Below are positions 1-64,000 of a stretch of 64,000 bases of DNA, in pieces (positions within the stretch are counted from its first letter, which is position 1; each line of letters starts with the position of its first letter). The DNA lies in NCBI RefSeq assembly GCF_013409345.1, contig NZ_JACCBB010000001.1:992001-1056000 (forward strand), written 5' to 3'. Under the pieces are notes generated by a model. It worked only from the letters and a program-made list of their open reading frames with translations, was not told where the DNA came from and made no database searches. A program made the translations under genes and the position numbers. The stretch is from Kineococcus aurantiacus (lineage in GTDB: Bacteria; Actinomycetota; Actinomycetes; Actinomycetales; Kineococcaceae).

Positions 1-533
1 ACGCCTTCGCCCCCACGCCCGTCACCGACGAGCAGCTCACGCAGATCTGGGAACTGGCGCGCTGGGCGCCCACCGGGGCGAACCTGCAGCCGCTGCGCGT
101 GCTGTTCGTCCGCTCCCCCGAGGGCAAGCAGCGCCTGGTCCCGCTGCTGTCCGACACCAACCAGGCCCGCGCGGCCAGCGCCCCGGTCACCGCCGTGCTC
201 GCCGTCGACGACCGCTTCCACGACGCCATCCCCACCGTGGCCCCCTTCATGGCCCCCCGCCAGGGCTTCCTGGAGGAGAACCCGGCCGTGCGCGGTGAGA
301 TGGGTTCCTACAGCGCGGCCCTGCAGGCCGGGTACTTCATCCTCGCCGTCCGCTCCCTCGGCCTGGCCGCCGGCCCCATGGCAGGTTTCGACAAGGCCGC
401 CGTGGACGCGGAGTTCTTCGCCGGCACGAACTGGCGCTCGTCCCTCGTCGTGAACATCGGCTACCCCGGCGAGGACGCCTTCCGCCCCCGTCTGCCGCGG
501 CTGCCGCACGAGGACGTCGTCCGCTTCGCCTGA
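1..533 (+). CDS. Nitroreductase family protein, RutE/HadB-like (5' end outside window)
   Basis: This is the C-terminal 176 residues of an FMN-dependent nitroreductase; the reading frame is open from base 3 and the start lies outside the window. The visible part begins with the family pattern WAPTGANLQPLR, which belongs to the flavin-binding N-terminal region. It ends with a block (GYFILAVRSLGLAAGPMAGF, then NIGYPGED) typical of the RutE/HadB subgroup. RutE reduces malonic semialdehyde to 3-hydroxypropionate in pyrimidine breakdown. No other rut gene is visible here, so the substrate is open and only the family is safe. The stop is at 531-533. Confidence 0.85.
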   Translation, partial: AFAPTPVTDEQLTQIWELARWAPTGANLQPLRVLFVRSPEGKQRLVPLLSDTNQARAASAPVTAVLAVDDRFHDAIPTVAPFMAPRQGFLEENPAVRGEMGSYSAALQAGYFILAVRSLGLAAGPMAGFDKAAVDAEFFAGTNWRSSLVVNIGYPGEDAFRPRLPRLPHEDVVRFA

Positions 534-628
534 GGCTCCCCCGGCGTTCCCGCCGGAGGCGCACCTCGGGGCCGAGGTTCCCGGCCCGACCGGGACCCGA
601 GTCACGTCCGGCCGGGACACCCCCGTAC

Positions 629-660
629 CTACCGTCGGCGCGACGGCGACGACCGTCGCC
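629..660 (+). promoter_or_regulatory. Candidate -10 (TACCGT) and leader hairpin of the membrane protein gene
   Basis: TACCGT at 630-635 fits the actinobacterial TANNNT -10 and sits about 50 bases before the GTG at 686. The 12-mer CTACCGTCGGCG (629-640) recurs exactly at 1388-1399 before the histidine kinase gene. A perfect small hairpin follows (GGCGAC 645-650, GTCGCC 655-660) in the presumed leader. No clear -35 is seen. Confidence 0.4.
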
Positions 661-685
661 GTCCCGCCGACGAGAGGAACCCGCT

Positions 686-1381
686 GTGGACCCCGACCGG
701 ACGCCCCGGACCCCCCGAACCACCACGACCGCCACGGTGCTGGCCGCCTCGCTGCCGGCCGTCCCCCTCCTCCTGCTGCTCACGCCGGCCCTGCTCGGCG
801 GCGAGCACGCCCGCGCCGAGGACGCGCTGCGCCAGTGGGCGGCCGAGGGCTTCCCCCACCACCTCCTGACCCTGCAGCTCCTCGGCGCGCTGGCCCTCGC
901 CCCGCTGCTGGTCTCGTCGCTGACCCTGGTCCCGCCCGGGACCCGGGGCCGGGTGCCGGCACTGGCCGCCACGGTGCTCGGCGGCGCGGCGGCCGTGACC
1001 ACGGTGCTCGTGCTCGGGTACGAGCTCGCCCAGGGCGCCCTCGTGTCGGGGACCCTCGACGTCGAGGCCGGCGTCCGCGCCGCCCTGGTCACCAACGACT
1101 GGCTCCCCTTCCTGGTCATGCTGCTCGCCGGAGTGGGCGGGTGCGTCCTGACCCTGCCGCTGGTCACCGCCGCTCTGGCGCGGCACGGACTCGTGCGCTG
1201 GACCGCGCTCGCCGCCTTCGCCCTGCCCGTCGTCGCGGCCGTCCTGCCGCTGCCCGGCCGGGCCGCGGAACTCCTGCCGTCGGCCGTCCTCGTCCTGGCC
1301 TGCCTGCCGGCCACCGCGGACCTCCTGCGCGGCCGGCACCGCACCGCACCGCACCGATCGCTGAGCGACGCCCACGCCTGA
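686..1381 (+). CDS. Polytopic membrane protein of unknown function
   Basis: A 231-residue protein not recognised as a named family. The GTG at 686 is chosen because GAGAGG (672-677) is well placed as a ribosome binding site. About five hydrophobic stretches are visible: residues about 15-40, 55-80, 90-115, 128-155 and 170-205. They are separated by short charged loops, and the C-terminus is Arg/His-rich. This points to an integral membrane protein. It lies directly upstream of a sensor kinase and shares a promoter-like 12-mer with it. A link to that two-component system is possible but unproven. Confidence 0.6.
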   Translation: MDPDRTPRTPRTTTTATVLAASLPAVPLLLLLTPALLGGEHARAEDALRQWAAEGFPHHLLTLQLLGALALAPLLVSSLTLVPPGTRGRVPALAATVLGGAAAVTTVLVLGYELAQGALVSGTLDVEAGVRAALVTNDWLPFLVMLLAGVGGCVLTLPLVTAALARHGLVRWTALAAFALPVVAAVLPLPGRAAELLPSAVLVLACLPATADLLRGRHRTAPHRSLSDAHA

Positions 1382-1387
1382 GCAGCG

Positions 1388-1399
1388 CTACCGTCGGCG
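1388..1399 (+). promoter_or_regulatory. Candidate -10 promoter element of the histidine kinase gene
   Basis: TACCGT at 1389-1394 lies in the 12-mer CTACCGTCGGCG, identical to 629-640. The predicted start point is near 1402, giving a leader of about 40 bases that contains the AGGAGG site at 1425-1430. Confidence 0.4.
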
Positions 1400-1440
1400 G
1401 CACCGGTCCGGCACCGCGGCGACGAGGAGGACGGTGTCCC

Positions 1441-3492
1441 GTGCCACCACCACCCGCGCTCACCGTCCCCGCCCCGCGCACCCCGCTCCCGCCCTGGTGG
1501 TGGCTCACCGGGACGGGGACCGCGGTGGTCACCTTCCTCCTGTGCGTGCCCGCCGGGGCGCGCCGGCACGGGCGGGTGGACGAGTCGCTGGTCCCGGACG
1601 AGCGCTGGACGGTGACCGACGTGCGGTCGGCGCTGCGGGAGCTCGGTGTCCCGGAACCGCTGTACGCCGGGGCCGTGCACGCCGTCGGCCAGCTCGTCAC
1701 GGTCAGCTTCCTCACCGTGGCCGTCCTGATCGGCCGGCGGCGCCCCGGCGACCGCGGTCCCCTGGTGGTCTCGCTGCTGCTGGCCGTCAGCGGGTGGGCG
1801 CTCTCGGGGACGCACTCCACCCTCGCCACGCTCCTGCCGTTCGCCGCCGAAGCCCTGCAGCGGTTCGGCGTCGCCGCCTTCGGCGGGCTGACCGTCCTGC
1901 TCCTCGTGTTCCCCGACGGCCGTTTCCGCCCGCGGTGGACGTGGGTCGTGGCGGTCGTCGGGGTCACCTGCGCGGCGCTCGGGGTGACCGGACCGGTGGC
2001 CGCGGGCGCCGACGTCCTCCTCGTCGGCACCGCGCTGCTGGCGCAGGTCCGGCGGTACCGGCACGCCGACCCCGTCGGGCGCCAGCAGACGAAGTGGGTG
2101 GTCTGGAGCCTGAGCCTGGTGGCCGCCGGCGGGACGGCCCTGTTCGCCTCGACGACCGCGTTCCCGGCCTGGACCGCTCCGGGACCGGGCGGGCTCGTGG
2201 TCTCCACGGTCGGCAACGTCCTCCTGGTCCTCCTGGTGCTGCTGGTCCCCCTGGCCGTCGGGGCGGCGACGACCCGGTACCGGCTGTGGGACGTCGACGC
2301 CCTCATCAACCGCACCCTCCTGTGGGGCGCTCTCACGCTCACCTCCACCCTCGTGTACCTGGGGGTGGTCGCCGTGGTCGACGCGACGCTGCGGGCCCCG
2401 GCCGGCAGCCCCGCCGTCCCCGCCGTGGTCGCCGCGCTCGTGGTGGTCGCGCTCGTGGCCCCGACCCGGCGCGCCGCGCAGCGCGCGCTCAACCGGTGGA
2501 CCTTCGGCGACCGGGACGTGCCGCAGGTGGTCCTGGCCCGGCTGACCGCCCGCACCGCGCAGGCGGGCTCGGCGCAGGAGGCGCTCCGCGCGGCGGCCAC
2601 CACCCTCGCCACGGCGCTGCGCCTGCCCGCCACCCACCTCGAGCTCCTCGACCGGCACGGGTCCCCGCTGCTGGGCAGCGGGCCGGCGCTGCCCTCGAGC
2701 GCGGCCGAGACCACCCTCGTCGCGCGCGGTGAGGCCGTGGGGCGGTTGGCGCTGGCCCCCCGCCGCGGGGACGTGGTCCTGGGTGCTCGGGACCGGCACC
2801 TCCTCGACGTCGTGGCCCCCCACCTGGCCACGCTGGCCCTGGCGCTGCGCAGCACGGAGGAGCTGCGGCTCGCCCACCGCAGGCTCGTGACCTCGGCCCA
2901 GGAGGAGCGCCGCCGGATGCGGCGACGACTGCACGACGAAGTCGGTCCCGGCCTGGCCACCGCCGCGATGGACCTCGACGTGGCGCTGACCGTGCTGGGG
3001 TCCGACCCGGCGACCGCCCGCAGGTTGCTGGAGGGCGTCCGGGCGACGATCACCGACGACGTGGCCCTGGTCCGCGGGCTCGCCTACCGGCTCTACCCAC
3101 CCGAGGTCGAGCAGCTGGGGCTGGCAGGTGCCGTGGAGGACGTCGCGCAGCAGCACCTGACGGGTGCGGACGTGGACGTCGACGTCCGGGTCGGGGCACC
3201 GCTGGGGGCGGCCGTCGAGGTCGCCGTCTACCGGATCGCCGCCGAGGCCCTGCGGAACGCCGGGCGCCACGCGCGGGCCGGCCGGGTCCGGGTACGCGTC
3301 GTCGACGGCCCGGGGGAGGTCCTGCTGGAGGTCAGCGACGACGGGTGCGGCACCGCCGGTTCCCGTCCCGGCGCCGGTCTGCTGGGGATGCGGGAACGGG
3401 CCGAGGAGCTCGGCGGGGAACTGCAGGTCGTCAGTCCCCCAGGGACCACCGTGCGGGCCCGCCTGCCGCTGGCCCCGGAGGTCCGGCCGTGA
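1441..3492 (+). CDS. Membrane sensor histidine kinase (HisKA_3, NarL/LuxR type)
   Basis: A 683-residue sensor kinase. The GTG at 1441 is chosen because AGGAGG ends ten bases upstream; the same frame is open further back but without a site. The N-terminal half (about residues 15-350) holds many membrane segments. A GAF-like stretch follows. The HisKA_3 dimerisation box is EERRRMRRRLHDEVGPG, with phospho-acceptor His at about residue 498. The C-terminus is an HATPase_c domain with the N-box (EALRNAGRHARA) and glycine motifs (DDGCG, GAGLLGM). It overlaps the response regulator by four bases (GTGA), so the two are co-translated partners. The stimulus cannot be read from the sequence. Confidence 0.93.
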   Translation: MPPPPALTVPAPRTPLPPWWWLTGTGTAVVTFLLCVPAGARRHGRVDESLVPDERWTVTDVRSALRELGVPEPLYAGAVHAVGQLVTVSFLTVAVLIGRRRPGDRGPLVVSLLLAVSGWALSGTHSTLATLLPFAAEALQRFGVAAFGGLTVLLLVFPDGRFRPRWTWVVAVVGVTCAALGVTGPVAAGADVLLVGTALLAQVRRYRHADPVGRQQTKWVVWSLSLVAAGGTALFASTTAFPAWTAPGPGGLVVSTVGNVLLVLLVLLVPLAVGAATTRYRLWDVDALINRTLLWGALTLTSTLVYLGVVAVVDATLRAPAGSPAVPAVVAALVVVALVAPTRRAAQRALNRWTFGDRDVPQVVLARLTARTAQAGSAQEALRAAATTLATALRLPATHLELLDRHGSPLLGSGPALPSSAAETTLVARGEAVGRLALAPRRGDVVLGARDRHLLDVVAPHLATLALALRSTEELRLAHRRLVTSAQEERRRMRRRLHDEVGPGLATAAMDLDVALTVLGSDPATARRLLEGVRATITDDVALVRGLAYRLYPPEVEQLGLAGAVEDVAQQHLTGADVDVDVRVGAPLGAAVEVAVYRIAAEALRNAGRHARAGRVRVRVVDGPGEVLLEVSDDGCGTAGSRPGAGLLGMRERAEELGGELQVVSPPGTTVRARLPLAPEVRP

Positions 3493-4187
3493 CCGTGAGG
3501 CTGCTGGTCGTCGACGACCACAAGGGTTTCCGGGAGGGCCTGGTGCGGTTGCTGGGCTCGCTGGCGGACGTGGAGGTCCTGGGCGAGGCGGCCTCCGGCG
3601 AGGAGGGCCTGGTCCAGGCCGGACGGCTCCAGCCCGACGTCGTCCTCATGGACCTGGCCATGCCGGGCATCGGCGGGGTCGAGGCCACCCGGCGCCTGCG
3701 CGAGAGCGCACCGCACGTGGGGGTGGTCGTCCTCACGATGTCCGACGACGACGCGTCCGTGTTCGCCGCCGTGCGGTCGGGCGCACGCGGCTACCTGCTC
3801 AAGGGGGCCCCGCGCACCGAGGTGGCCCGGGCGGTGGAGGCGGTGGCCGCGGGGGAAGCGCTGTTCTCCGCGGCCGTGGCGGCCCGGCTCGTCACCTACT
3901 TCACAGCTGCCGCGGACACCCCCACCGCCGAACCGTTCCCCGAGCTCACCGACCGCGAGCGGGAGGTGCTGGGCCTGCTGAGCCGGGGACTGCCGAACGC
4001 CCGCATCGCCGCGGAACTGGGGGTGTCGCCGAAGACCGTGCGCAACCACGTCTCGCACGTCTTCGCGAAGCTGCAGGTGGCCGACCGGGCCCAGGCCGTC
4101 GCCCGCGCGCGGGACGCCGGCCTCGGGGGTGGTGGGGGGCCTGGCCGTCAGACGTCGCGCGGGGCGTGCGAGGACAGGAACTGGTAG
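3489..4187 (+). CDS. Response regulator, NarL/FixJ family
   Basis: A 232-residue transcription factor. The receiver domain starts VRLLVVDDHKG. The phospho-acceptor is Asp55 (VVLMDLAMPG) and the conserved Lys is in LLKGAP. A LuxR-type helix-turn-helix lies at about residues 155-215 (LTDREREVLGLL, then SPKTVRNHVSHVFAKL). The GTG start lies inside the GTGA overlap with the kinase gene, which fixes both the start and the pairing. The last 40 bases overlap the convergent regulator gene. Past the HTH the tail ([12 protein letters not shown]...) is low complexity and probably dispensable. The target genes are unknown; the adjacent small membrane protein gene is a candidate. Confidence 0.93.
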   Translation: MTVRLLVVDDHKGFREGLVRLLGSLADVEVLGEAASGEEGLVQAGRLQPDVVLMDLAMPGIGGVEATRRLRESAPHVGVVVLTMSDDDASVFAAVRSGARGYLLKGAPRTEVARAVEAVAAGEALFSAAVAARLVTYFTAAADTPTAEPFPELTDREREVLGLLSRGLPNARIAAELGVSPKTVRNHVSHVFAKLQVADRAQAVARARDAGLGGGGGPGRQTSRGACEDRNW

Positions 4188-5659
4188 ACCTCCAGGTCGT
4201 CGACGCCGGGGAAGCGCCCCGACGGCAGCGGGGCGAGGGTCTGGGCGTGCAGGCGCGCGCTGGGCCACGCCGCGTCGGCCCAGCGCTCCACCACCTCCGC
4301 CGGGGGCCGGCGGCAGCACGACGCCTCCGGGCACGTGCTGACGTTGCGGACCCGGGTGTCGCGGCCGCGGAACCACTTCGCGTGCGCGTACGGCACGCCG
4401 ACGGTGATGGAGAAACCCCCGTCGTCGCTCGTGCCGGTCTGCGAGGAGCACCAGAACGTCCCGGCGGGGGTGTCGGTGTACTGGTAGTTCTCGGTCGTCC
4501 GGTTCCGGACGTCGAACACGGTGCGCGCGGTCCACTTGCGGCACACCGGCTGCCCCTCGATGGCGCCGGAGGAGTCCTCCGGGAACGGCACGCCGTCGTT
4601 CTCGTACCCCCGGTACAGCGCGCCGTCGTCCCCGACGCGCAGGAAGTGCACGGGGATCCCCAGGTGCGAGGTCAGCAGGTTCGTCAGCCGGTGGGCGGCG
4701 GCCTCGTGGGTCACGCCGAAGGCGTCGCGGAAGTCCTCCACCGCGAGGTCCTTGTCGGCCTTGGCCGCCGAGAGGAACTCCACGGCCGCGCTGCGCGGCA
4801 TCAGGCAGCACGCCGCGAAGTAGTTGATCTCCAGCCGCTGCCGCAGGAACTGCGTGTAGCTGGCGGGCCGCTCGTGCTCCAGCACGCGGTGCGCGATGGC
4901 CTGCAGCGCCAGGGAGCGCAGGCCGTGCCCGCCGGGGATGGAGGCCGGCGGCAGGTAGATCCGGCCGTTGGCCAGGTCGGTCACGGTGCGCGCCGAGTGC
5001 GGCAGGTCGTCGACGTGGATGATGTTGAACCCCAGGTCCGCCGCCATGCGCGCCACCTGCCGGTGGGTCAGCGCCCCGACGGTGTACCCGGCGGCGCGCA
5101 CGAGGTCCTCGGCCACCTCCTCGATCTCGGGCAGGTGGTTGTCCGAGGCGCGCATGAGCTGGCGGATCTCGGTGTTGGCCCGGCGGGCCTCCTCCGGGGT
5201 CGCGTTCGAGGCGTCGTGCCGGCGGGCCAGCTCCCGGTGCAGCTGGACGAGGGCCTCCAGGGCGTCGGTGGGCAGCTTGCGGCTGGAGCGGACCTCGGTC
5301 AGCCCCAGGGACCGCGCCAGCGTCGAGCGCTGGGCGTGGTCCAGCTCGATCTCCAGGGCGGCCCGCCGGCTCGGCGGCGGCGCGGGGTCCAGCAGGTCCG
5401 ACGGCGGCACGCCCAGCGCCCGGGCGACGGCGGTGATGAGGGACAGCCGCGGTTCGCGCTTGCCGTTCTCGACCTGGGACAGCTGGCTCTGGGCGGCCCC
5501 GACCTCCTCCCCCAGCTGGGCCAGGGTCCACCCCTTGGCCTGCCGGTGGTGGCGGATGCGGCGGCCCACGGTCAGCGCGTCCAGCCCCGTCTCCGGGACC
5601 GGCGGAGCCAGCGCGGGGTCGGTGAGCGGTTCGAGCGCCGCGACGCGCAGTGGGGCCAT
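4148..5659 (-). CDS. ramB: XRE-family regulator with IrrE-like domain, RamB-type
   Basis: A 503-residue regulator of the RamB family, which controls acetate, propionate and glyoxylate-cycle genes in actinobacteria and senses acyl-CoA-type signals. An XRE helix-turn-helix lies at about residues 33-90 ([20 protein letters not shown]). An IrrE/ImmA-like middle domain and a Cys-containing C-terminal ScfR-type domain (PEASCCRRP) follow. The ATG at 5659 is chosen because the HTH begins about 30 residues later and a TATCGT -10 sits 7 bases before it; the longer open frame runs antisense into pckG. The gene is divergent from pckG, whose product feeds gluconeogenesis from acetate, a natural RamB target. 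The gene name rests on architecture and context. Confidence 0.85.
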
Positions 5660-5663
5660 GGGG

Positions 5664-5695
5664 TTCACGATAGGTGAAGAACGGCCGATCTTCAC
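5664..5695. promoter_or_regulatory. Candidate operator between ramB and pckG
   Basis: A perfect inverted repeat, GTGAAGA (5674-5680) and TCTTCAC (5689-5695), is separated by 8 bases. A third half-site, TTCAC at 5664-5668, forms a second overlapping inverted repeat with GTGAA (5674-5678). The sites straddle the ramB -10 and lie just upstream of the pckG promoter, as expected for an autoregulator that also controls pckG. Confidence 0.5.
5667..5672 (-). promoter_or_regulatory. Leaderless -10 of ramB
   Basis: TATCGT on the minus strand, 7 bases before the ATG at 5659. There is no Shine-Dalgarno between them, so a leaderless mRNA is predicted. Confidence 0.5.
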
Positions 5696-5707
5696 GTGCC
5701 AAGTCCG

Positions 5708-5736
5708 TTGTGAGCGGGTCGCGGTCGGCACATCCT
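5708..5736 (+). promoter_or_regulatory. Candidate pckG promoter
   Basis: TTGTGA (5708-5713) and CATCCT (5731-5736) are 17 bases apart. The predicted start near 5743 gives a leader of about 35 bases that includes the GAGGAGA ribosome binding site at 5762-5768. Confidence 0.45.
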
Positions 5737-5777
5737 CGGAAGACCAGCCGCCGACCGATCCGAGGAGACACGCCGCC

Positions 5778-7676
5778 GTGACCATCGAACTGACGCGCGA
5801 GTCCACCGTCACCGCGACCGACGACCTGCAGCTGTCCACCGGGCCCACGAGCGACCCCGCGCTGTCGGCCTGGGTGCGGGAGATCGCCGCGCTGACCCGG
5901 CCGGACGCGGTCGTCTGGTGCGACGGGTCCCGGGCCGAGCACGACCGGCTGACCGCGCAGATGGTGGCGGCGGGCACGCTGATCCCGCTCAACCCGACGC
6001 TGCGGCCGGGGTCGTTCCTGGCGCGGTCGGCGCCGACGGACGTGGCCCGCGTGGAGTCGCGGACGTTCATCGCCTCGCACCGGCGCGAGGACGCCGGCCC
6101 GACGAACAACTGGCGCGAGCCCGGCGCCCTGCGCGAGGAGCTGGCCGGGGTCTTCGCCGGCAGCATGCGGGGCCGCACGATGTACGTCGTGCCGTTCTCC
6201 ATGGGACCGGTGGGCGGCCCGATCTCCCAGCTGGGCGTGCAGGTCACCGACTCCCCGTACGCGGTGGTCTCCATGGGGATCATGACGCGGACGGGCACGT
6301 CGGCGCTGGCCGCGATCGAGGCCGGGGCCCCGTGGGTGCCCGCCGTGCACTCGGTGGGGTACCCGCTGGTGGACGCCGTGGGGCGGGCCCGGGCGGACGT
6401 GCCGTGGCCGTGCAACGACCTGAAGTACATCGCGCACTTCCCCGAGGCGCGCGAGATCTGGTCCTTCGGTTCCGGGTACGGCGGGAACGCCCTGCTGGGC
6501 AAGAAGTGCTTCGCGCTGCGGATCGCCTCGGCGATGGGCCGTCAGGAGGGCTGGCTGGCCGAGCACATGCTCGTGCTGAAGGTCACCAGCCCGGAGTCGA
6601 AGGTGTTCCACCTGGCCGCGGCCTTCCCCTCGGCGTGCGGCAAGACGAACCTGGCGATGCTGCGGCCCACGCTCCCGGGCTGGCGGGTCGAGACGATCGG
6701 GGACGACATCGCCTGGATGCGCCCCGGCCCCGACGGGCGGCTGCGGGCCATCAACCCCGAGGCCGGGTTCTTCGGGGTGGCACCGGGCACCGGGTGGTCG
6801 ACGAACCCGACGGCGATGCAGATGCTGTCCCAGGACGTCATCTTCACCAACGTCGCGCTGACCGACGACGGCGACGTGTGGTGGGAGGGGATGACCGAGG
6901 AGACCCCCGAGCACCTGGTCGACTGGCGCGGCGAGGACTGGACCCCGGACAGCCCCACGCCCGCGGCGCACCCGAACGCGCGCTTCACCGTCGCGGCCTC
7001 GCAGTGCCCGAGCATCGCCGACGACTTCGACGCGCCCGAGGGCGTCGCGATCGACGCGGTCCTGTTCGGCGGCCGCCGCCGGTCGAACGTGCCGCTGGTG
7101 ACGCAGGCGCCGGACTGGTCCGCCGGGGTGTTCCTGGGCGCCTCGATCTCCAGCGAGCAGACCGCCGCCGCCGAGGGGACGGTCGGCGAACTGCGGCACG
7201 ACCCCTTCGCCATGCTGCCCTTCGCGGGCTACCACATGGGCGACTACTTCGCGCACTGGCTGTCGATGGCCGACCGGGTCGAGCACCTGCCGCAGGTGTT
7301 CGGCGTGAACTGGTTCCGCCGCGGCGACGACGGCCGGTTCCTGTGGCCCGGTTTCGGGGAGAACTCCCGCGTCCTGGAGTGGATCTGCCGCCGACTGGAG
7401 GGCACCGCCGCGGCCGAGGAGACCCCCGTGGGGCTCGTCCCGGCGGCCGGGGCCCTGAACCTCGACGGGCTCGACGTGCCCGCGGCGGACCTGCAGGAGC
7501 TGTTCGCCGTCGACCCGGCCGCCTGGTCGCAGGAGCTGGACCGGCTCGAGGCGTACTTCGCCCGCTTCGGCGACAGGCTGCCGGCGCAGATCGGGCAGAG
7601 CGTGGACCGGGTGCGCGACGGCCTGCGCGCCGCGCGCTGGACCCGGCAGCGCTGGGCGGACTGGCAGGTCGACTGA
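5778..7676 (+). CDS. pckG: Phosphoenolpyruvate carboxykinase (GTP)
   Basis: A 632-residue cytosolic enzyme converting oxaloacetate plus GTP to phosphoenolpyruvate, GDP and CO2, the entry step of gluconeogenesis. The kinase-1 P-loop is [13 protein letters not shown], containing the hyper-reactive Cys at residue 287. The metal and nucleotide region [11 protein letters not shown] and the substrate-binding [12 protein letters not shown] follow. The length is normal for the GTP-dependent class. The GTG at 5778 follows GAGGAGA by 9 bases. It is divergent from ramB with a palindromic operator between them, and is followed by a hairpin shared with the convergent oxidoreductase gene. Confidence 0.97.
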
Positions 7677-7750
7677 CCCGCCCCACCGACCACCGTCGTC
7701 ACGTCCCCCCGGGTACCGGGCTCGCCGGGAGGACGTGGCGGCGGTGAACC

Positions 7751-7769
7751 ACCCCGTCCGGGACGGGGT
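7751..7769. terminator. Hairpin between convergent pckG and MDR oxidoreductase
   Basis: ACCCCGTC (7751-7758) pairs with GACGGGGT (7762-7769) around a 3-base loop, ending at the stop codon of the convergent gene. There is no U-tract, as is usual in such GC-rich genomes. It could act in both directions. Confidence 0.5.
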
Positions 7770-8735
7770 TCAGGGCCGGACGAGGACCTTCCCGACGGCC
7801 TCGCCGGACTCCAGGCGCGCGAACGCGTCCCGGGCGTCGGCGAGCGCGTGCACCGAGTCGACCTCGGGTTCGAGCCCCGCGGTGTCGCAGAACCGCAGCA
7901 GGCGCTCGAACTCCTCGCGGGTCCCCATGGTGGAACCCAGCACCTGCAGCTGCCGGAAGAACACGTTCTCTAGCATGGCGGGCGCGTCGCCGCCCGTCGT
8001 GGCCCCGGAGACGACGAGCCGGCCACCGGGCCGCAGCGACTGCACCGAGTGCTTCCAGGTGGCCTTGCCGACGGTCTCGAACACGGCATCGACCCGCTCG
8101 GGCAGCCGCTCCCCCGTCGCGAACGTCGCCGCCGCCCCCCACGCGCGGGCCCTGACCAGCCGTTCGGGGGTGCGCCCCGCGACCCACACCCGCAGGCCCG
8201 CGGCCGACCCCAGCGCGGTGAGCGCGTTCGAGACCCCGCCGGCGGCGCCCTGCACCAGGACGGTCTGCCCCGGCACGGCGCGGGCCTGGGTGAAGAGCAT
8301 GCGGTAGGCCGTCAGCCACGCCGTCCCCAGCGACGCCGCCCGCTCGAAGCTCCACCCGGCGGGCTTGGGCAGCAGGTTGCGGCGCGGCACCCACACGTGC
8401 TCGGCCAGGGTCCCCGGGTGCAGCTCGGACAGCAGCGTGCGCCGCGGGTCCAGCGTCTCGTCCCCGCGGAAGTCCTCGTCGGAGACGACGGCGTGCACGA
8501 CGACCTCGGCGCCGTCGTCGGTCGTGCCCGCCGCGTCGCAGCCCAGGACCATGGGCAGCCGGTCGGCGGGCAGCCCCACCCCGCGCAGGCTCCACAGGTC
8601 GTGCCGGTTGAGGGCCGCGGCGCGGACGCTCACGCGGACCCAGCCCGCGGGGGGCTCGGCGGCGGGGGCGTCGGCGACCTCCAGTGCGGACAGCGGGTCG
8701 TCGGGGCTGGCGCGGACGGCACGGGCGGCGAGCAC
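7770..8735 (-). CDS. Zinc-type alcohol dehydrogenase-like (MDR) oxidoreductase
   Basis: A 321-residue medium-chain dehydrogenase/reductase. The N-terminal GroES-like domain includes ALNRHDLWSLRGVG and PMVLGCDAAGT. The NAD(P)-binding Rossmann part contains VLVQGAAGGVSNAL and the C-terminal ESGEAVGKVLV is typical of quinone-reductase-like members. The catalytic zinc ligand set of true alcohol dehydrogenases is not evident, so a YhdH/quinone reductase-like enzyme is more likely. The GTG start is preceded by TAGCGT at 6 bases with no Shine-Dalgarno, consistent with a leaderless transcript divergent from tesB. Confidence 0.85.
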   Translation of the reverse strand: MLAARAVRASPDDPLSALEVADAPAAEPPAGWVRVSVRAAALNRHDLWSLRGVGLPADRLPMVLGCDAAGTTDDGAEVVVHAVVSDEDFRGDETLDPRRTLLSELHPGTLAEHVWVPRRNLLPKPAGWSFERAASLGTAWLTAYRMLFTQARAVPGQTVLVQGAAGGVSNALTALGSAAGLRVWVAGRTPERLVRARAWGAAATFATGERLPERVDAVFETVGKATWKHSVQSLRPGGRLVVSGATTGGDAPAMLENVFFRQLQVLGSTMGTREEFERLLRFCDTAGLEPEVDSVHALADARDAFARLESGEAVGKVLVRP

Positions 8736-8741
8736 GGCCCG

Positions 8742-8778
8742 ACGCTACCGCCCGCCCCCCGGCCCGGCTCGGTACCGT
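8742..8778. promoter_or_regulatory. Divergent leaderless promoters for the MDR gene and tesB
   Basis: Minus strand: TAGCGT at 8742-8747, six bases before the GTG at 8735. Plus strand: TACCGT at 8773-8778, six bases before the GTG at 8785. With 25 bases between the two -10 elements, each -35 zone falls inside or next to the other promoter, so simultaneous firing should interfere. Confidence 0.5.
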
Positions 8779-8784
8779 GCGCGG

Positions 8785-9651
8785 GTGACCGACTCGCCCC
8801 TGCTCCAGGTCCTGGACGTGCGACCCGCCGGGGACGCGCTCGACGTGTTCACCGGGCCGAACCTGCGGCACTGGCGGACGAGGCTGTTCGGCGGCCAGGT
8901 GCTCGGGCAGGTCGCCGTCGCCGCGGGCCGCACCGTCACCGGCGACCGGGACCTGCACTCCCTGCACGCCTACTTCCTGCGCCCCGGCCAGCCCGACGTG
9001 CCCGTCGCGTTCTCCGTCGAGCGGCTGCGCGACGGCCGCTCGTTCTCGGCCCGCCGGGTCCAGGCGACGCAGAACGGGGTCCCGATCCTGTCCGCCATCG
9101 CCTCCTTCCAGACCCGCTCGGAGGGGCTGGACCACGCCGAACCCGCCCCCGACGTCCCCGACCCCGAGGACCTGCCCAGCGACCAGGACCTCCTCGCCGC
9201 GCTGGACCACCCGGTGGCCCGCCAGCTGGGCGAGGGCCGGCACGTCGACGTGCGCCACGTCGAACCGGCGCTCTACCTCGCCCCCGACCCCGCCCCCGCG
9301 GCGCGGCAGTCGGTGTGGCTGCGCCTGGACGCCCCCCTGCCCGGGCCGGACCTGCTGCACCGGGCGGCGCTGGCCTACGCCAGCGACCTGTCCGTGCTGG
9401 AACCGGTCCTGCGCCGCCACGGGCTGGCGTGGGCCACGCCGGGGATGAGCGTGGCGAGCCTGGACCACGCGATGTGGTGGCACCGGCCCGCGCGCGCGGA
9501 CGAGTGGGTGCTGTACGTCACTCAGAGCCCGAACGCCTCGGGCGCGCGGGGGCTGGCGACCGGCCGCATGTACGACCGGCAGCGCCGGCTTCTGGCGACC
9601 GTGGCGCAGGAGGGCATGCTGCGCCTGCCCGGGGAGGGCGCGGGGGCCTGA
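8785..9651 (+). CDS. tesB: Acyl-CoA thioesterase II
   Basis: A 288-residue double-hotdog thioesterase that hydrolyses acyl-CoA to free fatty acid and CoA. Family blocks are FGGQVLGQVAVAAGRTV near residue 35, SLHAYFLRPGQPDVPVAF with DGRSFSARRV, and a second hotdog with SLDHAMWWHRP. The length matches E. coli TesB (286). The GTG at 8785 is set by the family N-terminus and by TACCGT 6 bases upstream. It runs in the same direction as the acyl-CoA dehydrogenase-like gene that follows, which suggests lipid or acyl metabolism. Confidence 0.92.
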   Translation: MTDSPLLQVLDVRPAGDALDVFTGPNLRHWRTRLFGGQVLGQVAVAAGRTVTGDRDLHSLHAYFLRPGQPDVPVAFSVERLRDGRSFSARRVQATQNGVPILSAIASFQTRSEGLDHAEPAPDVPDPEDLPSDQDLLAALDHPVARQLGEGRHVDVRHVEPALYLAPDPAPAARQSVWLRLDAPLPGPDLLHRAALAYASDLSVLEPVLRRHGLAWATPGMSVASLDHAMWWHRPARADEWVLYVTQSPNASGARGLATGRMYDRQRRLLATVAQEGMLRLPGEGAGA

Positions 9652-9695
9652 ACCCGCCCCGGCACGCCCCGGCGGCCGTGTGGCACCGTGTCCGC

Positions 9696-10868
9696 GTGCC
9701 TCCCGCAGTGCTCAGCGACCAGACCTTCGACGACCTGCTGGCCCGGGTGCGGACCGGCGCCGCCGAGCGCGAGCGCCGCCGCGAGCTGCCCGCCGGGCTC
9801 GTCCGGGAACTGGCCGCCGCGGGGTTCGCCAACGCGCACGTGCCGCGGGCGGCCGGCGGGGAGGGCGCCTCGCTGGAGACGCTGTTCGACCGGCTCGTCC
9901 GGCTCGCCCGCGCCGACGCCAACGTCGCGCACGTCTTCCGCGGCCACCTGGCCTTCGTGGAGAAGCAGTACTTCGAGCCCGACCCCGCCGTCCGCGACCG
10001 CTGGTGGCGGCGCGTGCTGGACGGCGACCTCGTCGGCAACGCCGTCTCGGAGGCCTCGGCGACCTCGGACCTGTCGACGGTGCTGCGCGAGAGCGAGCGG
10101 GGGCTGCGGCTGGACGGCCGGAAGTTCTACACGACCGGCTCGATCTACGCCGACTGGATCGACACGTCCGCGGCCTTCGGCGACCGCAGCGTCCAGGTCT
10201 TCGTCCCGACCCGGGCGCCGGGCGTCGAGGTCGTCGACGACTGGAAGGGCTTCGGCCAGCGCCTGACCGGCAGCGGGACGACCACCTTCACCGACGTGGA
10301 GGTCGACCCCGCCCACGTCCGCCCCATCGACCCCGACGACGACGCCCAGACGTACCTGCTGGGCTTCTTCCAGAACGTGCTGCTGGCCGTGGTGGTCGGG
10401 ATCGGCTACGCCGCGCTGGACGACACCGTGGAGTACGTGCGCGGGCGGCGGCGGATCTTCGGGTACGCCGGTGAGGCGCTGCCCCGCGAGCACCACCTCG
10501 TGCAGGCCGAGGTGGGCGGGCTGTCCAGCGCGGCCTCGGCCGCGCGGGCGGTCGTGCTGCAGGCGGCGCGCACGCTCGACGCCGCGCTCGGCTCGCACCT
10601 GCGCGGCGGGGACCCCGAGGCGCTGGCCGAGGCCCAGCTGGAGGTGTACCGCGCCCAGCAGGTCGTGCTGCCGCTCGTCGTCGACGCCACGGCGCGGCTG
10701 TTCGAGGTGGGCGGCGCCTCCGCCGTCGACGTCGACCTCGGGCTGGACCGGCACTGGCGCAACGCCCGGACCATCGCCACGCACAACCCGGCGATCCACC
10801 GCCGCCGCGCCATCGGCGACTTCGAGCTCAACGGGACCCCGACGCGGCGGTACCTGCCCGCGGGGTGA
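9696..10868 (+). CDS. Acyl-CoA dehydrogenase-fold flavin monooxygenase, DszC/SfnB-like
   Basis: A 390-residue flavoprotein of the acyl-CoA dehydrogenase superfamily. The N-terminal helical domain has FANAHVPRAAGGEGAS. The middle beta domain has GRKFYTTGSIYADWID, VFVPTRAPG and a GFGQRLTGSGTTTF block. The C-terminal helices end HNPAIHRRRAIGDFELNG. These signatures fit the SfnB/DszC subgroup, FMNH2-dependent monooxygenases acting on sulfur compounds, rather than beta-oxidation dehydrogenases. The GTG at 9696 has CACCGT 6 bases upstream and no Shine-Dalgarno. A separate flavin reductase would be needed and none is adjacent; the substrate is unknown. Confidence 0.82.
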   Translation: MPPAVLSDQTFDDLLARVRTGAAERERRRELPAGLVRELAAAGFANAHVPRAAGGEGASLETLFDRLVRLARADANVAHVFRGHLAFVEKQYFEPDPAVRDRWWRRVLDGDLVGNAVSEASATSDLSTVLRESERGLRLDGRKFYTTGSIYADWIDTSAAFGDRSVQVFVPTRAPGVEVVDDWKGFGQRLTGSGTTTFTDVEVDPAHVRPIDPDDDAQTYLLGFFQNVLLAVVVGIGYAALDDTVEYVRGRRRIFGYAGEALPREHHLVQAEVGGLSSAASAARAVVLQAARTLDAALGSHLRGGDPEALAEAQLEVYRAQQVVLPLVVDATARLFEVGGASAVDVDLGLDRHWRNARTIATHNPAIHRRRAIGDFELNGTPTRRYLPAG

Positions 10869-10871
10869 GGC

Positions 10872-10911
10872 CGCGCGGGGACGGAGCGCCGGAGCGCGCC
10901 GTCCCCGCGCG
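10872..10911. terminator. Bidirectional hairpin between convergent genes
   Basis: Thirteen-base perfect arms (10872-10884 and 10899-10911) around a 14-base loop lie between the stop of the flavoprotein gene and the stop of ettA. Confidence 0.6.
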
Positions 10912-10917
10912 CCGCGG

Positions 10918-12600
<1,683 letters not shown>

Positions 12601-12606
12601 GGCCCG

Positions 12607-12612
12607 AGCCTA
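12607..12612 (-). promoter_or_regulatory. Leaderless -10 of ettA
   Basis: TAGGCT on the minus strand with a 6-base spacer to the GTG at 12600. Confidence 0.5.
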
Positions 12613-12688
12613 GTCGAGGTGGCCCACCGGGACGCACCGCCGCGGGCCGTGCGGGCCGCACCGGGCCGCACCGGGCCCCGGCGCTCGC

Positions 12689-12694
12689 TAGGGT
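12689..12694 (+). promoter_or_regulatory. -10 of the tRNA-Arg gene
   Basis: TAGGGT lies 26 bases before the mature tRNA 5' end, leaving a precursor leader of about 20 bases for RNase P. No convincing -35 is seen. Confidence 0.45.
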
Positions 12695-12720
12695 GTGCCC
12701 GTCGGCCCCGGCCGGCGCCA

Positions 12721-12793
12721 GCGCTCGTAGCTCAACGGATAGAGCGACCGGCTTCTACCCGGTTGGTTGGGGGTTCGAATCCCTCCGAGCGCG
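12721..12793 (+). tRNA. tRNA-Arg (anticodon UCU)
   Basis: A full cloverleaf is readable. The acceptor stem is GCGCTCG / CGAGCGC, perfectly paired. The D arm is GCTC...GAGC and the anticodon stem ACCGG/CCGGT encloses loop CTTCTAC, with anticodon TCT at 12754-12756. The variable loop has 5 bases and the T arm is GGGGG TTCGAAT CCCTC. The 3' CCA is not encoded (GCCC follows). It decodes AGA (and AGG by wobble), codons that are very rare in a genome this GC-rich. A GTG-start hydrolase gene begins 29 bases downstream on the same strand. Confidence 0.97.
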
Positions 12794-12822
12794 CCCCTCA
12801 CCGCGATCCCCGGGGGTGGCCC

Positions 12823-13653
12823 GTGCAGCAGTTCGACCGCGGCGGCCTGACGTTCGCCGTGCGCGAGGCCGGGCCCGGCGACGGCGAGGCCGTCGTGTGC
12901 CTGCACGGCTTCCCGCAGGGGCCGGAGGCCTACGACGCGCTGACGCCGCTGCTCACCGCGCACGGGCTGCGGGTCCTGGTCCCCGAGCAGCGCGGGTACG
13001 GCGCCACCGCCCGGCCCGCGCACCGCCGCGACTACGCCCTCGGCGAGCTCGTCGGGGACGTCCTGGCGCTGCTGGACGCCGCCGGGGTGCGGCGGGCGCA
13101 CCTCGTGGGTCACGACTGGGGCGGGGTCGTGGCGTGGGCCACCGCCGCCCGGCACCCCGACCGCGTCGCCTCCCTCACCGCGCTCTCCCAGGCGCACCCG
13201 GCGGCCTTCGGCGCGGCGGTGCCCCGGTCCTCGCAGGCGCTGCGCTCGGCGTACGTCGCCTTCTTCCAGCTGCCCACGCTGCCCGAGCGGGTGCTGCTGG
13301 CCCGCGGCGGGGCCGTGCTGTCGCAGTCGTTGCGGCGCACCGGGCTGCCCGCCGCGCTGGCCGACGGGTACGCCCGCCGCCACCTGGCCCCGGGCAGCCT
13401 GACCGCCGCGCTGAACTGGTACCGGGCCCTGGCCCTGGCCGGCCCCGTGGGGGCCGTCGCGGTCCCGGTGACCTACCTGCACGGCCGCCGGGACCCCTTC
13501 TACTCCCGCACCGCCGTGGCGGGGACCGCCCGGCACGTGCGGGGGCCGTACCGCCGCGTCGAGCTCGACACCGGGCACTGGGTCCCCGAGCTGGCCCCCG
13601 GCGCCGTGGCGCGGGCCGTCCTGGCGGCTGCGGAGGGCGGCCCGCGGTCGTAG
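12823..13653 (+). CDS. Alpha/beta hydrolase, epoxide hydrolase-like
   Basis: A 276-residue alpha/beta-hydrolase fold protein. The oxyanion-region motif is LHGFPQGP. The nucleophile elbow is VGHDWGG with Asp as nucleophile, as in epoxide hydrolases and haloalkane dehalogenases rather than Ser esterases. The catalytic His is in DTGHWVPE. A cap region lies at about 125-205. The GTG at 12823 has GGGGG just upstream. It lies 29 bases after tRNA-Arg and may share its transcript. Its stop TAG overlaps the -10 of the next gene. The substrate is unknown. Confidence 0.85.
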   Translation: MQQFDRGGLTFAVREAGPGDGEAVVCLHGFPQGPEAYDALTPLLTAHGLRVLVPEQRGYGATARPAHRRDYALGELVGDVLALLDAAGVRRAHLVGHDWGGVVAWATAARHPDRVASLTALSQAHPAAFGAAVPRSSQALRSAYVAFFQLPTLPERVLLARGGAVLSQSLRRTGLPAALADGYARRHLAPGSLTAALNWYRALALAGPVGAVAVPVTYLHGRRDPFYSRTAVAGTARHVRGPYRRVELDTGHWVPELAPGAVARAVLAAAEGGPRS

Positions 13654-13656
13654 CGT
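13651..13656 (+). promoter_or_regulatory. Leaderless -10 of the aldo/keto reductase, overlapping a stop codon
   Basis: TAGCGT; its TAG is also the stop codon of the hydrolase gene. The spacer to the GTG at 13664 is 7 bases. Confidence 0.5.
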
Positions 13657-13663
13657 CGTCCGC

Positions 13664-14443
13664 GTGACGCTGCCCACGACCCCGGTCCGCACCCTGGACG
13701 GCACCCTCGACGTCCCCCTCGTCGGCCTGGGCACCTACGCGCTGCGCGGTGCGGACGGCTACCGGTCGCTGCGCGGGGCCCTGGACCTGGGCTACCGGCT
13801 GCTGGACACCGCGACGATGTACGAGAACGAGGACGAGGTGGGCCGCGCGGTCGCCGACTCCGGGCTGCCCGACGTGCGGATCACCACCAAGCTGCACCAC
13901 GAGCACGCCGGGCGCGAGGAGGAGTTCCTCGACCGCAGCCTGCGGCTGCTGCGGGTGGACGTCCTGGACCTGTGGCTCATCCACTGGCCGCCGGGCGGGC
14001 AGGCCCGCCCCGACGTGTGGGAGCGCCTGGTCGCCGCCCGCGCCGACGGCCGGGTCCGCGCCGTCGGCGTCAGCAACTACTCCCTCGCCCAGATCGACGA
14101 GCTCACGGCCGCCACGGGCGTCACCCCCGCGGTGAACCAGGTGAAGTGGGGACCGGCCCGCTTCGACGCGGCGTTCCTCGCCGGGCACCGCGAGCGGGGC
14201 GTCGTCCTGGAGGGGTACTCACCGCTGAAGTCGACGGACCTGTCCGACCCGGTGCTGACCGGGATCGCCGCGGAGCACGACGTGACGCCCGAGCAGGTCG
14301 TCGTCCGCTGGCACGTCGAGCACGGGGTGATCGCGATCCCCAAGTCCGGCGACCCCGGCCGGCAGGCCCGCAACCGCGACGTGGCCGGTTTCGCGCTGAC
14401 CGGCGATGAGGTGGCGGCGCTCGACGGGCTCGCGCGGGCGTGA
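13664..14443 (+). CDS. Aldo/keto reductase (2,5-diketo-gluconate reductase-like)
   Basis: A 259-residue NADPH-dependent TIM-barrel reductase. The catalytic tetrad is readable: Asp and Tyr in LLDTATMYENEDEVG, Lys in ITTKLHHEHAG and His in LWLIHWPPGG. The NADPH-binding C-terminus has IPKSGDPGRQARNRDV. The family reduces aldehydes and ketones. It is somewhat shorter than the usual 270-280 residues but all catalytic elements are present. The GTG start has a TAGCGT -10 seven bases upstream and no Shine-Dalgarno. Confidence 0.9.
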   Translation: MTLPTTPVRTLDGTLDVPLVGLGTYALRGADGYRSLRGALDLGYRLLDTATMYENEDEVGRAVADSGLPDVRITTKLHHEHAGREEEFLDRSLRLLRVDVLDLWLIHWPPGGQARPDVWERLVAARADGRVRAVGVSNYSLAQIDELTAATGVTPAVNQVKWGPARFDAAFLAGHRERGVVLEGYSPLKSTDLSDPVLTGIAAEHDVTPEQVVVRWHVEHGVIAIPKSGDPGRQARNRDVAGFALTGDEVAALDGLARA

Positions 14444-14483
14444 GGGCCCGCGCCGCCCGTCCTCGCCGGGCGCCCCGCGGGGC

Positions 14484-14702
14484 TCAGCCCGTGACGCGCA
14501 CCGTCCACGACCCCGTCCCGAGCGCGACGACGTCCCCGTCGGCCAGCTGACGGCCGCGACGGTCCTCGGCCTCGCCGTTGACGGTCACGTCACCGGCCTG
14601 CAGCGCCTCGCGGGCCTGGCCGCCGGAGTCGACCGCCCCGGCCAGCTTGAGGAACTGGCCCAGGCGCACGACCCCGGTGACCTCGACCTCGAAGGCGCTC
14701 AC
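14484..14702 (-). CDS. Small S4-domain RNA-binding protein (YbcJ/RlbA-like)
   Basis: A 72-residue protein made almost entirely of an S4-type RNA-binding fold: VVRLGQFLKLAGAVDSGGQA, then VTVNGEAEDRRGRQLADGD. Such proteins are thought to bind structured RNA such as rRNA. The GTG start overlaps the stop of the upstream hypothetical gene by four bases (GTGA), so the two are translationally coupled. No catalytic domain is attached. Confidence 0.82.
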   Translation of the reverse strand: MSAFEVEVTGVVRLGQFLKLAGAVDSGGQAREALQAGDVTVNGEAEDRRGRQLADGDVVALGTGSWTVRVTG

Positions 14703-15052
14703 TCCTCGACGGCCAGCGCACCCAGGACCGCGGAGACGCGCTCGGCCTCGGCGCGGGTCAGCCGCTCGGGCACCAGCACCTCCACGCGGGTGCCGTCGGG
14801 CAGCGGGATGGTGTGCATGAGCATCCCCCGGCCCGTGGCGACCACCGAACCGGCCCCGGCGTCGGCCTCCACCTCGGCGTCCACCACCTCCTCCGGCGTC
14901 GGCGCGGGCGCGCTCGTCCCGCCCAGGAACGTCCGCAGCCGGTCGATGCCCTGCTCGGCGAGCCGTTCGGCCTGCGGGTCCAGCCGGCCCTGCTTCAGCA
15001 GCTTGCGCAGGACCGAGTCGACCGACTCGCCCTGCCACTTGTCCTGATCCAT
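14699..15052 (-). CDS. Hypothetical protein coupled to the S4-domain gene
   Basis: A 117-residue acidic protein not recognised. It begins MDQDKWQGESVDSVLRKLL. A helical N-terminus (to about residue 45) is followed by an Ala/Pro/Glu-rich linker and a small C-terminal domain (TIPLPDGTRVEVLVPERLT). No membrane segment is seen. The ATG at 15052 is preferred over upstream starts because the frame before it has no sensible composition and GAGG lies about 9 bases upstream. GTGA coupling to the S4 gene suggests a shared job in RNA or ribosome handling; this is inference. Confidence 0.6.
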   Translation of the reverse strand: MDQDKWQGESVDSVLRKLLKQGRLDPQAERLAEQGIDRLRTFLGGTSAPAPTPEEVVDAEVEADAGAGSVVATGRGMLMHTIPLPDGTRVEVLVPERLTRAEAERVSAVLGALAVEE

Positions 15053-15187
15053 GGCGCAAGCCTCGCACCGCGGCGCGCACCCCGCGTCACCCGCCGGTCG
15101 GACCCGGCCCCCTCCGGTCGGCTGCCCCGCCGGGTGCCCCCGGTCCCCCTCCCGGTCCGCCCCCGCGCCGAACGCCGACGTCACGCC

Positions 15188-15232
15188 GCCGGCGGGCGTC
15201 CCCGCCGGCACGCGCCGCCCCCCGCGCGGCGC
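15188..15232. terminator. Two adjacent hairpins downstream of the HNH gene
   Basis: Hairpin 1: nine-base arms 15188-15196 and 15201-15209 with a 4-base loop. Hairpin 2: seven-base arms 15212-15218 and 15226-15232. They lie in the gap (15053-15280) between the HNH stop and the upstream start of the hypothetical gene, which otherwise shows nothing. Confidence 0.4.
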
Positions 15233-15280
15233 AGCGCAGCGGCCCCGGGCCGGGGGGCGCCACCCCTCCGGCCCGGCCCC

Positions 15281-15778
15281 TCAGGCGGCGGTGGCGAGGA
15301 ACTCGTCCCAGCGCGGGTCGGGCTGCTCGGCGCCCCGGACCGCCCAGGAGGCCCCGCGGGGAGCGGCGGGCCGGAACGGCAGGTGCCAGCCCATCTCCTC
15401 GGGGGTGCGGTCGCCCTTGGCGTTGTTGCAGCGCACGCAGGCCGCCACGAGGTTTTCCCAGGTGTCCGGGCCGCGGCGGCTGCGCGGCAGGACGTGGTCG
15501 ATGGTCGTGGCGTGCCCGCGGCAGTAGGCGCACCGCTGGTGGTCCCGGCGCAGGACACCGCGCCGACTCACGGGCACGACCTGCCCGCGCGGGACCCGGA
15601 CGTAGCGCGTCAGGAGGATGACGGAGGGGCGTTCGAGGCTGACGGTGGCCCCGACGACGGGGTCCTCGGCGTCGGCCAGGACGACCGACGCCTTCCCCGC
15701 CAGCACCAGGACCAGTGCCCTCCGGAAGGACACGACCGCGAGGGGTTCGTAGCCGGCGTTCAGCACGAGCGTGCGCAC
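15281..15778 (-). CDS. HNH endonuclease family protein
   Basis: A 165-residue protein of a conserved actinobacterial HNH family. The N-terminus LVLNAGYEPLAVVSFRRALV is characteristic. The HNH zinc/catalytic module has two CxxC pairs, CAYC and CVRC, flanking TTIDHVLPRSRRG and a following NNAKGD. The GTG at 15778 is fixed by AGGAGG at 15784-15789 with 5-base spacing. The reading frame is overlapped at its 5' end by a histidine-rich upstream ORF, and a GC hairpin lies 9 bases before the AGGAGG. The substrate is unknown; such stand-alone HNH proteins need not be restriction enzymes. Confidence 0.88.
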   Translation of the reverse strand: MRTLVLNAGYEPLAVVSFRRALVLVLAGKASVVLADAEDPVVGATVSLERPSVILLTRYVRVPRGQVVPVSRRGVLRRDHQRCAYCRGHATTIDHVLPRSRRGPDTWENLVAACVRCNNAKGDRTPEEMGWHLPFRPAAPRGASWAVRGAEQPDPRWDEFLATAA

Positions 15779-15954
15779 ATCCACCTCCTGAGACGACGAG
15801 AGGCGCCTCCCCCGAGGGGGTAGGCGCCTCTGACAGCGACGACGGCCACATGGTGGTGGTGCACGCGGTGGTGCCCCACGACCTGGGCGGCGTACCGGAC
15901 GTGGGGTATCGCGGTCCCCCGTCGGGGGGTCCAGCCGGGGTGACTCGTGGTCAT
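15760..15954 (-). CDS. Histidine-rich 64-residue upstream ORF (possible leader peptide)
   Basis: A small ORF with ATG at 15954, GGAGGG just upstream (15958-15963), and its stop 18 bases inside the HNH gene. Residues 27-36 read GHHRVHHHHV, six His in eight codons. The frame then runs through the hairpin at 15799-15831. The last His codon ends 18 bases before the hairpin, about the distance of a ribosome's leading edge. Position, site and His run suggest a regulatory leader peptide for the HNH gene rather than a stable protein. No database check could be made, and it may be untranslated. Confidence 0.45.
   Translation of the reverse strand: MTTSHPGWTPRRGTAIPHVRYAAQVVGHHRVHHHHVAVVAVRGAYPLGGGASRRLRRWMCARSC
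15799..15831 (-). promoter_or_regulatory. Strong leader hairpin before the HNH gene
   Basis: Ten-base perfect arms AGAGGCGCCT (15799-15808) and AGGCGCCTCT (15822-15831) are extended by five C-G pairs (15809-15813 with 15816-15820) around a 2-base loop, with one bulge. On the minus strand it ends 9 bases before the HNH ribosome binding site. There is no U-tract, so control of translation or ribosome passage is more likely than termination. Confidence 0.6.
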
Positions 15955-16003
15955 CGGCCCTCCGCGGTCCTGGTCCGGTGCGGACCTGATCGTCCGTGGA
16001 GGG

Positions 16004-16033
16004 AGAGTACGTCGCCGGAGGTGGACGAGTCAG
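16004..16033 (-). promoter_or_regulatory. Candidate promoter of the upstream ORF/HNH transcript
   Basis: Minus strand: CTGACT (16028-16033), an 18-base spacer and TACTCT (16004-16009). The start is predicted near 15997, about 43 bases before the upstream ORF. Confidence 0.45.
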
Positions 16034-16100
16034 CAACTTTCCCGTGAATCCCACGGGACGCACGGTCCCCGGGGCGCCGCGGACGGCCCCGGACGCGCGA

Positions 16101-16141
16101 ACCGCCGGTCCCGGGGGCGTGGAGCCCCCGGGACCGGCGGT
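16101..16141 (-). terminator. Terminator of the NlpC/P60 gene
   Basis: A perfect 18-base-pair stem (16101-16118 with 16124-16141) and a 5-base loop, 23 bases after the stop codon of the NlpC/P60 gene. No U-tract. Confidence 0.75.
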
Positions 16142-16163
16142 CGGGTGGTGCGGTGCGGACGCC

Positions 16164-17051
16164 TCAGACGGTCGGGGCGAGGCGGCCGAAGCTCACCGCG
16201 TCGGACCAGATGGCGCGCAGCTGCACGGGCTTGCCGGCGCGGGGGGAGTCCCACATCGAGTTCCCCCCGGCGTAGATGCCCACGTGGTAGGCCCGGCCAC
16301 CGCCGCTGGAGAAGAAGACCAGGTCGCCCGGCACGGCCTCGCCGCGCGAGATGGTGCGGGCCGCCCGCTTCTGGGCGTCCGCGGTGCGCGGGATCTCCAC
16401 GCCGAGCTGGCGGTAGACGTAGCTGGTGTAGCCGGAGCAGTCGAAGCCGGCGGGCGTGGTGCCGCCGTAGACGTAGGGCACGCCGGCGTAGTCGTCGGCC
16501 ACGTCGAGGATGCGCTGCCCCAGCGGGACCGGGGCGGGAGCCGGCGGGGGCGGCGGGGCCGGCGCGGGCGCCGGAGCCGGCTCGGCGACGACCGCCACGG
16601 CGGCGGCCGCGGGGACGGGCGCGGGCGGCGGCACGAGCGCGCTCTCGGCGACGCTGGAGGCCACAACGGGGGCGTCGTCGGTCGCGCGGGAGGAGCGCTG
16701 GAGCACGGGGGCCGCCAGGACGACGGGCGCCGCGGGGGCGCTCGCGAAGGTCACCGTGGTGGTCGGCGCGGCGACGGTCGCCGGGGCGGAGACGACCCCG
16801 GGGACGGTGGTGCCGAACGCGGCGGGCACCGTGGTGGCCACCGAGGCGAAGCTGGTGCCCACGGCGGCGGGCGCGGCCGCGGGGGCGGCACCGGCGGGGG
16901 CGGCGATCGACACGAGCAGGCCACCGGCCGCGAGCGCCACGGCGCCGGTGCGGGCGGCGCCGGCGGTGCGGGCGAGGCCGACCGACAGGTCGGTCAGGGG
17001 CGTGGTGGAGCGGACGGCGGCGCGGTGGCGCGCCTGGACGCGAGTCGTCAA
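16164..17051 (-). CDS. Secreted NlpC/P60 cell-wall peptidase
   Basis: A 295-residue exported hydrolase that should cut peptidoglycan stem peptides. A long basic N-terminus and hydrophobic stretch (about 25-55, ending near APAGAAPA) look like a signal peptide. A low-complexity Ala/Pro/Val linker spans about 55-175. The catalytic NlpC/P60 domain has Cys in AGFDCSGYTSYVY and His in AYHVGIYAGGN. The start is a TTG at 17051, 8 bases after GGAGAGG; no better start is in frame. A c-di-AMP riboswitch and a clear promoter precede it, and a strong hairpin follows. This matches the known c-di-AMP control of wall hydrolases in actinobacteria. Confidence 0.9.
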   Translation of the reverse strand: MTTRVQARHRAAVRSTTPLTDLSVGLARTAGAARTGAVALAAGGLLVSIAAPAGAAPAAAPAAVGTSFASVATTVPAAFGTTVPGVVSAPATVAAPTTTVTFASAPAAPVVLAAPVLQRSSRATDDAPVVASSVAESALVPPPAPVPAAAAVAVVAEPAPAPAPAPPPPPAPAPVPLGQRILDVADDYAGVPYVYGGTTPAGFDCSGYTSYVYRQLGVEIPRTADAQKRAARTISRGEAVPGDLVFFSSGGGRAYHVGIYAGGNSMWDSPRAGKPVQLRAIWSDAVSFGRLAPTV

Positions 17052-17066
17052 GGTGGTGGCCTCTCC

Positions 17067-17245
17067 GACGCCTGCGAGGTGAGCTGTCGGGTTCGGGCGG
17101 GAGCATCGCCCGGCCGGTTCGCACCGGCTTCACCCCAAGGGCTCGGCCCGACCCGCTGGTCGGACGTCGCCCGGGAAACGTGGTTCCCCCACCCCTGCCA
17201 CGAGCTGTCTCGGGGAACCTCGTCGCGGTGGCAGGGCTCGGCGTC
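17067..17245 (-). promoter_or_regulatory. c-di-AMP riboswitch (ydaO/yuaA type)
   Basis: The leader of the NlpC/P60 gene reads, on the minus strand, the conserved ydaO elements: GGGGTGAAGCCGG, then CCCGAACCCGACAGCT, then CACCTCGCAGGCGTCGG. The closing P1 helix pairs GACGCC (17240-17245) with GGCGTC (17067-17072). The GGAGAGG ribosome binding site starts at the 3' edge of P1, so ligand-stabilised P1 could affect translation as well as transcription. Known biology: c-di-AMP binding usually turns off rpf and NlpC/P60 wall-hydrolase genes. The family was recognised by eye; boundaries are approximate. Confidence 0.85.
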
Positions 17246-17286
17246 CGCGCGAGGACTTCCGCGTGCAGTGACGCGGTAGCGGGTGG

Positions 17287-17316
17287 ACCATAACCCGCCG
17301 GCGACGTGGATGTCAC
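17287..17316 (-). promoter_or_regulatory. Promoter of the riboswitch-NlpC/P60 transcript
   Basis: Minus strand: GTGACA (17311-17316), an 18-base spacer and TATGGT (17287-17292). It predicts a start near 17280 and a leader of about 230 bases containing the riboswitch. The remaining stretch to the IdeR stop (17317-17467) shows no gene. Confidence 0.65.
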
Positions 17317-17467
17317 GACCCGGTGACGGGCAGGTGCCGGGAGTGTGACGAGATGCTCACATCGGGCTACTCACCGTAGCGATCGAGGACGCAACGCCGA
17401 CCTCGGTGAGCGCTGGACCACCCGCACCGCCACCCGGCTCCCGCCGGGCCCGACCCGGGAGAGCCCG

Positions 17468-18151
17468 TCAGGCCAGCGCGACGAAGATGTGCCCGGCCTC
17501 GGCCGGTGTGAGGTCCACCACGGTCCCGCCGACGCTCACCTCGACCCCCGACGTGGAGGGCTTCGCGACGACCTCGACGCCCGGGACCAGACCGGCCTCG
17601 CGGAACTTCGCCAGCAGCGGCACGTCCGTCTGCAGGGGCTCCCCCAGCCGGCGCACGACGACGCTGCGCCCGGCCACCTCGGCCGACGTCAGCGACTGCA
17701 CCCCCGCGCGGAACTCCTCCGCGGCCCCGGCCTCCCCCAGCTCGCCCAGCCCCGGGATGGGGTTGCCGTAGGGGTCGAAGTGCGGGTGGTCCAGGATCGC
17801 GCCCAGGCGCTTCTCGACCTCCTCGGAGACCACGTGCTCCCAGCGGCAGGCCTCCTCGTGGACCAGGCTCCACTCCAGGCCGATGACGTCGGTCAGCAGC
17901 CGCTCGGTGAGGCGGTGCTTGCGCATGACGCGCATGGCCTTGGTCCGCCCGGCCTCGGTCAGCTCCAGGCGGCGGTCGGTGCCCACGTGCAGGAGGCCGT
18001 CGCGCTCCATGCGGGCCACCGTCTGGGAGACCGTGGGCCCGGAGTGGTGGAGCCGCTCGGCGATGCGAGCGCGCATCGGCACGATGCCTTCCTCTTCCAG
18101 TTCGAAGACCGTCTTGAGGTACATCTCGGTGGTGTCGATGAGATCGCTCAC
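17468..18151 (-). CDS. ideR: Iron-dependent transcriptional repressor, DtxR/IdeR family
   Basis: A 227-residue metalloregulator that represses iron-uptake genes when loaded with Fe(II). The N-terminal winged HTH begins LIDTTEMYLKTVFELEEEG and carries RARIAERLHHSGPTVSQTV, very like mycobacterial IdeR. The metal-binding/dimer domain has EEACRWEHVVSEEVE and the GNPIPG turn. The C-terminal SH3-like domain is present. The GTG at 18151 is chosen by alignment with IdeR; in-frame ATGs at 18160 and 18163 are alternatives. There is no clear Shine-Dalgarno. Confidence 0.93.
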   Translation of the reverse strand: MSDLIDTTEMYLKTVFELEEEGIVPMRARIAERLHHSGPTVSQTVARMERDGLLHVGTDRRLELTEAGRTKAMRVMRKHRLTERLLTDVIGLEWSLVHEEACRWEHVVSEEVEKRLGAILDHPHFDPYGNPIPGLGELGEAGAAEEFRAGVQSLTSAEVAGRSVVVRRLGEPLQTDVPLLAKFREAGLVPGVEVVAKPSTSGVEVSVGGTVVDLTPAEAGHIFVALA

Positions 18152-18275
18152 GGGGCACATCATCCGGTATCGGGACCCGTGGTCGCACCCGTGGCCCCCG
18201 CCGCGGCACCTGCCCGGGCCCTCCCCCGCCGCCGGCGGCACCCGGTCCCCGATCGCGCCCGGGCACCGGCGCGGC

Positions 18276-18281
18276 TAGCGT
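18276..18281 (+). promoter_or_regulatory. Leaderless -10 of the photolyase gene
   Basis: TAGCGT with an 8-base spacer to the GTG at 18290; no Shine-Dalgarno lies between. Confidence 0.5.
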
Positions 18282-18289
18282 CGCCGGAC

Positions 18290-19660
18290 GTGACGGCGCG
18301 CGCGGAGAGCTCCAGTGTCCTGTGGTTCCGGCGCGACCTGCGCCTGCACGACCACCCCGCGCTGCTCGCGGCCGCCGCCGACGGCGCCGTCCTGCCGCTG
18401 TTCGTCGTCGACCCGGCGCTGTGGCGGCCCTCCGGCGACGTCCGCCGCGCCTACCTGCTGCGCTCGCTGCGCGCCCTGGACGCCCGGCTCGGCGGTCACC
18501 TGGTCGTGGAGGCCGGCGACCCCGCCGAGGTCGTCGACCGGGTCGCGGCGCGCGCCGGGGCCCGCCGCGTGCACGTCACGGCCGACGCCGGCCCCTACGG
18601 CCGCCGCCGCGACGACGCCGTGGCGCGGGCGCTGGCGGCGCACGGCCGCGAGCTCGTCCGGACCGGGACGCCCTACGCCATCGGGCCCGGGACCGTCCTG
18701 AACGGCTCGGGCAAGCCGTTCCAGGTGTTCACGCCCTTCTCCCGCGCCTGGGCCGCCCACGGCTGGCCCGCTCCCGCCGACGACCCCGGCGAGGTCCGCT
18801 GGACCGGCGGGGGCGGGGGCGTCGACGGCCCGCACTGGCCCGAGGAGCCGGACCTGGGCGACCTGGAGCTGCCCGAGGCCGGGGAGGACGCCGCGCACCG
18901 GCGCTGGGCCGACTTCCGCGCGCACGCGCTCGCCGGGTACGCCGACGAGCGCGACCGCCCCGACCACGACGGGACCTCCCAGCTCTCGCACGCCCTGAAG
19001 TGGGGCGAGGTGCACCCCCGCACGCTGCTGGCCGACCTGCGCCGCCACCGGTCCCCGGGCGCGGACACCTTCCGGACCGAGCTGTGCTGGCGCGACTTCT
19101 ACGCCGACGTCCTGTGGCACCGCCCCGACAGCGCCCGCGAGTACTACAAGCCGCAGCTGGCCGGGCTGCGCTACGCCGAGCCCGGCGAGCAGTTCGAGGC
19201 GTGGTCGCAGGGGCGCACGGGGTACCCGATCGTCGACGCCGGGATGCGGCAGATGCGGTCGGTGGGCTGGGTGCACAACCGGGTGCGGATGATCGTGGCC
19301 AGCTTCCTGGTCAAGGACCTGCACGTGGAGTGGCAGCACGGGGGCCGGGAGTTCATGCGCTGGCTGCGCGACGGGGACCTGGCCAGCAACATGCACGGCT
19401 GGCAGTGGGTGGCCGGCTCGGGCACCGACGCCTCCCCCTTCTTCCGGGTGTTCAACCCCGTCACCCAGGGCCAGCGGTTCGACCCCTCCGGCGACTACGT
19501 CCGCCAGCACGTCCCCGAGCTGCGCCACCTGCCCGGCCGCAGCGTCCACACGCCGTGGGAGGCCGCCGACGGGTACGCCCACGGGTACCCCGAGCGCATC
19601 GTCGACCACGCCCACGAGCGGCGGGTGGCGCTGGCCGAGTACGCGCGCGTGCGGGGCTGA
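18290..19660 (+). CDS. phrB: Deoxyribodipyrimidine photolyase
   Basis: A 456-residue flavoenzyme that splits UV-induced cyclobutane pyrimidine dimers using blue light. The N-terminal antenna domain begins VLWFRRDLRLHDHPALL. The FAD-binding catalytic domain contains GTSQLSHALKWGEVHPR, ELCWRDFYADVLWH, GYPIVDAGMRQM and WVHNRVRMIVASFLVKDL. It ends with ASNMHGWQWVAGSGTDASPF, whose Trp residues belong to the electron-transfer region. The length is typical of class I CPD photolyases. The GTG start sits 8 bases after TAGCGT. A small hairpin separates it from the convergent MFS gene. Confidence 0.95.
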   Translation: MTARAESSSVLWFRRDLRLHDHPALLAAAADGAVLPLFVVDPALWRPSGDVRRAYLLRSLRALDARLGGHLVVEAGDPAEVVDRVAARAGARRVHVTADAGPYGRRRDDAVARALAAHGRELVRTGTPYAIGPGTVLNGSGKPFQVFTPFSRAWAAHGWPAPADDPGEVRWTGGGGGVDGPHWPEEPDLGDLELPEAGEDAAHRRWADFRAHALAGYADERDRPDHDGTSQLSHALKWGEVHPRTLLADLRRHRSPGADTFRTELCWRDFYADVLWHRPDSAREYYKPQLAGLRYAEPGEQFEAWSQGRTGYPIVDAGMRQMRSVGWVHNRVRMIVASFLVKDLHVEWQHGGREFMRWLRDGDLASNMHGWQWVAGSGTDASPFFRVFNPVTQGQRFDPSGDYVRQHVPELRHLPGRSVHTPWEAADGYAHGYPERIVDHAHERRVALAEYARVRG

Positions 19661-19663
19661 CCC

Positions 19664-19681
19664 CCGCCGGGCCCCCGGCGG
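19664..19681. terminator. Hairpin between convergent phrB and MFS genes
   Basis: CCGCCGGG (19664-19671) pairs with CCCGGCGG (19674-19681), immediately after the phrB stop. Confidence 0.4.
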
Positions 19682-19685
19682 CGGG

Positions 19686-20972
19686 TCAGGGCGTGGGGTG
19701 CCGGGCGTCGTAGCGCAGGAAGCCCCGCTGCCAGGCGGCCAGCGCGAGCACGGCCGCGACGCAGGCCAGGCCCCCGCCGAGCGCCGCGAGCCCCTCGCCC
19801 ACGCCACCGGCGGCCGAGCCCAGGACGAGGTCGCCCAACCGGGGACCGCCCGCGACGACGACGATGAAGACCCCCTGCAACCGGCCGCGCAGGGCGTCGG
19901 GGGTGGCGACCTGCAGGATCGTGCCGCGGAAGACCGCGCTCACCGCGTCGGCGGCCCCGGAGACGGCCAGCAGCCCGACGCACAGCCACAGCTTCCAGGC
20001 GTCGCCGTCGGGGGCGAGGACGAGCACCAGCCCGAACGCCGCGACGGAGGCGCCGTAGACGCTCACGCAGCCGACGACGAACGCGCCCTGCCGGCGCACC
20101 GCGCCCAGCGGGCCGGAGAACAGCCCGGCCAGGACCGAGCCCAGCGCGAACCCCGCCCCCAGGACGCCGACGGTCCGGGCGCCGCCGCCCAGCTCGGCGG
20201 CGGCGATCGCCGGGTACAGCACGCGCGGCATGGCGAAGACCATGGCGCACAGGTCGGCCAGGAACGTCATGCGGATGTTGGGCCGGGTCCCGAGGAAGGT
20301 CATGCCCTCCAGGACCGAGCGCAGGCCCGGGCGGCGGGCGCCGGCCGCCGCGTCGGGCCGCATGGGCGGCAGCCGCCACACCCCGGCCAGGGCGGCCACG
20401 AACGTCAGCGCGTCGACGGTGTAGGCGGCCTGGAACCCCCAGCCGCCGACGAGGAACCCCGCCAGCAGCGGCCCGACGGTCAGGGCGACGGCGTTCGTCG
20501 TGCCCGACAGGGCGTTCGCGGCCGGGAGCAGCTCGCGCGGGACGATCCCGGGGACGATGGCCGAGCGGGCCGGGTTGTTGACGGCGAAGGCCGCGCTCTG
20601 CAGCGCCACGAGGCCGTAGAGCAGCCCGACGGAGTCCACGTGCAGCCACGCCTGGACCGCGATGGCGATGGACAGGACCCACAGCGCGAGCGAGGCCAGC
20701 AGGGCGACGCGGCGGCGGTCGTGCACGTCGACGAGCGCTCCCCCGTACAGCCCCAGCCCGACGAGGGGGACGAGCGCGAAGATGCCGACGAGGCCGACGG
20801 AGAACGTCGAGGAGGTCAGCGCGTAGACCTGCAGGCCGACGGTGACGACGGTCAGCTGGGTGCCGATCCCGGCGAGCGACTGGCCGATCCACAGCCACCG
20901 GAAGGCGGGGACCTCGCGCAGCGGGGTGGTGTCGGCGAGGAACCGCCGCCGGGTGACGGGTGGTGAGCTCAC
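19686..20972 (-). CDS. MFS exporter, EntS-like
   Basis: A 428-residue major facilitator transporter with about 12 membrane segments. It begins with the pattern seen in EntS/DHA3-type exporters (FRWLWIGQSLAGIGTQLTVV) and has the loop motif GALVDVHDRRRVAL between helices 2 and 3. EntS-type proteins export siderophores or drugs, and the IdeR gene is nearby, but no siderophore genes are seen here. The GTG at 20972 is preceded by TAACCT at 7 bases and no Shine-Dalgarno. Confidence 0.85.
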   Translation of the reverse strand: MSSPPVTRRRFLADTTPLREVPAFRWLWIGQSLAGIGTQLTVVTVGLQVYALTSSTFSVGLVGIFALVPLVGLGLYGGALVDVHDRRRVALLASLALWVLSIAIAVQAWLHVDSVGLLYGLVALQSAAFAVNNPARSAIVPGIVPRELLPAANALSGTTNAVALTVGPLLAGFLVGGWGFQAAYTVDALTFVAALAGVWRLPPMRPDAAAGARRPGLRSVLEGMTFLGTRPNIRMTFLADLCAMVFAMPRVLYPAIAAAELGGGARTVGVLGAGFALGSVLAGLFSGPLGAVRRQGAFVVGCVSVYGASVAAFGLVLVLAPDGDAWKLWLCVGLLAVSGAADAVSAVFRGTILQVATPDALRGRLQGVFIVVVAGGPRLGDLVLGSAAGGVGEGLAALGGGLACVAAVLALAAWQRGFLRYDARHPTP

Positions 20973-21317
20973 GCCCTGGAGGTTAAGCGGTTGCCCGGGG
21001 CGACGTCCCCCCAGGGCCCTGCGCCGGGACGCAGGAAGTCCCCGGGCGCTTCCCGCCCGGCGGTGCTGGCACCGTCGGGGCGGTCCGGTTGGACAGACCG
21101 GCGCCCGGGGACCCGGTGACTGCCGTGGATTCGCCGCGCTGCGCGGGGCGACCAGAGCGGTCCGCGTCCTGTCGCGCAGCTGCTAGCTGGCAGCCACCTC
21201 ACGCGTCCGATGGGAAACCATGTTTTCGGACCACCTCCTTCCCGTGTCCTCCGACGGTACGACGGGGTCCGCCGGTTGTCACCCCCGTTTTCCCGGCGAC
21301 CCCGGGGACCGCGCCGA

Positions 21318-21360
21318 GCCGGTCCCCGGACCGGCGCCGCGCGGGGGTCCGGGGACCGGC
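21318..21360. promoter_or_regulatory. 13-bp inverted repeat upstream of the nrtR promoter
   Basis: Perfect arms at 21318-21330 and 21348-21360 with a 17-base spacer, ending exactly where the candidate -35 begins. It may be an operator, or the terminator of an unseen short transcript. Confidence 0.45.
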
Positions 21361-21390
21361 TTGTGGCGGAGGCCCCACCGGCCCTACAGT
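21361..21390 (+). promoter_or_regulatory. Candidate promoter of the NAD operon
   Basis: TTGTGG (21361-21366), an 18-base spacer and TACAGT (21385-21390). The start is predicted near 21397, about 48 bases before the nrtR ATG. Confidence 0.5.
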
Positions 21391-21444
21391 TCTCGCCGAC
21401 CAGTTGTTGTCAGAACCACCTTTACTGATCCGGGGCCAGGGTCC

Positions 21445-22137
21445 ATGAGCACGTCCCAGCAGGCGATCCTCGTCGCGGTGTCGACGGTGATCTTCGCGCT
21501 GCTGCCCGACCGCGACGGCGCCGTGCGCGTGCACCTGCCGCTCGTGCGGCGGACCCGGGACCCCTTCGGGGGCCAGTGGGCCCTGCCCGGCGGCTGGGTG
21601 CGCACGGCCGAGAGCCTCAGCGACGCCGGGCGCCGGACGCTGGCGGAGACGACGGGCCTGCGGCCCAGCTACCTGGAGCAGCTCTACACCTTCGGGCGCC
21701 CGGACCGCTCCCCCGGCCAGCGCGTCGTGTCCGTCGTCTACTCCGCCCTCGTGCGCAACCACGAGGCGGCCGCCGCCGTCGAGGGCGAGAACGTGCGCTG
21801 GACCTCGGCCGACGACTGCACGGGACTAGCCTTCGACCACGACGAGGTCGTGCAGTACGCGCTGTGGCGGTTGCGGACGAAGGTCCAGCACGCCCACGTG
21901 GCCCAGCACTTCCTCGACGAGCAGTTCTCCCTGGCGCAGTTGCGCGAGGTGCACGAGGCGGTGCTGCAACGTCCCCTCGACCCCGCGAACTTCCGCCGCC
22001 AGGTGGAGGGGTCCGGGACCGTCGTGGAGACCGGCGAACGCCAGACCGGGGGCCGGCACCGGCCCCCCAAGCTCTACCGGGCCGTGGTCCCCGAGGGATC
22101 CGCCGGCCCGCTGCTGTCCGCCGGCCCGCTCGCCTGA
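21445..22137 (+). CDS. nrtR: NrtR-type Nudix-related transcriptional regulator of NAD synthesis
   Basis: A 230-residue two-domain regulator. The N-terminal domain is a Nudix fold with PFGGQWALPGGWVRTAESL, but its box is degenerate: the REUXEE core reads RRTLAET, so hydrolase activity is unlikely and ligand sensing (ADP-ribose in known NrtRs) fits better. The C-terminal half is a winged HTH (FSLAQLREVHEAVLQRPLD, then NFRRQVEGSGTVVETGE). It stands first before nadA-nadB-nadC, exactly where an NrtR repressor of NAD synthesis is expected. The ATG at 21445 follows a promoter-like pair. Confidence 0.9.
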   Translation: MSTSQQAILVAVSTVIFALLPDRDGAVRVHLPLVRRTRDPFGGQWALPGGWVRTAESLSDAGRRTLAETTGLRPSYLEQLYTFGRPDRSPGQRVVSVVYSALVRNHEAAAAVEGENVRWTSADDCTGLAFDHDEVVQYALWRLRTKVQHAHVAQHFLDEQFSLAQLREVHEAVLQRPLDPANFRRQVEGSGTVVETGERQTGGRHRPPKLYRAVVPEGSAGPLLSAGPLA

Positions 22138-22183
22138 GCGACCCGGGAACGTTCACAGGAACTCCTCGAGAAAAGGCTGCCCG

Positions 22184-23476
22184 ATGGCGTCCGTCCCCAC
22201 GCAGATCGCCCTGCTCACCCGCACCCCGGGGGGAGCCGACGCGACGTGCGACCCCGACCTGCCCACCGCGCCGTGGCAGTTCGACGCCGTCCCCGGGCGG
22301 CCCCTGCCGCTGCCCACGTACGGCGCGGGAGCCTCCCGGCAGGACCCCGTCCCCGCCGACGCCCCGGTGCAGCAGCAGATCCCCGCGCAGTACCGGCTGC
22401 TGCCGGCCGACGAGCTCGACCGCCGCATCCGCGCCGCCAAGCAGACCCTCGGGTCGCGCGTCACGATCCTCGGCCACGCCTACCAGCGCGACGAGATCGT
22501 CCAGCACGCCGACTTCGTGGGCGACTCCTTCCAGCTCGCCCAGCAGTCCCAGCAGCACCCCGAGGCCGAGTTCGTCGTGTTCTGCGGCGTCCACTTCATG
22601 GCCGAGACGGCCGACCTGCTCACCACCCCCGAGCAGCCCGTCATCCTGCCCAACCTGGCCGCGGGCTGCTCGATGGCCGACATGGCCGACATCGACGCCG
22701 TGCAGGCCTGCTGGGAACAGCTCGAGGCGCTCTACGGCACCGAACCCGACGCCGACGGCAAGGTCCCCGTCGTCCCGGTCACCTACATGAACTCCGCCGC
22801 GGCCCTGAAGGGTTTCTGCGGCGAGCACGGCGGGATCGTGTGCACCAGTTCCAACGCGCGCGAGGTCCTGGAGTGGGCGTTCGAGCGCGGGCAGCGCGTG
22901 CTGTTCTTCCCCGACCAGCACCTGGGCCGCAACACCGCCAAGGCCATGGGCGTCGACGTCGCCGACATGCCCCTGTGGGACCCCCGCAAACCCCGCGGCG
23001 GGAACTCCGAGGAGGCGTTGCGCGACGCCCGGGTCGTGCTGTGGCGCGGCTGGTGCTCGGTGCACCAGCGGTTCACCGTCGACCAGATCGCGCAGGCCCG
23101 CGCGAAGAACCCCGACGTCCGCGTCATCGTGCACCCCGAGTGCCCGGTGGAGGTCGTCGACGCCGCCGACGAGGCCGGGTCCACCCGGTACATCCAGCTC
23201 GCGGTCGACGCCGCCGCCCCCGGCACGGCGTTCGCGATCGGCACCGAGGTCAACATGGTCCGGCGCCTGGCCGACACCCGGCCCGACCTGACGATCGAGT
23301 GCCTGGACCCCGTCGTGTGCCCCTGCTCGACGATGTACCGCATCCACCCCGCCTACCTGGCCTGGGTGCTGGAGTCCCTCGTCGAGGGCCGGGTCGTGAA
23401 CCGGGTCAGCGTCGACGCCGGGGTGGCCGCCAACGCGCGCACGGCGGTGGAGCGGATGCTGGCGGTCGGGGCGTGA
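22184..23476 (+). CDS. nadA: Quinolinate synthase
   Basis: A 430-residue [4Fe-4S] enzyme that condenses iminoaspartate with dihydroxyacetone phosphate to quinolinate, the second step of de novo NAD synthesis. Visible motifs are ILGHAYQRDEIVQHADFVGD, FCGVHFMAETADLL (first cluster Cys), NLAAGCSMADM and ECLDPVVCPCSTMYRIHP (cluster Cys). About 70 extra N-terminal residues precede the core compared with short NadAs, a common actinobacterial extension. The ATG at 22184 has AAAAGG upstream. The stop overlaps nadB (GTGA). Confidence 0.96.
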   Translation: MASVPTQIALLTRTPGGADATCDPDLPTAPWQFDAVPGRPLPLPTYGAGASRQDPVPADAPVQQQIPAQYRLLPADELDRRIRAAKQTLGSRVTILGHAYQRDEIVQHADFVGDSFQLAQQSQQHPEAEFVVFCGVHFMAETADLLTTPEQPVILPNLAAGCSMADMADIDAVQACWEQLEALYGTEPDADGKVPVVPVTYMNSAAALKGFCGEHGGIVCTSSNAREVLEWAFERGQRVLFFPDQHLGRNTAKAMGVDVADMPLWDPRKPRGGNSEEALRDARVVLWRGWCSVHQRFTVDQIAQARAKNPDVRVIVHPECPVEVVDAADEAGSTRYIQLAVDAAAPGTAFAIGTEVNMVRRLADTRPDLTIECLDPVVCPCSTMYRIHPAYLAWVLESLVEGRVVNRVSVDAGVAANARTAVERMLAVGA

Positions 23477-25041
23477 GACACCCCGGACCCGTGGAGCTGC
23501 GCACCGACGTCCTCGTCGTCGGTGCGGGCGTCGCCGGGCTGACGGCAGCCCTGGAGGCCGCCCGGACCGGGCGGGTCGTCCTGGCCACCAAGACCTCCCT
23601 CGGCGACGGCAGCACCCACTACGCCCAGGGCGGGATCGCGGCGGCGACGGGGGCCGCCGACGTCCCCGTCCACGTCGCCGACACCCTCGCCGCGGGAGCC
23701 GGGCTGTCCAGCCCGGCGGCCGTGCAGGCGTTGTGCGCCGCCGGGCCGGGCGCCGTGCGGGTCCTGGCCGAACGGGGCGTGGAGTTCGACCGCGCCCGCT
23801 CCGGCGACTGGGCCCTGGGCCTGGAGGCCGCGCACACCACCTCGCGCATCCTGCACGCCGGCGGGGACCGGACCGGGGAGGCGATCTCGCAGGCCCTGGC
23901 CGCGGCCGTGCGGCGCAGCGACGTGGCGGTCCACGAGGACGCCTTCCTCGTGGGGCTGCTCACCTCCGGCGGCCGCGTCACGGGCGCGGAGTTCCACGTC
24001 GGGCAGGAGTCCCCGCACCTGCTGCGCGTCCACGCCGGGGCCGTCGTCCTGGCCACCGGCGGGGCCGGGCAGCTGTTCAGCCGCACGACGAACCCGCCCG
24101 TCGCCACGGCCGACGGCCTCGCGGCCGCGTTCCGGGCCGGTGCGCTCGTCGCGGACCTGGAGTTCTTCCAGTTCCACCCGACCGTGGCCGCGGTGCCCGC
24201 GCCGTTCCTCGTCTCCGAGGCCGTCCGCGGCGAGGGGGCCGTGCTGCTCGACGCCGCCGGGAACCGGTTCATGCCCGCGGTCGACCCGCGCGCCGAGCTC
24301 GCCCCGCGCGACGTCGTCGCCCGCGCCATCGCCACGGCCATGGCCGAGCACGGCGGCCGGCCCGCCCTGCTCGACGCGACGGGGGTCTCCGCGACCCTCG
24401 GCCGCCCCTTCGCCGACCGCTTCCCCGGCATCGCGCGGATGTGCGCGCAGGCCGGCCTGGACCCCGAGCACGACCCCGTGCCCGTGACGCCCGCCGCGCA
24501 CTACTGGATGGGCGGGGTCCGCACCGACGCCGCGGGCCGCACGTCGCTGCCGGGCCTGTGGGCCGCCGGGGAGGTGGCCTGCTCCGGCGTGCACGGCGCG
24601 AACCGGCTGGCCTCGAACTCCCTGCTGGAGGCCCTCGTCGCCGGCGGAACGGTCGTGGCCGACATCGCCCGCGGCGCCGCGGCGGCCCGGTTCGACGACG
24701 AGGTCACCACCGTCACCTCCCCCGCGCTGCCCCAGGCCGCGCACGTCGGGCGCCGCGAGCTGCAGGCCGCGCTGTGGGAGCACGCCGGGCTGGTGCGCGA
24801 CGAGGCCGGCCTGGCGGTCGCCACCAAGCTCCTCACCCCCCAGGAGGAACCCGTCGAGATCCTCCCCGGCGACCTCGACGTGCCCCGCGCCACGCGCGAG
24901 GACGCCAACCTGCTGCTCGCCGCGCGCCTGCTCGTCGCGGCCGCCACCGCGCGCCGGGAGAGCCTGGGCGCGCACTTCCGCAGCGACCACCCCACCAGCC
25001 CGCCGCGGCCCGTGCGCCGCAGTTCCCGGAGGACCGCGTGA
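23473..25041 (+). CDS. nadB: L-aspartate oxidase
   Basis: A 522-residue FAD enzyme oxidising L-aspartate to iminoaspartate for NadA. The N-terminal dinucleotide fold is VLVVGAGVAGLTAALEA. The substrate region has TTSRILHAGGDRTGEAI and EFFQFHPT, and the FAD C-motif is ANRLASNSLLEALV. The GTG at 23473 lies in a GTGA overlap with nadA, the usual coupling in this operon; GTG 23491, six residues later, is an alternative. A second GTGA overlap joins it to nadC. Confidence 0.95.
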   Translation: MRHPGPVELRTDVLVVGAGVAGLTAALEAARTGRVVLATKTSLGDGSTHYAQGGIAAATGAADVPVHVADTLAAGAGLSSPAAVQALCAAGPGAVRVLAERGVEFDRARSGDWALGLEAAHTTSRILHAGGDRTGEAISQALAAAVRRSDVAVHEDAFLVGLLTSGGRVTGAEFHVGQESPHLLRVHAGAVVLATGGAGQLFSRTTNPPVATADGLAAAFRAGALVADLEFFQFHPTVAAVPAPFLVSEAVRGEGAVLLDAAGNRFMPAVDPRAELAPRDVVARAIATAMAEHGGRPALLDATGVSATLGRPFADRFPGIARMCAQAGLDPEHDPVPVTPAAHYWMGGVRTDAAGRTSLPGLWAAGEVACSGVHGANRLASNSLLEALVAGGTVVADIARGAAAARFDDEVTTVTSPALPQAAHVGRRELQAALWEHAGLVRDEAGLAVATKLLTPQEEPVEILPGDLDVPRATREDANLLLAARLLVAAATARRESLGAHFRSDHPTSPPRPVRRSSRRTA

Positions 25042-25901
25042 GAACCGCAGCCGACGTCGTCGCGCTCGCCCTGGCCGAGGACGCCCCCTGGGGGGACGTC
25101 ACGAGCGAGGCCCTGCTGCCGGCCGACGCCGCCGCCGACGCCCAGCTCGTGGCCCGCGAACCGGGCGCGCTGGCCGGCACCGGGGCCGCCCGCGAGGCGT
25201 TCGCGCAGGCCGCCCGCCTCACCGGCGGGTCGCTGGACCTGCTGGAGCTGTCCGCCGACGGCACCCGCTTCGCCGCCGGGGACGTGCTGGGGCGCGTGCG
25301 CGGGACCGCCCGCGGGGTCCTGCGCGCCGAGCGCGTCGCCCTGAACCTGCTGCAGCACCTGTCGGGCGTCGCCACCCACACCGCGCGGTTCGTCGAGGCC
25401 GTGGCCGGCACGGGCGCGCGCGTCGTCGACACCCGCAAGACCACACCCGGGCTGCGCGCGCTCGAACGCGCCGCCGTGCGCGCCGGCGGCGGGCACAACC
25501 ACCGCTGGTCGCTGTCGGACGCCGTCCTGGTCAAGGACAACCACCTCGCGGTGCTGCTGGCCTCCGGGCTCGACGTCACCGCGGCGCTGAGGTCGGTGCG
25601 GGCCGCCGTGCCGCACACGACGGCGATCGAGGTGGAGGTCGACCGCCTCGACCAGCTCGACGCGGTGCTGGCCGCCGACGTCGACGTCGTGATGCTCGAC
25701 AACTTCGCCCTGGCCGACCTCGCCGAGGGCGTCCGGGTCGTCCGGGCCCGCTCCCGGGCCCTGGTCGAGGCCAGCGGCGGGGTCACCCTGCAGACCGTCG
25801 GCGCCATCGCCGCGACGGGCGTCGACCTCGTCTCGGTGGGGTCCCTGACGCAGAACCCCCGGACCCTGGACCTGGGGCTCGACACCACGGTCGCGGCGTG
25901 A
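25038..25901 (+). CDS. nadC: Nicotinate-nucleotide pyrophosphorylase (carboxylating)
   Basis: A 287-residue quinolinate phosphoribosyltransferase that makes nicotinate mononucleotide from quinolinate and PRPP. Motifs are EDAPWGDVTSEALLP, LNLLQHLSGVATHTA, VVDTRKTTPGLRALER, GGGHNHRWSLSDAVLVKDNH and the C-terminal SGGVTLQTV. The GTG in the GTGA overlap with nadB has GGAGG (25028-25032) ahead of it. It ends in another GTGA overlap with the desulfurase gene. Confidence 0.96.
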   Translation: MRTAADVVALALAEDAPWGDVTSEALLPADAAADAQLVAREPGALAGTGAAREAFAQAARLTGGSLDLLELSADGTRFAAGDVLGRVRGTARGVLRAERVALNLLQHLSGVATHTARFVEAVAGTGARVVDTRKTTPGLRALERAAVRAGGGHNHRWSLSDAVLVKDNHLAVLLASGLDVTAALRSVRAAVPHTTAIEVEVDRLDQLDAVLAADVDVVMLDNFALADLAEGVRVVRARSRALVEASGGVTLQTVGAIAATGVDLVSVGSLTQNPRTLDLGLDTTVAA

Positions 25902-27031
25902 GCGCCTACCTCGACCACGCCGCCACCTCCCCGCCGCGGCGCGAGGTCCTCGAAGCGGTCTGGCCCTACCTGACGCAGGTCACCGGCAACCCCTCCAGCG
26001 CGCACGAGGCGGGCCGGGCCGCCAAGGCCGGGCTCGACGCCGCCCGCGCCGCCATCGCCGACGTCCTCGGCGCCCGGCCCGGGGAGGTCGTGCTCACCGC
26101 CGGCGGCACCGAGGCCGACAACCTCGCCGTCACCGGGATCGCGACGGCCGCCCCGCGCGGACGGCACGTCGTGGTCTCCGCGATCGAGCACCCCGCCGTC
26201 CTGGAGACCGCGAAGGCCCTGCGCGGCAGCGGTTTCACCGTCGACGTCGTGGGCGTCGACCGGGACGGGCTGCTGGACCTCGACGAGCTCGACGCCGTGC
26301 TGCGGCCCGACACGACGCTGGTGTCGGTGATGTACGCCAACAACGAGATCGGCACCGTGCAGCCGCTGGCCGAGATCGGCGCGCGCTGCCGGGCGCTGGG
26401 CGTGCCGTTCCACACCGACGCCGTCCAGGCCGCCGGGCACCTCGACCTCGACGTCGCGACCCTGGGCGTCGACGCGCTGTCGGTCTCGGCGCACAAGTTC
26501 GGCGGGCTGCGGGGGGCCGGTTTCCTCTGGGTCCGCTCGGCCGTCCCGCTCAGCCCCGTCCTGCACGGCGGCGGCCAGGAGCGCGGGCGCCGCTCGGGCA
26601 CGACGGACGTGGCCTCGGCCGTGGGGACGGCCGTCGCGCTGCACCTGGCCGCCACGACGCGCGCGCAGGAGGTGCCGCGGCTGACCGCGCTGCGGGACCG
26701 GCTCGTCGAGGGCGTGCTCGCCGGCGTCCCGGGGGCCGCGCTGACCGGTCACCGCACCCGGCGGCTGCCCGGTCACGCCTCCTTCTGCTTCGCCGGCGTC
26801 GGCGGGGAGACCGTGCTGGCCGAGCTGGAGACCGCCGGGATCACCTGCTCCAGCGGGTCGGCCTGCTCGGCCGACTCCGAGGACGCCTCGCACGTCCTGC
26901 TGGCCACCGGCGTCCCGGCGGACCTGGCCCGCACCGCCGTGCGGTTCACGCTGGGCCGCACCTCCGGCGAGGACGACGTCGACGCCGTCCTGGCCGCCCT
27001 GCCGCGCGCCGTGGCGACCGCCCGCGGCTGA
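25898..27031 (+). CDS. Cysteine desulfurase (NifS/IscS type)
   Basis: A 377-residue PLP enzyme that takes sulfur from cysteine for Fe-S clusters. It begins YLDHAATSPPRREVLEA. The PLP lysine is in SVSAHKFGGLRGAGF. The sulfur-carrying Cys loop is SSGSACSADSEDASHVL. It is the last gene of the nad operon, with a GTGA overlap to nadC, so it probably supplies the [4Fe-4S] cluster of NadA, as known for nad-linked NifS homologues. General Fe-S assembly is an alternative role. Confidence 0.93.
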   Translation: MSAYLDHAATSPPRREVLEAVWPYLTQVTGNPSSAHEAGRAAKAGLDAARAAIADVLGARPGEVVLTAGGTEADNLAVTGIATAAPRGRHVVVSAIEHPAVLETAKALRGSGFTVDVVGVDRDGLLDLDELDAVLRPDTTLVSVMYANNEIGTVQPLAEIGARCRALGVPFHTDAVQAAGHLDLDVATLGVDALSVSAHKFGGLRGAGFLWVRSAVPLSPVLHGGGQERGRRSGTTDVASAVGTAVALHLAATTRAQEVPRLTALRDRLVEGVLAGVPGAALTGHRTRRLPGHASFCFAGVGGETVLAELETAGITCSSGSACSADSEDASHVLLATGVPADLARTAVRFTLGRTSGEDDVDAVLAALPRAVATARG

Positions 27032-27055
27032 GGGCCGGGGCGGTCGGCCGGGCCC

Positions 27056-27553
27056 TCAGCCGAAGGGCACCGTCTCCAGCAGCTCCCACGGGCCGCCCGC
27101 GTACCGGTGCACCGCCAGCGCCTCGACGGTGAAGCCCCACGGGGCGAACCCGGCGTCCAGCCGCTCGACGGTGGCCCGGGCCGTGGCGGGGTCGACGAAG
27201 TTCTGGACCGTGACGTGCGGGCGGAACCCCTGGGCGTCCTGGCGGGTGAGGCGGCCGGCGAAGCGGCCCGCGACGGCGGCGCGCGCGGCCACCAGGCCGG
27301 GGCTGTCCACGACGAGCGCGGCCCCGCGGCCCAGGGAGCGCACCGAGCGCACCTGCGCCCGCGGCGGGTCCGCCCGGCAGGCGTCCCGGCAGGCCTCGAC
27401 GACTTCGCCGAGCGCCTCGCCGGGCAGGGCGTGGAACAGGGTCAGGTGGGCGGGCAGCTGGTTGCGCTCGGGCGGGAAGTTCTCCCGCCGCAACCGGTCC
27501 AGCTCCTCCTGGGCCGCCGCGTCGGGGGCGGCGGCGACGATCAGCGCGCTCAC
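27056..27553 (-). CDS. 2'-5' RNA ligase/phosphoesterase family protein (LigT-like)
   Basis: A 165-residue 2H-phosphoesterase-type protein. Two HxT motifs are visible, LPAHLTLFHAL and FRPHVTVQNFV, about 90 residues apart as in LigT/CPDase folds. The second follows GRLTRQDAQG. The family cleaves cyclic phosphates or 2'-5' links in RNA; the substrate is not predictable. The GTG at 27553 overlaps the stop of the upstream small membrane protein gene (GTGA). Confidence 0.82.
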   Translation of the reverse strand: MSALIVAAAPDAAAQEELDRLRRENFPPERNQLPAHLTLFHALPGEALGEVVEACRDACRADPPRAQVRSVRSLGRGAALVVDSPGLVAARAAVAGRFAGRLTRQDAQGFRPHVTVQNFVDPATARATVERLDAGFAPWGFTVEALAVHRYAGGPWELLETVPFG

Positions 27554-27798
27554 GGCCGCGCCAGGACGGTCCCGAGGACGCCCGAGGCCACGCACAGCAC
27601 CGACAGGACGAGGGCCGCCGTCCACCAGCCCCGGTCCGGGTGGCCGCCGCGCAGGGCCCGGACGCCCAGGACCAGGACCACCAGCCCCATGACGACGCCG
27701 AGCGGGGCCAGCGCCAGGGAGACGACCAGCCCCGCGAGGGAGGCGACGATCCCCGCGAGGGCGCCGGTGTTGGTGGGCTGCGCCTTCTGCTCCTGCAC
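27550..27798 (-). CDS. Small membrane protein, DUF4190-like
   Basis: An 82-residue protein with two hydrophobic helices (about 13-43 and 57-78) joined by a short basic loop (RALRGGHPDRG). The pattern NTGALAGIVASLAGLVVSL resembles DUF4190-type proteins. The start chosen is the GTG at 27798, preceded by GGGAGAG. It is coupled to the LigT-like gene by a GTGA overlap. Function is unknown. Confidence 0.6.
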   Translation of the reverse strand: MQEQKAQPTNTGALAGIVASLAGLVVSLALAPLGVVMGLVVLVLGVRALRGGHPDRGWWTAALVLSVLCVASGVLGTVLARP

Positions 27799-27836
27799 GG
27801 CCCCACTCTCCCACGCGCCCCGCGGGGCGGCCCGCG

Positions 27837-30800
27837 TCAGCCGACGGTGACCACCGTGCGGTCCCGGGAACCGTCGTACGTCACGAGCCCCAGGTACCGG
27901 GTGCCGGGGTCCAGCCCCGCCCAGGACGCCGTGAAGGTGGCCGGGCGGCCCTGGGTGAGCGGCAGCGCGCCCGGTGCGACCGTGAACGACCCGGTGCCGG
28001 CGCCCGCCCCCAGGACGTACGTCGTCAGCTGGTAGCCCACGTCCTGCCGGCCGGGGGCCGGGGCGTACGGCTCGACGCGCAGGAGGTAGTCGCCGGGGGT
28101 GACGTACCCGTCGATGCGCTCGTCGGACGACGCCGTGGCCGACGCCTCGACGAGGTCGCCGCCGGTCGTGAACAGCCCCATGTCCACGTCCGAGCCGTCC
28201 TCGCCCACCACGTCGAAGCGGGTGAACGCGGTGCCCTCGGGGATCGTCACGGGCAGCTCGTCGTAGTAGCCCAGCGGGATGCGCTGGCGGTAGGTGTCGC
28301 CCGCGACCAGGCCGGTGGTGCGCAGGCCCAGCGTGCCGCTGCGGCCCGCCGTGACGGTCCCGGTGACCGACCCCTGCGCGGCGGCCGGGGCGGTCAGCTC
28401 GGCCGGGGCGGTCAGGGCGACCGGTTCGAGGGCGATCGGCGAGTGCACGCTCAGGCCCGACCCGCCGGTCCAGGTGAGACCGCCGGAGACCCACTTGCCC
28501 AGCGCCGCGCTCGTGCGGGTGAACGTGACCCGGAACTGCGCGGTCTGGCCGGCCTGCAGGTTCAGCACGCTGGGCCGCACCTGGACGTCGAAGCCCGCCA
28601 CCGAGGCCTTCGCGTAGTACAGGCCCGCCGTGGTGGCCGTCACCGTGCGCGTCACCGTGCGCGTCCCGGCGAGGTCGCCGACGGCGAGGGAGGCCTGGTT
28701 GAGGTCGCTGGGGTCGATCCCCGTGAGCCCGGTGCCGGTGGCGACGCCGGAGCCCTCCAGGTAGCGCAGCCAGTCGAGGGGCGTGGAGTCGTAGACCAGC
28801 CCCGGCGTCAGCATCCTCGTCGGGTCGACGAAACCGGCGCCGCCGGCGAACACGCGGCGCTGGGCCCGGCCGTCGGGGCCCAGGAGGCTGCGGGCCGTGG
28901 TCATGAGGGCCGACTTGACCGCCATCGGCGTGAACTCCGGGTGCGCCGCGACGTACAGCGCCGCGAGCCCGGTGACGTGCGGGGCCGACATCGAGGTGCC
29001 GGACTCGGGGGCGAACAGGTCCCGGCCGTTGGTGGTGGCGTCGGGCGAGTACCCGGCCAGGACACCGGAGCCGGGGGCGGCCAGGTCGGGTTTGAGGACG
29101 TCGCCGCCGTCGACGAGGGCCGGGCCGCGCCCGGAGAACGCCGAGACCTGCGGGGCCGGGGTGGCCCGGCCGCTGGTGTTGCCGGGCTGGAAGGCCACGG
29201 TGGGGTTCGCGGTCCGGCGGACGTAGGCGACGACGGCCTCGCCCGCCGCGGTGTCCAGGTGGACGGTCGGGACGGAGTGCGCGTCGGGTTCGAGGGAGTT
29301 CGGCGTCGGGTTGTAGAGGACCATCCCGGCGCCCCCGGCGCGGGCGACCTCGGCCGACTTGTCGATGCGGGCGGTCACGGCCCGCTGGCAGACGACGACC
29401 TTGCCCCTCACCTTCGCCGCGTCCAGGGACCCGGCGAAGCACTTGGCGGCGTCGTCGGCGCTGCGGCCGGCCGCGGCGACGGCCGAGCCCAGGACGACCA
29501 GGGTGCGCGGCAGCGCGGACTGCACCAGCCGGGCGCCGACGAGCTTCCTGCCGTCGCCCAGGACGACGGTGCCCTCGCGCAGCACCGAGGTGGCCGCGGC
29601 GACGGTGGTGACCCAGGGGCCGGTGTTCTCGGCGGTGGAGGCGCCGGGTCCGGAGTTGCCCGCGGAGGCGGAGACGAAGATCCCGGCCGAGGCCGCGACG
29701 AGGAACGCGAGGTCGATCGGGTCGGCCGCGTCGGCCGTGGCCCCGCCGCCGATGGAGTAGTTGATGACGTCGACGTTGTCGGCGACGGCCTGGTCGATGG
29801 CGGCGAGCAGGTCGGAGGTCAGGCAGGAGTTGTCGCCGTCCTCGCCGGTCCAGCAGACCTTGTAGACGGCGAGGGAGGCGGCCGGGGCGATGCCCGTGAC
29901 GTCGCCGTAGGACACGCCGTCGATGCTGGCCGGGACGCCGGGCAGCCCGACGGCGGTCGTGGCGGTGTGGGTGCCGTGGCCGTCGCTGTCGCGGGCGGAG
30001 TCGTACTCGTCGTCGGCCAGGCCGTGGGCGGCCCTGAACCCGGTGTTGAAGGCCCGGGCGCCGACGACCTTGGTCGTGCAGTCGGCCGCCGTCCAGCCCC
30101 GGCCGGTCTGGCAGACGCCCGTGTAGGTGCCGCCGTCGGCCTTGGGCACCGTGATGGTCCCGCCGGAGCGGTAGGCCCCGAAGGGGTCGCCCGCGGGGGC
30201 CTTCGAGGGCAGCTTCGCGCCGGCGACGGAGGGGTGCTCGGGCCACAGGCCGGTGTCGAGGTCGGCGACGACGACGCCCTTCCCGGCCTGCGCCACCCCG
30301 CCGAGCTGCTCCCAGACGCCCCCGGGGCCGGTCAGGCCGAGGTAGTCGGCCGTGGTCCGCGCGGGGGCGGCGGCGGCGAGGGTCGTGGCGGTGGGCGCGG
30401 CGGCCGGTGCCTGCTCGGTGGCCTGCTCGGTGGCCTCCTCGGTGGCCTCGTCGACGGCCGCCGCGGTCTGCTCGGTGGCGGTCTGGGCGGTGGCCTGGTC
30501 GGCGGTCAGGTGGCGCACGCTGTCGGGGGCGACCGAGACGACGCCGGGGGTGGCGGCCAGCTTGCCGGCCTGCGCGGCCGTCAGCGTCGCGCTGAACCCG
30601 TTGAGCGCCACGGTGTAGCGCTGCCGGGGCTGGACCCCGACGGCGTCGGCGACGCGTTGCTGGGCGCCCAGGAGCAGGTCGCGGTAGCGCTGCGTCGTGG
30701 CGCCGGACAGGTCCAGGCCGCCCGTGGCGGACTTCAGCCGCGGGATGCCCGGCAGCGAGCCGTCGTACCCGGCGATGGGGTCCTGCGCGAGCGTGACGAC

Positions 30801-30953
30801 GTAGTTGCCGGCGGTGAACCCCTGCGTGCTGTGGCGGGTGGGCGCGGTGGGTGCGGCTTGGGCCGGCAGCGCCGGGACGGCGGCGAGCAGGAGGCCCACC
30901 CCCATCGCGAGCACCGGCCGGACGGCTCGGCGGTGGGGACGGGGGGCGACCAT
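27837..30953 (-). CDS. Secreted subtilisin-like serine protease (S8) with PA domain
   Basis: A 1038-residue exported protease. The signal peptide (about 1-33) ends ALPAQA. An inhibitor_I9 propeptide follows (about 45-145, YVVTLAQDPIAG). A linker rich in Thr-Glu-Gln repeats (about 145-185) separates the propeptide from the catalytic domain. The triad is Asp233 (VADLDTGLWPEHP), His326 (DGHGTHTATT) and Ser654 (SGTSMSAPHVTG), with the oxyanion Asn near 433 (SAGNSGPG). A PA domain is inserted at about 455-595. The C-terminal 350 residues are fibronectin-like and beta-rich. The architecture resembles large extracellular actinobacterial and plant subtilases. ATG 30953 has AGGAGG 7 bases upstream. 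Confidence 0.94.
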   Translation of the reverse strand: MVAPRPHRRAVRPVLAMGVGLLLAAVPALPAQAAPTAPTRHSTQGFTAGNYVVTLAQDPIAGYDGSLPGIPRLKSATGGLDLSGATTQRYRDLLLGAQQRVADAVGVQPRQRYTVALNGFSATLTAAQAGKLAATPGVVSVAPDSVRHLTADQATAQTATEQTAAAVDEATEEATEQATEQAPAAAPTATTLAAAAPARTTADYLGLTGPGGVWEQLGGVAQAGKGVVVADLDTGLWPEHPSVAGAKLPSKAPAGDPFGAYRSGGTITVPKADGGTYTGVCQTGRGWTAADCTTKVVGARAFNTGFRAAHGLADDEYDSARDSDGHGTHTATTAVGLPGVPASIDGVSYGDVTGIAPAASLAVYKVCWTGEDGDNSCLTSDLLAAIDQAVADNVDVINYSIGGGATADAADPIDLAFLVAASAGIFVSASAGNSGPGASTAENTGPWVTTVAAATSVLREGTVVLGDGRKLVGARLVQSALPRTLVVLGSAVAAAGRSADDAAKCFAGSLDAAKVRGKVVVCQRAVTARIDKSAEVARAGGAGMVLYNPTPNSLEPDAHSVPTVHLDTAAGEAVVAYVRRTANPTVAFQPGNTSGRATPAPQVSAFSGRGPALVDGGDVLKPDLAAPGSGVLAGYSPDATTNGRDLFAPESGTSMSAPHVTGLAALYVAAHPEFTPMAVKSALMTTARSLLGPDGRAQRRVFAGGAGFVDPTRMLTPGLVYDSTPLDWLRYLEGSGVATGTGLTGIDPSDLNQASLAVGDLAGTRTVTRTVTATTAGLYYAKASVAGFDVQVRPSVLNLQAGQTAQFRVTFTRTSAALGKWVSGGLTWTGGSGLSVHSPIALEPVALTAPAELTAPAAAQGSVTGTVTAGRSGTLGLRTTGLVAGDTYRQRIPLGYYDELPVTIPEGTAFTRFDVVGEDGSDVDMGLFTTGGDLVEASATASSDERIDGYVTPGDYLLRVEPYAPAPGRQDVGYQLTTYVLGAGAGTGSFTVAPGALPLTQGRPATFTASWAGLDPGTRYLGLVTYDGSRDRTVVTVG

Positions 30954-31100
30954 GGTGCGGCCTCCTGCTGGTGCCGGTGGTGGACGACAGCACGGCGTCC
31001 GTGACAGTCGGTGAGCCTGTGACAACTCGGTGCAGCCAACCGGGTGGTGGGTACGCCCGTCAAGGGTGCTGCGACTCCCGGCGCCGTCCACGACGCTGCG

Positions 31101-31106
31101 TAGTCT
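31101..31106 (+). promoter_or_regulatory. Leaderless -10 of copC
   Basis: TAGTCT with a 7-base spacer to the GTG at 31114. The gap back to the protease start (30954-31100) shows nothing else. Confidence 0.5.
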
Positions 31107-31113
31107 TGGCGCC

Positions 31114-31743
31114 GTGCCGACGCCGAACCGCCCCCGACCCGCCCCCCTCGCACCGCGACGGCGGCGCCTGGCGGTGGCGGCGGCCGGGCTGCTGACCCTG
31201 GGGGCCGGGCTCGCCGCGGCCGCTCCGGCCGCGGCCCACGACCGCCTGGAGTCCACCAGCCCCGGCACCGGCGCCGTCCTCGACGCGGCCCCCGGTTCCG
31301 TCGTGCTGACGATGTCCACCACGCCCCTGGCCCTCGGCACGCAGGTCCAGGTCACCGGCCCCGACGGCACCGTCGTCTCCGGCGGCGACCCGCGCATCGT
31401 CGACACCACCGTCACCGCCGACCTCACCGGCGCCCGCCCCGCCGGGACCTACGAGGTGCAGTGGCGGATCACCTCCTCCGACGGGCACCCCGTCTCGGGC
31501 AGCTTCACCTTCACCGCCACCGGCGCGGCCGCGTCCTCCGCGTCCCCCTCCGCGCCGGCGTCCGCGACCCCCTCCGCGACCCCCTCCGCGACGGCGTCCG
31601 CGTCGACCAGCCCGGCCACGGTCGACCCGTCCAACCCCACCGCCGGTCAGGGCGACGACGCGCTCATCGGCGTCGGCCTCGTGGTCGTCGCGGTCGTCGG
31701 CGTCGTCGGCGGGGTCATCGGCTACCGGCGCCGGCAAGGCTGA
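31114..31743 (+). CDS. CopC-domain copper resistance protein, membrane-anchored
   Basis: A 209-residue exported protein. The Arg-rich n-region and hydrophobic signal end APAAAHDRLE, placing the copper-ligand His at the mature N-terminus as in CopC. The CopC beta-sandwich follows (STSPGTGAVL, GTYEVQWRITSSDGHPVSGSF) with the second conserved His in DGHPV. A Ser/Ala/Pro-rich spacer, one C-terminal membrane helix and a basic tail (GYRRRQG) anchor it at the cell surface. No CopD gene is adjacent. Its last 29 bases overlap the convergent MFS gene. Confidence 0.88.
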   Translation: MPTPNRPRPAPLAPRRRRLAVAAAGLLTLGAGLAAAAPAAAHDRLESTSPGTGAVLDAAPGSVVLTMSTTPLALGTQVQVTGPDGTVVSGGDPRIVDTTVTADLTGARPAGTYEVQWRITSSDGHPVSGSFTFTATGAAASSASPSAPASATPSATPSATASASTSPATVDPSNPTAGQGDDALIGVGLVVVAVVGVVGGVIGYRRRQG

Positions 31744-32914
31744 GCGAGCGCTCCAGGCGCAGGTCGACGAACCACACGAGCAGCACCAGGACGCCCAGGC
31801 CCGCGCCGACGGCCGTCACGACGGGCCAGCCGCCCGCGCTCCAGGCGGCCGACCCGGCGGCCGAACCCAGCGCCCCGCCGGCGAAGTACGTCGTCATGTA
31901 GACCGAGTTCAGCCGGGACCGCGCGTCCGGGCGCAGCGGGTAGACGACGTTCTGGTTCGAGACGTGCACGGCCTGCAGGAACATGTCCGCCAGCCCGAAA
32001 CCCAGCACGAACAGCAGCGTCGACGTCAGCCACACCGAGCTCGACAGGCCCAGCAGCCCCCACGTCGCGATGAGGCCCACGGCCCCGATCCCCGTCGCCC
32101 ACTGCCCCCGGCCGGCGTCGGCCAGCCGGCCCGCGACGCTCGCCATCGACGCGCCGGCCACCCCGGCCAGCCCCACGAGCCCGACCTGCAGCTCCGAGAG
32201 GCCGAACCGCGGGCCCGTCAGCAGGAACGTCGTCGTCGCGAACAGCACCGAGACCCCCGCGAACCCCAGACCGCCCAGCAGGGCGCGGGTGCGCAGCCGC
32301 GGCAGCTCGCGCACCAGCGCGGCCGCCGACCGCAGCGTCGCCAGGTACCCGCCGGCGGCGGTCGGCTCGCTGCGCGGCAGGCGCCGGCCCAGCACGACCG
32401 AGACGAGCACCAGCGCGACGGCGACCACGGCGTACGGGGCGTGCCAGCCGGCGAAGGAGGCCAGCGCCCCCGAGACGCTGCGGGCCAGCAGCGCGCCGAC
32501 GAGCAGCCCGCTCATGACGGTCCCCACGGCGCGGCCCTCCCGGCCCGGGGCGGCCAGCTCGGCCGCGAAGGGCACGAGGATCTGGGCGGCGACCGAGAAC
32601 AGCCCCGCCACGGCCGTTCCCAGCACCAGCAGCGGGTAGCTTGTCGCCAGCGCGCACACGGCGTGACCGGCCGCGGCGAGCAGCGCGAGGGCCACGAGCA
32701 GGCGGCGGCGTTCGAGCAGGTCCCCCAGCGGGACCACGAGCAGCAGGCCCAGGCCGTAGGAGACCTGCGCGACCGTCACGAGCGCGGCGGCGCGGCCGTC
32801 GCCGATCCCGAGGTCACCGGCGATGGTGTCGAGCAGGGGCTGGTTGACGTAGTTGCCGCCCACGGTCAGCCCGGTCGTGACGGCCATGAGGAGCAGCAGG
32901 GGCCTGGTGAGCAC
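31715..32914 (-). CDS. MFS transporter, drug/sugar efflux-like
   Basis: A 399-residue major facilitator protein with 12 predicted membrane segments. It begins TRPLLLLMAVTTGLTVGGNY, with YVNQPLLDTIAGDLG after helix 1 and the loop motif PLGDLLERRRLL. This resembles the NepI/YgaY-like exporter group. It is divergent from a LysR regulator with an 8-base palindrome in between, a typical regulator-exporter pair. The GTG at 32914 has CAGGAT 6 bases upstream. The substrate is unknown. Confidence 0.86.
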   Translation of the reverse strand: MLTRPLLLLMAVTTGLTVGGNYVNQPLLDTIAGDLGIGDGRAAALVTVAQVSYGLGLLLVVPLGDLLERRRLLVALALLAAAGHAVCALATSYPLLVLGTAVAGLFSVAAQILVPFAAELAAPGREGRAVGTVMSGLLVGALLARSVSGALASFAGWHAPYAVVAVALVLVSVVLGRRLPRSEPTAAGGYLATLRSAAALVRELPRLRTRALLGGLGFAGVSVLFATTTFLLTGPRFGLSELQVGLVGLAGVAGASMASVAGRLADAGRGQWATGIGAVGLIATWGLLGLSSSVWLTSTLLFVLGFGLADMFLQAVHVSNQNVVYPLRPDARSRLNSVYMTTYFAGGALGSAAGSAAWSAGGWPVVTAVGAGLGVLVLLVWFVDLRLERSLSLAGAGSR

Positions 32915-32951
32915 GCGACCATCCTGCGCGCCGTCGCGGCGCCCTGTCCAA

Positions 32952-32977
32952 GCGATCGAAGGCTGCTGATCGATCGC
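32952..32977. promoter_or_regulatory. Palindromic candidate LysR operator
   Basis: GCGATCGA (32952-32959) and TCGATCGC (32970-32977) are perfect inverted repeats with a 10-base spacer in the 85-base gap between the divergent MFS and lysR genes. They lie in the -35 zone of both. Confidence 0.6.
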
Positions 32978-32987
32978 GGGACGCGAT

Positions 32988-32993
32988 TAGTGT
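32988..32993 (+). promoter_or_regulatory. Leaderless -10 of the LysR gene
   Basis: TAGTGT with a 6-base spacer to the GTG at 33000. Confidence 0.5.
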
Positions 32994-32999
32994 GCCCGG

Positions 33000-33881
33000 G
33001 TGACCCCCCTGCAGCTGCAGTGCGTCCTGGCCGTCGCCGACGGTCTGCACTTCACCCGCGCCGCCACCGAGGTGGGCATCGCGCAGTCGGCGCTGAGCCA
33101 CCAGGTCGCCGCCCTGGAGGCCGAGCTGGGCACCCGCCTGTTCGACCGCACCAGCCGCCGGGTCCGGCTCACCCCCGCGGGCGAGGCGCTGCTGCCGCGC
33201 GCGCGGGCGGTGCTGGCCGAGCTCGACCGGCTGCGGACCGACGTCGTGGCCGCCGGCGGGGCGGTGGCCGGCCGGTTGCGCGTCGGCACCGTCCCCTCGC
33301 TGCCCGACCTGCGCCTGGCCGACGTGCTGCGGGGCCTGCGCCGGCGGCACCCGGGGGTGCGCACGTCCGTCGTCGTGCGCAGCAGCGACGTGACGCTGGC
33401 CGCCGTGCGCGACGGCACCCTCGACGTGGGGTTGGCCGGCTTCCCCCTCGGGGTGCCGCCGGCCGGGGTGGAGAGCCGGCTGCTGGCCGTCGAGCCGCAC
33501 GTCGCCGTGGTGGCCGCCGACGACCCCTGGCGCACGCGCCGGCGGGTCCGCCTGCGCGACATCGCCTCCCGGCCCTGCGTGGACTACCCCGCCGGCACCG
33601 GCGGGCGCCGCCAGACCGACGAGGCGTTCTCGGCCGCGCGGCTGGTGCGCGACGTCGTCGTCGAGACCGACGACCTGCCGCTGCTCCTGGACCTCGTGCG
33701 GCGGGGGGTCGGGACGGCGCTGCTGCCGGGGTCCTCGGTCGCCGGCGCCCCCGGGCTGCACACCCTGGCGGTGCCCGACGGCCCGGCCCGGCGCAGCTAC
33801 GTCCTGCACGCCGGCGACGGCGCCTCGGCCGCCGCCCGCGCCCTGCTGGCCGAGCTCGACCGGCACCTGCCCGGCCCCTGA
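33000..33881 (+). CDS. LysR-family transcriptional regulator
   Basis: A 293-residue regulator. The N-terminal winged HTH is LQCVLAVADGLHFTRAATEV followed by AQSALSHQVAALE, then RTSRRVRLTPAGEALL. The C-terminal effector domain is a periplasmic-binding-like fold (VAGRLRVGTVPSL). It probably controls the divergent MFS gene and itself through the palindrome at 32952-32977. The effector is unknown. The GTG start has a leaderless-type -10. It ends in a long bidirectional terminator. Confidence 0.93.
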   Translation: MTPLQLQCVLAVADGLHFTRAATEVGIAQSALSHQVAALEAELGTRLFDRTSRRVRLTPAGEALLPRARAVLAELDRLRTDVVAAGGAVAGRLRVGTVPSLPDLRLADVLRGLRRRHPGVRTSVVVRSSDVTLAAVRDGTLDVGLAGFPLGVPPAGVESRLLAVEPHVAVVAADDPWRTRRRVRLRDIASRPCVDYPAGTGGRRQTDEAFSAARLVRDVVVETDDLPLLLDLVRRGVGTALLPGSSVAGAPGLHTLAVPDGPARRSYVLHAGDGASAAARALLAELDRHLPGP

Positions 33882-33897
33882 GGGGCGCCCGGACGGC

Positions 33898-33934
33898 AGG
33901 AGGGGGTGGGACCGGTGCGGTCCCACCCCCTCCT
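33898..33934. terminator. Bidirectional terminator between lysR and sodA
   Basis: A perfect 17-base-pair stem (33898-33914 with 33918-33934) and a GTG loop lie between two convergent genes. Confidence 0.75.
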
Positions 33935-33983
33935 CAGCCGGCGCCGTCCAGACGACGCCTCAGGCGATGCCCCGGGTGACGTC

Positions 33984-34607
33984 TCAGGGGACGATCAGCC
34001 CGACGGTCTGGGTACGGGCCCGGTCGAAGCGGGACTGGGCGTCGGCCCAGTTCACCACGTTCCACCACGCCTTGACGTAGTCGGGCTTGACGTTCTTGTA
34101 GTCCAGGTAGAACGCGTGCTCCCACATGTCCAGCAGCACGATCGGGACCAGGCCCAGGGCCAGGTTGGACTGCTGGTCGTACAGCTGGACGTTGATCAGC
34201 TTCTGGCCGATGGAGTCCCAGGCCAGGATCGACCAGCCCGAGCCCTGGATGCCCAGCGCGGTGGCGGTGAAGTGGGCGCGGAAGCCGTCGAAGGAGCCGA
34301 AGTGCTCGTCGATGGCCGCGGCCAGCTCCCCGGTGGGCTTGTCGCCGCCTTCGGGGGACAGGTTGGGCCAGAACACCGAGTGGTTGACGTGCCCACCGAG
34401 GTTGAAGGCCAGGTTCTTCTCGTGCAGGTTGACCGTGGCCAGGTCGTTCTTGTCGCGGGCCTCGGCCAGCTTCTCCAGGGCCGTGTTGACGCCGGCGACG
34501 TAGGTGGCGTGGTGCTTGTCGTGGTGCAGCTCCATGATCGCCCCGGAGATGTGGGGCTCGAGCGCGGAGTAGTCGTAGGGCAGATCCGGAAGGGTGTAGT
34601 CAGCCAT
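33984..34607 (-). CDS. sodA: Superoxide dismutase (Fe/Mn)
   Basis: A 207-residue cytosolic superoxide dismutase. The metal ligands are visible: the first His in [13 protein letters not shown], the second in [13 protein letters not shown], and Asp and His in [14 protein letters not shown]. The pattern [10 protein letters not shown] and the Gln in GIQGSGW suggest a Mn- or cambialistic enzyme, but metal choice cannot be settled by eye. The ATG at 34607 follows GAGGAGAAGG. The leader carries a short direct repeat (GACGACGCT twice, about 34619-34636). Confidence 0.96.
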
Positions 34608-34685
34608 GCCTTCTCCTCGTCAGCGTCGTCAGCGTCGTCCTGGTCGGGACGAGGACCGGCCTGCCGGCCCCGCCTCGCACCCGTG

Positions 34686-34714
34686 ACCATCGCGCAGCCC
34701 CCGGGGGTGCGCAA
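34686..34714 (-). promoter_or_regulatory. Candidate sodA promoter
   Basis: Minus strand: TTGCGC (34709-34714), a 17-base spacer and GATGGT (34686-34691). It gives a leader of about 75 bases with a good ribosome binding site. Confidence 0.4.
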
Positions 34715-34789
34715 CCGGCCGCCCGAAGCGTCTCACCGCGTGATCGCCGCCCCGCTGCCGGGGTCGGCGGGGCGGTCCGGGGCGCCCCG

Positions 34790-34795
34790 TAGGGT
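34790..34795 (+). promoter_or_regulatory. Leaderless -10 of the HAD gene
   Basis: TAGGGT with a 6-base spacer to the ATG at 34802. Confidence 0.5.
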
Positions 34796-34801
34796 CGGGG
34801 C

Positions 34802-35539
34802 ATGAGCTCAGCGGCCCCGACCGGCGCGCCCCGGACCAGCGACACGCCCACGCCGGCCCGGCCGGTCCCCCCGGGGGCGCCCGTCGTCGGCTTCGACCTC
34901 GACATGACGCTCGTGGACTCCAGCGCCGGGATCGCCGCGACGATGCGGGCCGTGCTGGCCGAGGTCGGGGTCGCGGTGACCGCCGACGACGTGTGGCCGT
35001 ACGCGGGGATGCCGCTGGAGTCCATCGTGGCCGGGTTGGTCCCTGGCACCGCCGCCGACGGCGTCGCGGTGCTCACCGCCCGCTACCGCGAGCTGTACCC
35101 CGACCTGGGGGTGCCCTCCGTGCGCGCCTACCCCGCCGCGGCGGCCGCCCTGCGCGCCCCGGCCGCGCTCGGGGGCCGCAGCGTCGTCGTGAGCGCCAAG
35201 CACACGCCCAACGTCCACCGCGTGCTGGCGGTCACGGGCCTGGCCGGGGTCGTGGCCGACGAGGACGTCACGGGGGACCTGTTCGCCGAGGACAAGGGCG
35301 TGCGGCTGCGGGAGGTGGGCGCGACGGCCTACGTCGGCGACCACCCCGGGGACGTGCGGGCCGCGCGGGTCGCCGGGGCCGTCGCGGTCGCCGTGACGAC
35401 CGGCTCCCACGACGCCGCCGCGCTGCGCCGCGCCGGGGCCGACGTCGTTCTCGCCGGCCTGGAGGAGTTCCCCGGCTGGCTCGCCGCGCACGCGGCCGAC
35501 CTGCGCGACGGTGAGCGAGCGGTACCCGTCCCCCGTTAA
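34802..35539 (+). CDS. HAD-superfamily phosphatase, phosphoglycolate phosphatase-like
   Basis: A 245-residue haloacid dehalogenase-like hydrolase. After a Pro/Ala-rich N-terminus, motif I is VVGFDLDMTLVDS with nucleophile Asp. A helical cap follows. Motif II Ser is in SVVVSAKHTPN, the conserved Lys in FAEDKGVRLREV, and motif IV Asp in AYVGDHPGDVRAA. This fits a Gph-type phosphatase; the true substrate is unknown. The TAA stop also forms the start of the -10 of the cold-shock gene. The ATG has TAGGGT 6 bases upstream. Confidence 0.88.
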   Translation: MSSAAPTGAPRTSDTPTPARPVPPGAPVVGFDLDMTLVDSSAGIAATMRAVLAEVGVAVTADDVWPYAGMPLESIVAGLVPGTAADGVAVLTARYRELYPDLGVPSVRAYPAAAAALRAPAALGGRSVVVSAKHTPNVHRVLAVTGLAGVVADEDVTGDLFAEDKGVRLREVGATAYVGDHPGDVRAARVAGAVAVAVTTGSHDAAALRRAGADVVLAGLEEFPGWLAAHAADLRDGERAVPVPR

Positions 35540-35674
35540 CCTTGGTCGACGGCTCACGCCGAGGCGGACCCACGGTCTGCCGGGCGTGGACCTGCGACGA
35601 CATGGAGTACGCACCCCGCCGGTGCGCGCGGCCCGCCCGCAGCGCCCGGCCCCCGCGAACTGGAGAAGGTTCCT
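35537..35674 (+). promoter_or_regulatory. Promoter and long leader of the cold-shock gene
   Basis: TAACCT (35537-35542) overlaps the TAA stop of the HAD gene. It predicts a leader of about 125 bases before the GTG at 35675, far longer than at other genes here. Long structured leaders are typical of cspA-type thermosensing mRNAs. GGAGAAGG (35662-35669) is the ribosome binding site. Confidence 0.5.
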
Positions 35675-36058
35675 GTGCCGACTGGCAAGGTCAAGTGGTT
35701 CGACGCCGACAAGGGTTTCGGCTTCCTCGCCGCCGAGGACGGCGCCGAGGTGTTCGTGCACGCCTCCGCGCTGCCGTCCGGGACGGCGACGCTGACGAAG
35801 GGCACCCGCGTCGACTTCGGCGTGGTGCAGGGCAAGAACGGCAACCAGGCGCTGTCCGTGCGCGTCCTGGAGCCGGTGCACTCGGTGAGCCGCGCCACCC
35901 GCAAGAAGCCCGAGGACATGGTCCCGATCGTCGAGGACCTCATCAAGCTGCTCGACGGCGTCTCCGGGTCCTTCCGGCGCGGGCGCTACCCCGACAAGGC
36001 GGGCGCGGCGAAGATCGCGACCGTGCTGCGGGCCGTCGCCGACGACATCGAGGCGTGA
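35675..36058 (+). CDS. Cold-shock protein with C-terminal extension
   Basis: A 127-residue protein. Residues 1-65 are a cold-shock domain with RNP1 KGFGFL and RNP2 VFVHASAL, which bind single-stranded RNA or DNA. A second helical region (about 75-127, EDMVPIVEDLIKLLDG, then DKAGAAKIATVLRAV) follows, making it roughly twice the length of CspA; this longer form is common in actinobacteria. The GTG follows GGAGAAGG. It is joined by a GTGA overlap to the DUF3027 gene. Confidence 0.93.
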   Translation: MPTGKVKWFDADKGFGFLAAEDGAEVFVHASALPSGTATLTKGTRVDFGVVQGKNGNQALSVRVLEPVHSVSRATRKKPEDMVPIVEDLIKLLDGVSGSFRRGRYPDKAGAAKIATVLRAVADDIEA

Positions 36059-36927
36059 GCGTGGCCCCGAAGGTCCCGGCCGGGACGCCCGGCGCCGAGG
36101 CGGCGCCCGCACCGGCCCCCAAGGTCCGCCGCTCCCGCAAGCCCACCCTCGACGCGGCCGTGGCCGCCGCGGTGGACCTGGCCCGCGAGGCGGCGCAGGA
36201 GGTGGCCGAGCCGGGCACGGTCGGTGAGCACCTCGGGGCGGTCGCCGAGGGCGACCGGCTCGCGAGCCACGTCTTCGAGTGCCTGCTGCCGGGGTACCGG
36301 GGCTGGCGGTGGACGGTCACCGTGGTGCGCGCCTCGCGCGCGCGCAACGTCACGGTCGACGAGGTCTGCCTGCTGCCCGGTGAGGACGCGCTGCAGCCGC
36401 CCGCGTGGCTGCCGTGGGCCGAGCGGCTGTCCCCCGGCGACGTCGGCCCGCAGGACACGTTGCCGCGCAAGGCCGACGACCCGCACCTGGAGCAGGGCTT
36501 CGAGTCCGCCGGCGACGAGGACACCGACGCGGTGGCCCTGTGGGAGCTGGGCCTGGGCCGCGAGCGCGTGCTGTCGGCCGAGGGCCGGGACGCCGCCGCG
36601 ACGCGCTGGTACGAGGGCGACCGCGGCCCCCGCGCCGAGATCGCCGAGCACGCCAAGGCGCCCTGCTCGACGTGCGGCTTCTTCCTGCCGCTGGCCGGGT
36701 CGCTGCGGCAGGTGTTCGGCGTCTGCGCCAACGAGTGGTCCCCCGAGGACGCCCGCGTCGTGAGCGTCGACCACGGCTGCGGGGCGCACAGCGAGACCGA
36801 CGTCGAGGTCGTCGCCGAGCCGCCGTCGGTGCCGCTGATCGACGACCTGTCCCCCGAGGGCCTGGAGCTCTTCGGGCCGGACGAGCCGTCCGACGAGGTC
36901 CCCGCGGCGGCCGGGGCCACCCGCTGA
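36055..36927 (+). CDS. DUF3027 protein
   Basis: A 290-residue protein of the actinobacterial DUF3027 family. A Lys/Arg-rich start is followed by a conserved core (HVFECLLPGYRGWRWTVTVV, WLPWAERLSPGDVGP). A four-Cys zinc-ribbon-like segment (CSTCGFF, GVCANEW, DHGCGAH, about 205-245) and an acidic tail complete it. The GTG lies in a GTGA overlap with the cold-shock gene; GTG 36061 is an alternative start. The function is unknown. Co-translation with a nucleic-acid chaperone and a GHKL ATPase suggests an RNA- or stress-related role. Confidence 0.9.
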   Translation: MSVAPKVPAGTPGAEAAPAPAPKVRRSRKPTLDAAVAAAVDLAREAAQEVAEPGTVGEHLGAVAEGDRLASHVFECLLPGYRGWRWTVTVVRASRARNVTVDEVCLLPGEDALQPPAWLPWAERLSPGDVGPQDTLPRKADDPHLEQGFESAGDEDTDAVALWELGLGRERVLSAEGRDAAATRWYEGDRGPRAEIAEHAKAPCSTCGFFLPLAGSLRQVFGVCANEWSPEDARVVSVDHGCGAHSETDVEVVAEPPSVPLIDDLSPEGLELFGPDEPSDEVPAAAGATR

Positions 36928-36935
36928 GCGAAGCG

Positions 36936-39900
36936 GTGGACGACCCGTTCGGCACCGCGGAGCTGCGCGAGCGGGTCCTGGCGGCCTGGAGCGCCTCGCC
37001 GGCCCGGCTGCGCGAGGACGCCAACGCCGAGGAGGACGCCGCGCTGGGCGCCTACCGCGACCGGCTGGTCGTGGAGCTGGCCCAGAACGCCGCCGACGCC
37101 GCGTCGGCGGCGGGTGTGCGGGGGCGGCTGCTGCTGCGGCTGGTGGAGGACCCCGCGGGGGGTCCGGGCCGGTTGCTGGCCGCCAACACCGGGGCGCCGC
37201 TGTCGGCGGCCGGGGTGGGTGCCCTCGCGACGCTGCGGGCCAGCGCCAAGCGGGACGAGGGCGGGTCCGTGGGCCGGTTCGGGGTGGGGTTCGCCGCCGT
37301 CCTGGCCGTCACCGACGCCCCGGCCCTGCGCTCGGCCACCGGGGCCGTCCGCTTCTCCCGCGACGAGTCCGCCGCCCTGGTCCGCCGCCGCGCCGGCGCG
37401 GCGGCGGTGGCCGAGCTGGAGGCCCGCGACGGGCACGTGGCGGCGCTGCGGCTGCCGCTGCCCGCCCCGGGCGCGGCGGCCGTCCCGGACGGGTACGACA
37501 CGGTCGTCGAGCTGCCCCTGCGCGACGCGGCGGCCCGCGGGCTCGTGGAGCGCCAGCTGGCGGCCCTGACCGGCACGGACGGTGCCGACGGCACGGACGG
37601 CGGGGGCGCGGACGTCCTGCTGCTGGCCCTGCCGGGGCTGGCCGAGGTCGTCGTGGAGGTGCCGGGGGGACCGGCGCGCCGGTGCGCGGACGTGGAGGAC
37701 CGCTGGCGGGTGCTGCGGCGCAGCGGCCGCTTCGACGCCGCCGACCTGGCCGGTCGCGGGGTGGAGGACCGGCGGCGTCCCGGCTGGCACCTGGCGTGGG
37801 CGCTGCCGCGCGGCGGGGCCCGGCCGCCGGGGGTGGTGTGCGCGCCGACGCCGACCGACGAGGACCTGCCGTGGCCGGCGCTGCTGGTCGCGACGTTCCC
37901 GCTGGGGCCGGACCGGCGGCGGCTGGCCCCGGGCCCGGCGACGGAGGTGCTGCTGGACGCGGCCGCCGACGCCTACGGGGACCTGCTGGGCGAGGTCGCC
38001 GCCGAGGGCGGGGACGCCGTGGCGCTGCTGCCGTACGGGGCCGCGGCCGGGCGCGTCGACGCCGAGCTGCGCCGCCGCGTCCTGGACCGGGCGCGGGACG
38101 TGCCGCTGCTGGTCTGCGTCGAGCGGGTCGACGGGGCACCGCTGCCGGTGCGCCCGAGCGCGGCCGTCGCGCTGACCGGCCCGGGGGCCGACGACCGGGT
38201 CCTGCTGGAGGCGCTGGCGCCCGCCCTGGCCGGGCTGGTCGCCGCGCCGCGCGGCACCGACCGGCTGCTCACCGAGCTCGGGGTGACGCGGATGGGGCTG
38301 GCCGAGGTCCTCGACGTGCTGCCGGGGGTCGACGGGGCGCGGGCGCGGGAGCTGTTCGCGGCGCTGGCGCCGCTGGCCGCGGCCGACCCGGTGGCGCGCG
38401 AGGCGATGAGCGGCCTGCCGGTCCCGCTGCTGGACGGCCGGCGCGTGCACGGGGTCCGCGGTGCCGTCCTCGTCGAGGACCCCGACCTGCTGGACGCGGC
38501 GGCGGCGCGGGTGTTCGCGGGGTCCGGGTTGCGGGTGGTCGACCCCGACGTCGCGGTGGGCCCGGCCCGGGACCTGCTGGTGCGCCTGGGTGCGCGCGAG
38601 GGCGGGGCGTGGGCGGTGCTCACGGACCCGGCCGTGCGGGCCGCGGTCGAGGCGTCGCCGGACGCCGAGGACCCCGACGAGGTGGCCGAGGCGGTGCTGG
38701 GCGTGGTCGCCGCGGCGGTGCGCGCCGGGCGGGACGGTGACGACCGCGGCGGGGCCGACGGGGACCTGGTGGCGCGGGTGGCGCGGGAGCTGCCCTGGCT
38801 GGCGGACCTGGCCCTGCCCGACGACCGGGACGAGCTGGCCCCCGCCGGGGCCCTGGTGCTGCCGGGCACGCCGGCCGAGCGGGCCTTCGACGCCGCCGAC
38901 GTCGCCCCCGTGCACCCGGACCTGCTGGCCGACTGGGGGCCGGGGGTCCTGCGGGCGGTGGGGGTGCTGGCGGGCCCGGCGCTGGTGGAGCCGGCCGGTC
39001 TGGACCTGACCGACCCGGCGGCGGGGCTCGACGTGGGCCTGGCCGCGTTCGGCGCGTACGTCGAGGACGTCTGGGGCGACGTGCTCGACCAGGTCCTCGA
39101 CGAGCCGCCGGGGACGACCGTGGTCGCCGGGGCGGTCTCGGTGCGCGACCTGGACCTCGTCGTCCCCGGCGCCTGGCCGGAGGTGGTGGCGGCGCTGGCG
39201 GCCACCCCCGCGGGGCTGGGCGCGCTGACGGAGCCGTGGGTGCTGGGCCCGCACCGCCGGCCCGGTCACCTCGCCTGGTGGCTGCGCCGGCACGGTCCGC
39301 TGCCGGTGGTCTCGCGGGACCCGGCGGGCACGGCCCCGGCCTGGCTGCCGGCGGCCCCGGCCTGGGCGGCGGGGCTGCCCGTCCCGGCCCGCCGCGCGCT
39401 GGGCGTCCTGCCGGACCTGGTGGACGCCGGCGCGCAGGACCTCGCGGGGCTGCTGGAGGCCGGTGCCGGGGCGCTGCCGCAGGCCGGGGACCTGCTCGTG
39501 CTGTGGGCGCTGCTGGGCCGGGCCGCGGCGGGGTCGTCAGCCGGGTCGTCGGCCGGGTCGTGGGCGGGGTCGTGGGCGGTGGTCCCCGAGCGGTTCGCGG
39601 CCCTGGACGCGCACGGCCGGGTCGTCCTGGCCGACGCGGACGACGTCGTCGTGCCCGACTCCCCCGCGTGGGCCCAGCGCACCGACCTGGGGCCGCGCCT
39701 GCTCGTCCCGCACGCCGGGCGCGTGGCCGACCTGCTCGACGTCGACCTGTCCTCCGACCGCGCCGACGCCGTCCTGGAGCACCCTGCGGGGGTGGTGCAC
39801 GAGGTGCCGGCCGCGGCCCGCGCCCTGGCGCCGGACGTGCCCGGGGTGTGGACGCGGGTGGCGTCGCTGACGTGCGACGGGGTGCCCGTGCGGTTCTGGG

Positions 39901-40076
39901 TGCGCGAGGGGCGGGACGGGGCGGTCGGGGAGGTCGTGGCGACGGACCCGGCGGCCGCCGCGGACGGCCTGGCGCAGGCCGCGGGGGCGTGGTGGGCCCG
40001 CACGGCCCTGGCCCGGCTCCTGGCGGGGACGGCGGCGGGCGAGGTCCTGGGCGCGGAGCTGCCCGGCCTGGCCTGA
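36936..40076 (+). CDS. Giant GHKL ATPase, sacsin/Hsp90 N-terminal-like
   Basis: A 1046-residue protein. The N-terminal about 200 residues form a GHKL ATP-binding domain: N-box with Asn51 (VELAQNAADAAS), then NTGAPL and the glycine box GRFGVGFAA (about 113-121). This is the arrangement of Hsp90 and sacsin N-domains. The remaining 800 residues are rich in Ala, Leu, Val and Asp with no recognised domain. A run of four 4-residue repeats (GSSA/GSWA) lies at 866-881. No membrane segments are seen. It starts at a GTG 8 bases after the DUF3027 stop, so it is in the same operon. A chaperone-like or ATP-driven remodelling role is inference. Confidence 0.8.
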   Translation: MDDPFGTAELRERVLAAWSASPARLREDANAEEDAALGAYRDRLVVELAQNAADAASAAGVRGRLLLRLVEDPAGGPGRLLAANTGAPLSAAGVGALATLRASAKRDEGGSVGRFGVGFAAVLAVTDAPALRSATGAVRFSRDESAALVRRRAGAAAVAELEARDGHVAALRLPLPAPGAAAVPDGYDTVVELPLRDAAARGLVERQLAALTGTDGADGTDGGGADVLLLALPGLAEVVVEVPGGPARRCADVEDRWRVLRRSGRFDAADLAGRGVEDRRRPGWHLAWALPRGGARPPGVVCAPTPTDEDLPWPALLVATFPLGPDRRRLAPGPATEVLLDAAADAYGDLLGEVAAEGGDAVALLPYGAAAGRVDAELRRRVLDRARDVPLLVCVERVDGAPLPVRPSAAVALTGPGADDRVLLEALAPALAGLVAAPRGTDRLLTELGVTRMGLAEVLDVLPGVDGARARELFAALAPLAAADPVAREAMSGLPVPLLDGRRVHGVRGAVLVEDPDLLDAAAARVFAGSGLRVVDPDVAVGPARDLLVRLGAREGGAWAVLTDPAVRAAVEASPDAEDPDEVAEAVLGVVAAAVRAGRDGDDRGGADGDLVARVARELPWLADLALPDDRDELAPAGALVLPGTPAERAFDAADVAPVHPDLLADWGPGVLRAVGVLAGPALVEPAGLDLTDPAAGLDVGLAAFGAYVEDVWGDVLDQVLDEPPGTTVVAGAVSVRDLDLVVPGAWPEVVAALAATPAGLGALTEPWVLGPHRRPGHLAWWLRRHGPLPVVSRDPAGTAPAWLPAAPAWAAGLPVPARRALGVLPDLVDAGAQDLAGLLEAGAGALPQAGDLLVLWALLGRAAAGSSAGSSAGSWAGSWAVVPERFAALDAHGRVVLADADDVVVPDSPAWAQRTDLGPRLLVPHAGRVADLLDVDLSSDRADAVLEHPAGVVHEVPAAARALAPDVPGVWTRVASLTCDGVPVRFWVREGRDGAVGEVVATDPAAAADGLAQAAGAWWARTALARLLAGTAAGEVLGAELPGLA
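39531..39578 (+). repeat. Four in-frame 12-bp tandem repeats
   Basis: Four copies of a 12-base unit, GGGTCGT followed by five slightly variable bases, encode GSSA GSSA GSWA GSWA inside the GHKL ATPase. They are a likely site of slippage and length variation between strains. Confidence 0.8.
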
Positions 40077-40080
40077 CCGG

Positions 40081-40320
40081 TCAGCGGGAGCGGCGGCCGC
40101 GCCGGTGCACGTGGGCCAGCCCCACCAGCCCCAGCGCCAGCCCCGCGACGCACGAGCCGAGCCAGCGCCCCTCCCCCGTGCTGCGCACCTCCGGCACGGC
40201 CAGCGCCACGACGAGCAGCACCGCCCAGACGCCCAGCCCCACGAGGACGGCGCGGCGGTCGTCGGTCTTCAGCGGCGGGGGCGGCGGCTTGGCCTTGGAC
40301 GGCGGCAGGAACAGGGGCAC
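40081..40320 (-). CDS. Small membrane protein, DUF2530
   Basis: A 79-residue protein with the DUF2530 pattern PPPPPLKTDDRRAVLVGLGV. Two membrane helices (about 30-47 and 57-74) and a basic tail (HVHRRGRRSR) follow. The GTG at 40320 is chosen for GACACT 6 bases upstream; a GTG five codons earlier is possible. The family is actinobacterial and of unknown function. It ends four bases from the GHKL gene, convergently. Confidence 0.75.
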   Translation of the reverse strand: MPLFLPPSKAKPPPPPLKTDDRRAVLVGLGVWAVLLVVALAVPEVRSTGEGRWLGSCVAGLALGLVGLAHVHRRGRRSR

Positions 40321-40326
40321 CGGGCC

Positions 40327-40359
40327 AGTGTCCACCGCCGGCGGCGCGTCTGCTGGGAT
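40327..40359. promoter_or_regulatory. Divergent leaderless -10 elements (DUF2530 / SDR)
   Basis: Minus strand GACACT (40327-40332) is 6 bases before the GTG at 40320. Plus strand TGGGAT (40354-40359) is 6 bases before the ATG at 40366. Both deviate from TANNNT by one base. Confidence 0.35.
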
Positions 40360-40365
40360 GGCGGC

Positions 40366-41121
40366 ATGTCCACGCAGACGTCCTGCCCGACCCCCCGCCG
40401 GCGCACCGCCCTCGTGACCGGGGCCAGCAGCGGGATCGGCGCGGCCACCGTGCGGGCCCTGGCGGCGGCCGGTTTCGACACCGTCGCGGCCGCGCGCCGC
40501 GTCGAGCGCCTGGAGGCGCTGGCGGCCGAGGTCGGCGGCCGGGCGGTGGCGCTGGACGTGACGGACGCCGCCTCGGTCGCCGCGATGGCCGAGCAGGTCG
40601 GTGACGTGGACGTCGTCGTGCACTCGGCCGGCGGCGCCCTGGGCAGCGACAGGGTCGAGGCCGGTGACCCCGAGGGCTGGAAGGCGATGTACGACACCAA
40701 CGTGGTCGGGGTGCTGCGCGTGCACCAGGCCCTGCTGCCGGGGATGCGCCGCGGCGGGAACGGGCACGTCGTGGTGCTGGGGTCGATCGCGGGGTTCGAG
40801 GTGTACCCCGGCGGCGGCGGGTACACGGCCGTCAAGCACGGCGTGAACGCGTTGTGCCGCACGCTGCGCCTGGAGCTGCTGGGTGAGCCGGTCCGGGTGA
40901 CCGAGATCGCCCCGGGCATGGTGGAGACGGAGTTCTCCCTCGTCCGGCTGGGGTCGCAGGAGGCGGCCGACGAGGTGTACGAGGGGCTGACGCCGCTGAC
41001 CGCGCAGGACGTCGCGGAGGTCATCGCGTTCGCGGTGACCCGGCCCCCGCACGTCGACCTCGACAAGGTGGTCGTGCGGCCGGTCGCGCAGGCGGACGCC
41101 GCGCACGTGCACCGGGCGTAG
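40366..41121 (+). CDS. Short-chain dehydrogenase/reductase (YdfG-like)
   Basis: A 251-residue NAD(P)-dependent SDR. The cofactor motif TGASSGIGAATV is near residue 18, with RR after the second strand (AAARRVERLEAL) suggesting NADP. The active-site Ser is in VLGSIAGFEVYPG and Tyr-Lys in GYTAVKHGVNAL. The C-terminal pattern resembles YdfG-type 3-hydroxy acid dehydrogenases; the substrate is unknown. The TAG stop forms part of a -10 element for the next gene. Confidence 0.88.
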   Translation: MSTQTSCPTPRRRTALVTGASSGIGAATVRALAAAGFDTVAAARRVERLEALAAEVGGRAVALDVTDAASVAAMAEQVGDVDVVVHSAGGALGSDRVEAGDPEGWKAMYDTNVVGVLRVHQALLPGMRRGGNGHVVVLGSIAGFEVYPGGGGYTAVKHGVNALCRTLRLELLGEPVRVTEIAPGMVETEFSLVRLGSQEAADEVYEGLTPLTAQDVAEVIAFAVTRPPHVDLDKVVVRPVAQADAAHVHRA

Positions 41122-41124
41122 GAT
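41119..41124 (+). promoter_or_regulatory. -10 of the aminotransferase gene, overlapping a stop codon
   Basis: TAGGAT begins with the TAG stop of the SDR gene. It predicts a leader of about 98 bases before the GTG at 41230, which has GGGGAGGAAA as ribosome binding site. Confidence 0.4.
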
Positions 41125-41229
41125 CCGGGCAACGCTCCCCACCCCGGCGGCGTCCCCCCGTCCCCGCGCGACGCCACGACCGTCGCGGGCGGCCGGTCCC
41201 ACCGCACGCCGCCACCGGGGAGGAAACCC

Positions 41230-42411
41230 GTGCCACCGCTCCCGCTCAACCCCCGCCTGGCCGGGGTCCGCTCCTCGCCCGTGCGCGACCTGCTGGCGCT
41301 GGTCGACGCCCCCGACGTCATCTCGTTCGCGGGTGGTCTGCCGGCCCCGGAGCTGTTCGACGTGGAGGGGCTGCGGGCGGCCTACGAGCGGGCCCTGACG
41401 GGGCCGGCCGCCCGGCGGAACCTGCAGTACGCCCCCAGCGAGGGCGACGCGGAGCTGCGCGCGCTCGTGGCGGCGCGGCTGACGCGCCGCGGGCTGCCGA
41501 CGGGCCCCGACGACCTGCTCGTCACGACCGGGTCGCAGCAGGCGCTGACGCTGCTCACCACCGCCCTGCTGGGCCCGGGGTCGGTGGTGGCGGTCGAGGA
41601 ACCCAGCTACCTGGCTGCGCTGCAGTCGTTCTCGCTGGCCGGCGCGGAACTGGTCGGGGTCGCCGGCGACGACGACGGCGCGGTCCCCGAGGCCGTGGAG
41701 GAGGTGTTCCGCACCCGCCGGCCGGCGGTGCTGTACCTCGTGCCGAACTTCGCGAACCCCACCGGCCGGACGCTGCGCGCCGACCGCCGGGCCCGCATCG
41801 CCGAGCTGGCCGCCGAGCACGGGGTGTGGGTCGTCGAGGACGACCCGTACGGTGAGCTGCGCTACGCCGGTGAGCACCTGCCGCCGCTGGCGGCGCACCC
41901 CGCGGCGACCGGGAACTGCGTCCACCTCGGCAGCTTCTCCAAGGTCGGCGCTCCCGGGCTGCGGCTGGGCTGGGCGCGGTTGCCGCGCGCCCTGCGCCCG
42001 TCGGTCGTCGTGGCCAAGCAGGCCGCGGACCTGCAGACCTCGACGGTCGACCAGGCCGCCGCGGCGCAGTACCTCGCCGCGACCGACCTCGACGCGCACG
42101 TCGCGACGGTCGTGGCGGCCTACCGCGAGCGCCGGGACGCGATGCTGACGGCGCTGGCGGCCGAGCTGCCGGTGGGCAGCACGTGGTCGCGGCCCGAGGG
42201 CGGGATGTTCACCTGGGTGCGGCTGCCGGGCGGGCCGGACACGGGGGTCCTGCTGAAGGCGGCGCTGGCCGAGGGCGTCGCGTTCGTGCCGGGTGAGTCG
42301 TTCTTCGCGGGCGCGCCGGACCGCTCGACGTTGCGGTTGTCGTTCACGACGCACTCCCCCGCCCGCACCGCCGAGGGGGTGGCCCGGCTGGGCCGGGCGC
42401 TACGGGCGTGA
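41230..42411 (+). CDS. PLP-dependent aminotransferase, class I/II (LysN-like)
   Basis: A 393-residue aminotransferase. It begins SSPVRDLLALVDAPDVISFA, typical of the 2-aminoadipate/aromatic transaminase group. TTGSQQALTLL marks the cofactor phosphate region, Asn is in NFANPTGRT, Asp-x-Tyr in VEDDPYGELRY and the Schiff-base Lys in GSFSKVGAPGLRLGW. There is no N-terminal HTH, so it is not a MocR regulator. The stop overlaps the convergent GGDEF-EAL gene by 12 bases. The amino donor and acceptor are unknown. Confidence 0.9.
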   Translation: MPPLPLNPRLAGVRSSPVRDLLALVDAPDVISFAGGLPAPELFDVEGLRAAYERALTGPAARRNLQYAPSEGDAELRALVAARLTRRGLPTGPDDLLVTTGSQQALTLLTTALLGPGSVVAVEEPSYLAALQSFSLAGAELVGVAGDDDGAVPEAVEEVFRTRRPAVLYLVPNFANPTGRTLRADRRARIAELAAEHGVWVVEDDPYGELRYAGEHLPPLAAHPAATGNCVHLGSFSKVGAPGLRLGWARLPRALRPSVVVAKQAADLQTSTVDQAAAAQYLAATDLDAHVATVVAAYRERRDAMLTALAAELPVGSTWSRPEGGMFTWVRLPGGPDTGVLLKAALAEGVAFVPGESFFAGAPDRSTLRLSFTTHSPARTAEGVARLGRALRA

Positions 42412-44631
42412 GGTCAGGGGCAGCAGGCCGGCGTCCATCGGGCGGCCGAACAGGTACCCCTGGGCGCGGTCGCACCCCATGTCCCGCAGCATCGAGGCCT
42501 GCAGCTCGGTCTCCACGCCCTCGGCGGTGACGACCATGCCGTGGGCGTGGGCGAGGCTGATGAGCGCCTCGACGACGGCCTCGGCGCGGTCGGAGGACCC
42601 CAGCGGCCGCACGAAGCTCATGTCGATCTTGAGGAAGCTCAGCGGGAACCGGTCGAGGTAGGACAGCGAGGAGTACCCGGTCCCGAAGTCGTCGAGGCCC
42701 ACGCGGGCGCCGATGCTGCGCAGCTCCCCCAGGCTGGCCCGGGTCGAGGTGGACAGGTCGATGAGGGTGCGCTCGGTGACCTCGGCGAGCAGCGAGCTGC
42801 CCGAGGCGCCGGTGGACTCGACGCTGTGGGCGAGGCGGTGGGCGAAGGCGGGGTGCTCCAGGGTCTTGCCGGAGACGTTGAAGGAGACCTGCAGCCCGAC
42901 CTCCTCGCGCCGCCACTCCCGCAGCTGCCGCAGGACCTCCCCCAGGACCCAGGTGTCGACGTCGACGATGAGCCCGGTGTCCTCGGCGGTGTCGACGAAG
43001 TGCTTGGGTTCGAGGATGCCCTCGACGGGGTCGTCGAGGCGGACGAGGGCCTCGGCGGCGACGAGCTCGCGGTTGCGCAGGTCGACGATGGGCTGCCACA
43101 CGACGCGCAGGCCGTCGGTGCGCAGGGCGCGCCGGACGCGGTGCTCGGCGACGTGGCGGGCGTGGGCCTCGTCGCGCATGGCGGTGTCGTAGAGGGCCAC
43201 GCGGTCGCGGCCACCGTCCTTGGCCCGGTACAGGGCCATGTCGGCGCTGCGGAACAGGTCGTCGGCGGTGCCCTCGTGGGCGACGGCGACCCCGGCGCTG
43301 GAGGTGCAGACGAAGGGTTCGGGCAGGCCGGGCAGCAGCATCGGGGCGCGGAGCCGGCGGATGACGTCGCGGGCCATGATCGAGGCGGCCTCGGGCCGGT
43401 TGACGCCGGGGACCATGACGACGAACTCGTCGCCGCCGAGGCGGGCCAGGGTCGCCCCGGGCGGGGCGGCGGCCTCGAGGCGGACGGCGACCTGGCGCAG
43501 CAGCGCGTCGCCGATCTGGTGGCCGAGGGTGTCGTTGACGAGCTTGAACCGGTCGAGGTCGAGCAGGACGAGGGCGACGGCGTCGCTGGGGGTGGCCCCG
43601 GCGAGCGCTTCGGCGAGCCGGGTGTCGAGGACGGAGCGGTTGGCCAGGCCCGTGAGGGAGTCGCACTGGGCCAGGCGCACGAGCTCGCCGGTGGACTTCC
43701 CCCCGGCCGAGACGTCCATGACCAGGCCCTGCACGACGCTGGAGCTGGTGCGGGTCAGGGGGACGCTCATGCCGAGGAAGGTGCGCTCGGTGCCGTCGGG
43801 GGCGGCGACGCGGAAGGGGTAGGGCGCGGAGCTGCCGGCGTGCGCGGCGGGGTCGTCGACGCCGGTGAAGGGGGCGCGGTCGTCGGGGTGGACGCGCAGC
43901 CGCCAGGTCTCCAGGTCGGGGTCGGCCTCGGCCGCGGTCATGCCGAGCATCTCGCGCAGGCGGTCGTCGAGGGTGACGACCCCGGTGGCGGGGTCCCAGC
44001 TCCAGGAGCCGAGCCCGGCCAGGCGGGCGGCACCGGACAGCAGGAGGGTGGCGCGGGTGGACTCGCGGTCGGCCCGGACGGCGTCGGCGGTGGCGACCAG
44101 GGCGCGCCAGGCGGCGCCGGCGGCGAGGGCGAGGAACTCCAGGCCCGGGGAGTCGCCGTCCGGCACGCCCCACACGGCCAGCCGGGGGGCGCGGGGGTGG
44201 CCGGGGACCAGCTCGACGACGGCCGAGGGGCACATGCGGGTGAGGTCGTTGCCGGTCAGCCGGCGGCCGGGGACGAGGAGCAGGTCGCCGCGGGCGGCGA
44301 GGACCTCCAGCTCGCGGTGCCGGGAGCGGGCGACGGTCTCCAGCAGCAGGACGCGCTGGTGGCCGGCCTCGTGGACCTCGGTGACGAGCTCCTCGCCGAG
44401 GGAGCTGAGGTCGCCGCACTCGCTGAACCGCCGCTGGGCGCGCAGGAAGGCGGCGCCGGTGTCGCGCCGGGTGACGCCGAGGTCGAGGTGCTGGGCGAGG
44501 TCGACGTCGGGGTGCTCGGTGCCGCGGGCCTCGACGGCGGCGCCGGCCTCGGCGACGGCGGCCGCGGCGCGTTCGAGGGCCCGCCGGGCCCGGCGGTCGG
44601 CCGACGTCACGGGAGTTCCACTCACTGGCAC
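42400..44631 (-). CDS. GGDEF-EAL cyclic-di-GMP protein with PAS domain
   Basis: A 743-residue soluble signalling protein. An N-terminal region (about 1-215) looks GAF-like. A PAS domain spans about 220-340 (GSWSWDPATGVVTLDD). The GGDEF domain (about 345-500) has the intact motif ARLGGDEFVV and no RxxD inhibitory site just before it. The EAL domain (about 510-740) is complete: AEALVRL, FNVSGK, EVTERT, DDFGTGYSS, KIDMSF, EGVET and QGYLFGRPM. Either synthesis or hydrolysis of c-di-GMP is possible. The GTG at 44631 follows GGAGGGG at 5 bases. There are no membrane helices. Confidence 0.92.
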   Translation of the reverse strand: MPVSGTPVTSADRRARRALERAAAAVAEAGAAVEARGTEHPDVDLAQHLDLGVTRRDTGAAFLRAQRRFSECGDLSSLGEELVTEVHEAGHQRVLLLETVARSRHRELEVLAARGDLLLVPGRRLTGNDLTRMCPSAVVELVPGHPRAPRLAVWGVPDGDSPGLEFLALAAGAAWRALVATADAVRADRESTRATLLLSGAARLAGLGSWSWDPATGVVTLDDRLREMLGMTAAEADPDLETWRLRVHPDDRAPFTGVDDPAAHAGSSAPYPFRVAAPDGTERTFLGMSVPLTRTSSSVVQGLVMDVSAGGKSTGELVRLAQCDSLTGLANRSVLDTRLAEALAGATPSDAVALVLLDLDRFKLVNDTLGHQIGDALLRQVAVRLEAAAPPGATLARLGGDEFVVMVPGVNRPEAASIMARDVIRRLRAPMLLPGLPEPFVCTSSAGVAVAHEGTADDLFRSADMALYRAKDGGRDRVALYDTAMRDEAHARHVAEHRVRRALRTDGLRVVWQPIVDLRNRELVAAEALVRLDDPVEGILEPKHFVDTAEDTGLIVDVDTWVLGEVLRQLREWRREEVGLQVSFNVSGKTLEHPAFAHRLAHSVESTGASGSSLLAEVTERTLIDLSTSTRASLGELRSIGARVGLDDFGTGYSSLSYLDRFPLSFLKIDMSFVRPLGSSDRAEAVVEALISLAHAHGMVVTAEGVETELQASMLRDMGCDRAQGYLFGRPMDAGLLPLTSRP

Positions 44632-44690
44632 GTTCACCCCTCCGTGACGCGGTCCGGGGACCTTCGCCAAGTAATCACACAACGTGACCG

Positions 44691-44696
44691 ACTCTA
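44691..44696 (-). promoter_or_regulatory. Candidate -10 of the GGDEF-EAL gene
   Basis: TAGAGT on the minus strand, with TTCCGT 17 bases upstream as a weak -35. The leader is about 55 bases and contains GGAGGGG. Confidence 0.4.
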
Positions 44697-44754
44697 ACGC
44701 GCTGTGGGCCGGGACGGAACCTCGCCGGTGTCCCACCCCGGTGTTTCGCAGTGG

Positions 44755-44780
44755 TAATTAGCCGAGGGAAGGATTATGGT
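44755..44780 (+). promoter_or_regulatory. marR promoter with AT-rich candidate operator
   Basis: TATGGT (44775-44780) is 6 bases before the ATG at 44787, so a leaderless start is predicted. The near-palindrome GGTAATTAGCC (44753-44763, centre TAATTA 44755-44760) stands out as AT-rich and occupies the -35 zone, where MarR autorepressors commonly bind. Confidence 0.5.
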
Positions 44781-44786
44781 GGCCTC

Positions 44787-45272
44787 ATGCCACCATCCAC
44801 CGAGGAGCTCCCCACCACCGGGGAGACCGCCGGGGGGACCGCCGTGGACACCGCCCCGCTGGACCGGCTCGCCGTCGACCTGCGCGTCTCCCTGCTGCGC
44901 ACCGCCCGCCGGCTGCGCGCCCAGAAGAGCGTGGACGAGCTGACCGACGGCCAGTTCTCGGTCCTGTCCCAGCTGTTCACCACCGGTCCCCGCACCCCCG
45001 GCGAGCTCGCCGAGGCCGAGCACGTCCGCCCGCCCTCCATGACGCGCACCATCGCCGGCCTCGTCGAGGCCGGCCTCGTCGAGCGCACCGACCACCCCGA
45101 CGACGGCCGCCAGGTGCTCGTGTCCGCCACCGACGCCGGCCGCGCCGTCGTCGTGGAGACCCGCGAGCGCCGCGCCGCCTGGCTCAGCCGCCGCCTGGAG
45201 GGCCTGTCCCCCGCCGAGCGCGCGACCCTGGCCGAGGCGGCCCGCATCCTCACCGCGGTGATCGCGGAGTGA
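44787..45272 (+). CDS. MarR-family transcriptional regulator
   Basis: A 161-residue winged-helix regulator. A helical dimerisation start (LAVDLRVSLLRTARRLRA) is followed by the recognition region (TPGELAEAEHVRPPSMTRTI) and the wing with the family motif TDHPDDGRQVLV. The ATG at 44787 is preferred over an earlier in-frame start because of TATGGT 6 bases upstream. It overlaps the MFS exporter gene by GTGA, forming the classic MarR-efflux operon, probably autoregulated through the TAATTA site. The inducer is unknown. Confidence 0.93.
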   Translation: MPPSTEELPTTGETAGGTAVDTAPLDRLAVDLRVSLLRTARRLRAQKSVDELTDGQFSVLSQLFTTGPRTPGELAEAEHVRPPSMTRTIAGLVEAGLVERTDHPDDGRQVLVSATDAGRAVVVETRERRAAWLSRRLEGLSPAERATLAEAARILTAVIAE

Positions 45273-46579
45273 ACCAGACCTTCCGCTCCCTGCGGCACCG
45301 CGACTACCGCCTCTGGGTCAGCGGCGCCGTCGTCTCCAACGTCGGCACCTGGATGCAGCGCGTGGCCCAGGACTGGCTGGTCATCCAGGTCCTCACCCAC
45401 GGCTCGGGCACCGCGGGCGGCATCACGACGGGCCTGCAGTTCGGGCCCATCCTGCTGCTGGCCCCCGTCGCCGGGACCGTCGCCGACCGCTTCGACCAGC
45501 GCCGCACCCTCGTGGCCACCCAGGCCGCCATGGGCCTCATCGGGCTCGTCCTGGCCGTGCTGGTCCTGTCCGGGCACGTCCAGCTCTGGCACGTCTACGT
45601 CCTGGCCACCCTGCTGGGCTGCGCCTCGGCCATCGACGGGCCCGTGCGGCAGACGTTCGTCGGCCAGCTCGTCCCCCGCGAGGACCTGCCCAACGCCATC
45701 GGCCTGAACTCCGCCTCGTTCAACTCCGCGCGCCTGGTCGGCCCGGCCCTGGCCGGCGTCCTCATCGCCTGGATCGGCACCGGGCCGGTGTTCCTGCTCA
45801 ACGCGCTGTCCTTCGCCGCGCCGCTGGTGATGCTGCACCTCATGCGGCCCGCGCACCCCTCGCCGCGGGTCCGGCCCGTCGCGGGGACCGGCAGCATGCG
45901 GGAGGGCCTGCGGTACGTCCGGGCCCGCCCCGACCTCGTCGCGGTCTTCGTCCTCGTCGCCGTCGTCGGCACGTTCGGGCTGAACTTCCAGCTCACCAGC
46001 GCCCTCATGACGAGCGTCCGGTACGGCACCGACTCCGCCGGGTACGGCCTGGCGGGCACCGTCCTGGCCGTGGGCTCCCTGGCCGGGGCGCTCGTGGCCG
46101 CCCGCCGGGGCCGCCCCCGCTACCGGCTCGTCGTCGGGGCCGCCGCCGCCTTCGGGGTGCTCGCCTCGGTCGCGGCGCTCATGCCGACCTACGCCCTCTA
46201 CCTGCTCGTGCTGCCCTTCATGGGGCTGGCCTCGCTGACGCTGCTGACGGCCGCCAACGCCACCGTGCAGATGAGCACCGAGCCGGCCGTGCGCGGGCGG
46301 GTCATGGCGATCTACATGTCGCTCATGCAGGGCGGCACCGTCGTCGGCGGCCCGTTCGTCGGCTGGGTGGGCACCCGGTTCGGGCCCTCGTGGTCGATCC
46401 TCGTCGGGTCCGTCCCCTCGGCCCTCGTCGCCGTCGCGGTCGGGATCTTCCTGCTGCGCCGCGCGCACGTCCGGGTCAGCTGGTCGTGGCGGCGCTCCCC
46501 CCACGTCCGCCTCGTGCCCACCGGCGACGCGCCCAGCGGCCCGGCCGCGGAGCCGACCCGCGACTCCGCCGCCGCCTGA
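45269..46579 (+). CDS. MFS drug exporter (DHA3-like)
   Basis: A 436-residue transporter with 12 membrane helices. It begins FRSLRHRDYRLWVSGAVVSN, typical of EntS/DHA3-type exporters, with the loop GTVADRFDQRRTLV after helix 2. The last about 40 residues are a hydrophilic tail. It is translationally coupled to the MarR regulator (GTGA), which predicts induction by a toxic compound. Substrate unknown. Confidence 0.9.
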   Translation: MNQTFRSLRHRDYRLWVSGAVVSNVGTWMQRVAQDWLVIQVLTHGSGTAGGITTGLQFGPILLLAPVAGTVADRFDQRRTLVATQAAMGLIGLVLAVLVLSGHVQLWHVYVLATLLGCASAIDGPVRQTFVGQLVPREDLPNAIGLNSASFNSARLVGPALAGVLIAWIGTGPVFLLNALSFAAPLVMLHLMRPAHPSPRVRPVAGTGSMREGLRYVRARPDLVAVFVLVAVVGTFGLNFQLTSALMTSVRYGTDSAGYGLAGTVLAVGSLAGALVAARRGRPRYRLVVGAAAAFGVLASVAALMPTYALYLLVLPFMGLASLTLLTAANATVQMSTEPAVRGRVMAIYMSLMQGGTVVGGPFVGWVGTRFGPSWSILVGSVPSALVAVAVGIFLLRRAHVRVSWSWRRSPHVRLVPTGDAPSGPAAEPTRDSAAA

Positions 46580-46629
46580 GGCCCGGCGTCCGCGGCGGGA
46601 GGACGCCGCGGACGCGGGAGAATGGTGCC

Positions 46630-47832
46630 GTGCCCACCGACCTGCCCACCGCCCTCGCCGACGTCCGCGCCCTGCTGCTGGACGCGCCGAACCTCGCGCG
46701 GGCGGTCGCGGCCGGACGCCGCAAGGGCTGCGAGCCGCCCGCGGCCGAACGGGTCGAGGTCCGTCCCGTCACCCTCAAGAACGGCCCGCACCTGCAGTTC
46801 ACGGCCCGCACCGGGCCGGTCGTGACGACGCGCAACGTCCCCGTCGCCGCCGCCGGCGGGGCCGTGGACGACCTGCTGGGCCAGGCGTACGGCAACCTGC
46901 ACGTCGAGACGGCGACCGAGGTCGTCCAGGTCCGCGTCACCAAGAAGGGCGACGCCCAGGTGCACCGGGCCCCGGCGCCGGAGGGGGCCCGGGACGCGGC
47001 CGGCCCCGCCCGGCACGACAAGGCCAAGCAGCGGCTCGTCGACCCCGACGACCCGGTCTTCCGCGTCCTGGGCGCCGGCGGCGACAAGCGCCGGCAGGTC
47101 GAGGCGTTCGTCCGCCAGCTCGCCACCCTGGCCCCGGCGGTGCTGACCGGGGACGGCGAGCGCGTGCGGGCCGTGGACCTCGGCTGCGGCAACGCCTACC
47201 TCACGTTCGGCGCGCACCGCTGGCTGGGCGAGGCCGCCCGCGAGCGCGGCAAGGACCTCGTGACCGTCGGCGTCGACGTGCGCGAGGACGTCGTGGCGAC
47301 CGGCCGGCGGGCCGCGGCGGAGGCCGGGCTGCCCGGTCTGGAGTTCGCGGTCGGCTCCATCGCCGGTGCCGAACCGTTCCCGGACGAGCGCCCGGACGTC
47401 GTGATGGCGCTGCACGCCTGCGACACGGCCACCGACGAGGCGCTGGCCCGGGCGGTGCGCTGGGGCTCACCGGTGGTGCTGGCCGCCCCCTGCTGCCACC
47501 GCGACGTGCAGCGGCAGCTGCACGGCAACCGCGCCCCCCTGGTGCGGCACGCGATCCTGCGCGAGCGGTTCGCCGACGTCCTCACCGACACGCTGCGCTC
47601 GCTCGTGCTGCAGCTGCTGGGCTACCGGGTGGAGGTCGTGGAGTTCATCGACTCCGCGCACACGCCCCGCAACGCCATGATCCGCGCGGTGCGCGCGGGC
47701 GCACCGCGCGGCCCGCGGCTGGCGGAGCTGCTGGCGGAGTACGACGACCTGACCCGGGCCTGGGGCGTGGAACCCGCGCTGGCGCGGATGCTCACCCCCG
47801 AGCTGGAGCGGGTGCGTCAGGCCGCGCTGTAG
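46630..47832 (+). CDS. SAM-dependent methyltransferase with APCC motif (METTL25-like)
   Basis: A 400-residue protein. The C-terminal methyltransferase domain (about 150-400) has the SAM motif VDLGCGNAYLTFG, an acidic strand end (VGVDVRED), ALHACDTATDEAL and the distinctive APCCHRDVQ. This set is typical of the METTL25/RRNAD1-like group. The N-terminal 150 residues are unassigned (TLKNGPHLQFTART). It may modify RNA or protein; no target can be named. The GTG at 46630 has GAGAAT 6 bases upstream. The end overlaps the convergent DUF1540 gene by 16 bases. Confidence 0.8.
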   Translation: MPTDLPTALADVRALLLDAPNLARAVAAGRRKGCEPPAAERVEVRPVTLKNGPHLQFTARTGPVVTTRNVPVAAAGGAVDDLLGQAYGNLHVETATEVVQVRVTKKGDAQVHRAPAPEGARDAAGPARHDKAKQRLVDPDDPVFRVLGAGGDKRRQVEAFVRQLATLAPAVLTGDGERVRAVDLGCGNAYLTFGAHRWLGEAARERGKDLVTVGVDVREDVVATGRRAAAEAGLPGLEFAVGSIAGAEPFPDERPDVVMALHACDTATDEALARAVRWGSPVVLAAPCCHRDVQRQLHGNRAPLVRHAILRERFADVLTDTLRSLVLQLLGYRVEVVEFIDSAHTPRNAMIRAVRAGAPRGPRLAELLAEYDDLTRAWGVEPALARMLTPELERVRQAAL

Positions 47833-48116
47833 GTCAGGCAGCGCGTCTGGCCGCTGTCGGCCGTGCCGACCTCGATGGTGCTGGCGTGGCAGGTGAGGTC
47901 GGAGTTGTGGGTGCAGTCAGCGAGCTGGCACGCGCCGACGTGGCCGTCGCGGGTCGGCGTGTGCTTGGTCGGGATCCCGAGGAACGTGGCGCAGTGGTTC
48001 GCGCCGTGGTCGCCCACGGTGATGGCCGGGGCGTGGCAGGACGTCGAGGCGTTGAAGGTGCACCCCTCGACGGAGCACTGGTGGATCGGGGTGAGGTCCA
48101 GGTTCACGGTCGCCAT
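47817..48116 (-). CDS. DUF1540 cysteine-rich protein, duplicated domain
   Basis: A 99-residue protein made of two similar Cys/His repeats, about residues 10-45 (QCSVEGCTFNASTSCHAPAI) and 60-98 (ACQLADCTHNSDLTCHASTI), each ending in a further Cys. DUF1540 proteins are small putative metal-binding proteins of unknown role. The ATG at 48116 has TACTTT exactly 6 bases upstream and no Shine-Dalgarno. It lies downstream of serC in the same direction but has its own promoter. Confidence 0.88.
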   Translation of the reverse strand: MATVNLDLTPIHQCSVEGCTFNASTSCHAPAITVGDHGANHCATFLGIPTKHTPTRDGHVGACQLADCTHNSDLTCHASTIEVGTADSGQTRCLTYSAA

Positions 48117-48122
48117 GGTTCG

Positions 48123-48128
48123 AAAGTA
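48123..48128 (-). promoter_or_regulatory. Leaderless -10 of the DUF1540 gene
   Basis: TACTTT on the minus strand with a 6-base spacer to the ATG at 48116. Confidence 0.5.
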
Positions 48129-48135
48129 ACCGTCC

Positions 48136-48163
48136 GGCGTTCCCGCGGCTAGGCAGGAACGCC
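48136..48163. terminator. Inverted repeat between serC and DUF1540
   Basis: GGCGTTCC (48136-48143) pairs with GGAACGCC (48156-48163). It could terminate serC transcription or serve as an operator upstream of the DUF1540 -10. Confidence 0.4.
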
Positions 48164-48190
48164 TTTCCTGAATTCCCCCCGGAATGCAGG

Positions 48191-49932
<1,742 letters not shown>

Positions 49933-49934
49933 GG

Positions 49935-50729
49935 TCAGACGAACTCCTCGAACCGCTTGCGCAGGGTGCGGGTGACGTCGTCGGGGTCCTCGGCCCACCA
50001 GCGGGTGGAGAGGATCTCGACCTCCACCGGGCCCGTGTAGCCGGCGTCGGCGACGAGCCGGGACACCCGCGGCAGGTCGATGAGACCGTCGCCCATCATC
50101 CCGCGGTCCAGGAGCAGGTCCGCGGTCCCCGGCAGCCAGTCCGAGACGTGGTAGCCGAGGACCCTGCGCCCCGCGCGGGCCACTTGCGCGTCGAGCTCGG
50201 GGTCCCACCACACGTGGTAGGCGTCGACGACGACGCCGACCTCCCCGTCGAGGGCGTCGGACAGGTCCAGCGCCTGCGCGAGGGTGTTCACGACCGACCG
50301 CCGACTGATCATCATGGGGTGCAGCGGTTCGACCGCGAGCCGGACCCCGGCCGCCCGCGCGTGCGGGAGCAGGTCGGCGATGCCGTCGTGGACGCGCCCG
50401 CGGGCCGCGGCCAGGTCGTGGTCGAGCAGCGGGCCGCAGACCAGGACGAGGCAGTCGGCCCCCAGCGCGGCGGCCTCCTCGACGGCGCGGCGGTTCTCCT
50501 CGCGGACGTCGACGGTGGGGTCGGTGAACATCCCGCCGCGGCAGACCGAGCTGACGTGCAGGCCGGCGGAGCGGACGAGCGCGGCGGCGCGGTCCAGGCC
50601 CACGGCGGCGACCTTGTCGCGCCACACGGCGAGGGAGCCGATCCCGTGGCGCTCGCAGATCTCGACGACCTCGGGCAGGCCGAGGGTGTTGAGCGTGATC
50701 TGGTTCAGGCTGAGCCGCGCGGTGTCCAT
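49935..50729 (-). CDS. Sugar phosphate isomerase/epimerase family (AP endonuclease 2-type TIM barrel)
   Basis: A 264-residue TIM-barrel protein of the xylose isomerase-like family. It begins LSLNQITLNTLGLPEVVEIC. Metal-ligand regions are VRLAVEPLHPMM (Glu), VVDAYHVWWDPEL (Asp/His), YHVSDWLPG (His) and GPVEVEILS (Glu). Related enzymes isomerise inositol derivatives, hydroxypyruvate or keto-sugars. The ATG at 50729 follows GGAG by 6 bases. A strong promoter and a LacI-type palindrome precede it, so it is probably an inducible sugar gene transcribed alone. Confidence 0.85.
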   Translation of the reverse strand: MDTARLSLNQITLNTLGLPEVVEICERHGIGSLAVWRDKVAAVGLDRAAALVRSAGLHVSSVCRGGMFTDPTVDVREENRRAVEEAAALGADCLVLVCGPLLDHDLAAARGRVHDGIADLLPHARAAGVRLAVEPLHPMMISRRSVVNTLAQALDLSDALDGEVGVVVDAYHVWWDPELDAQVARAGRRVLGYHVSDWLPGTADLLLDRGMMGDGLIDLPRVSRLVADAGYTGPVEVEILSTRWWAEDPDDVTRTLRKRFEEFV

Positions 50730-50752
50730 CGTCCACTCCGTCGTCATCGTCT

Positions 50753-50801
50753 GGAATGCGCTTTCCGCGGCACTGTCCCACAGCGCCGGACGGAGGGTCA
50801 A
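50753..50801 (-). promoter_or_regulatory. Promoter and LacI-type operator of the isomerase gene
   Basis: Minus strand: TTGACC (50796-50801), an 18-base spacer and GACAGT (50772-50777). The near-palindrome GGAATGCGCTTTCC (50753-50766, plus strand) covers the predicted start near 50765. Its GCGC core resembles LacI-family operators. Confidence 0.6.
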
Positions 50802-50874
50802 CGACGCGGGCGGTCACAAGCAGGACCGGTGACCCCACGGCAGGCCCCGGGTTCAGCCCCCGGCGCGGCGGGAG

Positions 50875-50880
50875 CACCCT
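50875..50880 (+). promoter_or_regulatory. Leaderless -10 of the YeiH-like gene
   Basis: CACCCT with a 6-base spacer to the GTG at 50887. Confidence 0.35.
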
Positions 50881-50886
50881 GGCAGG

Positions 50887-51900
50887 GTGCTCCGCGCCGT
50901 CCCCCGCCCCGCCCACCCCGCCGCCGCCCTGCTGCCCGGCCTGGTCGTCGTCGCCGCCGCGACCCTCCTCGCCTTCGGCGTGCAGGCCCTCGCGCCCGTC
51001 CTGACGGCCTCCACGGTCGCCGTGGCCCTGGGGGCGGTGGTGCGCAGCACGGGCCTGTTCCGGCGCTCCTGGGCGCCCGCGACGGGTTTCGCCTCCCGGC
51101 GGCTGCTGCGCGTCGCGGTGGTCCTGCTCGGCCTGCAGCTGCCGCTGTCGCAGGTGCGCGACCTGGGCTGGGGCGGGGTGGTCCTCGTCGTCGGCGTCGT
51201 CGCCGTGACGTTCTGCGGGACCCAGCTCATCGGCCGTGCCCTGGGTCTGTCCCCGGCGCGGTCGCTGCTCGTGGCGACGGGCTTCTCCATCTGCGGCGCC
51301 TCGGCGATCGCCGCGGTGCGCCCGGCCACCGACGCCGACGAGGAGGACGTGTCGACCTCGATCGCGCTGGTCACCCTCTGCGGCTCGCTGGCGATCGTCG
51401 TGCTGCCGCTGCTGCGCGTCCCGCTGGGCCTGGACGTGCACGGGTTCGGCGTGTGGGCCGGGGCCAGTGTGCACGACGTGGGGCAGGTCGTCGCGACGGG
51501 CGACCGGGTCCCCGGGGCGCTGGGCACCGCCGTCGTCGTCAAGCTCTCCCGCGTCCTGCTGCTGGCCCCGCTCGTGGCCCTCGTCGTCCTGCGCCGCCGC
51601 GCCCGCGACGCCGGGACCACCACCGCGAAGCGGCCCCCCGTCCTGCCGTTCTTCGTGGCGGCCTTCGTCGTCGCCGTGGCGGTGCGGGCCACCGGGCTCG
51701 TGCCGGGGGCGGCCCTGGCCGGGGCCCAGCAGCTGCAGTCGGTCCTGCTCGTGGCCGCGCTGTTCGCGCTCGGCACGGGCATCGACGTCCCGCACCTGGT
51801 GCGCACGGGCGCGCGCTCGCTCGTCCTGGGCCTGTCGTCGTGGGTGCTCGTCGCCGGGGTCGCCCTGGCCGGGGTGCACCTGCTGCACGTCGGGGCCTGA
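50887..51900 (+). CDS. YeiH/UPF0324 family membrane protein
   Basis: A 337-residue integral membrane protein with about 9-10 helices. Conserved blocks include VVLLGLQLPLSQVRDLGWGG, VATGFSICGASAIAAVRP and FGVWAGASVHDVGQVVATG. The last two are the re-entrant signatures of this family, sometimes annotated as putative sulfate exporters. The transported substrate is not proven for the family. The GTG at 50887 has CACCCT 6 bases upstream and no Shine-Dalgarno. Confidence 0.88.
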   Translation: MLRAVPRPAHPAAALLPGLVVVAAATLLAFGVQALAPVLTASTVAVALGAVVRSTGLFRRSWAPATGFASRRLLRVAVVLLGLQLPLSQVRDLGWGGVVLVVGVVAVTFCGTQLIGRALGLSPARSLLVATGFSICGASAIAAVRPATDADEEDVSTSIALVTLCGSLAIVVLPLLRVPLGLDVHGFGVWAGASVHDVGQVVATGDRVPGALGTAVVVKLSRVLLLAPLVALVVLRRRARDAGTTTAKRPPVLPFFVAAFVVAVAVRATGLVPGAALAGAQQLQSVLLVAALFALGTGIDVPHLVRTGARSLVLGLSSWVLVAGVALAGVHLLHVGA

Positions 51901-51911
51901 CCCCACGGCGC

Positions 51912-51949
51912 CGCCCCGCCGCGGCCGGGTCCCCGGCCGCGGCGGGGCG
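51912..51949. terminator. Bidirectional terminator between UPF0324 and mannosidase genes
   Basis: A perfect 18-base-pair GC stem (51912-51929 with 51932-51949) lies between two convergent genes. Confidence 0.75.
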
Positions 51950-51964
51950 CGCGTCAGGCGCGCG

Positions 51965-54900
51965 TCAGGCTCGCGCCAGGCGCAGCGTGAGGATCTGGAA
52001 CGGGCGCAGCGAGACGGTCGCGCCACCGTCCCCGACCGTCGTGGCCCCCTGCTCCAGCGGGCGTTCCAGCAGGTCCACCTCGGTCACCGCACCGACGGCG
52101 AAACCCCAGCGCAGCGACGTCCGCACCCGGCCGCCGAGCGCCTCGTAGAGCCGCACGACGACGTCCCCGGACCCGTCCTCGGCCAGCTTCACGGCCTCCA
52201 CGACGACGCCGGTGTCCTCGACGGTCACGAGGGGTTCGACGGGTTCGGCGCCCCGCACGGGGCGCGGGGCGAGGTTCTGCCGGTACCCCTCGCGCACGGC
52301 GTCGGTGATCTGGGCACCGACGACGAGGGAGTACTCGAGGTGGTGGCTGCCCTGGTCGGTCTCGGGGTCGGGCGACAGCGGGGCCCGCAGCAGCGACAGC
52401 CGCACCGTCGTCCCCGGCCGCCCCCCCTCGACGGCGCTGCGCGTCACGTCGTGGCCGTAGGTCGCCGAGTTCGTGACCGCCGCGCCGTACCCGGCCTCAC
52501 CGACGTGGACCCAGCGGTGCGCGCAGATCTCGAACCGGGAGGCGTCCCAGCTGGTGTTCTCGTGGGTGGCGCGGAACACGTGACCGAACTGGATCTCCGA
52601 GGCGGACCGGTCGGCGTGGACGTCGAGACCGAACGCGGCCTTGAGCAGCGCCTCCCGGTCGTGCCAGTCCACGTCCAGGGTGTACGCCAGGCGCGCTTCC
52701 CCGCGGGGCAGGCGGATCGTCTGGACGAGGGTGCTCGGCCCGGTCGAGCGGGTCACGACGACGCTCGCGCCGCCCTGGGAGCCTTCCTCGTCGGGGTGGA
52801 CGACGACGGACTCGGCGTCGGTGAGGTCGCGCACGACGTTGCGGTAGTGCGCGTCGACGTCCCAGGCGTCCCACCGGTTCGGGGTGTCGCGGTGCAGCTG
52901 CAGCAGCCCGGCGCTCGTGCCGGGCAGCAGGACCTCCCGGTCCTCCAGCAGGTCCAGCACCGAGACGACGTTCCCGCCGGCGTCGACCCGCACCCGCAGG
53001 ACCCCGTTGTCCAGCACCGTGCCCGACCCGTCGGTCGTGGCCGACACGAGCGCCCCGGGGGGTTCGGCGACGGCCACGCCCAGGGCGGGCACGCCGTCGC
53101 GGGCGTGCGGGGCGGCGTTGGCCACCAGCCGCTGCGAACCCTCGCCCGTGAGCGCCCGCAGGGAGCCGGCGACGAGTTCCTCGAGCTCGGCGCTGACCCG
53201 GGCGTGGGTGGCCGCGGCCTCCCGGTGCACCCACGCGATCGAGGACCCCGGCAGGATGTCGTGGAACTGGTGCAGCAGCACCGTGCGCCACAGCTCCTGG
53301 AACCGCGCGGCCGGGTACTCGGCCCCCGTGCGCACCGCCGCCGTCGTGGCCCACAGCTCCGCCTCGCGCAGCAGGTGCTCGTTGCGGCGGTTGCCCTGCT
53401 TCGTCCCCGCCTGCGACGTGTAGGTGCCGCGGTGCAGTTCGAGGTAGAGCTCCCCCGACCACACGGGCCGGTCGGGGTAGTCGGCCTCGGCCGTGGTGAA
53501 GAACTGCTCCGGGGAGTGCAGGGTCACCCGGGTGGACCCGTCCAGGTCGCCCAGCCGGTCGGCGCGCTGCAACATCTCCCGGGTAGGACCGCCGCCGCCG
53601 TCGCCCCAGCCGAAGGGCACGAGCGACCAGTTCGCGCGGCCCTTCTCCTGGAAGTTCCGCGCGGCATGGGCCAGTTCCCGCGCCGACAGCTCGGAGTTGT
53701 AGGTGTCGACGGGCGGGAAGTGGGTGAAGATCCGCGTCCCGTCGATGCCCTCCCAGTCGAACGTGTGGTGCGGGAACTTGTTGTCCGCGTTCCAGGAGAT
53801 CTTCTGCGTGAGGAACCAGCGGACACCCGCCAGCTTCATGATCTGCGGCAGGGCCGCGGAGTACCCGAAGGAGTCCGGCAACCACGCCTCCTGCGTGTCG
53901 ACGCCGTACTCGCGCAGGAAGTAGCCCTTGCCCTCCACGAACTGCCGCACCATGGCCTCGGACCCGACCATGTTCGTGTCGGACTCCACCCACATGCTGC
54001 CGACGGGCACGAACCGGCCCTCGGCGATGCGGCGGCGGACCTTCTCGTGGACCTCGGGGCGGTGCTCGGCGATCCAGGCGAACTGCTGCGCCGAGCTCAT
54101 CGCGTAGGAGAAGGTGGGGTGCACGTCCATGAGCTGGGTGACGTTGGCGGTGGTGCGGGCGACCTTGCGCACGGTCTCGCGCAGCGGCCACAACCAGGCC
54201 GAGTCGATGTGGGCGTGCCCCACGGCGCTGACCCGGTGCGCCGAGGCGCGCGCCGGTGCGGCGAACAGCGGCGCCAGGACGGCGCGGGTCCGCGCCGCGG
54301 AACCGGCCACGTCGTGCGGGTCGAGGGCGTCCAGGGCCGCGTCGAGGCCGCGCAGGAGTTCCCAGCGCCGCGCGTCCTCCAGGGGCAGTTCGCGCATGAG
54401 GCCGCCGAGGACCTCGACGTCGGCCAGGAGCTCGGCCACCTCGGTCTCCCGGACGCACAGGTCGGCGCGGGCCAGGACGTAGAGGGGGTCGCGGGGGGCG
54501 GTGAGGACGTCGCCCAGGAGGGTCGGCTCGAACGCGGCCCCGCCCCCGCCCAGGACGTCGGGGTTGGAGGCGGCCTCGACGAAGAACTCGAACGTCGTCG
54601 TCCCCGCCGGGACGGGGATCCAGGTGGACAGCGGGTTGATGGACTTCACCGGCTGCCCGTCGGGGGTGTGCACGAGACCCTCGGCCTGGAAACCGACGTT
54701 GCGGGCGTCGGTGCCGAGGTCGAAGACGACCTCCAGCTCGCGCCCGGCGCGGTCGGCGGGCACCTGCCCGCGCAGCCGGAACCACGTGGTCCCCCACGGC
54801 GGCCCCCACGGGGTGCCGACGGCGAACGGCTCGTAGGGCGCGGCGATCCCCTCGGCGACCGGGACGGGCTCGCCGGGGGCGTGCCAGGCCGCGACGTCCA

Positions 54901-54991
54901 GCGGTACCGCGCCGGAGTGGACGGCGGGCCGCAGGCGTTGCGCCACCGCTCGTTCGAGCCGGGCTTCGGTGGCCTGGCGCTGGTCGTGCAC
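51965..54991 (-). CDS. Alpha-mannosidase, glycoside hydrolase family 38
   Basis: A 1008-residue cytosolic GH38 enzyme (no signal peptide) that removes alpha-linked mannose. The catalytic domain begins near residue 255 with SAVGHAHIDSAWLWPLRE (zinc-binding His/Asp). The nucleophile Asp is in MWVESDTNMVGSEAM, with PDSFGYSAALPQIM and FDWEGIDGTRIFTHFP following. A middle three-helix region and large C-terminal beta domains complete the usual layout. The GTG at 54991 follows AGGAGG at 5 bases. It is 25 bases downstream of the LacI regulator in one operon and ends in a strong terminator. Confidence 0.95.
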   Translation of the reverse strand: MHDQRQATEARLERAVAQRLRPAVHSGAVPLDVAAWHAPGEPVPVAEGIAAPYEPFAVGTPWGPPWGTTWFRLRGQVPADRAGRELEVVFDLGTDARNVGFQAEGLVHTPDGQPVKSINPLSTWIPVPAGTTTFEFFVEAASNPDVLGGGGAAFEPTLLGDVLTAPRDPLYVLARADLCVRETEVAELLADVEVLGGLMRELPLEDARRWELLRGLDAALDALDPHDVAGSAARTRAVLAPLFAAPARASAHRVSAVGHAHIDSAWLWPLRETVRKVARTTANVTQLMDVHPTFSYAMSSAQQFAWIAEHRPEVHEKVRRRIAEGRFVPVGSMWVESDTNMVGSEAMVRQFVEGKGYFLREYGVDTQEAWLPDSFGYSAALPQIMKLAGVRWFLTQKISWNADNKFPHHTFDWEGIDGTRIFTHFPPVDTYNSELSARELAHAARNFQEKGRANWSLVPFGWGDGGGGPTREMLQRADRLGDLDGSTRVTLHSPEQFFTTAEADYPDRPVWSGELYLELHRGTYTSQAGTKQGNRRNEHLLREAELWATTAAVRTGAEYPAARFQELWRTVLLHQFHDILPGSSIAWVHREAAATHARVSAELEELVAGSLRALTGEGSQRLVANAAPHARDGVPALGVAVAEPPGALVSATTDGSGTVLDNGVLRVRVDAGGNVVSVLDLLEDREVLLPGTSAGLLQLHRDTPNRWDAWDVDAHYRNVVRDLTDAESVVVHPDEEGSQGGASVVVTRSTGPSTLVQTIRLPRGEARLAYTLDVDWHDREALLKAAFGLDVHADRSASEIQFGHVFRATHENTSWDASRFEICAHRWVHVGEAGYGAAVTNSATYGHDVTRSAVEGGRPGTTVRLSLLRAPLSPDPETDQGSHHLEYSLVVGAQITDAVREGYRQNLAPRPVRGAEPVEPLVTVEDTGVVVEAVKLAEDGSGDVVVRLYEALGGRVRTSLRWGFAVGAVTEVDLLERPLEQGATTVGDGGATVSLRPFQILTLRLARA

Positions 54992-55016
54992 GACGTCCTC
55001 CTCGACGGTCGGTCGG

Positions 55017-56030
55017 TCATCGGTTCCCGAACTCGGCCAGCTCGACCGGCACGGTGATCTTGCGGGGGGCGACGTCCGCCCCCGCGAGCCGCTCGACGAG
55101 CAGCCCGGCGGCCCGGCGGCCGACGTCCACCGGGTCGTAGGTGACGAGCGCGACGCGGTCGACGAGCACCTCGGCGAGCTCGACGTGGTCGAACCCGGCG
55201 ACGACGACGTCGGCGCCGGCGCGGTGGACGGCGAGCAGCGCGCCCACCGTCATCCGGTTGTTGTCGCAGAAGACCGCCGTGGGCGGGTCGGGCAGGGCGA
55301 GCAGCTCCCCGGTCGCCGTGCGCGCCTCCTCGCTGGAGCGCCGCCCGAAGCGCAGCAGCTCGCGGTGCTCGGGGACCCCGACCGCCTTCAGCGCGGCCCG
55401 GAACCCCGAGTACCGCTTGGCGCCCGGGCCCGAGCGCCGGTCCCCGCCGACGTAGGCGATGCGCCGGTGGCCGCGGTCCACGAGCCAGCCGGTGAGCCGG
55501 CGGCTGCCGCCGGCGTTGTCGAGCAGGACGACGTCGCCGCGCACCCCCCGGGGCAGGCGGTCGACGAAGACGACGGGGGCCCGCTCGGCCAGCGCGGCGT
55601 AGCGGCCCGCGGCGTCGTCGGCGCCGGGGACCACGAGGACGCCGTCGACGCGCCGGCGCAGGAGCTCGGCGACGATCTCCTGCTCGCGGACCTCGTCGCG
55701 CTCCCCCGCGGCGTCCCGCCCGGTCGACAGCAGCAGGACGACGTACCCGGCGGCCGCGGCGACCAGCTCGACCCCGTGGGCCAGCTCGGCCGAGAAGGGG
55801 TTGGTGAGGTCCTCGACGACGAGCGCGACGGTCGCGGTCCGCTGGCCCGGGCGCAGGGTGCGGGCGCTCTCGTTGCGCAGGAAGCCGAGGGCGGCGACGG
55901 AGGCCTCGACCTTCTCCCGCGTGGCGGCGTCGACGTACCGCTCGGCGTTGACGACGCGGGAGACGGTGGAGACGCTGACCCCGGCGTGGGCGGCCACGTC
56001 ACGCATCGTGGGCGGGCGGCCTGCGGCCAC
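55017..56030 (-). CDS. LacI-family transcriptional regulator
   Basis: A 337-residue repressor. The N-terminal HTH and hinge are MRDVAAHAGVSVSTVSRVVN and TREKVEASVAALGFLRN. A periplasmic-binding-like sugar-sensing domain follows (VALVVEDLTNPFSAELAHGV, FCDNNRMTVGALLAVHRAG). The GTG at 56030 follows GGGGAGG. It precedes the GH38 mannosidase gene in the same operon. An AACGTT-centred palindrome sits over its own start point, so it probably represses itself and the mannosidase until a mannoside-derived inducer appears. Confidence 0.94.
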   Translation of the reverse strand: MAAGRPPTMRDVAAHAGVSVSTVSRVVNAERYVDAATREKVEASVAALGFLRNESARTLRPGQRTATVALVVEDLTNPFSAELAHGVELVAAAAGYVVLLLSTGRDAAGERDEVREQEIVAELLRRRVDGVLVVPGADDAAGRYAALAERAPVVFVDRLPRGVRGDVVLLDNAGGSRRLTGWLVDRGHRRIAYVGGDRRSGPGAKRYSGFRAALKAVGVPEHRELLRFGRRSSEEARTATGELLALPDPPTAVFCDNNRMTVGALLAVHRAGADVVVAGFDHVELAEVLVDRVALVTYDPVDVGRRAAGLLVERLAGADVAPRKITVPVELAEFGNR

Positions 56031-56048
56031 GGCGACCTCCCCGTCGTC

Positions 56049-56097
56049 CTGCGAACGTTTCCAGCGGCAGGGTAGACGACGGGGGCCACCGCGTCAC
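56049..56097 (-). promoter_or_regulatory. Promoter and LacI operator of the lacI-GH38 operon
   Basis: Minus strand: GTGACG (56092-56097), a 17-base spacer and TACCCT (56069-56074). The palindrome CTGnnAACGTTnnCAG (56049-56064) covers the predicted start near 56062. Confidence 0.65.
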
Positions 56098-56110
56098 GGA
56101 GCCCCGCCCC

Positions 56111-57598
56111 TCACCGGCGGCGGAACGCCCGCCCGAACCGGTCCACCCGGCCGATGACCCGCAGCGCGCGGGCGATCCCCGGCGGCGGCGCCGAGACGAA
56201 CGTGTCCCGGCGGCGCAGCGCGGCGAAGTCCAGACCGGGCCCGCCGGGGAAGTCCACCCCGGCGTCGGCCATGACGGTGGCGAACTGCTGCGCGACGAGC
56301 CCGTACCCGCACGTCGTGGGGTGCAGCCCGTCGAGGCCGATGAGGCCGCCGGCGACGAGGTTGCCCTCGTCGTCGGTCACGGGGAAGCGCGTGTCGAGCC
56401 CGCGCAGGGCCTCCGGCAGCGGCAGGGGCGGGAACTCCGGCGGCCGGGCCCCCAGCTCGTCGTTGCGGCGCACCGCGAGCCGGTCGAGCATCGCGCCCAC
56501 GTCCACGACGCGCCAGTCCCGGCCGGCGGCGCGCTCGGCGGCGACGAGCTCGGTGATCGCCCGGTTGTACCCGTCGACGGCGAGGTCGACGGCCCAGACG
56601 TCGAACCCCGTGAGGTGCTCGTCGCGGTCGGGGTCGAAACCGTGCTCGGTCGCCCACGGCCGCCCGTACCAGCGGAAGTAGCGCGGGCACTCCGGCAGCG
56701 CCCCGCCGAGGCCGTTGACGATCGGGGGGATCGTCACGTGCGGCACGGTGCCCCACAGCACCCGGTCGGCCTCGACGGCCCGGACCCGGTCGGCGAGCTC
56801 GGCCAGCTCGGCGCGGAAGTGCGGCACCGTCCACACCGTGTACGCCTCCTTGGCCTCCACGTCGCGGAACGCCGGGCCGCTGGGGACGACCCGCAGGTCC
56901 ACGACGCTGCGCAGCGCGTTGTTCGACCCCAGCCACACGCACAGCGTCTCCAGGCCCCCGCGGGACAGGTCCCGGGCCGCCTGCAGGGTCGTGAACGCCT
57001 GCCCGCCGGCGTCCCGGGAACCGTCGAGCACCGCCACGGCGGCCCGGGCGTTCGGGTCGTCGACGAGGGGGTTGAGCCGGGAGGACGACACGCGCGGGCG
57101 CTCGGTGTCGGCCGTGCGGGCGAGGTGGTCGCGCAGGTCCCACCCCCAGACCGCCAGCGCCTCGTGGCGGGGGCCACCGGGCTCGCCGAGGTCCACCTCG
57201 TAGGCGCGCTGCACCTCGCGCAGGTAGCGGATCCCCTCGACGGCGCCCGAGAGCAGGGGGCGGCCCAGGGCGCGCCGGGCGAGGAACTCCAGGTTCAGCG
57301 GGTACCCGCCCGGGCCGTGGTCCTCGGCGTGGGAGAAGGGGGTGCCGAGGAGGTCGGCGACCAGGGCCGGCCAGCTCAGGGAGGTGTCGTGCACGGCGTA
57401 GTGCCGGAACCCCTGGGTGAGGGAGTCCCCCACCGCCACGAGGCGGTGCGCGGGGTCCGGCACGGCCCGGCGGGCGCGCACGGGCACCCCGAGGGTCGGG
57501 TCGTCGACGGGCGGGCGCACGGCGGTCGTGAGCGTCAGGCCGAGCGCGGTCGCCGCGACGGTGTCCGCACCGGTGTCCGCCGCCCTGTCCTGGAGCAC
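56111..57598 (-). CDS. SGNH/GDSL hydrolase family protein
   Basis: A 495-residue esterase-fold protein. Block I is LVAVGDSLTQGFRHY with the nucleophile Ser. Block III appears as WLGSNNAL, and block V as GLDGLHPTTCGYGL with the Asp-x-x-His pair. Between them is a long insertion (about 110-330), making it nearly twice the usual SGNH size. No signal peptide is evident. The GTG at 57598 has CACACT 6 bases upstream (57605-57610). The substrate is unknown; sugar-ester deacetylation is possible given the neighbours. Confidence 0.8.
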   Translation of the reverse strand: MLQDRAADTGADTVAATALGLTLTTAVRPPVDDPTLGVPVRARRAVPDPAHRLVAVGDSLTQGFRHYAVHDTSLSWPALVADLLGTPFSHAEDHGPGGYPLNLEFLARRALGRPLLSGAVEGIRYLREVQRAYEVDLGEPGGPRHEALAVWGWDLRDHLARTADTERPRVSSSRLNPLVDDPNARAAVAVLDGSRDAGGQAFTTLQAARDLSRGGLETLCVWLGSNNALRSVVDLRVVPSGPAFRDVEAKEAYTVWTVPHFRAELAELADRVRAVEADRVLWGTVPHVTIPPIVNGLGGALPECPRYFRWYGRPWATEHGFDPDRDEHLTGFDVWAVDLAVDGYNRAITELVAAERAAGRDWRVVDVGAMLDRLAVRRNDELGARPPEFPPLPLPEALRGLDTRFPVTDDEGNLVAGGLIGLDGLHPTTCGYGLVAQQFATVMADAGVDFPGGPGLDFAALRRRDTFVSAPPPGIARALRVIGRVDRFGRAFRRR

Positions 57599-57655
57599 CC
57601 GCGCAGTGTGCCGTCCCCGCTCCCGGCCCCCGCGGCGGGGTCGGGCGGGCCGCCG

Positions 57656-57661
57656 TACCCT
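57656..57661 (+). promoter_or_regulatory. Leaderless -10 of pdxH
   Basis: TACCCT with a 6-base spacer to the GTG at 57668. Confidence 0.5.
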
Positions 57662-57667
57662 GGGCGC

Positions 57668-58324
57668 GTGGAGGATCCTGCGGGCCGTCGGGTGGACTAC
57701 GGGGAACGCCGCTTCGAGGAGGGCGACCTGGCCGCCACCCCCCTGGAGCAGTTCCGCACGTGGTACTCCGCCGCCGTCGAGGCGGGCGTGGACGAGCCCA
57801 ACGCCATGACGGTCGCGACGGCCGGGCCGGACGGCGTCTCGGCGCGCACGGTGCTGCTCAAGGCCGTCGACGCCCGGGGTTTCGTCTTCTACACCAACCA
57901 CGGCTCCCGCAAGGCGCGGGCGATCGGGCACGACCCGCGCGTGGCCCTGCTGTTCGGCTGGCACGGGGTCCACCGGCAGGTCGCGGTCCGCGGCCGCGCC
58001 GAGCACGTCCCGCGGGCCGAGACCGAGGCGTACTTCGCCTCCCGGCCGTACGGGTCGCGCATCGGGGCGTGGGCCAGCGAGCAGTCGCAGCCGATCGCCT
58101 CCGCCGCCGAGCTGCACGCGCGCGAGGCCGAGCTGCGGGCCCGCTGGCCGCAGGAGGTCCCCACGCCCCCGCACTGGGGGGGTTTCCTCGTCCGGGCCGA
58201 GGAGGTCGAGTTCTGGCAGGGGCGCACGTCGCGGCTGCACGACCGGCTGGTGTTCGTGCGCGACGGGGCCGGCACCGACCTGGACGTCCCCGCGAACTGG
58301 CGGGTGGAGCGCCGGCAACCCTGA
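57668..58324 (+). CDS. pdxH: Pyridoxamine 5'-phosphate oxidase
   Basis: A 218-residue FMN enzyme oxidising pyridoxamine- or pyridoxine-phosphate to pyridoxal phosphate. Motifs are VDYGERRFEEGDLAATPLEQ, EPNAMTVATAGPDGVSARTV, LLKAVDARGFVFYTNHGSRK, YFASRPYGSRIGAWASEQSQ and the C-terminal RLHDRLVFVRDG with WRVERRQP. The length is typical. The GTG at 57668 follows TACCCT by 6 bases. Confidence 0.96.
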   Translation: MEDPAGRRVDYGERRFEEGDLAATPLEQFRTWYSAAVEAGVDEPNAMTVATAGPDGVSARTVLLKAVDARGFVFYTNHGSRKARAIGHDPRVALLFGWHGVHRQVAVRGRAEHVPRAETEAYFASRPYGSRIGAWASEQSQPIASAAELHAREAELRARWPQEVPTPPHWGGFLVRAEEVEFWQGRTSRLHDRLVFVRDGAGTDLDVPANWRVERRQP

Positions 58325-58348
58325 GGGGACCCCCGGGCGCGGGTCCCC
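58325..58348. terminator. Hairpin between pdxH and fucosidase genes
   Basis: GGGGACCC (58325-58332) pairs with GGGTCCCC (58341-58348), right after the pdxH stop and before the convergent fucosidase stop at 58379. Confidence 0.55.
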
Positions 58349-58378
58349 GTCGCGGGGTGCAGCAGCGGCTGCGGCCGG

Positions 58379-59872
58379 TCAGTGCAGGCCGTCGTGCCGG
58401 GGCGGGGGCACCGGCTCGCGCCGGGTGACGCGCACGACGACCCCCGACGTCCCCACCCGGTCGGCGGGCACGTCGACCTCCAGCGCCTCGGCGGTGCGCC
58501 GGGACGTGACCGGCCCGGCGTGGCCGAGGACCCGCAGGTCGTCGAACTCCCCCAGCAGCCCGGCCCCGCTGCCCCAGGACCGGACCCGCAGCACCCCGTC
58601 GGTCACCGGCCCGAGGGCCGTGGCGTACAGGTGGGTCCCCGAGGGGTCCTCGCGCACCGTGAACCGGACGTCGGCGCCGGTGTGGTCGCGGGCCGTGGAG
58701 TCCACGAAGGACCCCGCCGCCAGGTGCGTGGGTCCCTCCCCCGGCACCGTCCACGGCCGGGTCCCGTACACCGCCTCCCCGTGCACCGTCAGCCAGTCGC
58801 CGATGCCGTGCAGGATCTCCACCTCCTCCGGGGCCAGCGTCCCGTCGGCCTTCGGTCCCACGTTGAGCAGCAGCACGCCGTTCTTGGCGACGACGTCGAC
58901 GAGCTCGGCGACCAGCTCGGGGACGCTCTTGTACCGCTGGTCGGGCACCCAGCTCCACGACGTGCGCCCCACCGACGTGTCGTTCTGCCAGACCCGGGGG
59001 TGGATCCCGTGCAGCGCACCGCGTTCGACGTCGTAGACGGCGCTGCCGTCGGCGAAGGCGTTCCACTTGTAGTTGATGACCACCTCGCGCCCCCAGCGCG
59101 CCGCCTCGTTGTAGTAGTACGCGGCGAACAGCTTCAGGTAGGGCTCGAACGCCGGGGTCTCGATCCACCAGTCGAACCACAGGACCTGCGGCCGGTACCG
59201 GTCGACGAGCTCGACGGTCCGCAGCAGCCAGTCCTCCAGGAACTGCTCGTTCGGGGCCGTCTCCTCCCGCAGGGCCGGGCCGTAGAACGCCGCGTGCGCG
59301 GGGTCGCGCACGTCGGAGTCGAACTCCCGCCCGCCGTTCATGAACCACCAGTGCTCCGCGCGGTGCGAGCTCGCCCCGAGCACCATCCCCGCGGCCCGCA
59401 CCGCGTCGCCGAGCTCCCCGACGACGTCCCGCCCCGGGCCCCGGGCGACGGAGTTCCACTCCGAGCGCGCGGTCGCGTACATCGCGAACCCGTCGTGGTG
59501 CTCGGCGACCGGGACGACGAACTGCGCCCCGGCCCGGTGGAACGTCGCCACCCAGGCCGCGGGGTCGAACCGCGGCGCCGTGAACCGGTCGACGAAGTCC
59601 TTGTAGCCGAACTCGGTGTGCGGGCCGTACGTGGCGACGTGGTGCTCGAACTCCGGGGTCCCCCGCCGGTACATGTTCCGCGCGTACCACTCGTTCCCGA
59701 ACGCAGGCACCGAGTAGACGCCCCAGTGGGTGAAGACGCCGAACTTCGCGTCGGCGTACCAGCGGGGCGCGGTGTACCGCTGCAGCGACTCCCACGTCGG
59801 CTGGTACGGGCCGCGGGTGGCGACCTCGCGGACGCGGGCCAGTTCCGCGTCGTCGGCCCCCACGCCCCTCAC
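58379..59872 (-). CDS. Alpha-L-fucosidase, glycoside hydrolase family 29
   Basis: A 497-residue GH29 enzyme releasing L-fucose. Motifs are KFGVFTHWGVYSVPAFGNEW, VPVAEHHDGFAMY, LWFDWWIETPAFEPY with the nucleophile Asp, and LLLNVGPKADGTLAPEEV. A C-terminal beta domain (about 395-497) follows. There is no signal peptide, so it acts on imported fucosides. The start is a GTG at 59872 that overlaps the stop of a 35-residue ORF (GTGA); GTG 59863 is an alternative. It is the last gene of the fucose operon. Confidence 0.92.
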   Translation of the reverse strand: MRGVGADDAELARVREVATRGPYQPTWESLQRYTAPRWYADAKFGVFTHWGVYSVPAFGNEWYARNMYRRGTPEFEHHVATYGPHTEFGYKDFVDRFTAPRFDPAAWVATFHRAGAQFVVPVAEHHDGFAMYATARSEWNSVARGPGRDVVGELGDAVRAAGMVLGASSHRAEHWWFMNGGREFDSDVRDPAHAAFYGPALREETAPNEQFLEDWLLRTVELVDRYRPQVLWFDWWIETPAFEPYLKLFAAYYYNEAARWGREVVINYKWNAFADGSAVYDVERGALHGIHPRVWQNDTSVGRTSWSWVPDQRYKSVPELVAELVDVVAKNGVLLLNVGPKADGTLAPEEVEILHGIGDWLTVHGEAVYGTRPWTVPGEGPTHLAAGSFVDSTARDHTGADVRFTVREDPSGTHLYATALGPVTDGVLRVRSWGSGAGLLGEFDDLRVLGHAGPVTSRRTAEALEVDVPADRVGTSGVVVRVTRREPVPPPRHDGLH

Positions 59873-59976
59873 CGCGGGTCCGGATCGACGACGGGACCGG
59901 GAGGGGCGAGGTGCGCGACGGGGACGCCGGACGCGGCGTCGCGGTACCGCTGCGGGTCGGCGGTGGACAGGGACAC
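59869..59976 (-). CDS. 35-residue linker ORF before the fucosidase
   Basis: A GTG at 59976 with AAGGGA about 10 bases upstream opens a short frame (VSLSTADPQRYRDAASGVPV... ending DPDPR). Its TGA overlaps the fucosidase GTG by four bases. It fills most of the gap after the lactonase gene. It may act as a translational-coupling peptide or be the remnant of a longer protein. It is not recognised, and expression is uncertain. Confidence 0.4.
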   Translation of the reverse strand: MSLSTADPQRYRDAASGVPVAHLAPPGPVVDPDPR

Positions 59977-59991
59977 GGTGCGGGGTTCCCT

Positions 59992-60795
59992 TCAGGGGGC
60001 GAGGTGGTAGGTGCGGACGGCGTTGCCCGCCAGGACGGCGGCGCGCTCGTCCGGGCTCAGCGGGTCGAGCAGGGACCGGGTGCGCTCCACCACGGTCGGG
60101 TAGTCGTGGGCCAGGGTGCTGACGGGCCAGTCGGTGCCGAACAGCAGGCGGTCGGCGCCGAAGGCGGTGAGGACGTGGTCGACGGCGGGCCCGAGGTGCT
60201 CCTGGTGCGCCAGCGTGAACAACCCGGAGACCTTGCAGCGGACGTTGGGCCGCGAGGCCAGCGCCGTGACGCCCCGCTCCCAGGCCGGCAGGTCGCCCGA
60301 GCCGAGCGGGGGTTTCGCCCCGTGGTCCAGGACGAACGAGGTGCCCTCGCAGCGCCGGGCCAGCTCGGCGGCGGCGGGGAGCTGGTCCCAGCGGACGAGG
60401 AGGTCGACGACGAGGTCGCCCACCGCGCCCAGCGCCCGGACGACCTCGGGGCGCAGCAGCCAGTCCGGGTCCGGCTCGTCCTCCACCTGGTGCCGCACGC
60501 CCTTGAGGAGCTCGCGGTGGCGCAGGCCGTCCACCTGCCCCGGGACGTCCCGCGCGTGGTCGACCCAGCCGACCACCCCCGCGACGAGCCCGCCGGAGGC
60601 GGCCGCGACGTCGAGGAACTCCTGGGTCTCGGCCAGGTCGGAGACGGTCTGCACGAGCACCGTGCGGTCGACGCCCGCCGCCCGCGTCACCCGCCGCAGG
60701 TCCTCCAGCCCGAACGGCTCGGCGAGCGCGGGGACCATCCACGGGTAGTCGCGCCGCGCCGGGTCCCACAGGTGGTGGTGGGCGTCGACGATCAC
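59992..60795 (-). CDS. Amidohydrolase 2 family lactonase (L-fuconolactonase-like)
   Basis: A 267-residue TIM-barrel amidohydrolase. It begins VIVDAHHHLWDPARRDYPWM, the hallmark of the L-fuconolactonase/L-rhamnonolactonase group. Metal and catalytic regions follow in TSFVLDHGAKPPLG, RCKVSGLF and LLFGTDWPVSTLAHDY. In this operon it would open L-fucono-lactone to L-fuconate. The GTG at 60795 overlaps the stop of the aldo/keto reductase gene (GTGA), giving tight coupling. Confidence 0.9.
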   Translation of the reverse strand: MIVDAHHHLWDPARRDYPWMVPALAEPFGLEDLRRVTRAAGVDRTVLVQTVSDLAETQEFLDVAAASGGLVAGVVGWVDHARDVPGQVDGLRHRELLKGVRHQVEDEPDPDWLLRPEVVRALGAVGDLVVDLLVRWDQLPAAAELARRCEGTSFVLDHGAKPPLGSGDLPAWERGVTALASRPNVRCKVSGLFTLAHQEHLGPAVDHVLTAFGADRLLFGTDWPVSTLAHDYPTVVERTRSLLDPLSPDERAAVLAGNAVRTYHLAP

Positions 60796-61739
60796 GCGCT
60801 CACCCCGCCGGGCAGCAGGGACTCGCGGCGCAGCGCCTCCCACACCTCGGGCGGTGCGGGGTCGAACAGCGCCGCGTCGCGCCGCACCTCGGCGGGGGAG
60901 CGCACGCCCAGGACCAGGGAGGCGACGGCCGGGTGGGCCGCGGCGTGCTGCACGGCCAGGGCCGGCAGCGTCGTGCCGTGCTCGCGGGCGACCCGCGCGA
61001 TCCGGCGGGCCCGCTCCAGCAGGTCCGCCGGTGCGGGCCCGTAGGCGTACGTGGCGTCCGGGGGCGGCTCGTCGTGGGCGAGCAGGCCCGAGGCGAACAC
61101 GCCGCCGAGGACGACGGCCGTGCCGGTGCGCGTCGCCGCCGGGAACAGGTCGGCCGCCGCGGAGGCGTCGAGCAGGTGGTAGCGCCCGGCGACGAGGACG
61201 ACGTCGAGGTCGAACTCCTCCACGAAGCGCGCCAGGGGCGCCGAGGAGTTCATGCCCGCCCCGACCCCCCGCACGAGCCCCTCCTCGCGCATCCGCAGCA
61301 GCTCGGGGATCGCCTCCCGGCGGGCCTGGTCGAGGTGGTCGTCGGGGTCGTGGACGAGCGCGACGTCGACGCGGTCCAGGCCCAGCCGCTCCAGGCTGTC
61401 CTCGATCGAGCGCCGGACCCCGGCCGCGGAGAAGTCCCACACCCGTTCCCGGGTGGCGGGCACGTCGAAGCCCTGGCTGTCGCGCCCGGTCCCGGCGCAG
61501 GGCACGAGCAGCCGCCCCACCTTGGTCTGCAGCACGAACTCCGCCCGCGGCCGGTCGCGCAGGGCCGCCCCGACCCGTTCCTCGGCCAGCCCCAGGCCGT
61601 AGTGCGGGGCGGTGTCGACGTAGCGGACGCCGGCGTCCCAGCAGGCGTCCACGGTGGCGCGGGCCTGCTCGTCGCTCACGGCGGTGTAGAGGTTCCCCAG
61701 GGCGGCCGACCCCAGGCCCCACGGCGGCAGCTGCAGCAC
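60792..61739 (-). CDS. Aldo/keto reductase, L-fucose dehydrogenase-like
   Basis: A 315-residue AKR of the D-threo-aldose/L-fucose 1-dehydrogenase group. It begins LPPWGLGSAALGNLYTAVSD. Catalytic Asp and Tyr are in YVDTAPHYGLGLAEERVG, Lys in FVLQTKVGRLL and His in ALVHDPDDHLDQARREAIPE. In this operon it would oxidise L-fucose to L-fucono-1,5-lactone with NAD(P). The GTG at 61739 lies a few bases after the SDR stop (GGGTGAGGC) and is coupled to the lactonase by GTGA. Confidence 0.9.
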   Translation of the reverse strand: MLQLPPWGLGSAALGNLYTAVSDEQARATVDACWDAGVRYVDTAPHYGLGLAEERVGAALRDRPRAEFVLQTKVGRLLVPCAGTGRDSQGFDVPATRERVWDFSAAGVRRSIEDSLERLGLDRVDVALVHDPDDHLDQARREAIPELLRMREEGLVRGVGAGMNSSAPLARFVEEFDLDVVLVAGRYHLLDASAAADLFPAATRTGTAVVLGGVFASGLLAHDEPPPDATYAYGPAPADLLERARRIARVAREHGTTLPALAVQHAAAHPAVASLVLGVRSPAEVRRDAALFDPAPPEVWEALRRESLLPGGVSA

Positions 61740-61743
61740 CGCC

Positions 61744-62481
61744 TCACCCCTGCCGCGCGGGCAGGCGCAGGGAGTGCGTCCCGCCGTCGACGGCCAGCAC
61801 GACCCCCGTGGTCGCCGACGACCGCGGGTCGGCCAGGTGAACGACGGCGTGCGCGACCTCGTCGGCGCTGACGAGCCGCCCCGTGGGCTGCCGGGCCTGC
61901 AGCGCGGCCCGCTCGGCGGCGGGGTCGTCGGTGGCGTCGAGCAGCCGCTGCACCCACGGGGTGTCCGCGGTGCCGGGGTTCACGCAGTTCACCCGGATCC
62001 CGTCGGCCAGGTGGTCGGCCGCCATCGCCAGCGTCAGCGCCTGGACCGCCCCCTTGGTCGCCGAGTACAGCGCCCGCTGCGGCAGGCCCGTCCAGGCCGC
62101 GATGGAGCAGGTGTTGACGACGGCGGCGTGCCCGGAGGCCCGCAGGTGCGGCAGGGCGGCGCGGGTGGTGCGCACGATGCCGAGGACGTTGACGTCGTAG
62201 ACGCGGTGCCACTCCTCGTCGTCGTTGGCGGTGACGTCGCCGACGGCGCCGACCCCGGCGTTGTTCACGAGGACGTCGAGCCCGCCGAGGTGGGCGACGG
62301 CCTCGGCGACGGCGGCGCGCACCGAGGCGTCGTCGGACAGGTCGGCCCGCACGCCGTGGGCGCCGGGCGCGGGGTCGCGGTCCAGGACGACGACCCGCGC
62401 GCCGTCCTGCGCGAACCGCCGCACCGTCGCCGCGCCGATGCCGGACGCCCCGCCGGTCACCAGGACCCGCAGCTCCTTCAC
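61744..62481 (-). CDS. SDR family dehydrogenase (2-keto-3-deoxy-fuconate dehydrogenase candidate)
   Basis: A 245-residue short-chain dehydrogenase. The cofactor motif is VLVTGGASGIGAATVRRF with an acidic VVLDRDP after strand 2, pointing to NAD. NNAGVGAVGD, active-site Ser in NTCSIAAWTGL and Tyr-Lys in ALYSATKGAVQAL follow. In known oxidative fucose pathways an SDR oxidises 2-keto-3-deoxy-L-fuconate, which fits this operon; assignment is by context. The GTG at 62481 overlaps the TGA of a 22-codon ORF. Confidence 0.85.
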   Translation of the reverse strand: MKELRVLVTGGASGIGAATVRRFAQDGARVVVLDRDPAPGAHGVRADLSDDASVRAAVAEAVAHLGGLDVLVNNAGVGAVGDVTANDDEEWHRVYDVNVLGIVRTTRAALPHLRASGHAAVVNTCSIAAWTGLPQRALYSATKGAVQALTLAMAADHLADGIRVNCVNPGTADTPWVQRLLDATDDPAAERAALQARQPTGRLVSADEVAHAVVHLADPRSSATTGVVLAVDGGTHSLRLPARQG

Positions 62482-62546
62482 CGCCGGCCCCCCGCGGGCG
62501 CGCGGAGGCGCGCGGCGTCCGGGGCGGGGCTCGTGGACCCGGTCAT
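62478..62546 (-). CDS. 22-residue linker ORF between FAH and SDR genes
   Basis: An ATG at 62546 overlaps the FAH stop (TGATGA). The frame (MTGSTSPAPDAARLRAPAGG...) ends in a TGA that overlaps the SDR start (GTGA). It exactly bridges the two genes in a third frame. It may be a coupling device, or the SDR N-terminus displaced by a frameshift. Not recognised as a protein. Confidence 0.4.
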   Translation of the reverse strand: MTGSTSPAPDAARLRAPAGGRR

Positions 62547-63388
62547 CAGGCCGCCCCGAGGACCTGTCGCATGCGGCCGAGGCCGTCGACCTCGCACTCC
62601 ACGACCTGCCCGGCGCGCAGGTACGGCTTGGGGTCCGGCCGGCCCAGGGCCACGCCCGCGGGGGTGCCCGTGTTGACGAGGGCACCGGCCTCCAGCACGG
62701 TGAACTGCGACAGGTACCGGACGAGCTCGCCGACGCCGAAGACCATGTCCTTCGTCGTGCCGTCCTGGCGCAGCTCCCCGTCCACCCAGCAGCGCAGCCC
62801 CAGCGCCGAGGGGTCCCCGACCTCGTCGGCCGTGACGAACCAGGGGCCGAGGGGGTTGAAGGTCTCGCAGTTCTTGCCCTTGTCCCAGGTGCCGCCGCGC
62901 TCGATCTGGAACTCGCGCTCGGACACGTCGTGGGACACGACGTACCCGGCGACGGCGGCCAGGCCCTCCTCGGCGGAGTCGAGGTAGCGGACGGTGCGGC
63001 CCAGGACCACGCCCAGCTCGACCTCGTAGTCGGTCTTGACCGAACCGCGCGGCACGAGGACCTCGTCGTAGGGACCCACGACGGTGGAGGGGATCTTGAG
63101 GAAGACCACCGGCTCGTCGGGGACCGGCGCGCCCGTCTCGGCGGCGTGGTCGCGGTAGTTCAGCCCGATGCACACGACCGCGTGCGGGCGCGGGACCGGC
63201 GAGCCGACCCGCAGGCCGCCGGCGTCCAGCGCGGGCGCGCCCGCGAGGGCGGCGCGGGCCCGGTCCAGGTCGGCGAACGACCAGGCGACGTCGGGGTCCA
63301 GCACACCGGACAGGTCCGCGTACGTGCCGTCCTCGCGCAGCGCGACGGGTCGTTCGGCACCCGGGGGGCCCAAGCGCAGGAGCTTCAC
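62546..63388 (-). CDS. Fumarylacetoacetate hydrolase family protein (diketo-deoxy-fuconate hydrolase candidate)
   Basis: A 280-residue FAH-fold enzyme. Motifs are VVCIGLNYRDHAAETG, PVVFLKIPSTVVGPYDEV, KTDYEVELGVVLG (metal Glu residues), GYVVSHDVSEREFQ, KNCETFNPLGPW and GTPAGVALGRPDP. In the oxidative L-fucose route an FAH protein splits 2,4-diketo-3-deoxy-L-fuconate to pyruvate and lactate, the likely role here. The GTG at 63388 follows GGAGAGG by 8 bases. It is the first gene of the operon. Confidence 0.9.
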   Translation of the reverse strand: MKLLRLGPPGAERPVALREDGTYADLSGVLDPDVAWSFADLDRARAALAGAPALDAGGLRVGSPVPRPHAVVCIGLNYRDHAAETGAPVPDEPVVFLKIPSTVVGPYDEVLVPRGSVKTDYEVELGVVLGRTVRYLDSAEEGLAAVAGYVVSHDVSEREFQIERGGTWDKGKNCETFNPLGPWFVTADEVGDPSALGLRCWVDGELRQDGTTKDMVFGVGELVRYLSQFTVLEAGALVNTGTPAGVALGRPDPKPYLRAGQVVECEVDGLGRMRQVLGAA

Positions 63389-63491
63389 GGTGTCTGCCTC
63401 TCCAGGGGTGCGGGGTCCGGCGGCCGCCGGGGCCGGGCCTCCGCGACGTCGGTGTCACTGCGGCGGGCCGCACGGAGCGCCGAGGGAGACC

Positions 63492-63533
63492 TCGGACGTC
63501 TGAAGCCTGTCCCGCGCTCGGTCGGCGCGTCAA
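63492..63533 (-). promoter_or_regulatory. Promoter and operator of the fucose operon
   Basis: Minus strand: TTGACG (63528-63533), an 18-base spacer and CAGGCT (63504-63509). The near-palindrome TCGGACGTCTGA (63492-63503) directly follows the -10 and covers the predicted start. A second GGACGTC lies at 63562-63568, inside the end of the upstream gene. The leader is about 110 bases. The weak stem GGGAGA/TCTCCC (63537-63555) may terminate the upstream gene. No regulator gene for it is in the window. Confidence 0.6.
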
Positions 63534-63558
63534 GTGGGGAGATCCCCGGTCTCCCTCC

Positions 63559-64000
63559 TCAGGACGTCAGATGTCTGGCGGGCCACAGCCGCAGCACGAC
63601 CGACCGGGCGACGTCGTAGGCGAGCGTCGCGGCCTTCAGCCCCCACCGCTCCCCGAGCCGGTGGTCGGCGGCCGGGACGAGCCGGGCGGCCAGGTCCGGG
63701 CGCTGCCGGGCCACGTACCGGCGCGCCCGCCAGGCGTGCACGGGCGAGGAGGCGATCGCCAGGTACCGCCCGGCCTCCAGCCCGGCGAGGGAGAACTCGA
63801 CGTTCTCCCACGTCGTGCGCGCCTCCTCCTCGGTGCGGGTCCGGCCCGGCGCGACGCCCAGGACGTCGCGGGCGTGGGCGGCCATCACGGCGGCCTCGCT
63901 CGGGCCGCCGTCGCGGGCGTACCCGGAGAACACCAGCTGCGCCGTCGGCGAGGTGCGGACGGCGATCTCGGTGCGCCAGCGCTGCATGCGGCTGACCGAG
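63559..64000 (-). CDS. DUF218 (YdcF/ElyC-like) protein, N-terminus outside window
   Basis: The C-terminal about 146 residues of a DUF218 protein; the frame is open to the window edge. Visible blocks are LVFSGYARDGGPSEAAVMA, DVLGVAPGRTRTEEEARTTWEN, IASSPVHAWRARRYV and a C-terminal helix. DUF218 proteins are often envelope-associated with putative nucleotide- or sugar-related activity. It lies 170 bases upstream of the fucose operon on the same strand but is separated by that operon's own promoter. Confidence 0.85.
   Translation of the reverse strand, partial: SVSRMQRWRTEIAVRTSPTAQLVFSGYARDGGPSEAAVMAAHARDVLGVAPGRTRTEEEARTTWENVEFSLAGLEAGRYLAIASSPVHAWRARRYVARQRPDLAARLVPAADHRLGERWGLKAATLAYDVARSVVLRLWPARHLTS

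Follow-up and report, generated by a model that had tools for sequence, protein, structure and literature searches.

Genes and features of the locus

The window, the whole stretch of 64,000 nucleotides of Kineococcus aurantiacus DNA that was analysed, carries on its minus strand an HNH endonuclease gene (15281..15778; GTG start at 15778; 165 codons, MRTLVLNAGYEPLAVV...), which was assigned by its match to PF01844 (E 1.6e-12) and is preceded by the ribosome binding site (RBS) AGGAGG (15784..15789, minus strand). Upstream of it lies a His-rich open reading frame (uORF; 15760..15954, minus strand) of 64 codons, which begins with ATG behind the RBS GGAGGG (15958..15963, minus strand) and is kept in 12 of 12 Kineococcaceae. 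Six of the eight codons at residues 28-35 (15850..15873, minus strand) encode His, in the order H H R V H H H H, and the final one is CAT, the sole CAT of the uORF; the rare codon ATA occurs in frame as codon 16 (15907..15909, minus strand). After the last His codon come 18 nt, then a terminator-like hairpin within the uORF (15799..15831, minus strand), which was recognized by folding, alignment and gene order, then a tail of 9 nt, CGTCGTCTC (15790..15798, minus strand), containing 3 T in 9, and then the AGGAGG of HNH. The stop codon of the uORF ends at 15760, 18 nt beyond the HNH start, and the two frames overlap by 19 nt. The 64-codon uORF with its RBS, the six-His run, the hairpin, the spacing to the HNH RBS and the stop inside HNH had all been described in the initial annotation and were confirmed by the sequence.

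The hairpin had been given as 10 plus 5 base pairs. The 10-pair stem was found as described (15831-15799), and the upper part consists of 4-5 pairs past a one-base bulge. The 45-nt hairpin stretch had a folding energy of -28.8 kcal/mol against -17.4 (sd 2.9) for its shuffles, with 1 of 500 equally stable, and the full 238-nt leader stood marginally above shuffles (z -1.72; 12/200). The terminator scan called no terminator in the Kineococcus hairpin region, and since the tail is also T-poor, the switch in this genome may act on translation instead.

The exact pattern of the His run (CAY CAY N6 CAY x4) occurred a single time in the 5.03 Mb of the own genome, and 6 His in eight residues were found in 1 of about 120,000 eight-residue stretches over the six frames of the window. 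CAY x4 alone is unremarkable, with 39 places vs 21 for the reversed control. A single look by eye at the own hisD region revealed no His-rich leader.

A -10-like element, TACTCT (16004..16009, minus strand), lies 5' of the uORF and was taken as part of an inferred promoter because of its GACGTAnnnT block. By eye, this promoter-like block was present about 33-50 nt 5' of the uORF start in all 12 Kineococcaceae; the sigma-70 promoter scan of the uORF upstream region called no promoter. A long hairpin, also observed by eye, is located between the uORF leader and an upstream NlpC/P60-type gene. Judged by sequence, the HNH leader would form its own transcription unit, since it has the promoter-like block and is separated from the NlpC/P60-type gene by the long hairpin.

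Conservation of the leader in Kineococcaceae

The HNH gene was found in all 12 Kineococcaceae genomes searched, and in every one the uORF kept its register, ran on to a shared TGA within HNH (stop at +18) and followed a Shine-Dalgarno sequence with 5 or 6 of 6 matches. The distances from the uORF start to HNH were 158, 161, 170, 176, 179, 182, 188 and 197 nt, all of them 2 mod 3. At least three adjacent His codons were present in 10 of the 12 leaders, with the run absent in L008 and L009. Each of the 12 uORFs contained exactly one CAT, which ended a His triplet or sat in GTGCAT, and none of the 1955 codons counted in the HNH genes of the family was CAT. ATA was likewise absent from these 1955 codons and appeared in 3 of the 12 uORFs. 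CAC was counted at 54 of 280 codons in frame vs 15 of 544 out of frame (kinship ignored), and His made up 21.5% of the uORF codons in the 8 non-redundant leaders. Because of the His runs in 10 of 12 and the single CAT in all 12, a codon which the HNH genes do not use, His is a genuine feature of the Kineococcaceae leaders, though L008 and L009 manage without a run. The initial annotation had looked to a conserved frame together with a conserved His run; the frame was kept, while the run was missing from these two leaders and not kept outside the family.

The last His codon was 12-18 nt 5' of the stem in the family, which fits the proposed geometry of a stalled ribosome at the hairpin base and a moving one melting the hairpin. 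The hairpin itself is near-invariant in Kineococcaceae, with 9 of 15 pairs never varying, 93.3% of cells paired and weak covariation. Compensatory stem changes, another mark suggested at the outset, were thus scarce here as the stem hardly varies, but were strong in the leader of Microbacteriaceae.

Leaders of the HNH gene in other families

The upstream regions of orthologues in many Microbacteriaceae, Kineosporiaceae and members of family f7 revealed a shared plan, consisting of a promoter-like block, a short leader frame, a hairpin with T-rich tail and HNH. The Kineococcus hairpin takes the same gene-order position as the terminators of the Microbacteriaceae, f7 and Kineosporia (L075) leaders. 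The U tract at the terminator is clear in Microbacteriaceae and most f7 leaders and poor in Kineococcus. The hairpins seen in four loci from the same order (L022, L025, L029 and L030) resemble the terminator of the upstream gene, and in 28 loci of other HNH branches no such leader was seen by eye (unscored).

Four covarying helices were revealed in Microbacteriaceae by alignment A3, which comprised 40 (and alignment A4 32) of the 79 leaders in the Microbacteriaceae-type group. One helix is inside the uORF, one is the terminator, one has the loop AAGCCGT and precedes the HNH RBS, and the last is a short outer helix. In A3, 93.3% of cells were paired vs 36-45% when the helices were slid, and 0 of 500 shuffles reached this value, the tested helices having been drawn from the same alignment that was scored; two-sided changes occurred in 19 of 27 pairs. 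A covariance model of uORF plus terminator matched 107 of 150 Microbacteriaceae genomes at E<=0.01, and the HNH gene was present in 128 of the 150 at E<=1e-40. When the best match per Microbacteriaceae genome was taken at E<=1e-3, 99 of 100 were directly upstream of HNH on the same strand, at a distance of 23-167 nt, and in the one exception, G438, a weaker second match lies directly before HNH. The Microbacteriaceae leader is HNH-specific. The same model gave weak matches or none with the Kineococcus leaders, so the kinship between the two groups of leaders rests on position, frame and hairpin. No Rfam family (Rfam 15) was found over the leader, in the window at gathering threshold or in 28 distinct loci at E up to 0.5.

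Several further features of these leaders were observed. The covarying hairpin with loop AAGCCGT in the A3 loci, the second one, is directly before the HNH RBS and adjoined by a short closing helix, and from its sequence and place it looks like a protein-binding or translation-control site. By eye, L013-L015 seem to have a similar pre-HNH hairpin with the loop AGCCA. In L016 and L017 (family f18) the His-containing leader frame, which was left uncounted, seems by eye to be leaderless, with GTG about 7 nt after the -10 box. In L020, also by eye, the HNH frame has an N-terminal extension, crosses the hairpin and shares an ATGA overlap with the leader ORF, a different coupling layout. A possible link through the motif ACCAU, found in the Kineococcus His run and in the loop of Microbacteriaceae hairpin A, was dropped since no conserved stem was seen by eye in Kineococcus.

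The leader frame and the hairpin

From 114 distinct upstream regions, 95 uORFs were kept as the first set. Among the 19 dropped, 7 had no candidate and 12 (L016, L017, L020, L021, L024, L025, L026, L027, L030, L059, L081 and L098) were weak, misplaced or leaderless. Picking for this set was done partly by hand and required 27 codons or more, a condition that favours open frames somewhat. The hairpin was scored in 82 of the 95; the 13 without hairpin included L008, and L009 was scored at the wrong hairpin. Given picks of at least 27 codons, none of the 82 scored leader ORFs ended more than 12 nt before the stem: 22 ended within 12 nt of it, 27 inside the hairpin, 31 read through and 2 had no stop in view. 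The other two frames ended early in 31 and 23 of the 82. There are Microbacteriaceae leaders in which the uORF ends at a terminator with a T tail, some 90-180 nt short of HNH.

The check in family f7 used 30 leaders, 28 of them new (L027 and L235, the earlier L165, had been seen before), with a start rule blind to codon content and frame end. Under a first, looser rule the stem was reached in 17 of 30, since in many loci the start selected by this rule lay 5' of the promoter; when the start was limited to 55-150 nt before the stem, a limit set after the first result, 29 of 30 frames reached the stem. The terminator was crossed by 24 of the 30 frames, which stop in a TGA overlapping the HNH start codon, and the stops of these 24 stay at the HNH start even though the distance from terminator to HNH varies widely.

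Codon content of the leader frames

Outside Kineococcaceae, AUA was the most strongly enriched among the codons examined. In the first set it was found at 57 of 2780 uORF codons (2.05%) vs 2 of 13604 (0.01%) in the HNH genes (kinship ignored), and the enrichment of His was moderate (CAC 5.29% vs 2.32%). For family f7, AUA enrichment was predicted in writing beforehand, and with the two previously seen leaders counted in, ATA occurred at 75 of 971 codons in frame vs 9 of 951 and 4 of 944 out of frame (13/1895 in total; kinship ignored). The 15 non-redundant f7 leaders gave 31/520 in frame vs 5/514 and 3/508, and the first start rule 68/1293 in the chosen frame vs 20/1278 and 10/1267. In the first 40 codons of the non-redundant leaders, AUA was present in 21 of 36 Microbacteriaceae, 13 of 15 f7, 1 of 4 Kineosporiaceae and 1 of 8 Kineococcaceae, leaving 15 of 36 Microbacteriaceae, 2 of 15 f7 and 3 of 4 Kineosporiaceae without it. 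In the 51 non-redundant Microbacteriaceae-type leaders, Ile at codon 18 was ATA in 16 of 16 cases, and Ile at codon 7 was ATC 32 times and ATT 5 times.

His and AUA counts were inversely related in 63 non-redundant uORFs, with a mean of 1.83 His where AUA was present and 4.26 where it was absent (p 0.0018, and 0.041 without Kineococcaceae; shared ancestry ignored). Wherever an AUA preceded the stem (72 leaders), the stem was separated from the nearest such codon by at least 10 nt in every case (median 21 in f7); further in-frame AUA at or after the stem were counted 7 times in the first set and 13 times in f7. The pooled set of 124 uORFs, from which the AUA/His relation, the AUA-stem distances and the antiterminator results were drawn, excludes the f7 leader L228, whose rule-chosen frame ends early. 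The last AUA or the last His is at roughly the distance from which a stalled ribosome would not yet cover the stem. No amino-acid constraint on the uORF emerged from two comparisons. The BLOSUM test per frame did not favour the uORF reading frame; frame 2 was top, mainly through codons 2-12 at hairpin A. Differences at the three codon positions were 579/748/797 (139 pairs), and 24/23/17 in Kineococcaceae (4 pairs).

Proposed regulation of the HNH gene

The element noticed in the initial annotation is real and conserved. Its best explanation, to which a little better than an even chance was given, is a translation-coupled attenuator before HNH, in which the ribosome occludes the hairpin as in pyrBI and pyrE and the slow codons are lineage-specific. 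The promoter just 5' would give a transcript with the short leader ORF as its first frame. This ORF would hold slow or regulatory codons, which are His (CAC/CAU) in Kineococcaceae and AUA in most f7 and many Microbacteriaceae, and would extend to the edge of, into or through the terminator-type hairpin. A ribosome delayed at the slow codons would leave the hairpin free, so that RNA polymerase terminates or HNH otherwise stays unexpressed; a ribosome keeping pace with the polymerase would cover the 5' arm, the hairpin could not form and HNH would be on. Fast leader translation or a slow polymerase would thus result in read-through and HNH expression. In Kineococcaceae and most f7, where the ORF ends at or just inside the HNH start, coupled translation probably contributes. 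Translation of the uORF, which is probable, as well as termination and the sign of control, are what we infer from the sequences, and they suggest that translation speed decides whether the HNH nuclease is made.

An antiterminator would be expected for a classical his or trp switch. Duplex energies compared with shuffles reached p<=0.05 in 2 of 54 leaders, and the truncated Microbacteriaceae alignments revealed no consensus helix with the terminator 5' arm, so a canonical antiterminator was rejected by the consensus folds and duplex energies. The classical switch is therefore unsupported, and the sign expected without an antiterminator is opposite to that of his attenuation, a shortage turning the gene off. 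The leader-peptide switch first proposed is supported in part, by the frame in register in all 12 Kineococcaceae and by the 82 scored frames, none of which stops more than 12 nt short of the stem, though not as a switch of the his-operon type.

Translational coupling only, where the uORF would be an antenna carrying ribosomes through the hairpin to the HNH start with no termination in Kineococcus, is possible, at roughly one chance in four in our judgement. It is a real rival or partner of the attenuator, because the U tract at the Kineococcus hairpin is poor and the HNH start is where 24 of the 30 f7 frames have their stop; the uORF stop at +18 in HNH in all 12 Kineococcaceae agrees with it too, and leader genes near structural genes have been proposed, in the part of the source consulted, to raise initiation through reinitiation (PMC4833913). 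It leaves unexplained the Microbacteriaceae uORFs which stop at a T-tailed terminator far before HNH, as well as the AUA and His codons just 5' of the stem.

A histidine-specific leader-peptide switch, which would sense charged tRNA-His and gate HNH, was considered unlikely. The share of His codons and their in-frame excess in the Kineococcaceae uORFs speak for it, and the inverse His and AUA counts look as though one codon substituted for the other; but the run is missing in 2 of 12 Kineococcaceae, AUA is dominant elsewhere, no antiterminator was found and the single look by eye at the own hisD gave no His-rich leader. Histidyl-tRNA, one of the two signals originally suggested, is not supported as what the wider family senses, with AUA leading and His moderate outside Kineococcaceae. 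The histidine-only reading is too narrow; the best view of the element is that of a family of attenuators, all occluded by ribosomes and all serving a single nuclease gene, in which the slow codons are interchangeable.

A more specific version of the ribosome-occluded attenuator, also considered unlikely, is a gate for decoding capacity. HNH would be off while AUA, or His in Kineococcaceae, is read slowly by scarce own tRNA, and on when ribosomes outpace RNA polymerase, either through a stalled polymerase (damage, nucleotide shortage, inhibitors) or through foreign DNA, for example of a phage, bringing a fast AUA-reading tRNA. If true, the leader would act as a tripwire that sets a core nuclease under the control of translation speed.

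Arrest by the nascent peptide, with RHSS in Microbacteriaceae or poly-His in Kineococcus (possibly metal-binding) stalling the ribosome, is improbable. In its favour, codons 19-22 were Arg 36, His 27, Ser 27 and Ser 20 times in the 51 non-redundant Microbacteriaceae-type leaders, and Ser used both codon classes; the leader peptides differ between families, however, and the Ile of codon 18, which is always ATA, indicates the codon rather than the residue. A chance origin, in which a frame merely happened to stay open across an ordinary hairpin because the DNA is rich in G+C, is very improbable indeed, for although long chance frames are common in the window and CAY x4 is not rare, the register survives indels, CAT recurs in 12 of 12, AUA is enriched in frame, the frames reach the stem and the helices covary.

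Comparison with known systems

Attenuators of the pyrE type have a leader frame which enters or crosses the terminator, and the hairpin is blocked by a ribosome that follows RNA polymerase closely. To our knowledge, such attenuators work without an antiterminator. The HNH leader is similar to pyrBI (pyrL) and pyrE in that its frame ends at or passes through the terminator (82 of 82 scored leaders; 29 of 30 in f7), and differs from them by its clusters of AUA or His and by a nuclease as the controlled gene. For pyrL, the part of the literature consulted describes inhibition of the terminator by the advancing ribosome (PMC5021804). In E. coli, according to the part consulted of another study, termination falls from about 90% to less than 10% when the stop codon precedes the terminator by 5 bp rather than 28, and uncoupling translation abolishes this effect of the stop codon (PMC4824070).

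In amino-acid leaders, according to the portion consulted of PMC1262725, the gene is preceded by a short ORF in which codons of one kind are clustered, and often by a terminator as well, and leaders with His are recorded in Firmicutes in the part of PMC9413887 consulted. Like the amino-acid attenuators (his, trp, ilv; in Actinobacteria trp, ilvB, leuA and cys), the HNH leader ORF has clustered codons, which are those of His in Kineococcaceae and AUA both in f7 and among Microbacteriaceae (21 of 36 non-redundant leaders). Unlike them, it has neither an antiterminator signal nor an amino-acid pathway gene, and the enriched codon varies by family.

The HNH leaders also resemble the reinitiation leader genes of Korolev et al. 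2016 (PMC4833913, as far as consulted), since an actinobacterial leader ORF lies beside its gene and the f7 and Kineococcaceae frames stop at or in the HNH start. That set, as described in the part consulted, is limited to non-overlapping leaders, and unlike it, most Microbacteriaceae stops are at the hairpin far before HNH. The controlled protein shares the HNH core with the IscB, Cas9, McrA and PtuB nucleases, the likeness being a match of the core alone, and unlike IscB it is a stand-alone protein of 165 residues which scored 48.6 bits vs a cut-off of 175.

The HNH gene and neighbouring elements

With a threshold of E<=1e-30, an orthologue of HNH was found in 234 of the 296 genomes that represent the class. 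The searches made turned up no function for this HNH protein, and no leader, attenuator or RNA motif of the gene appeared in the literature searched, as far as the sources were consulted (including PMC1262725, PMC2965389, PMC9413887, PMC13118837, PMC5021804, PMC9569102, PMC4824070 and PMC4833913); a conference paper from 2015 about actinobacterial leader peptides that contain His (ref. 18 of PMC4833913) may mention the locus. The leader would be a conserved control element of RNA plus uORF, matched by no Rfam 15 family in the loci searched, and in Microbacteriaceae it precedes one gene only, which is a nuclease and not a metabolic enzyme. The swap of AUA and His on the leader of one gene would be a natural experiment on what attenuators sense, and the leader offers a testable entry to an HNH protein found across Actinomycetes.

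Other elements were observed near the HNH genes. Of the 58 loci scanned, 20 have a tRNA-Arg(CCT) gene 3' of HNH and in the same orientation, and all 20 are of Microbacteriaceae type. In the window, the NlpC/P60-type gene (16164-17051) adjoins the HNH leader on its upstream side, and a c-di-AMP riboswitch (RF00379, 52.6 bits) was identified 5' of it at 17054-17225 (minus strand); RF00379 also matched in the flanks of L003 and L213, and in L013 and L075 with a score below gathering. Between the stop of the NlpC/P60-type gene and the HNH promoter block, the hairpin seen by eye is long, perfect and made of G+C (16102-16140, minus strand), and from its place it is probably the terminator of that gene. 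Further away, a match to the actinobacterial sRNA family Ms_IGR-5 (RF02471, 87.8 bits) was observed at 21029-21247 (minus strand).
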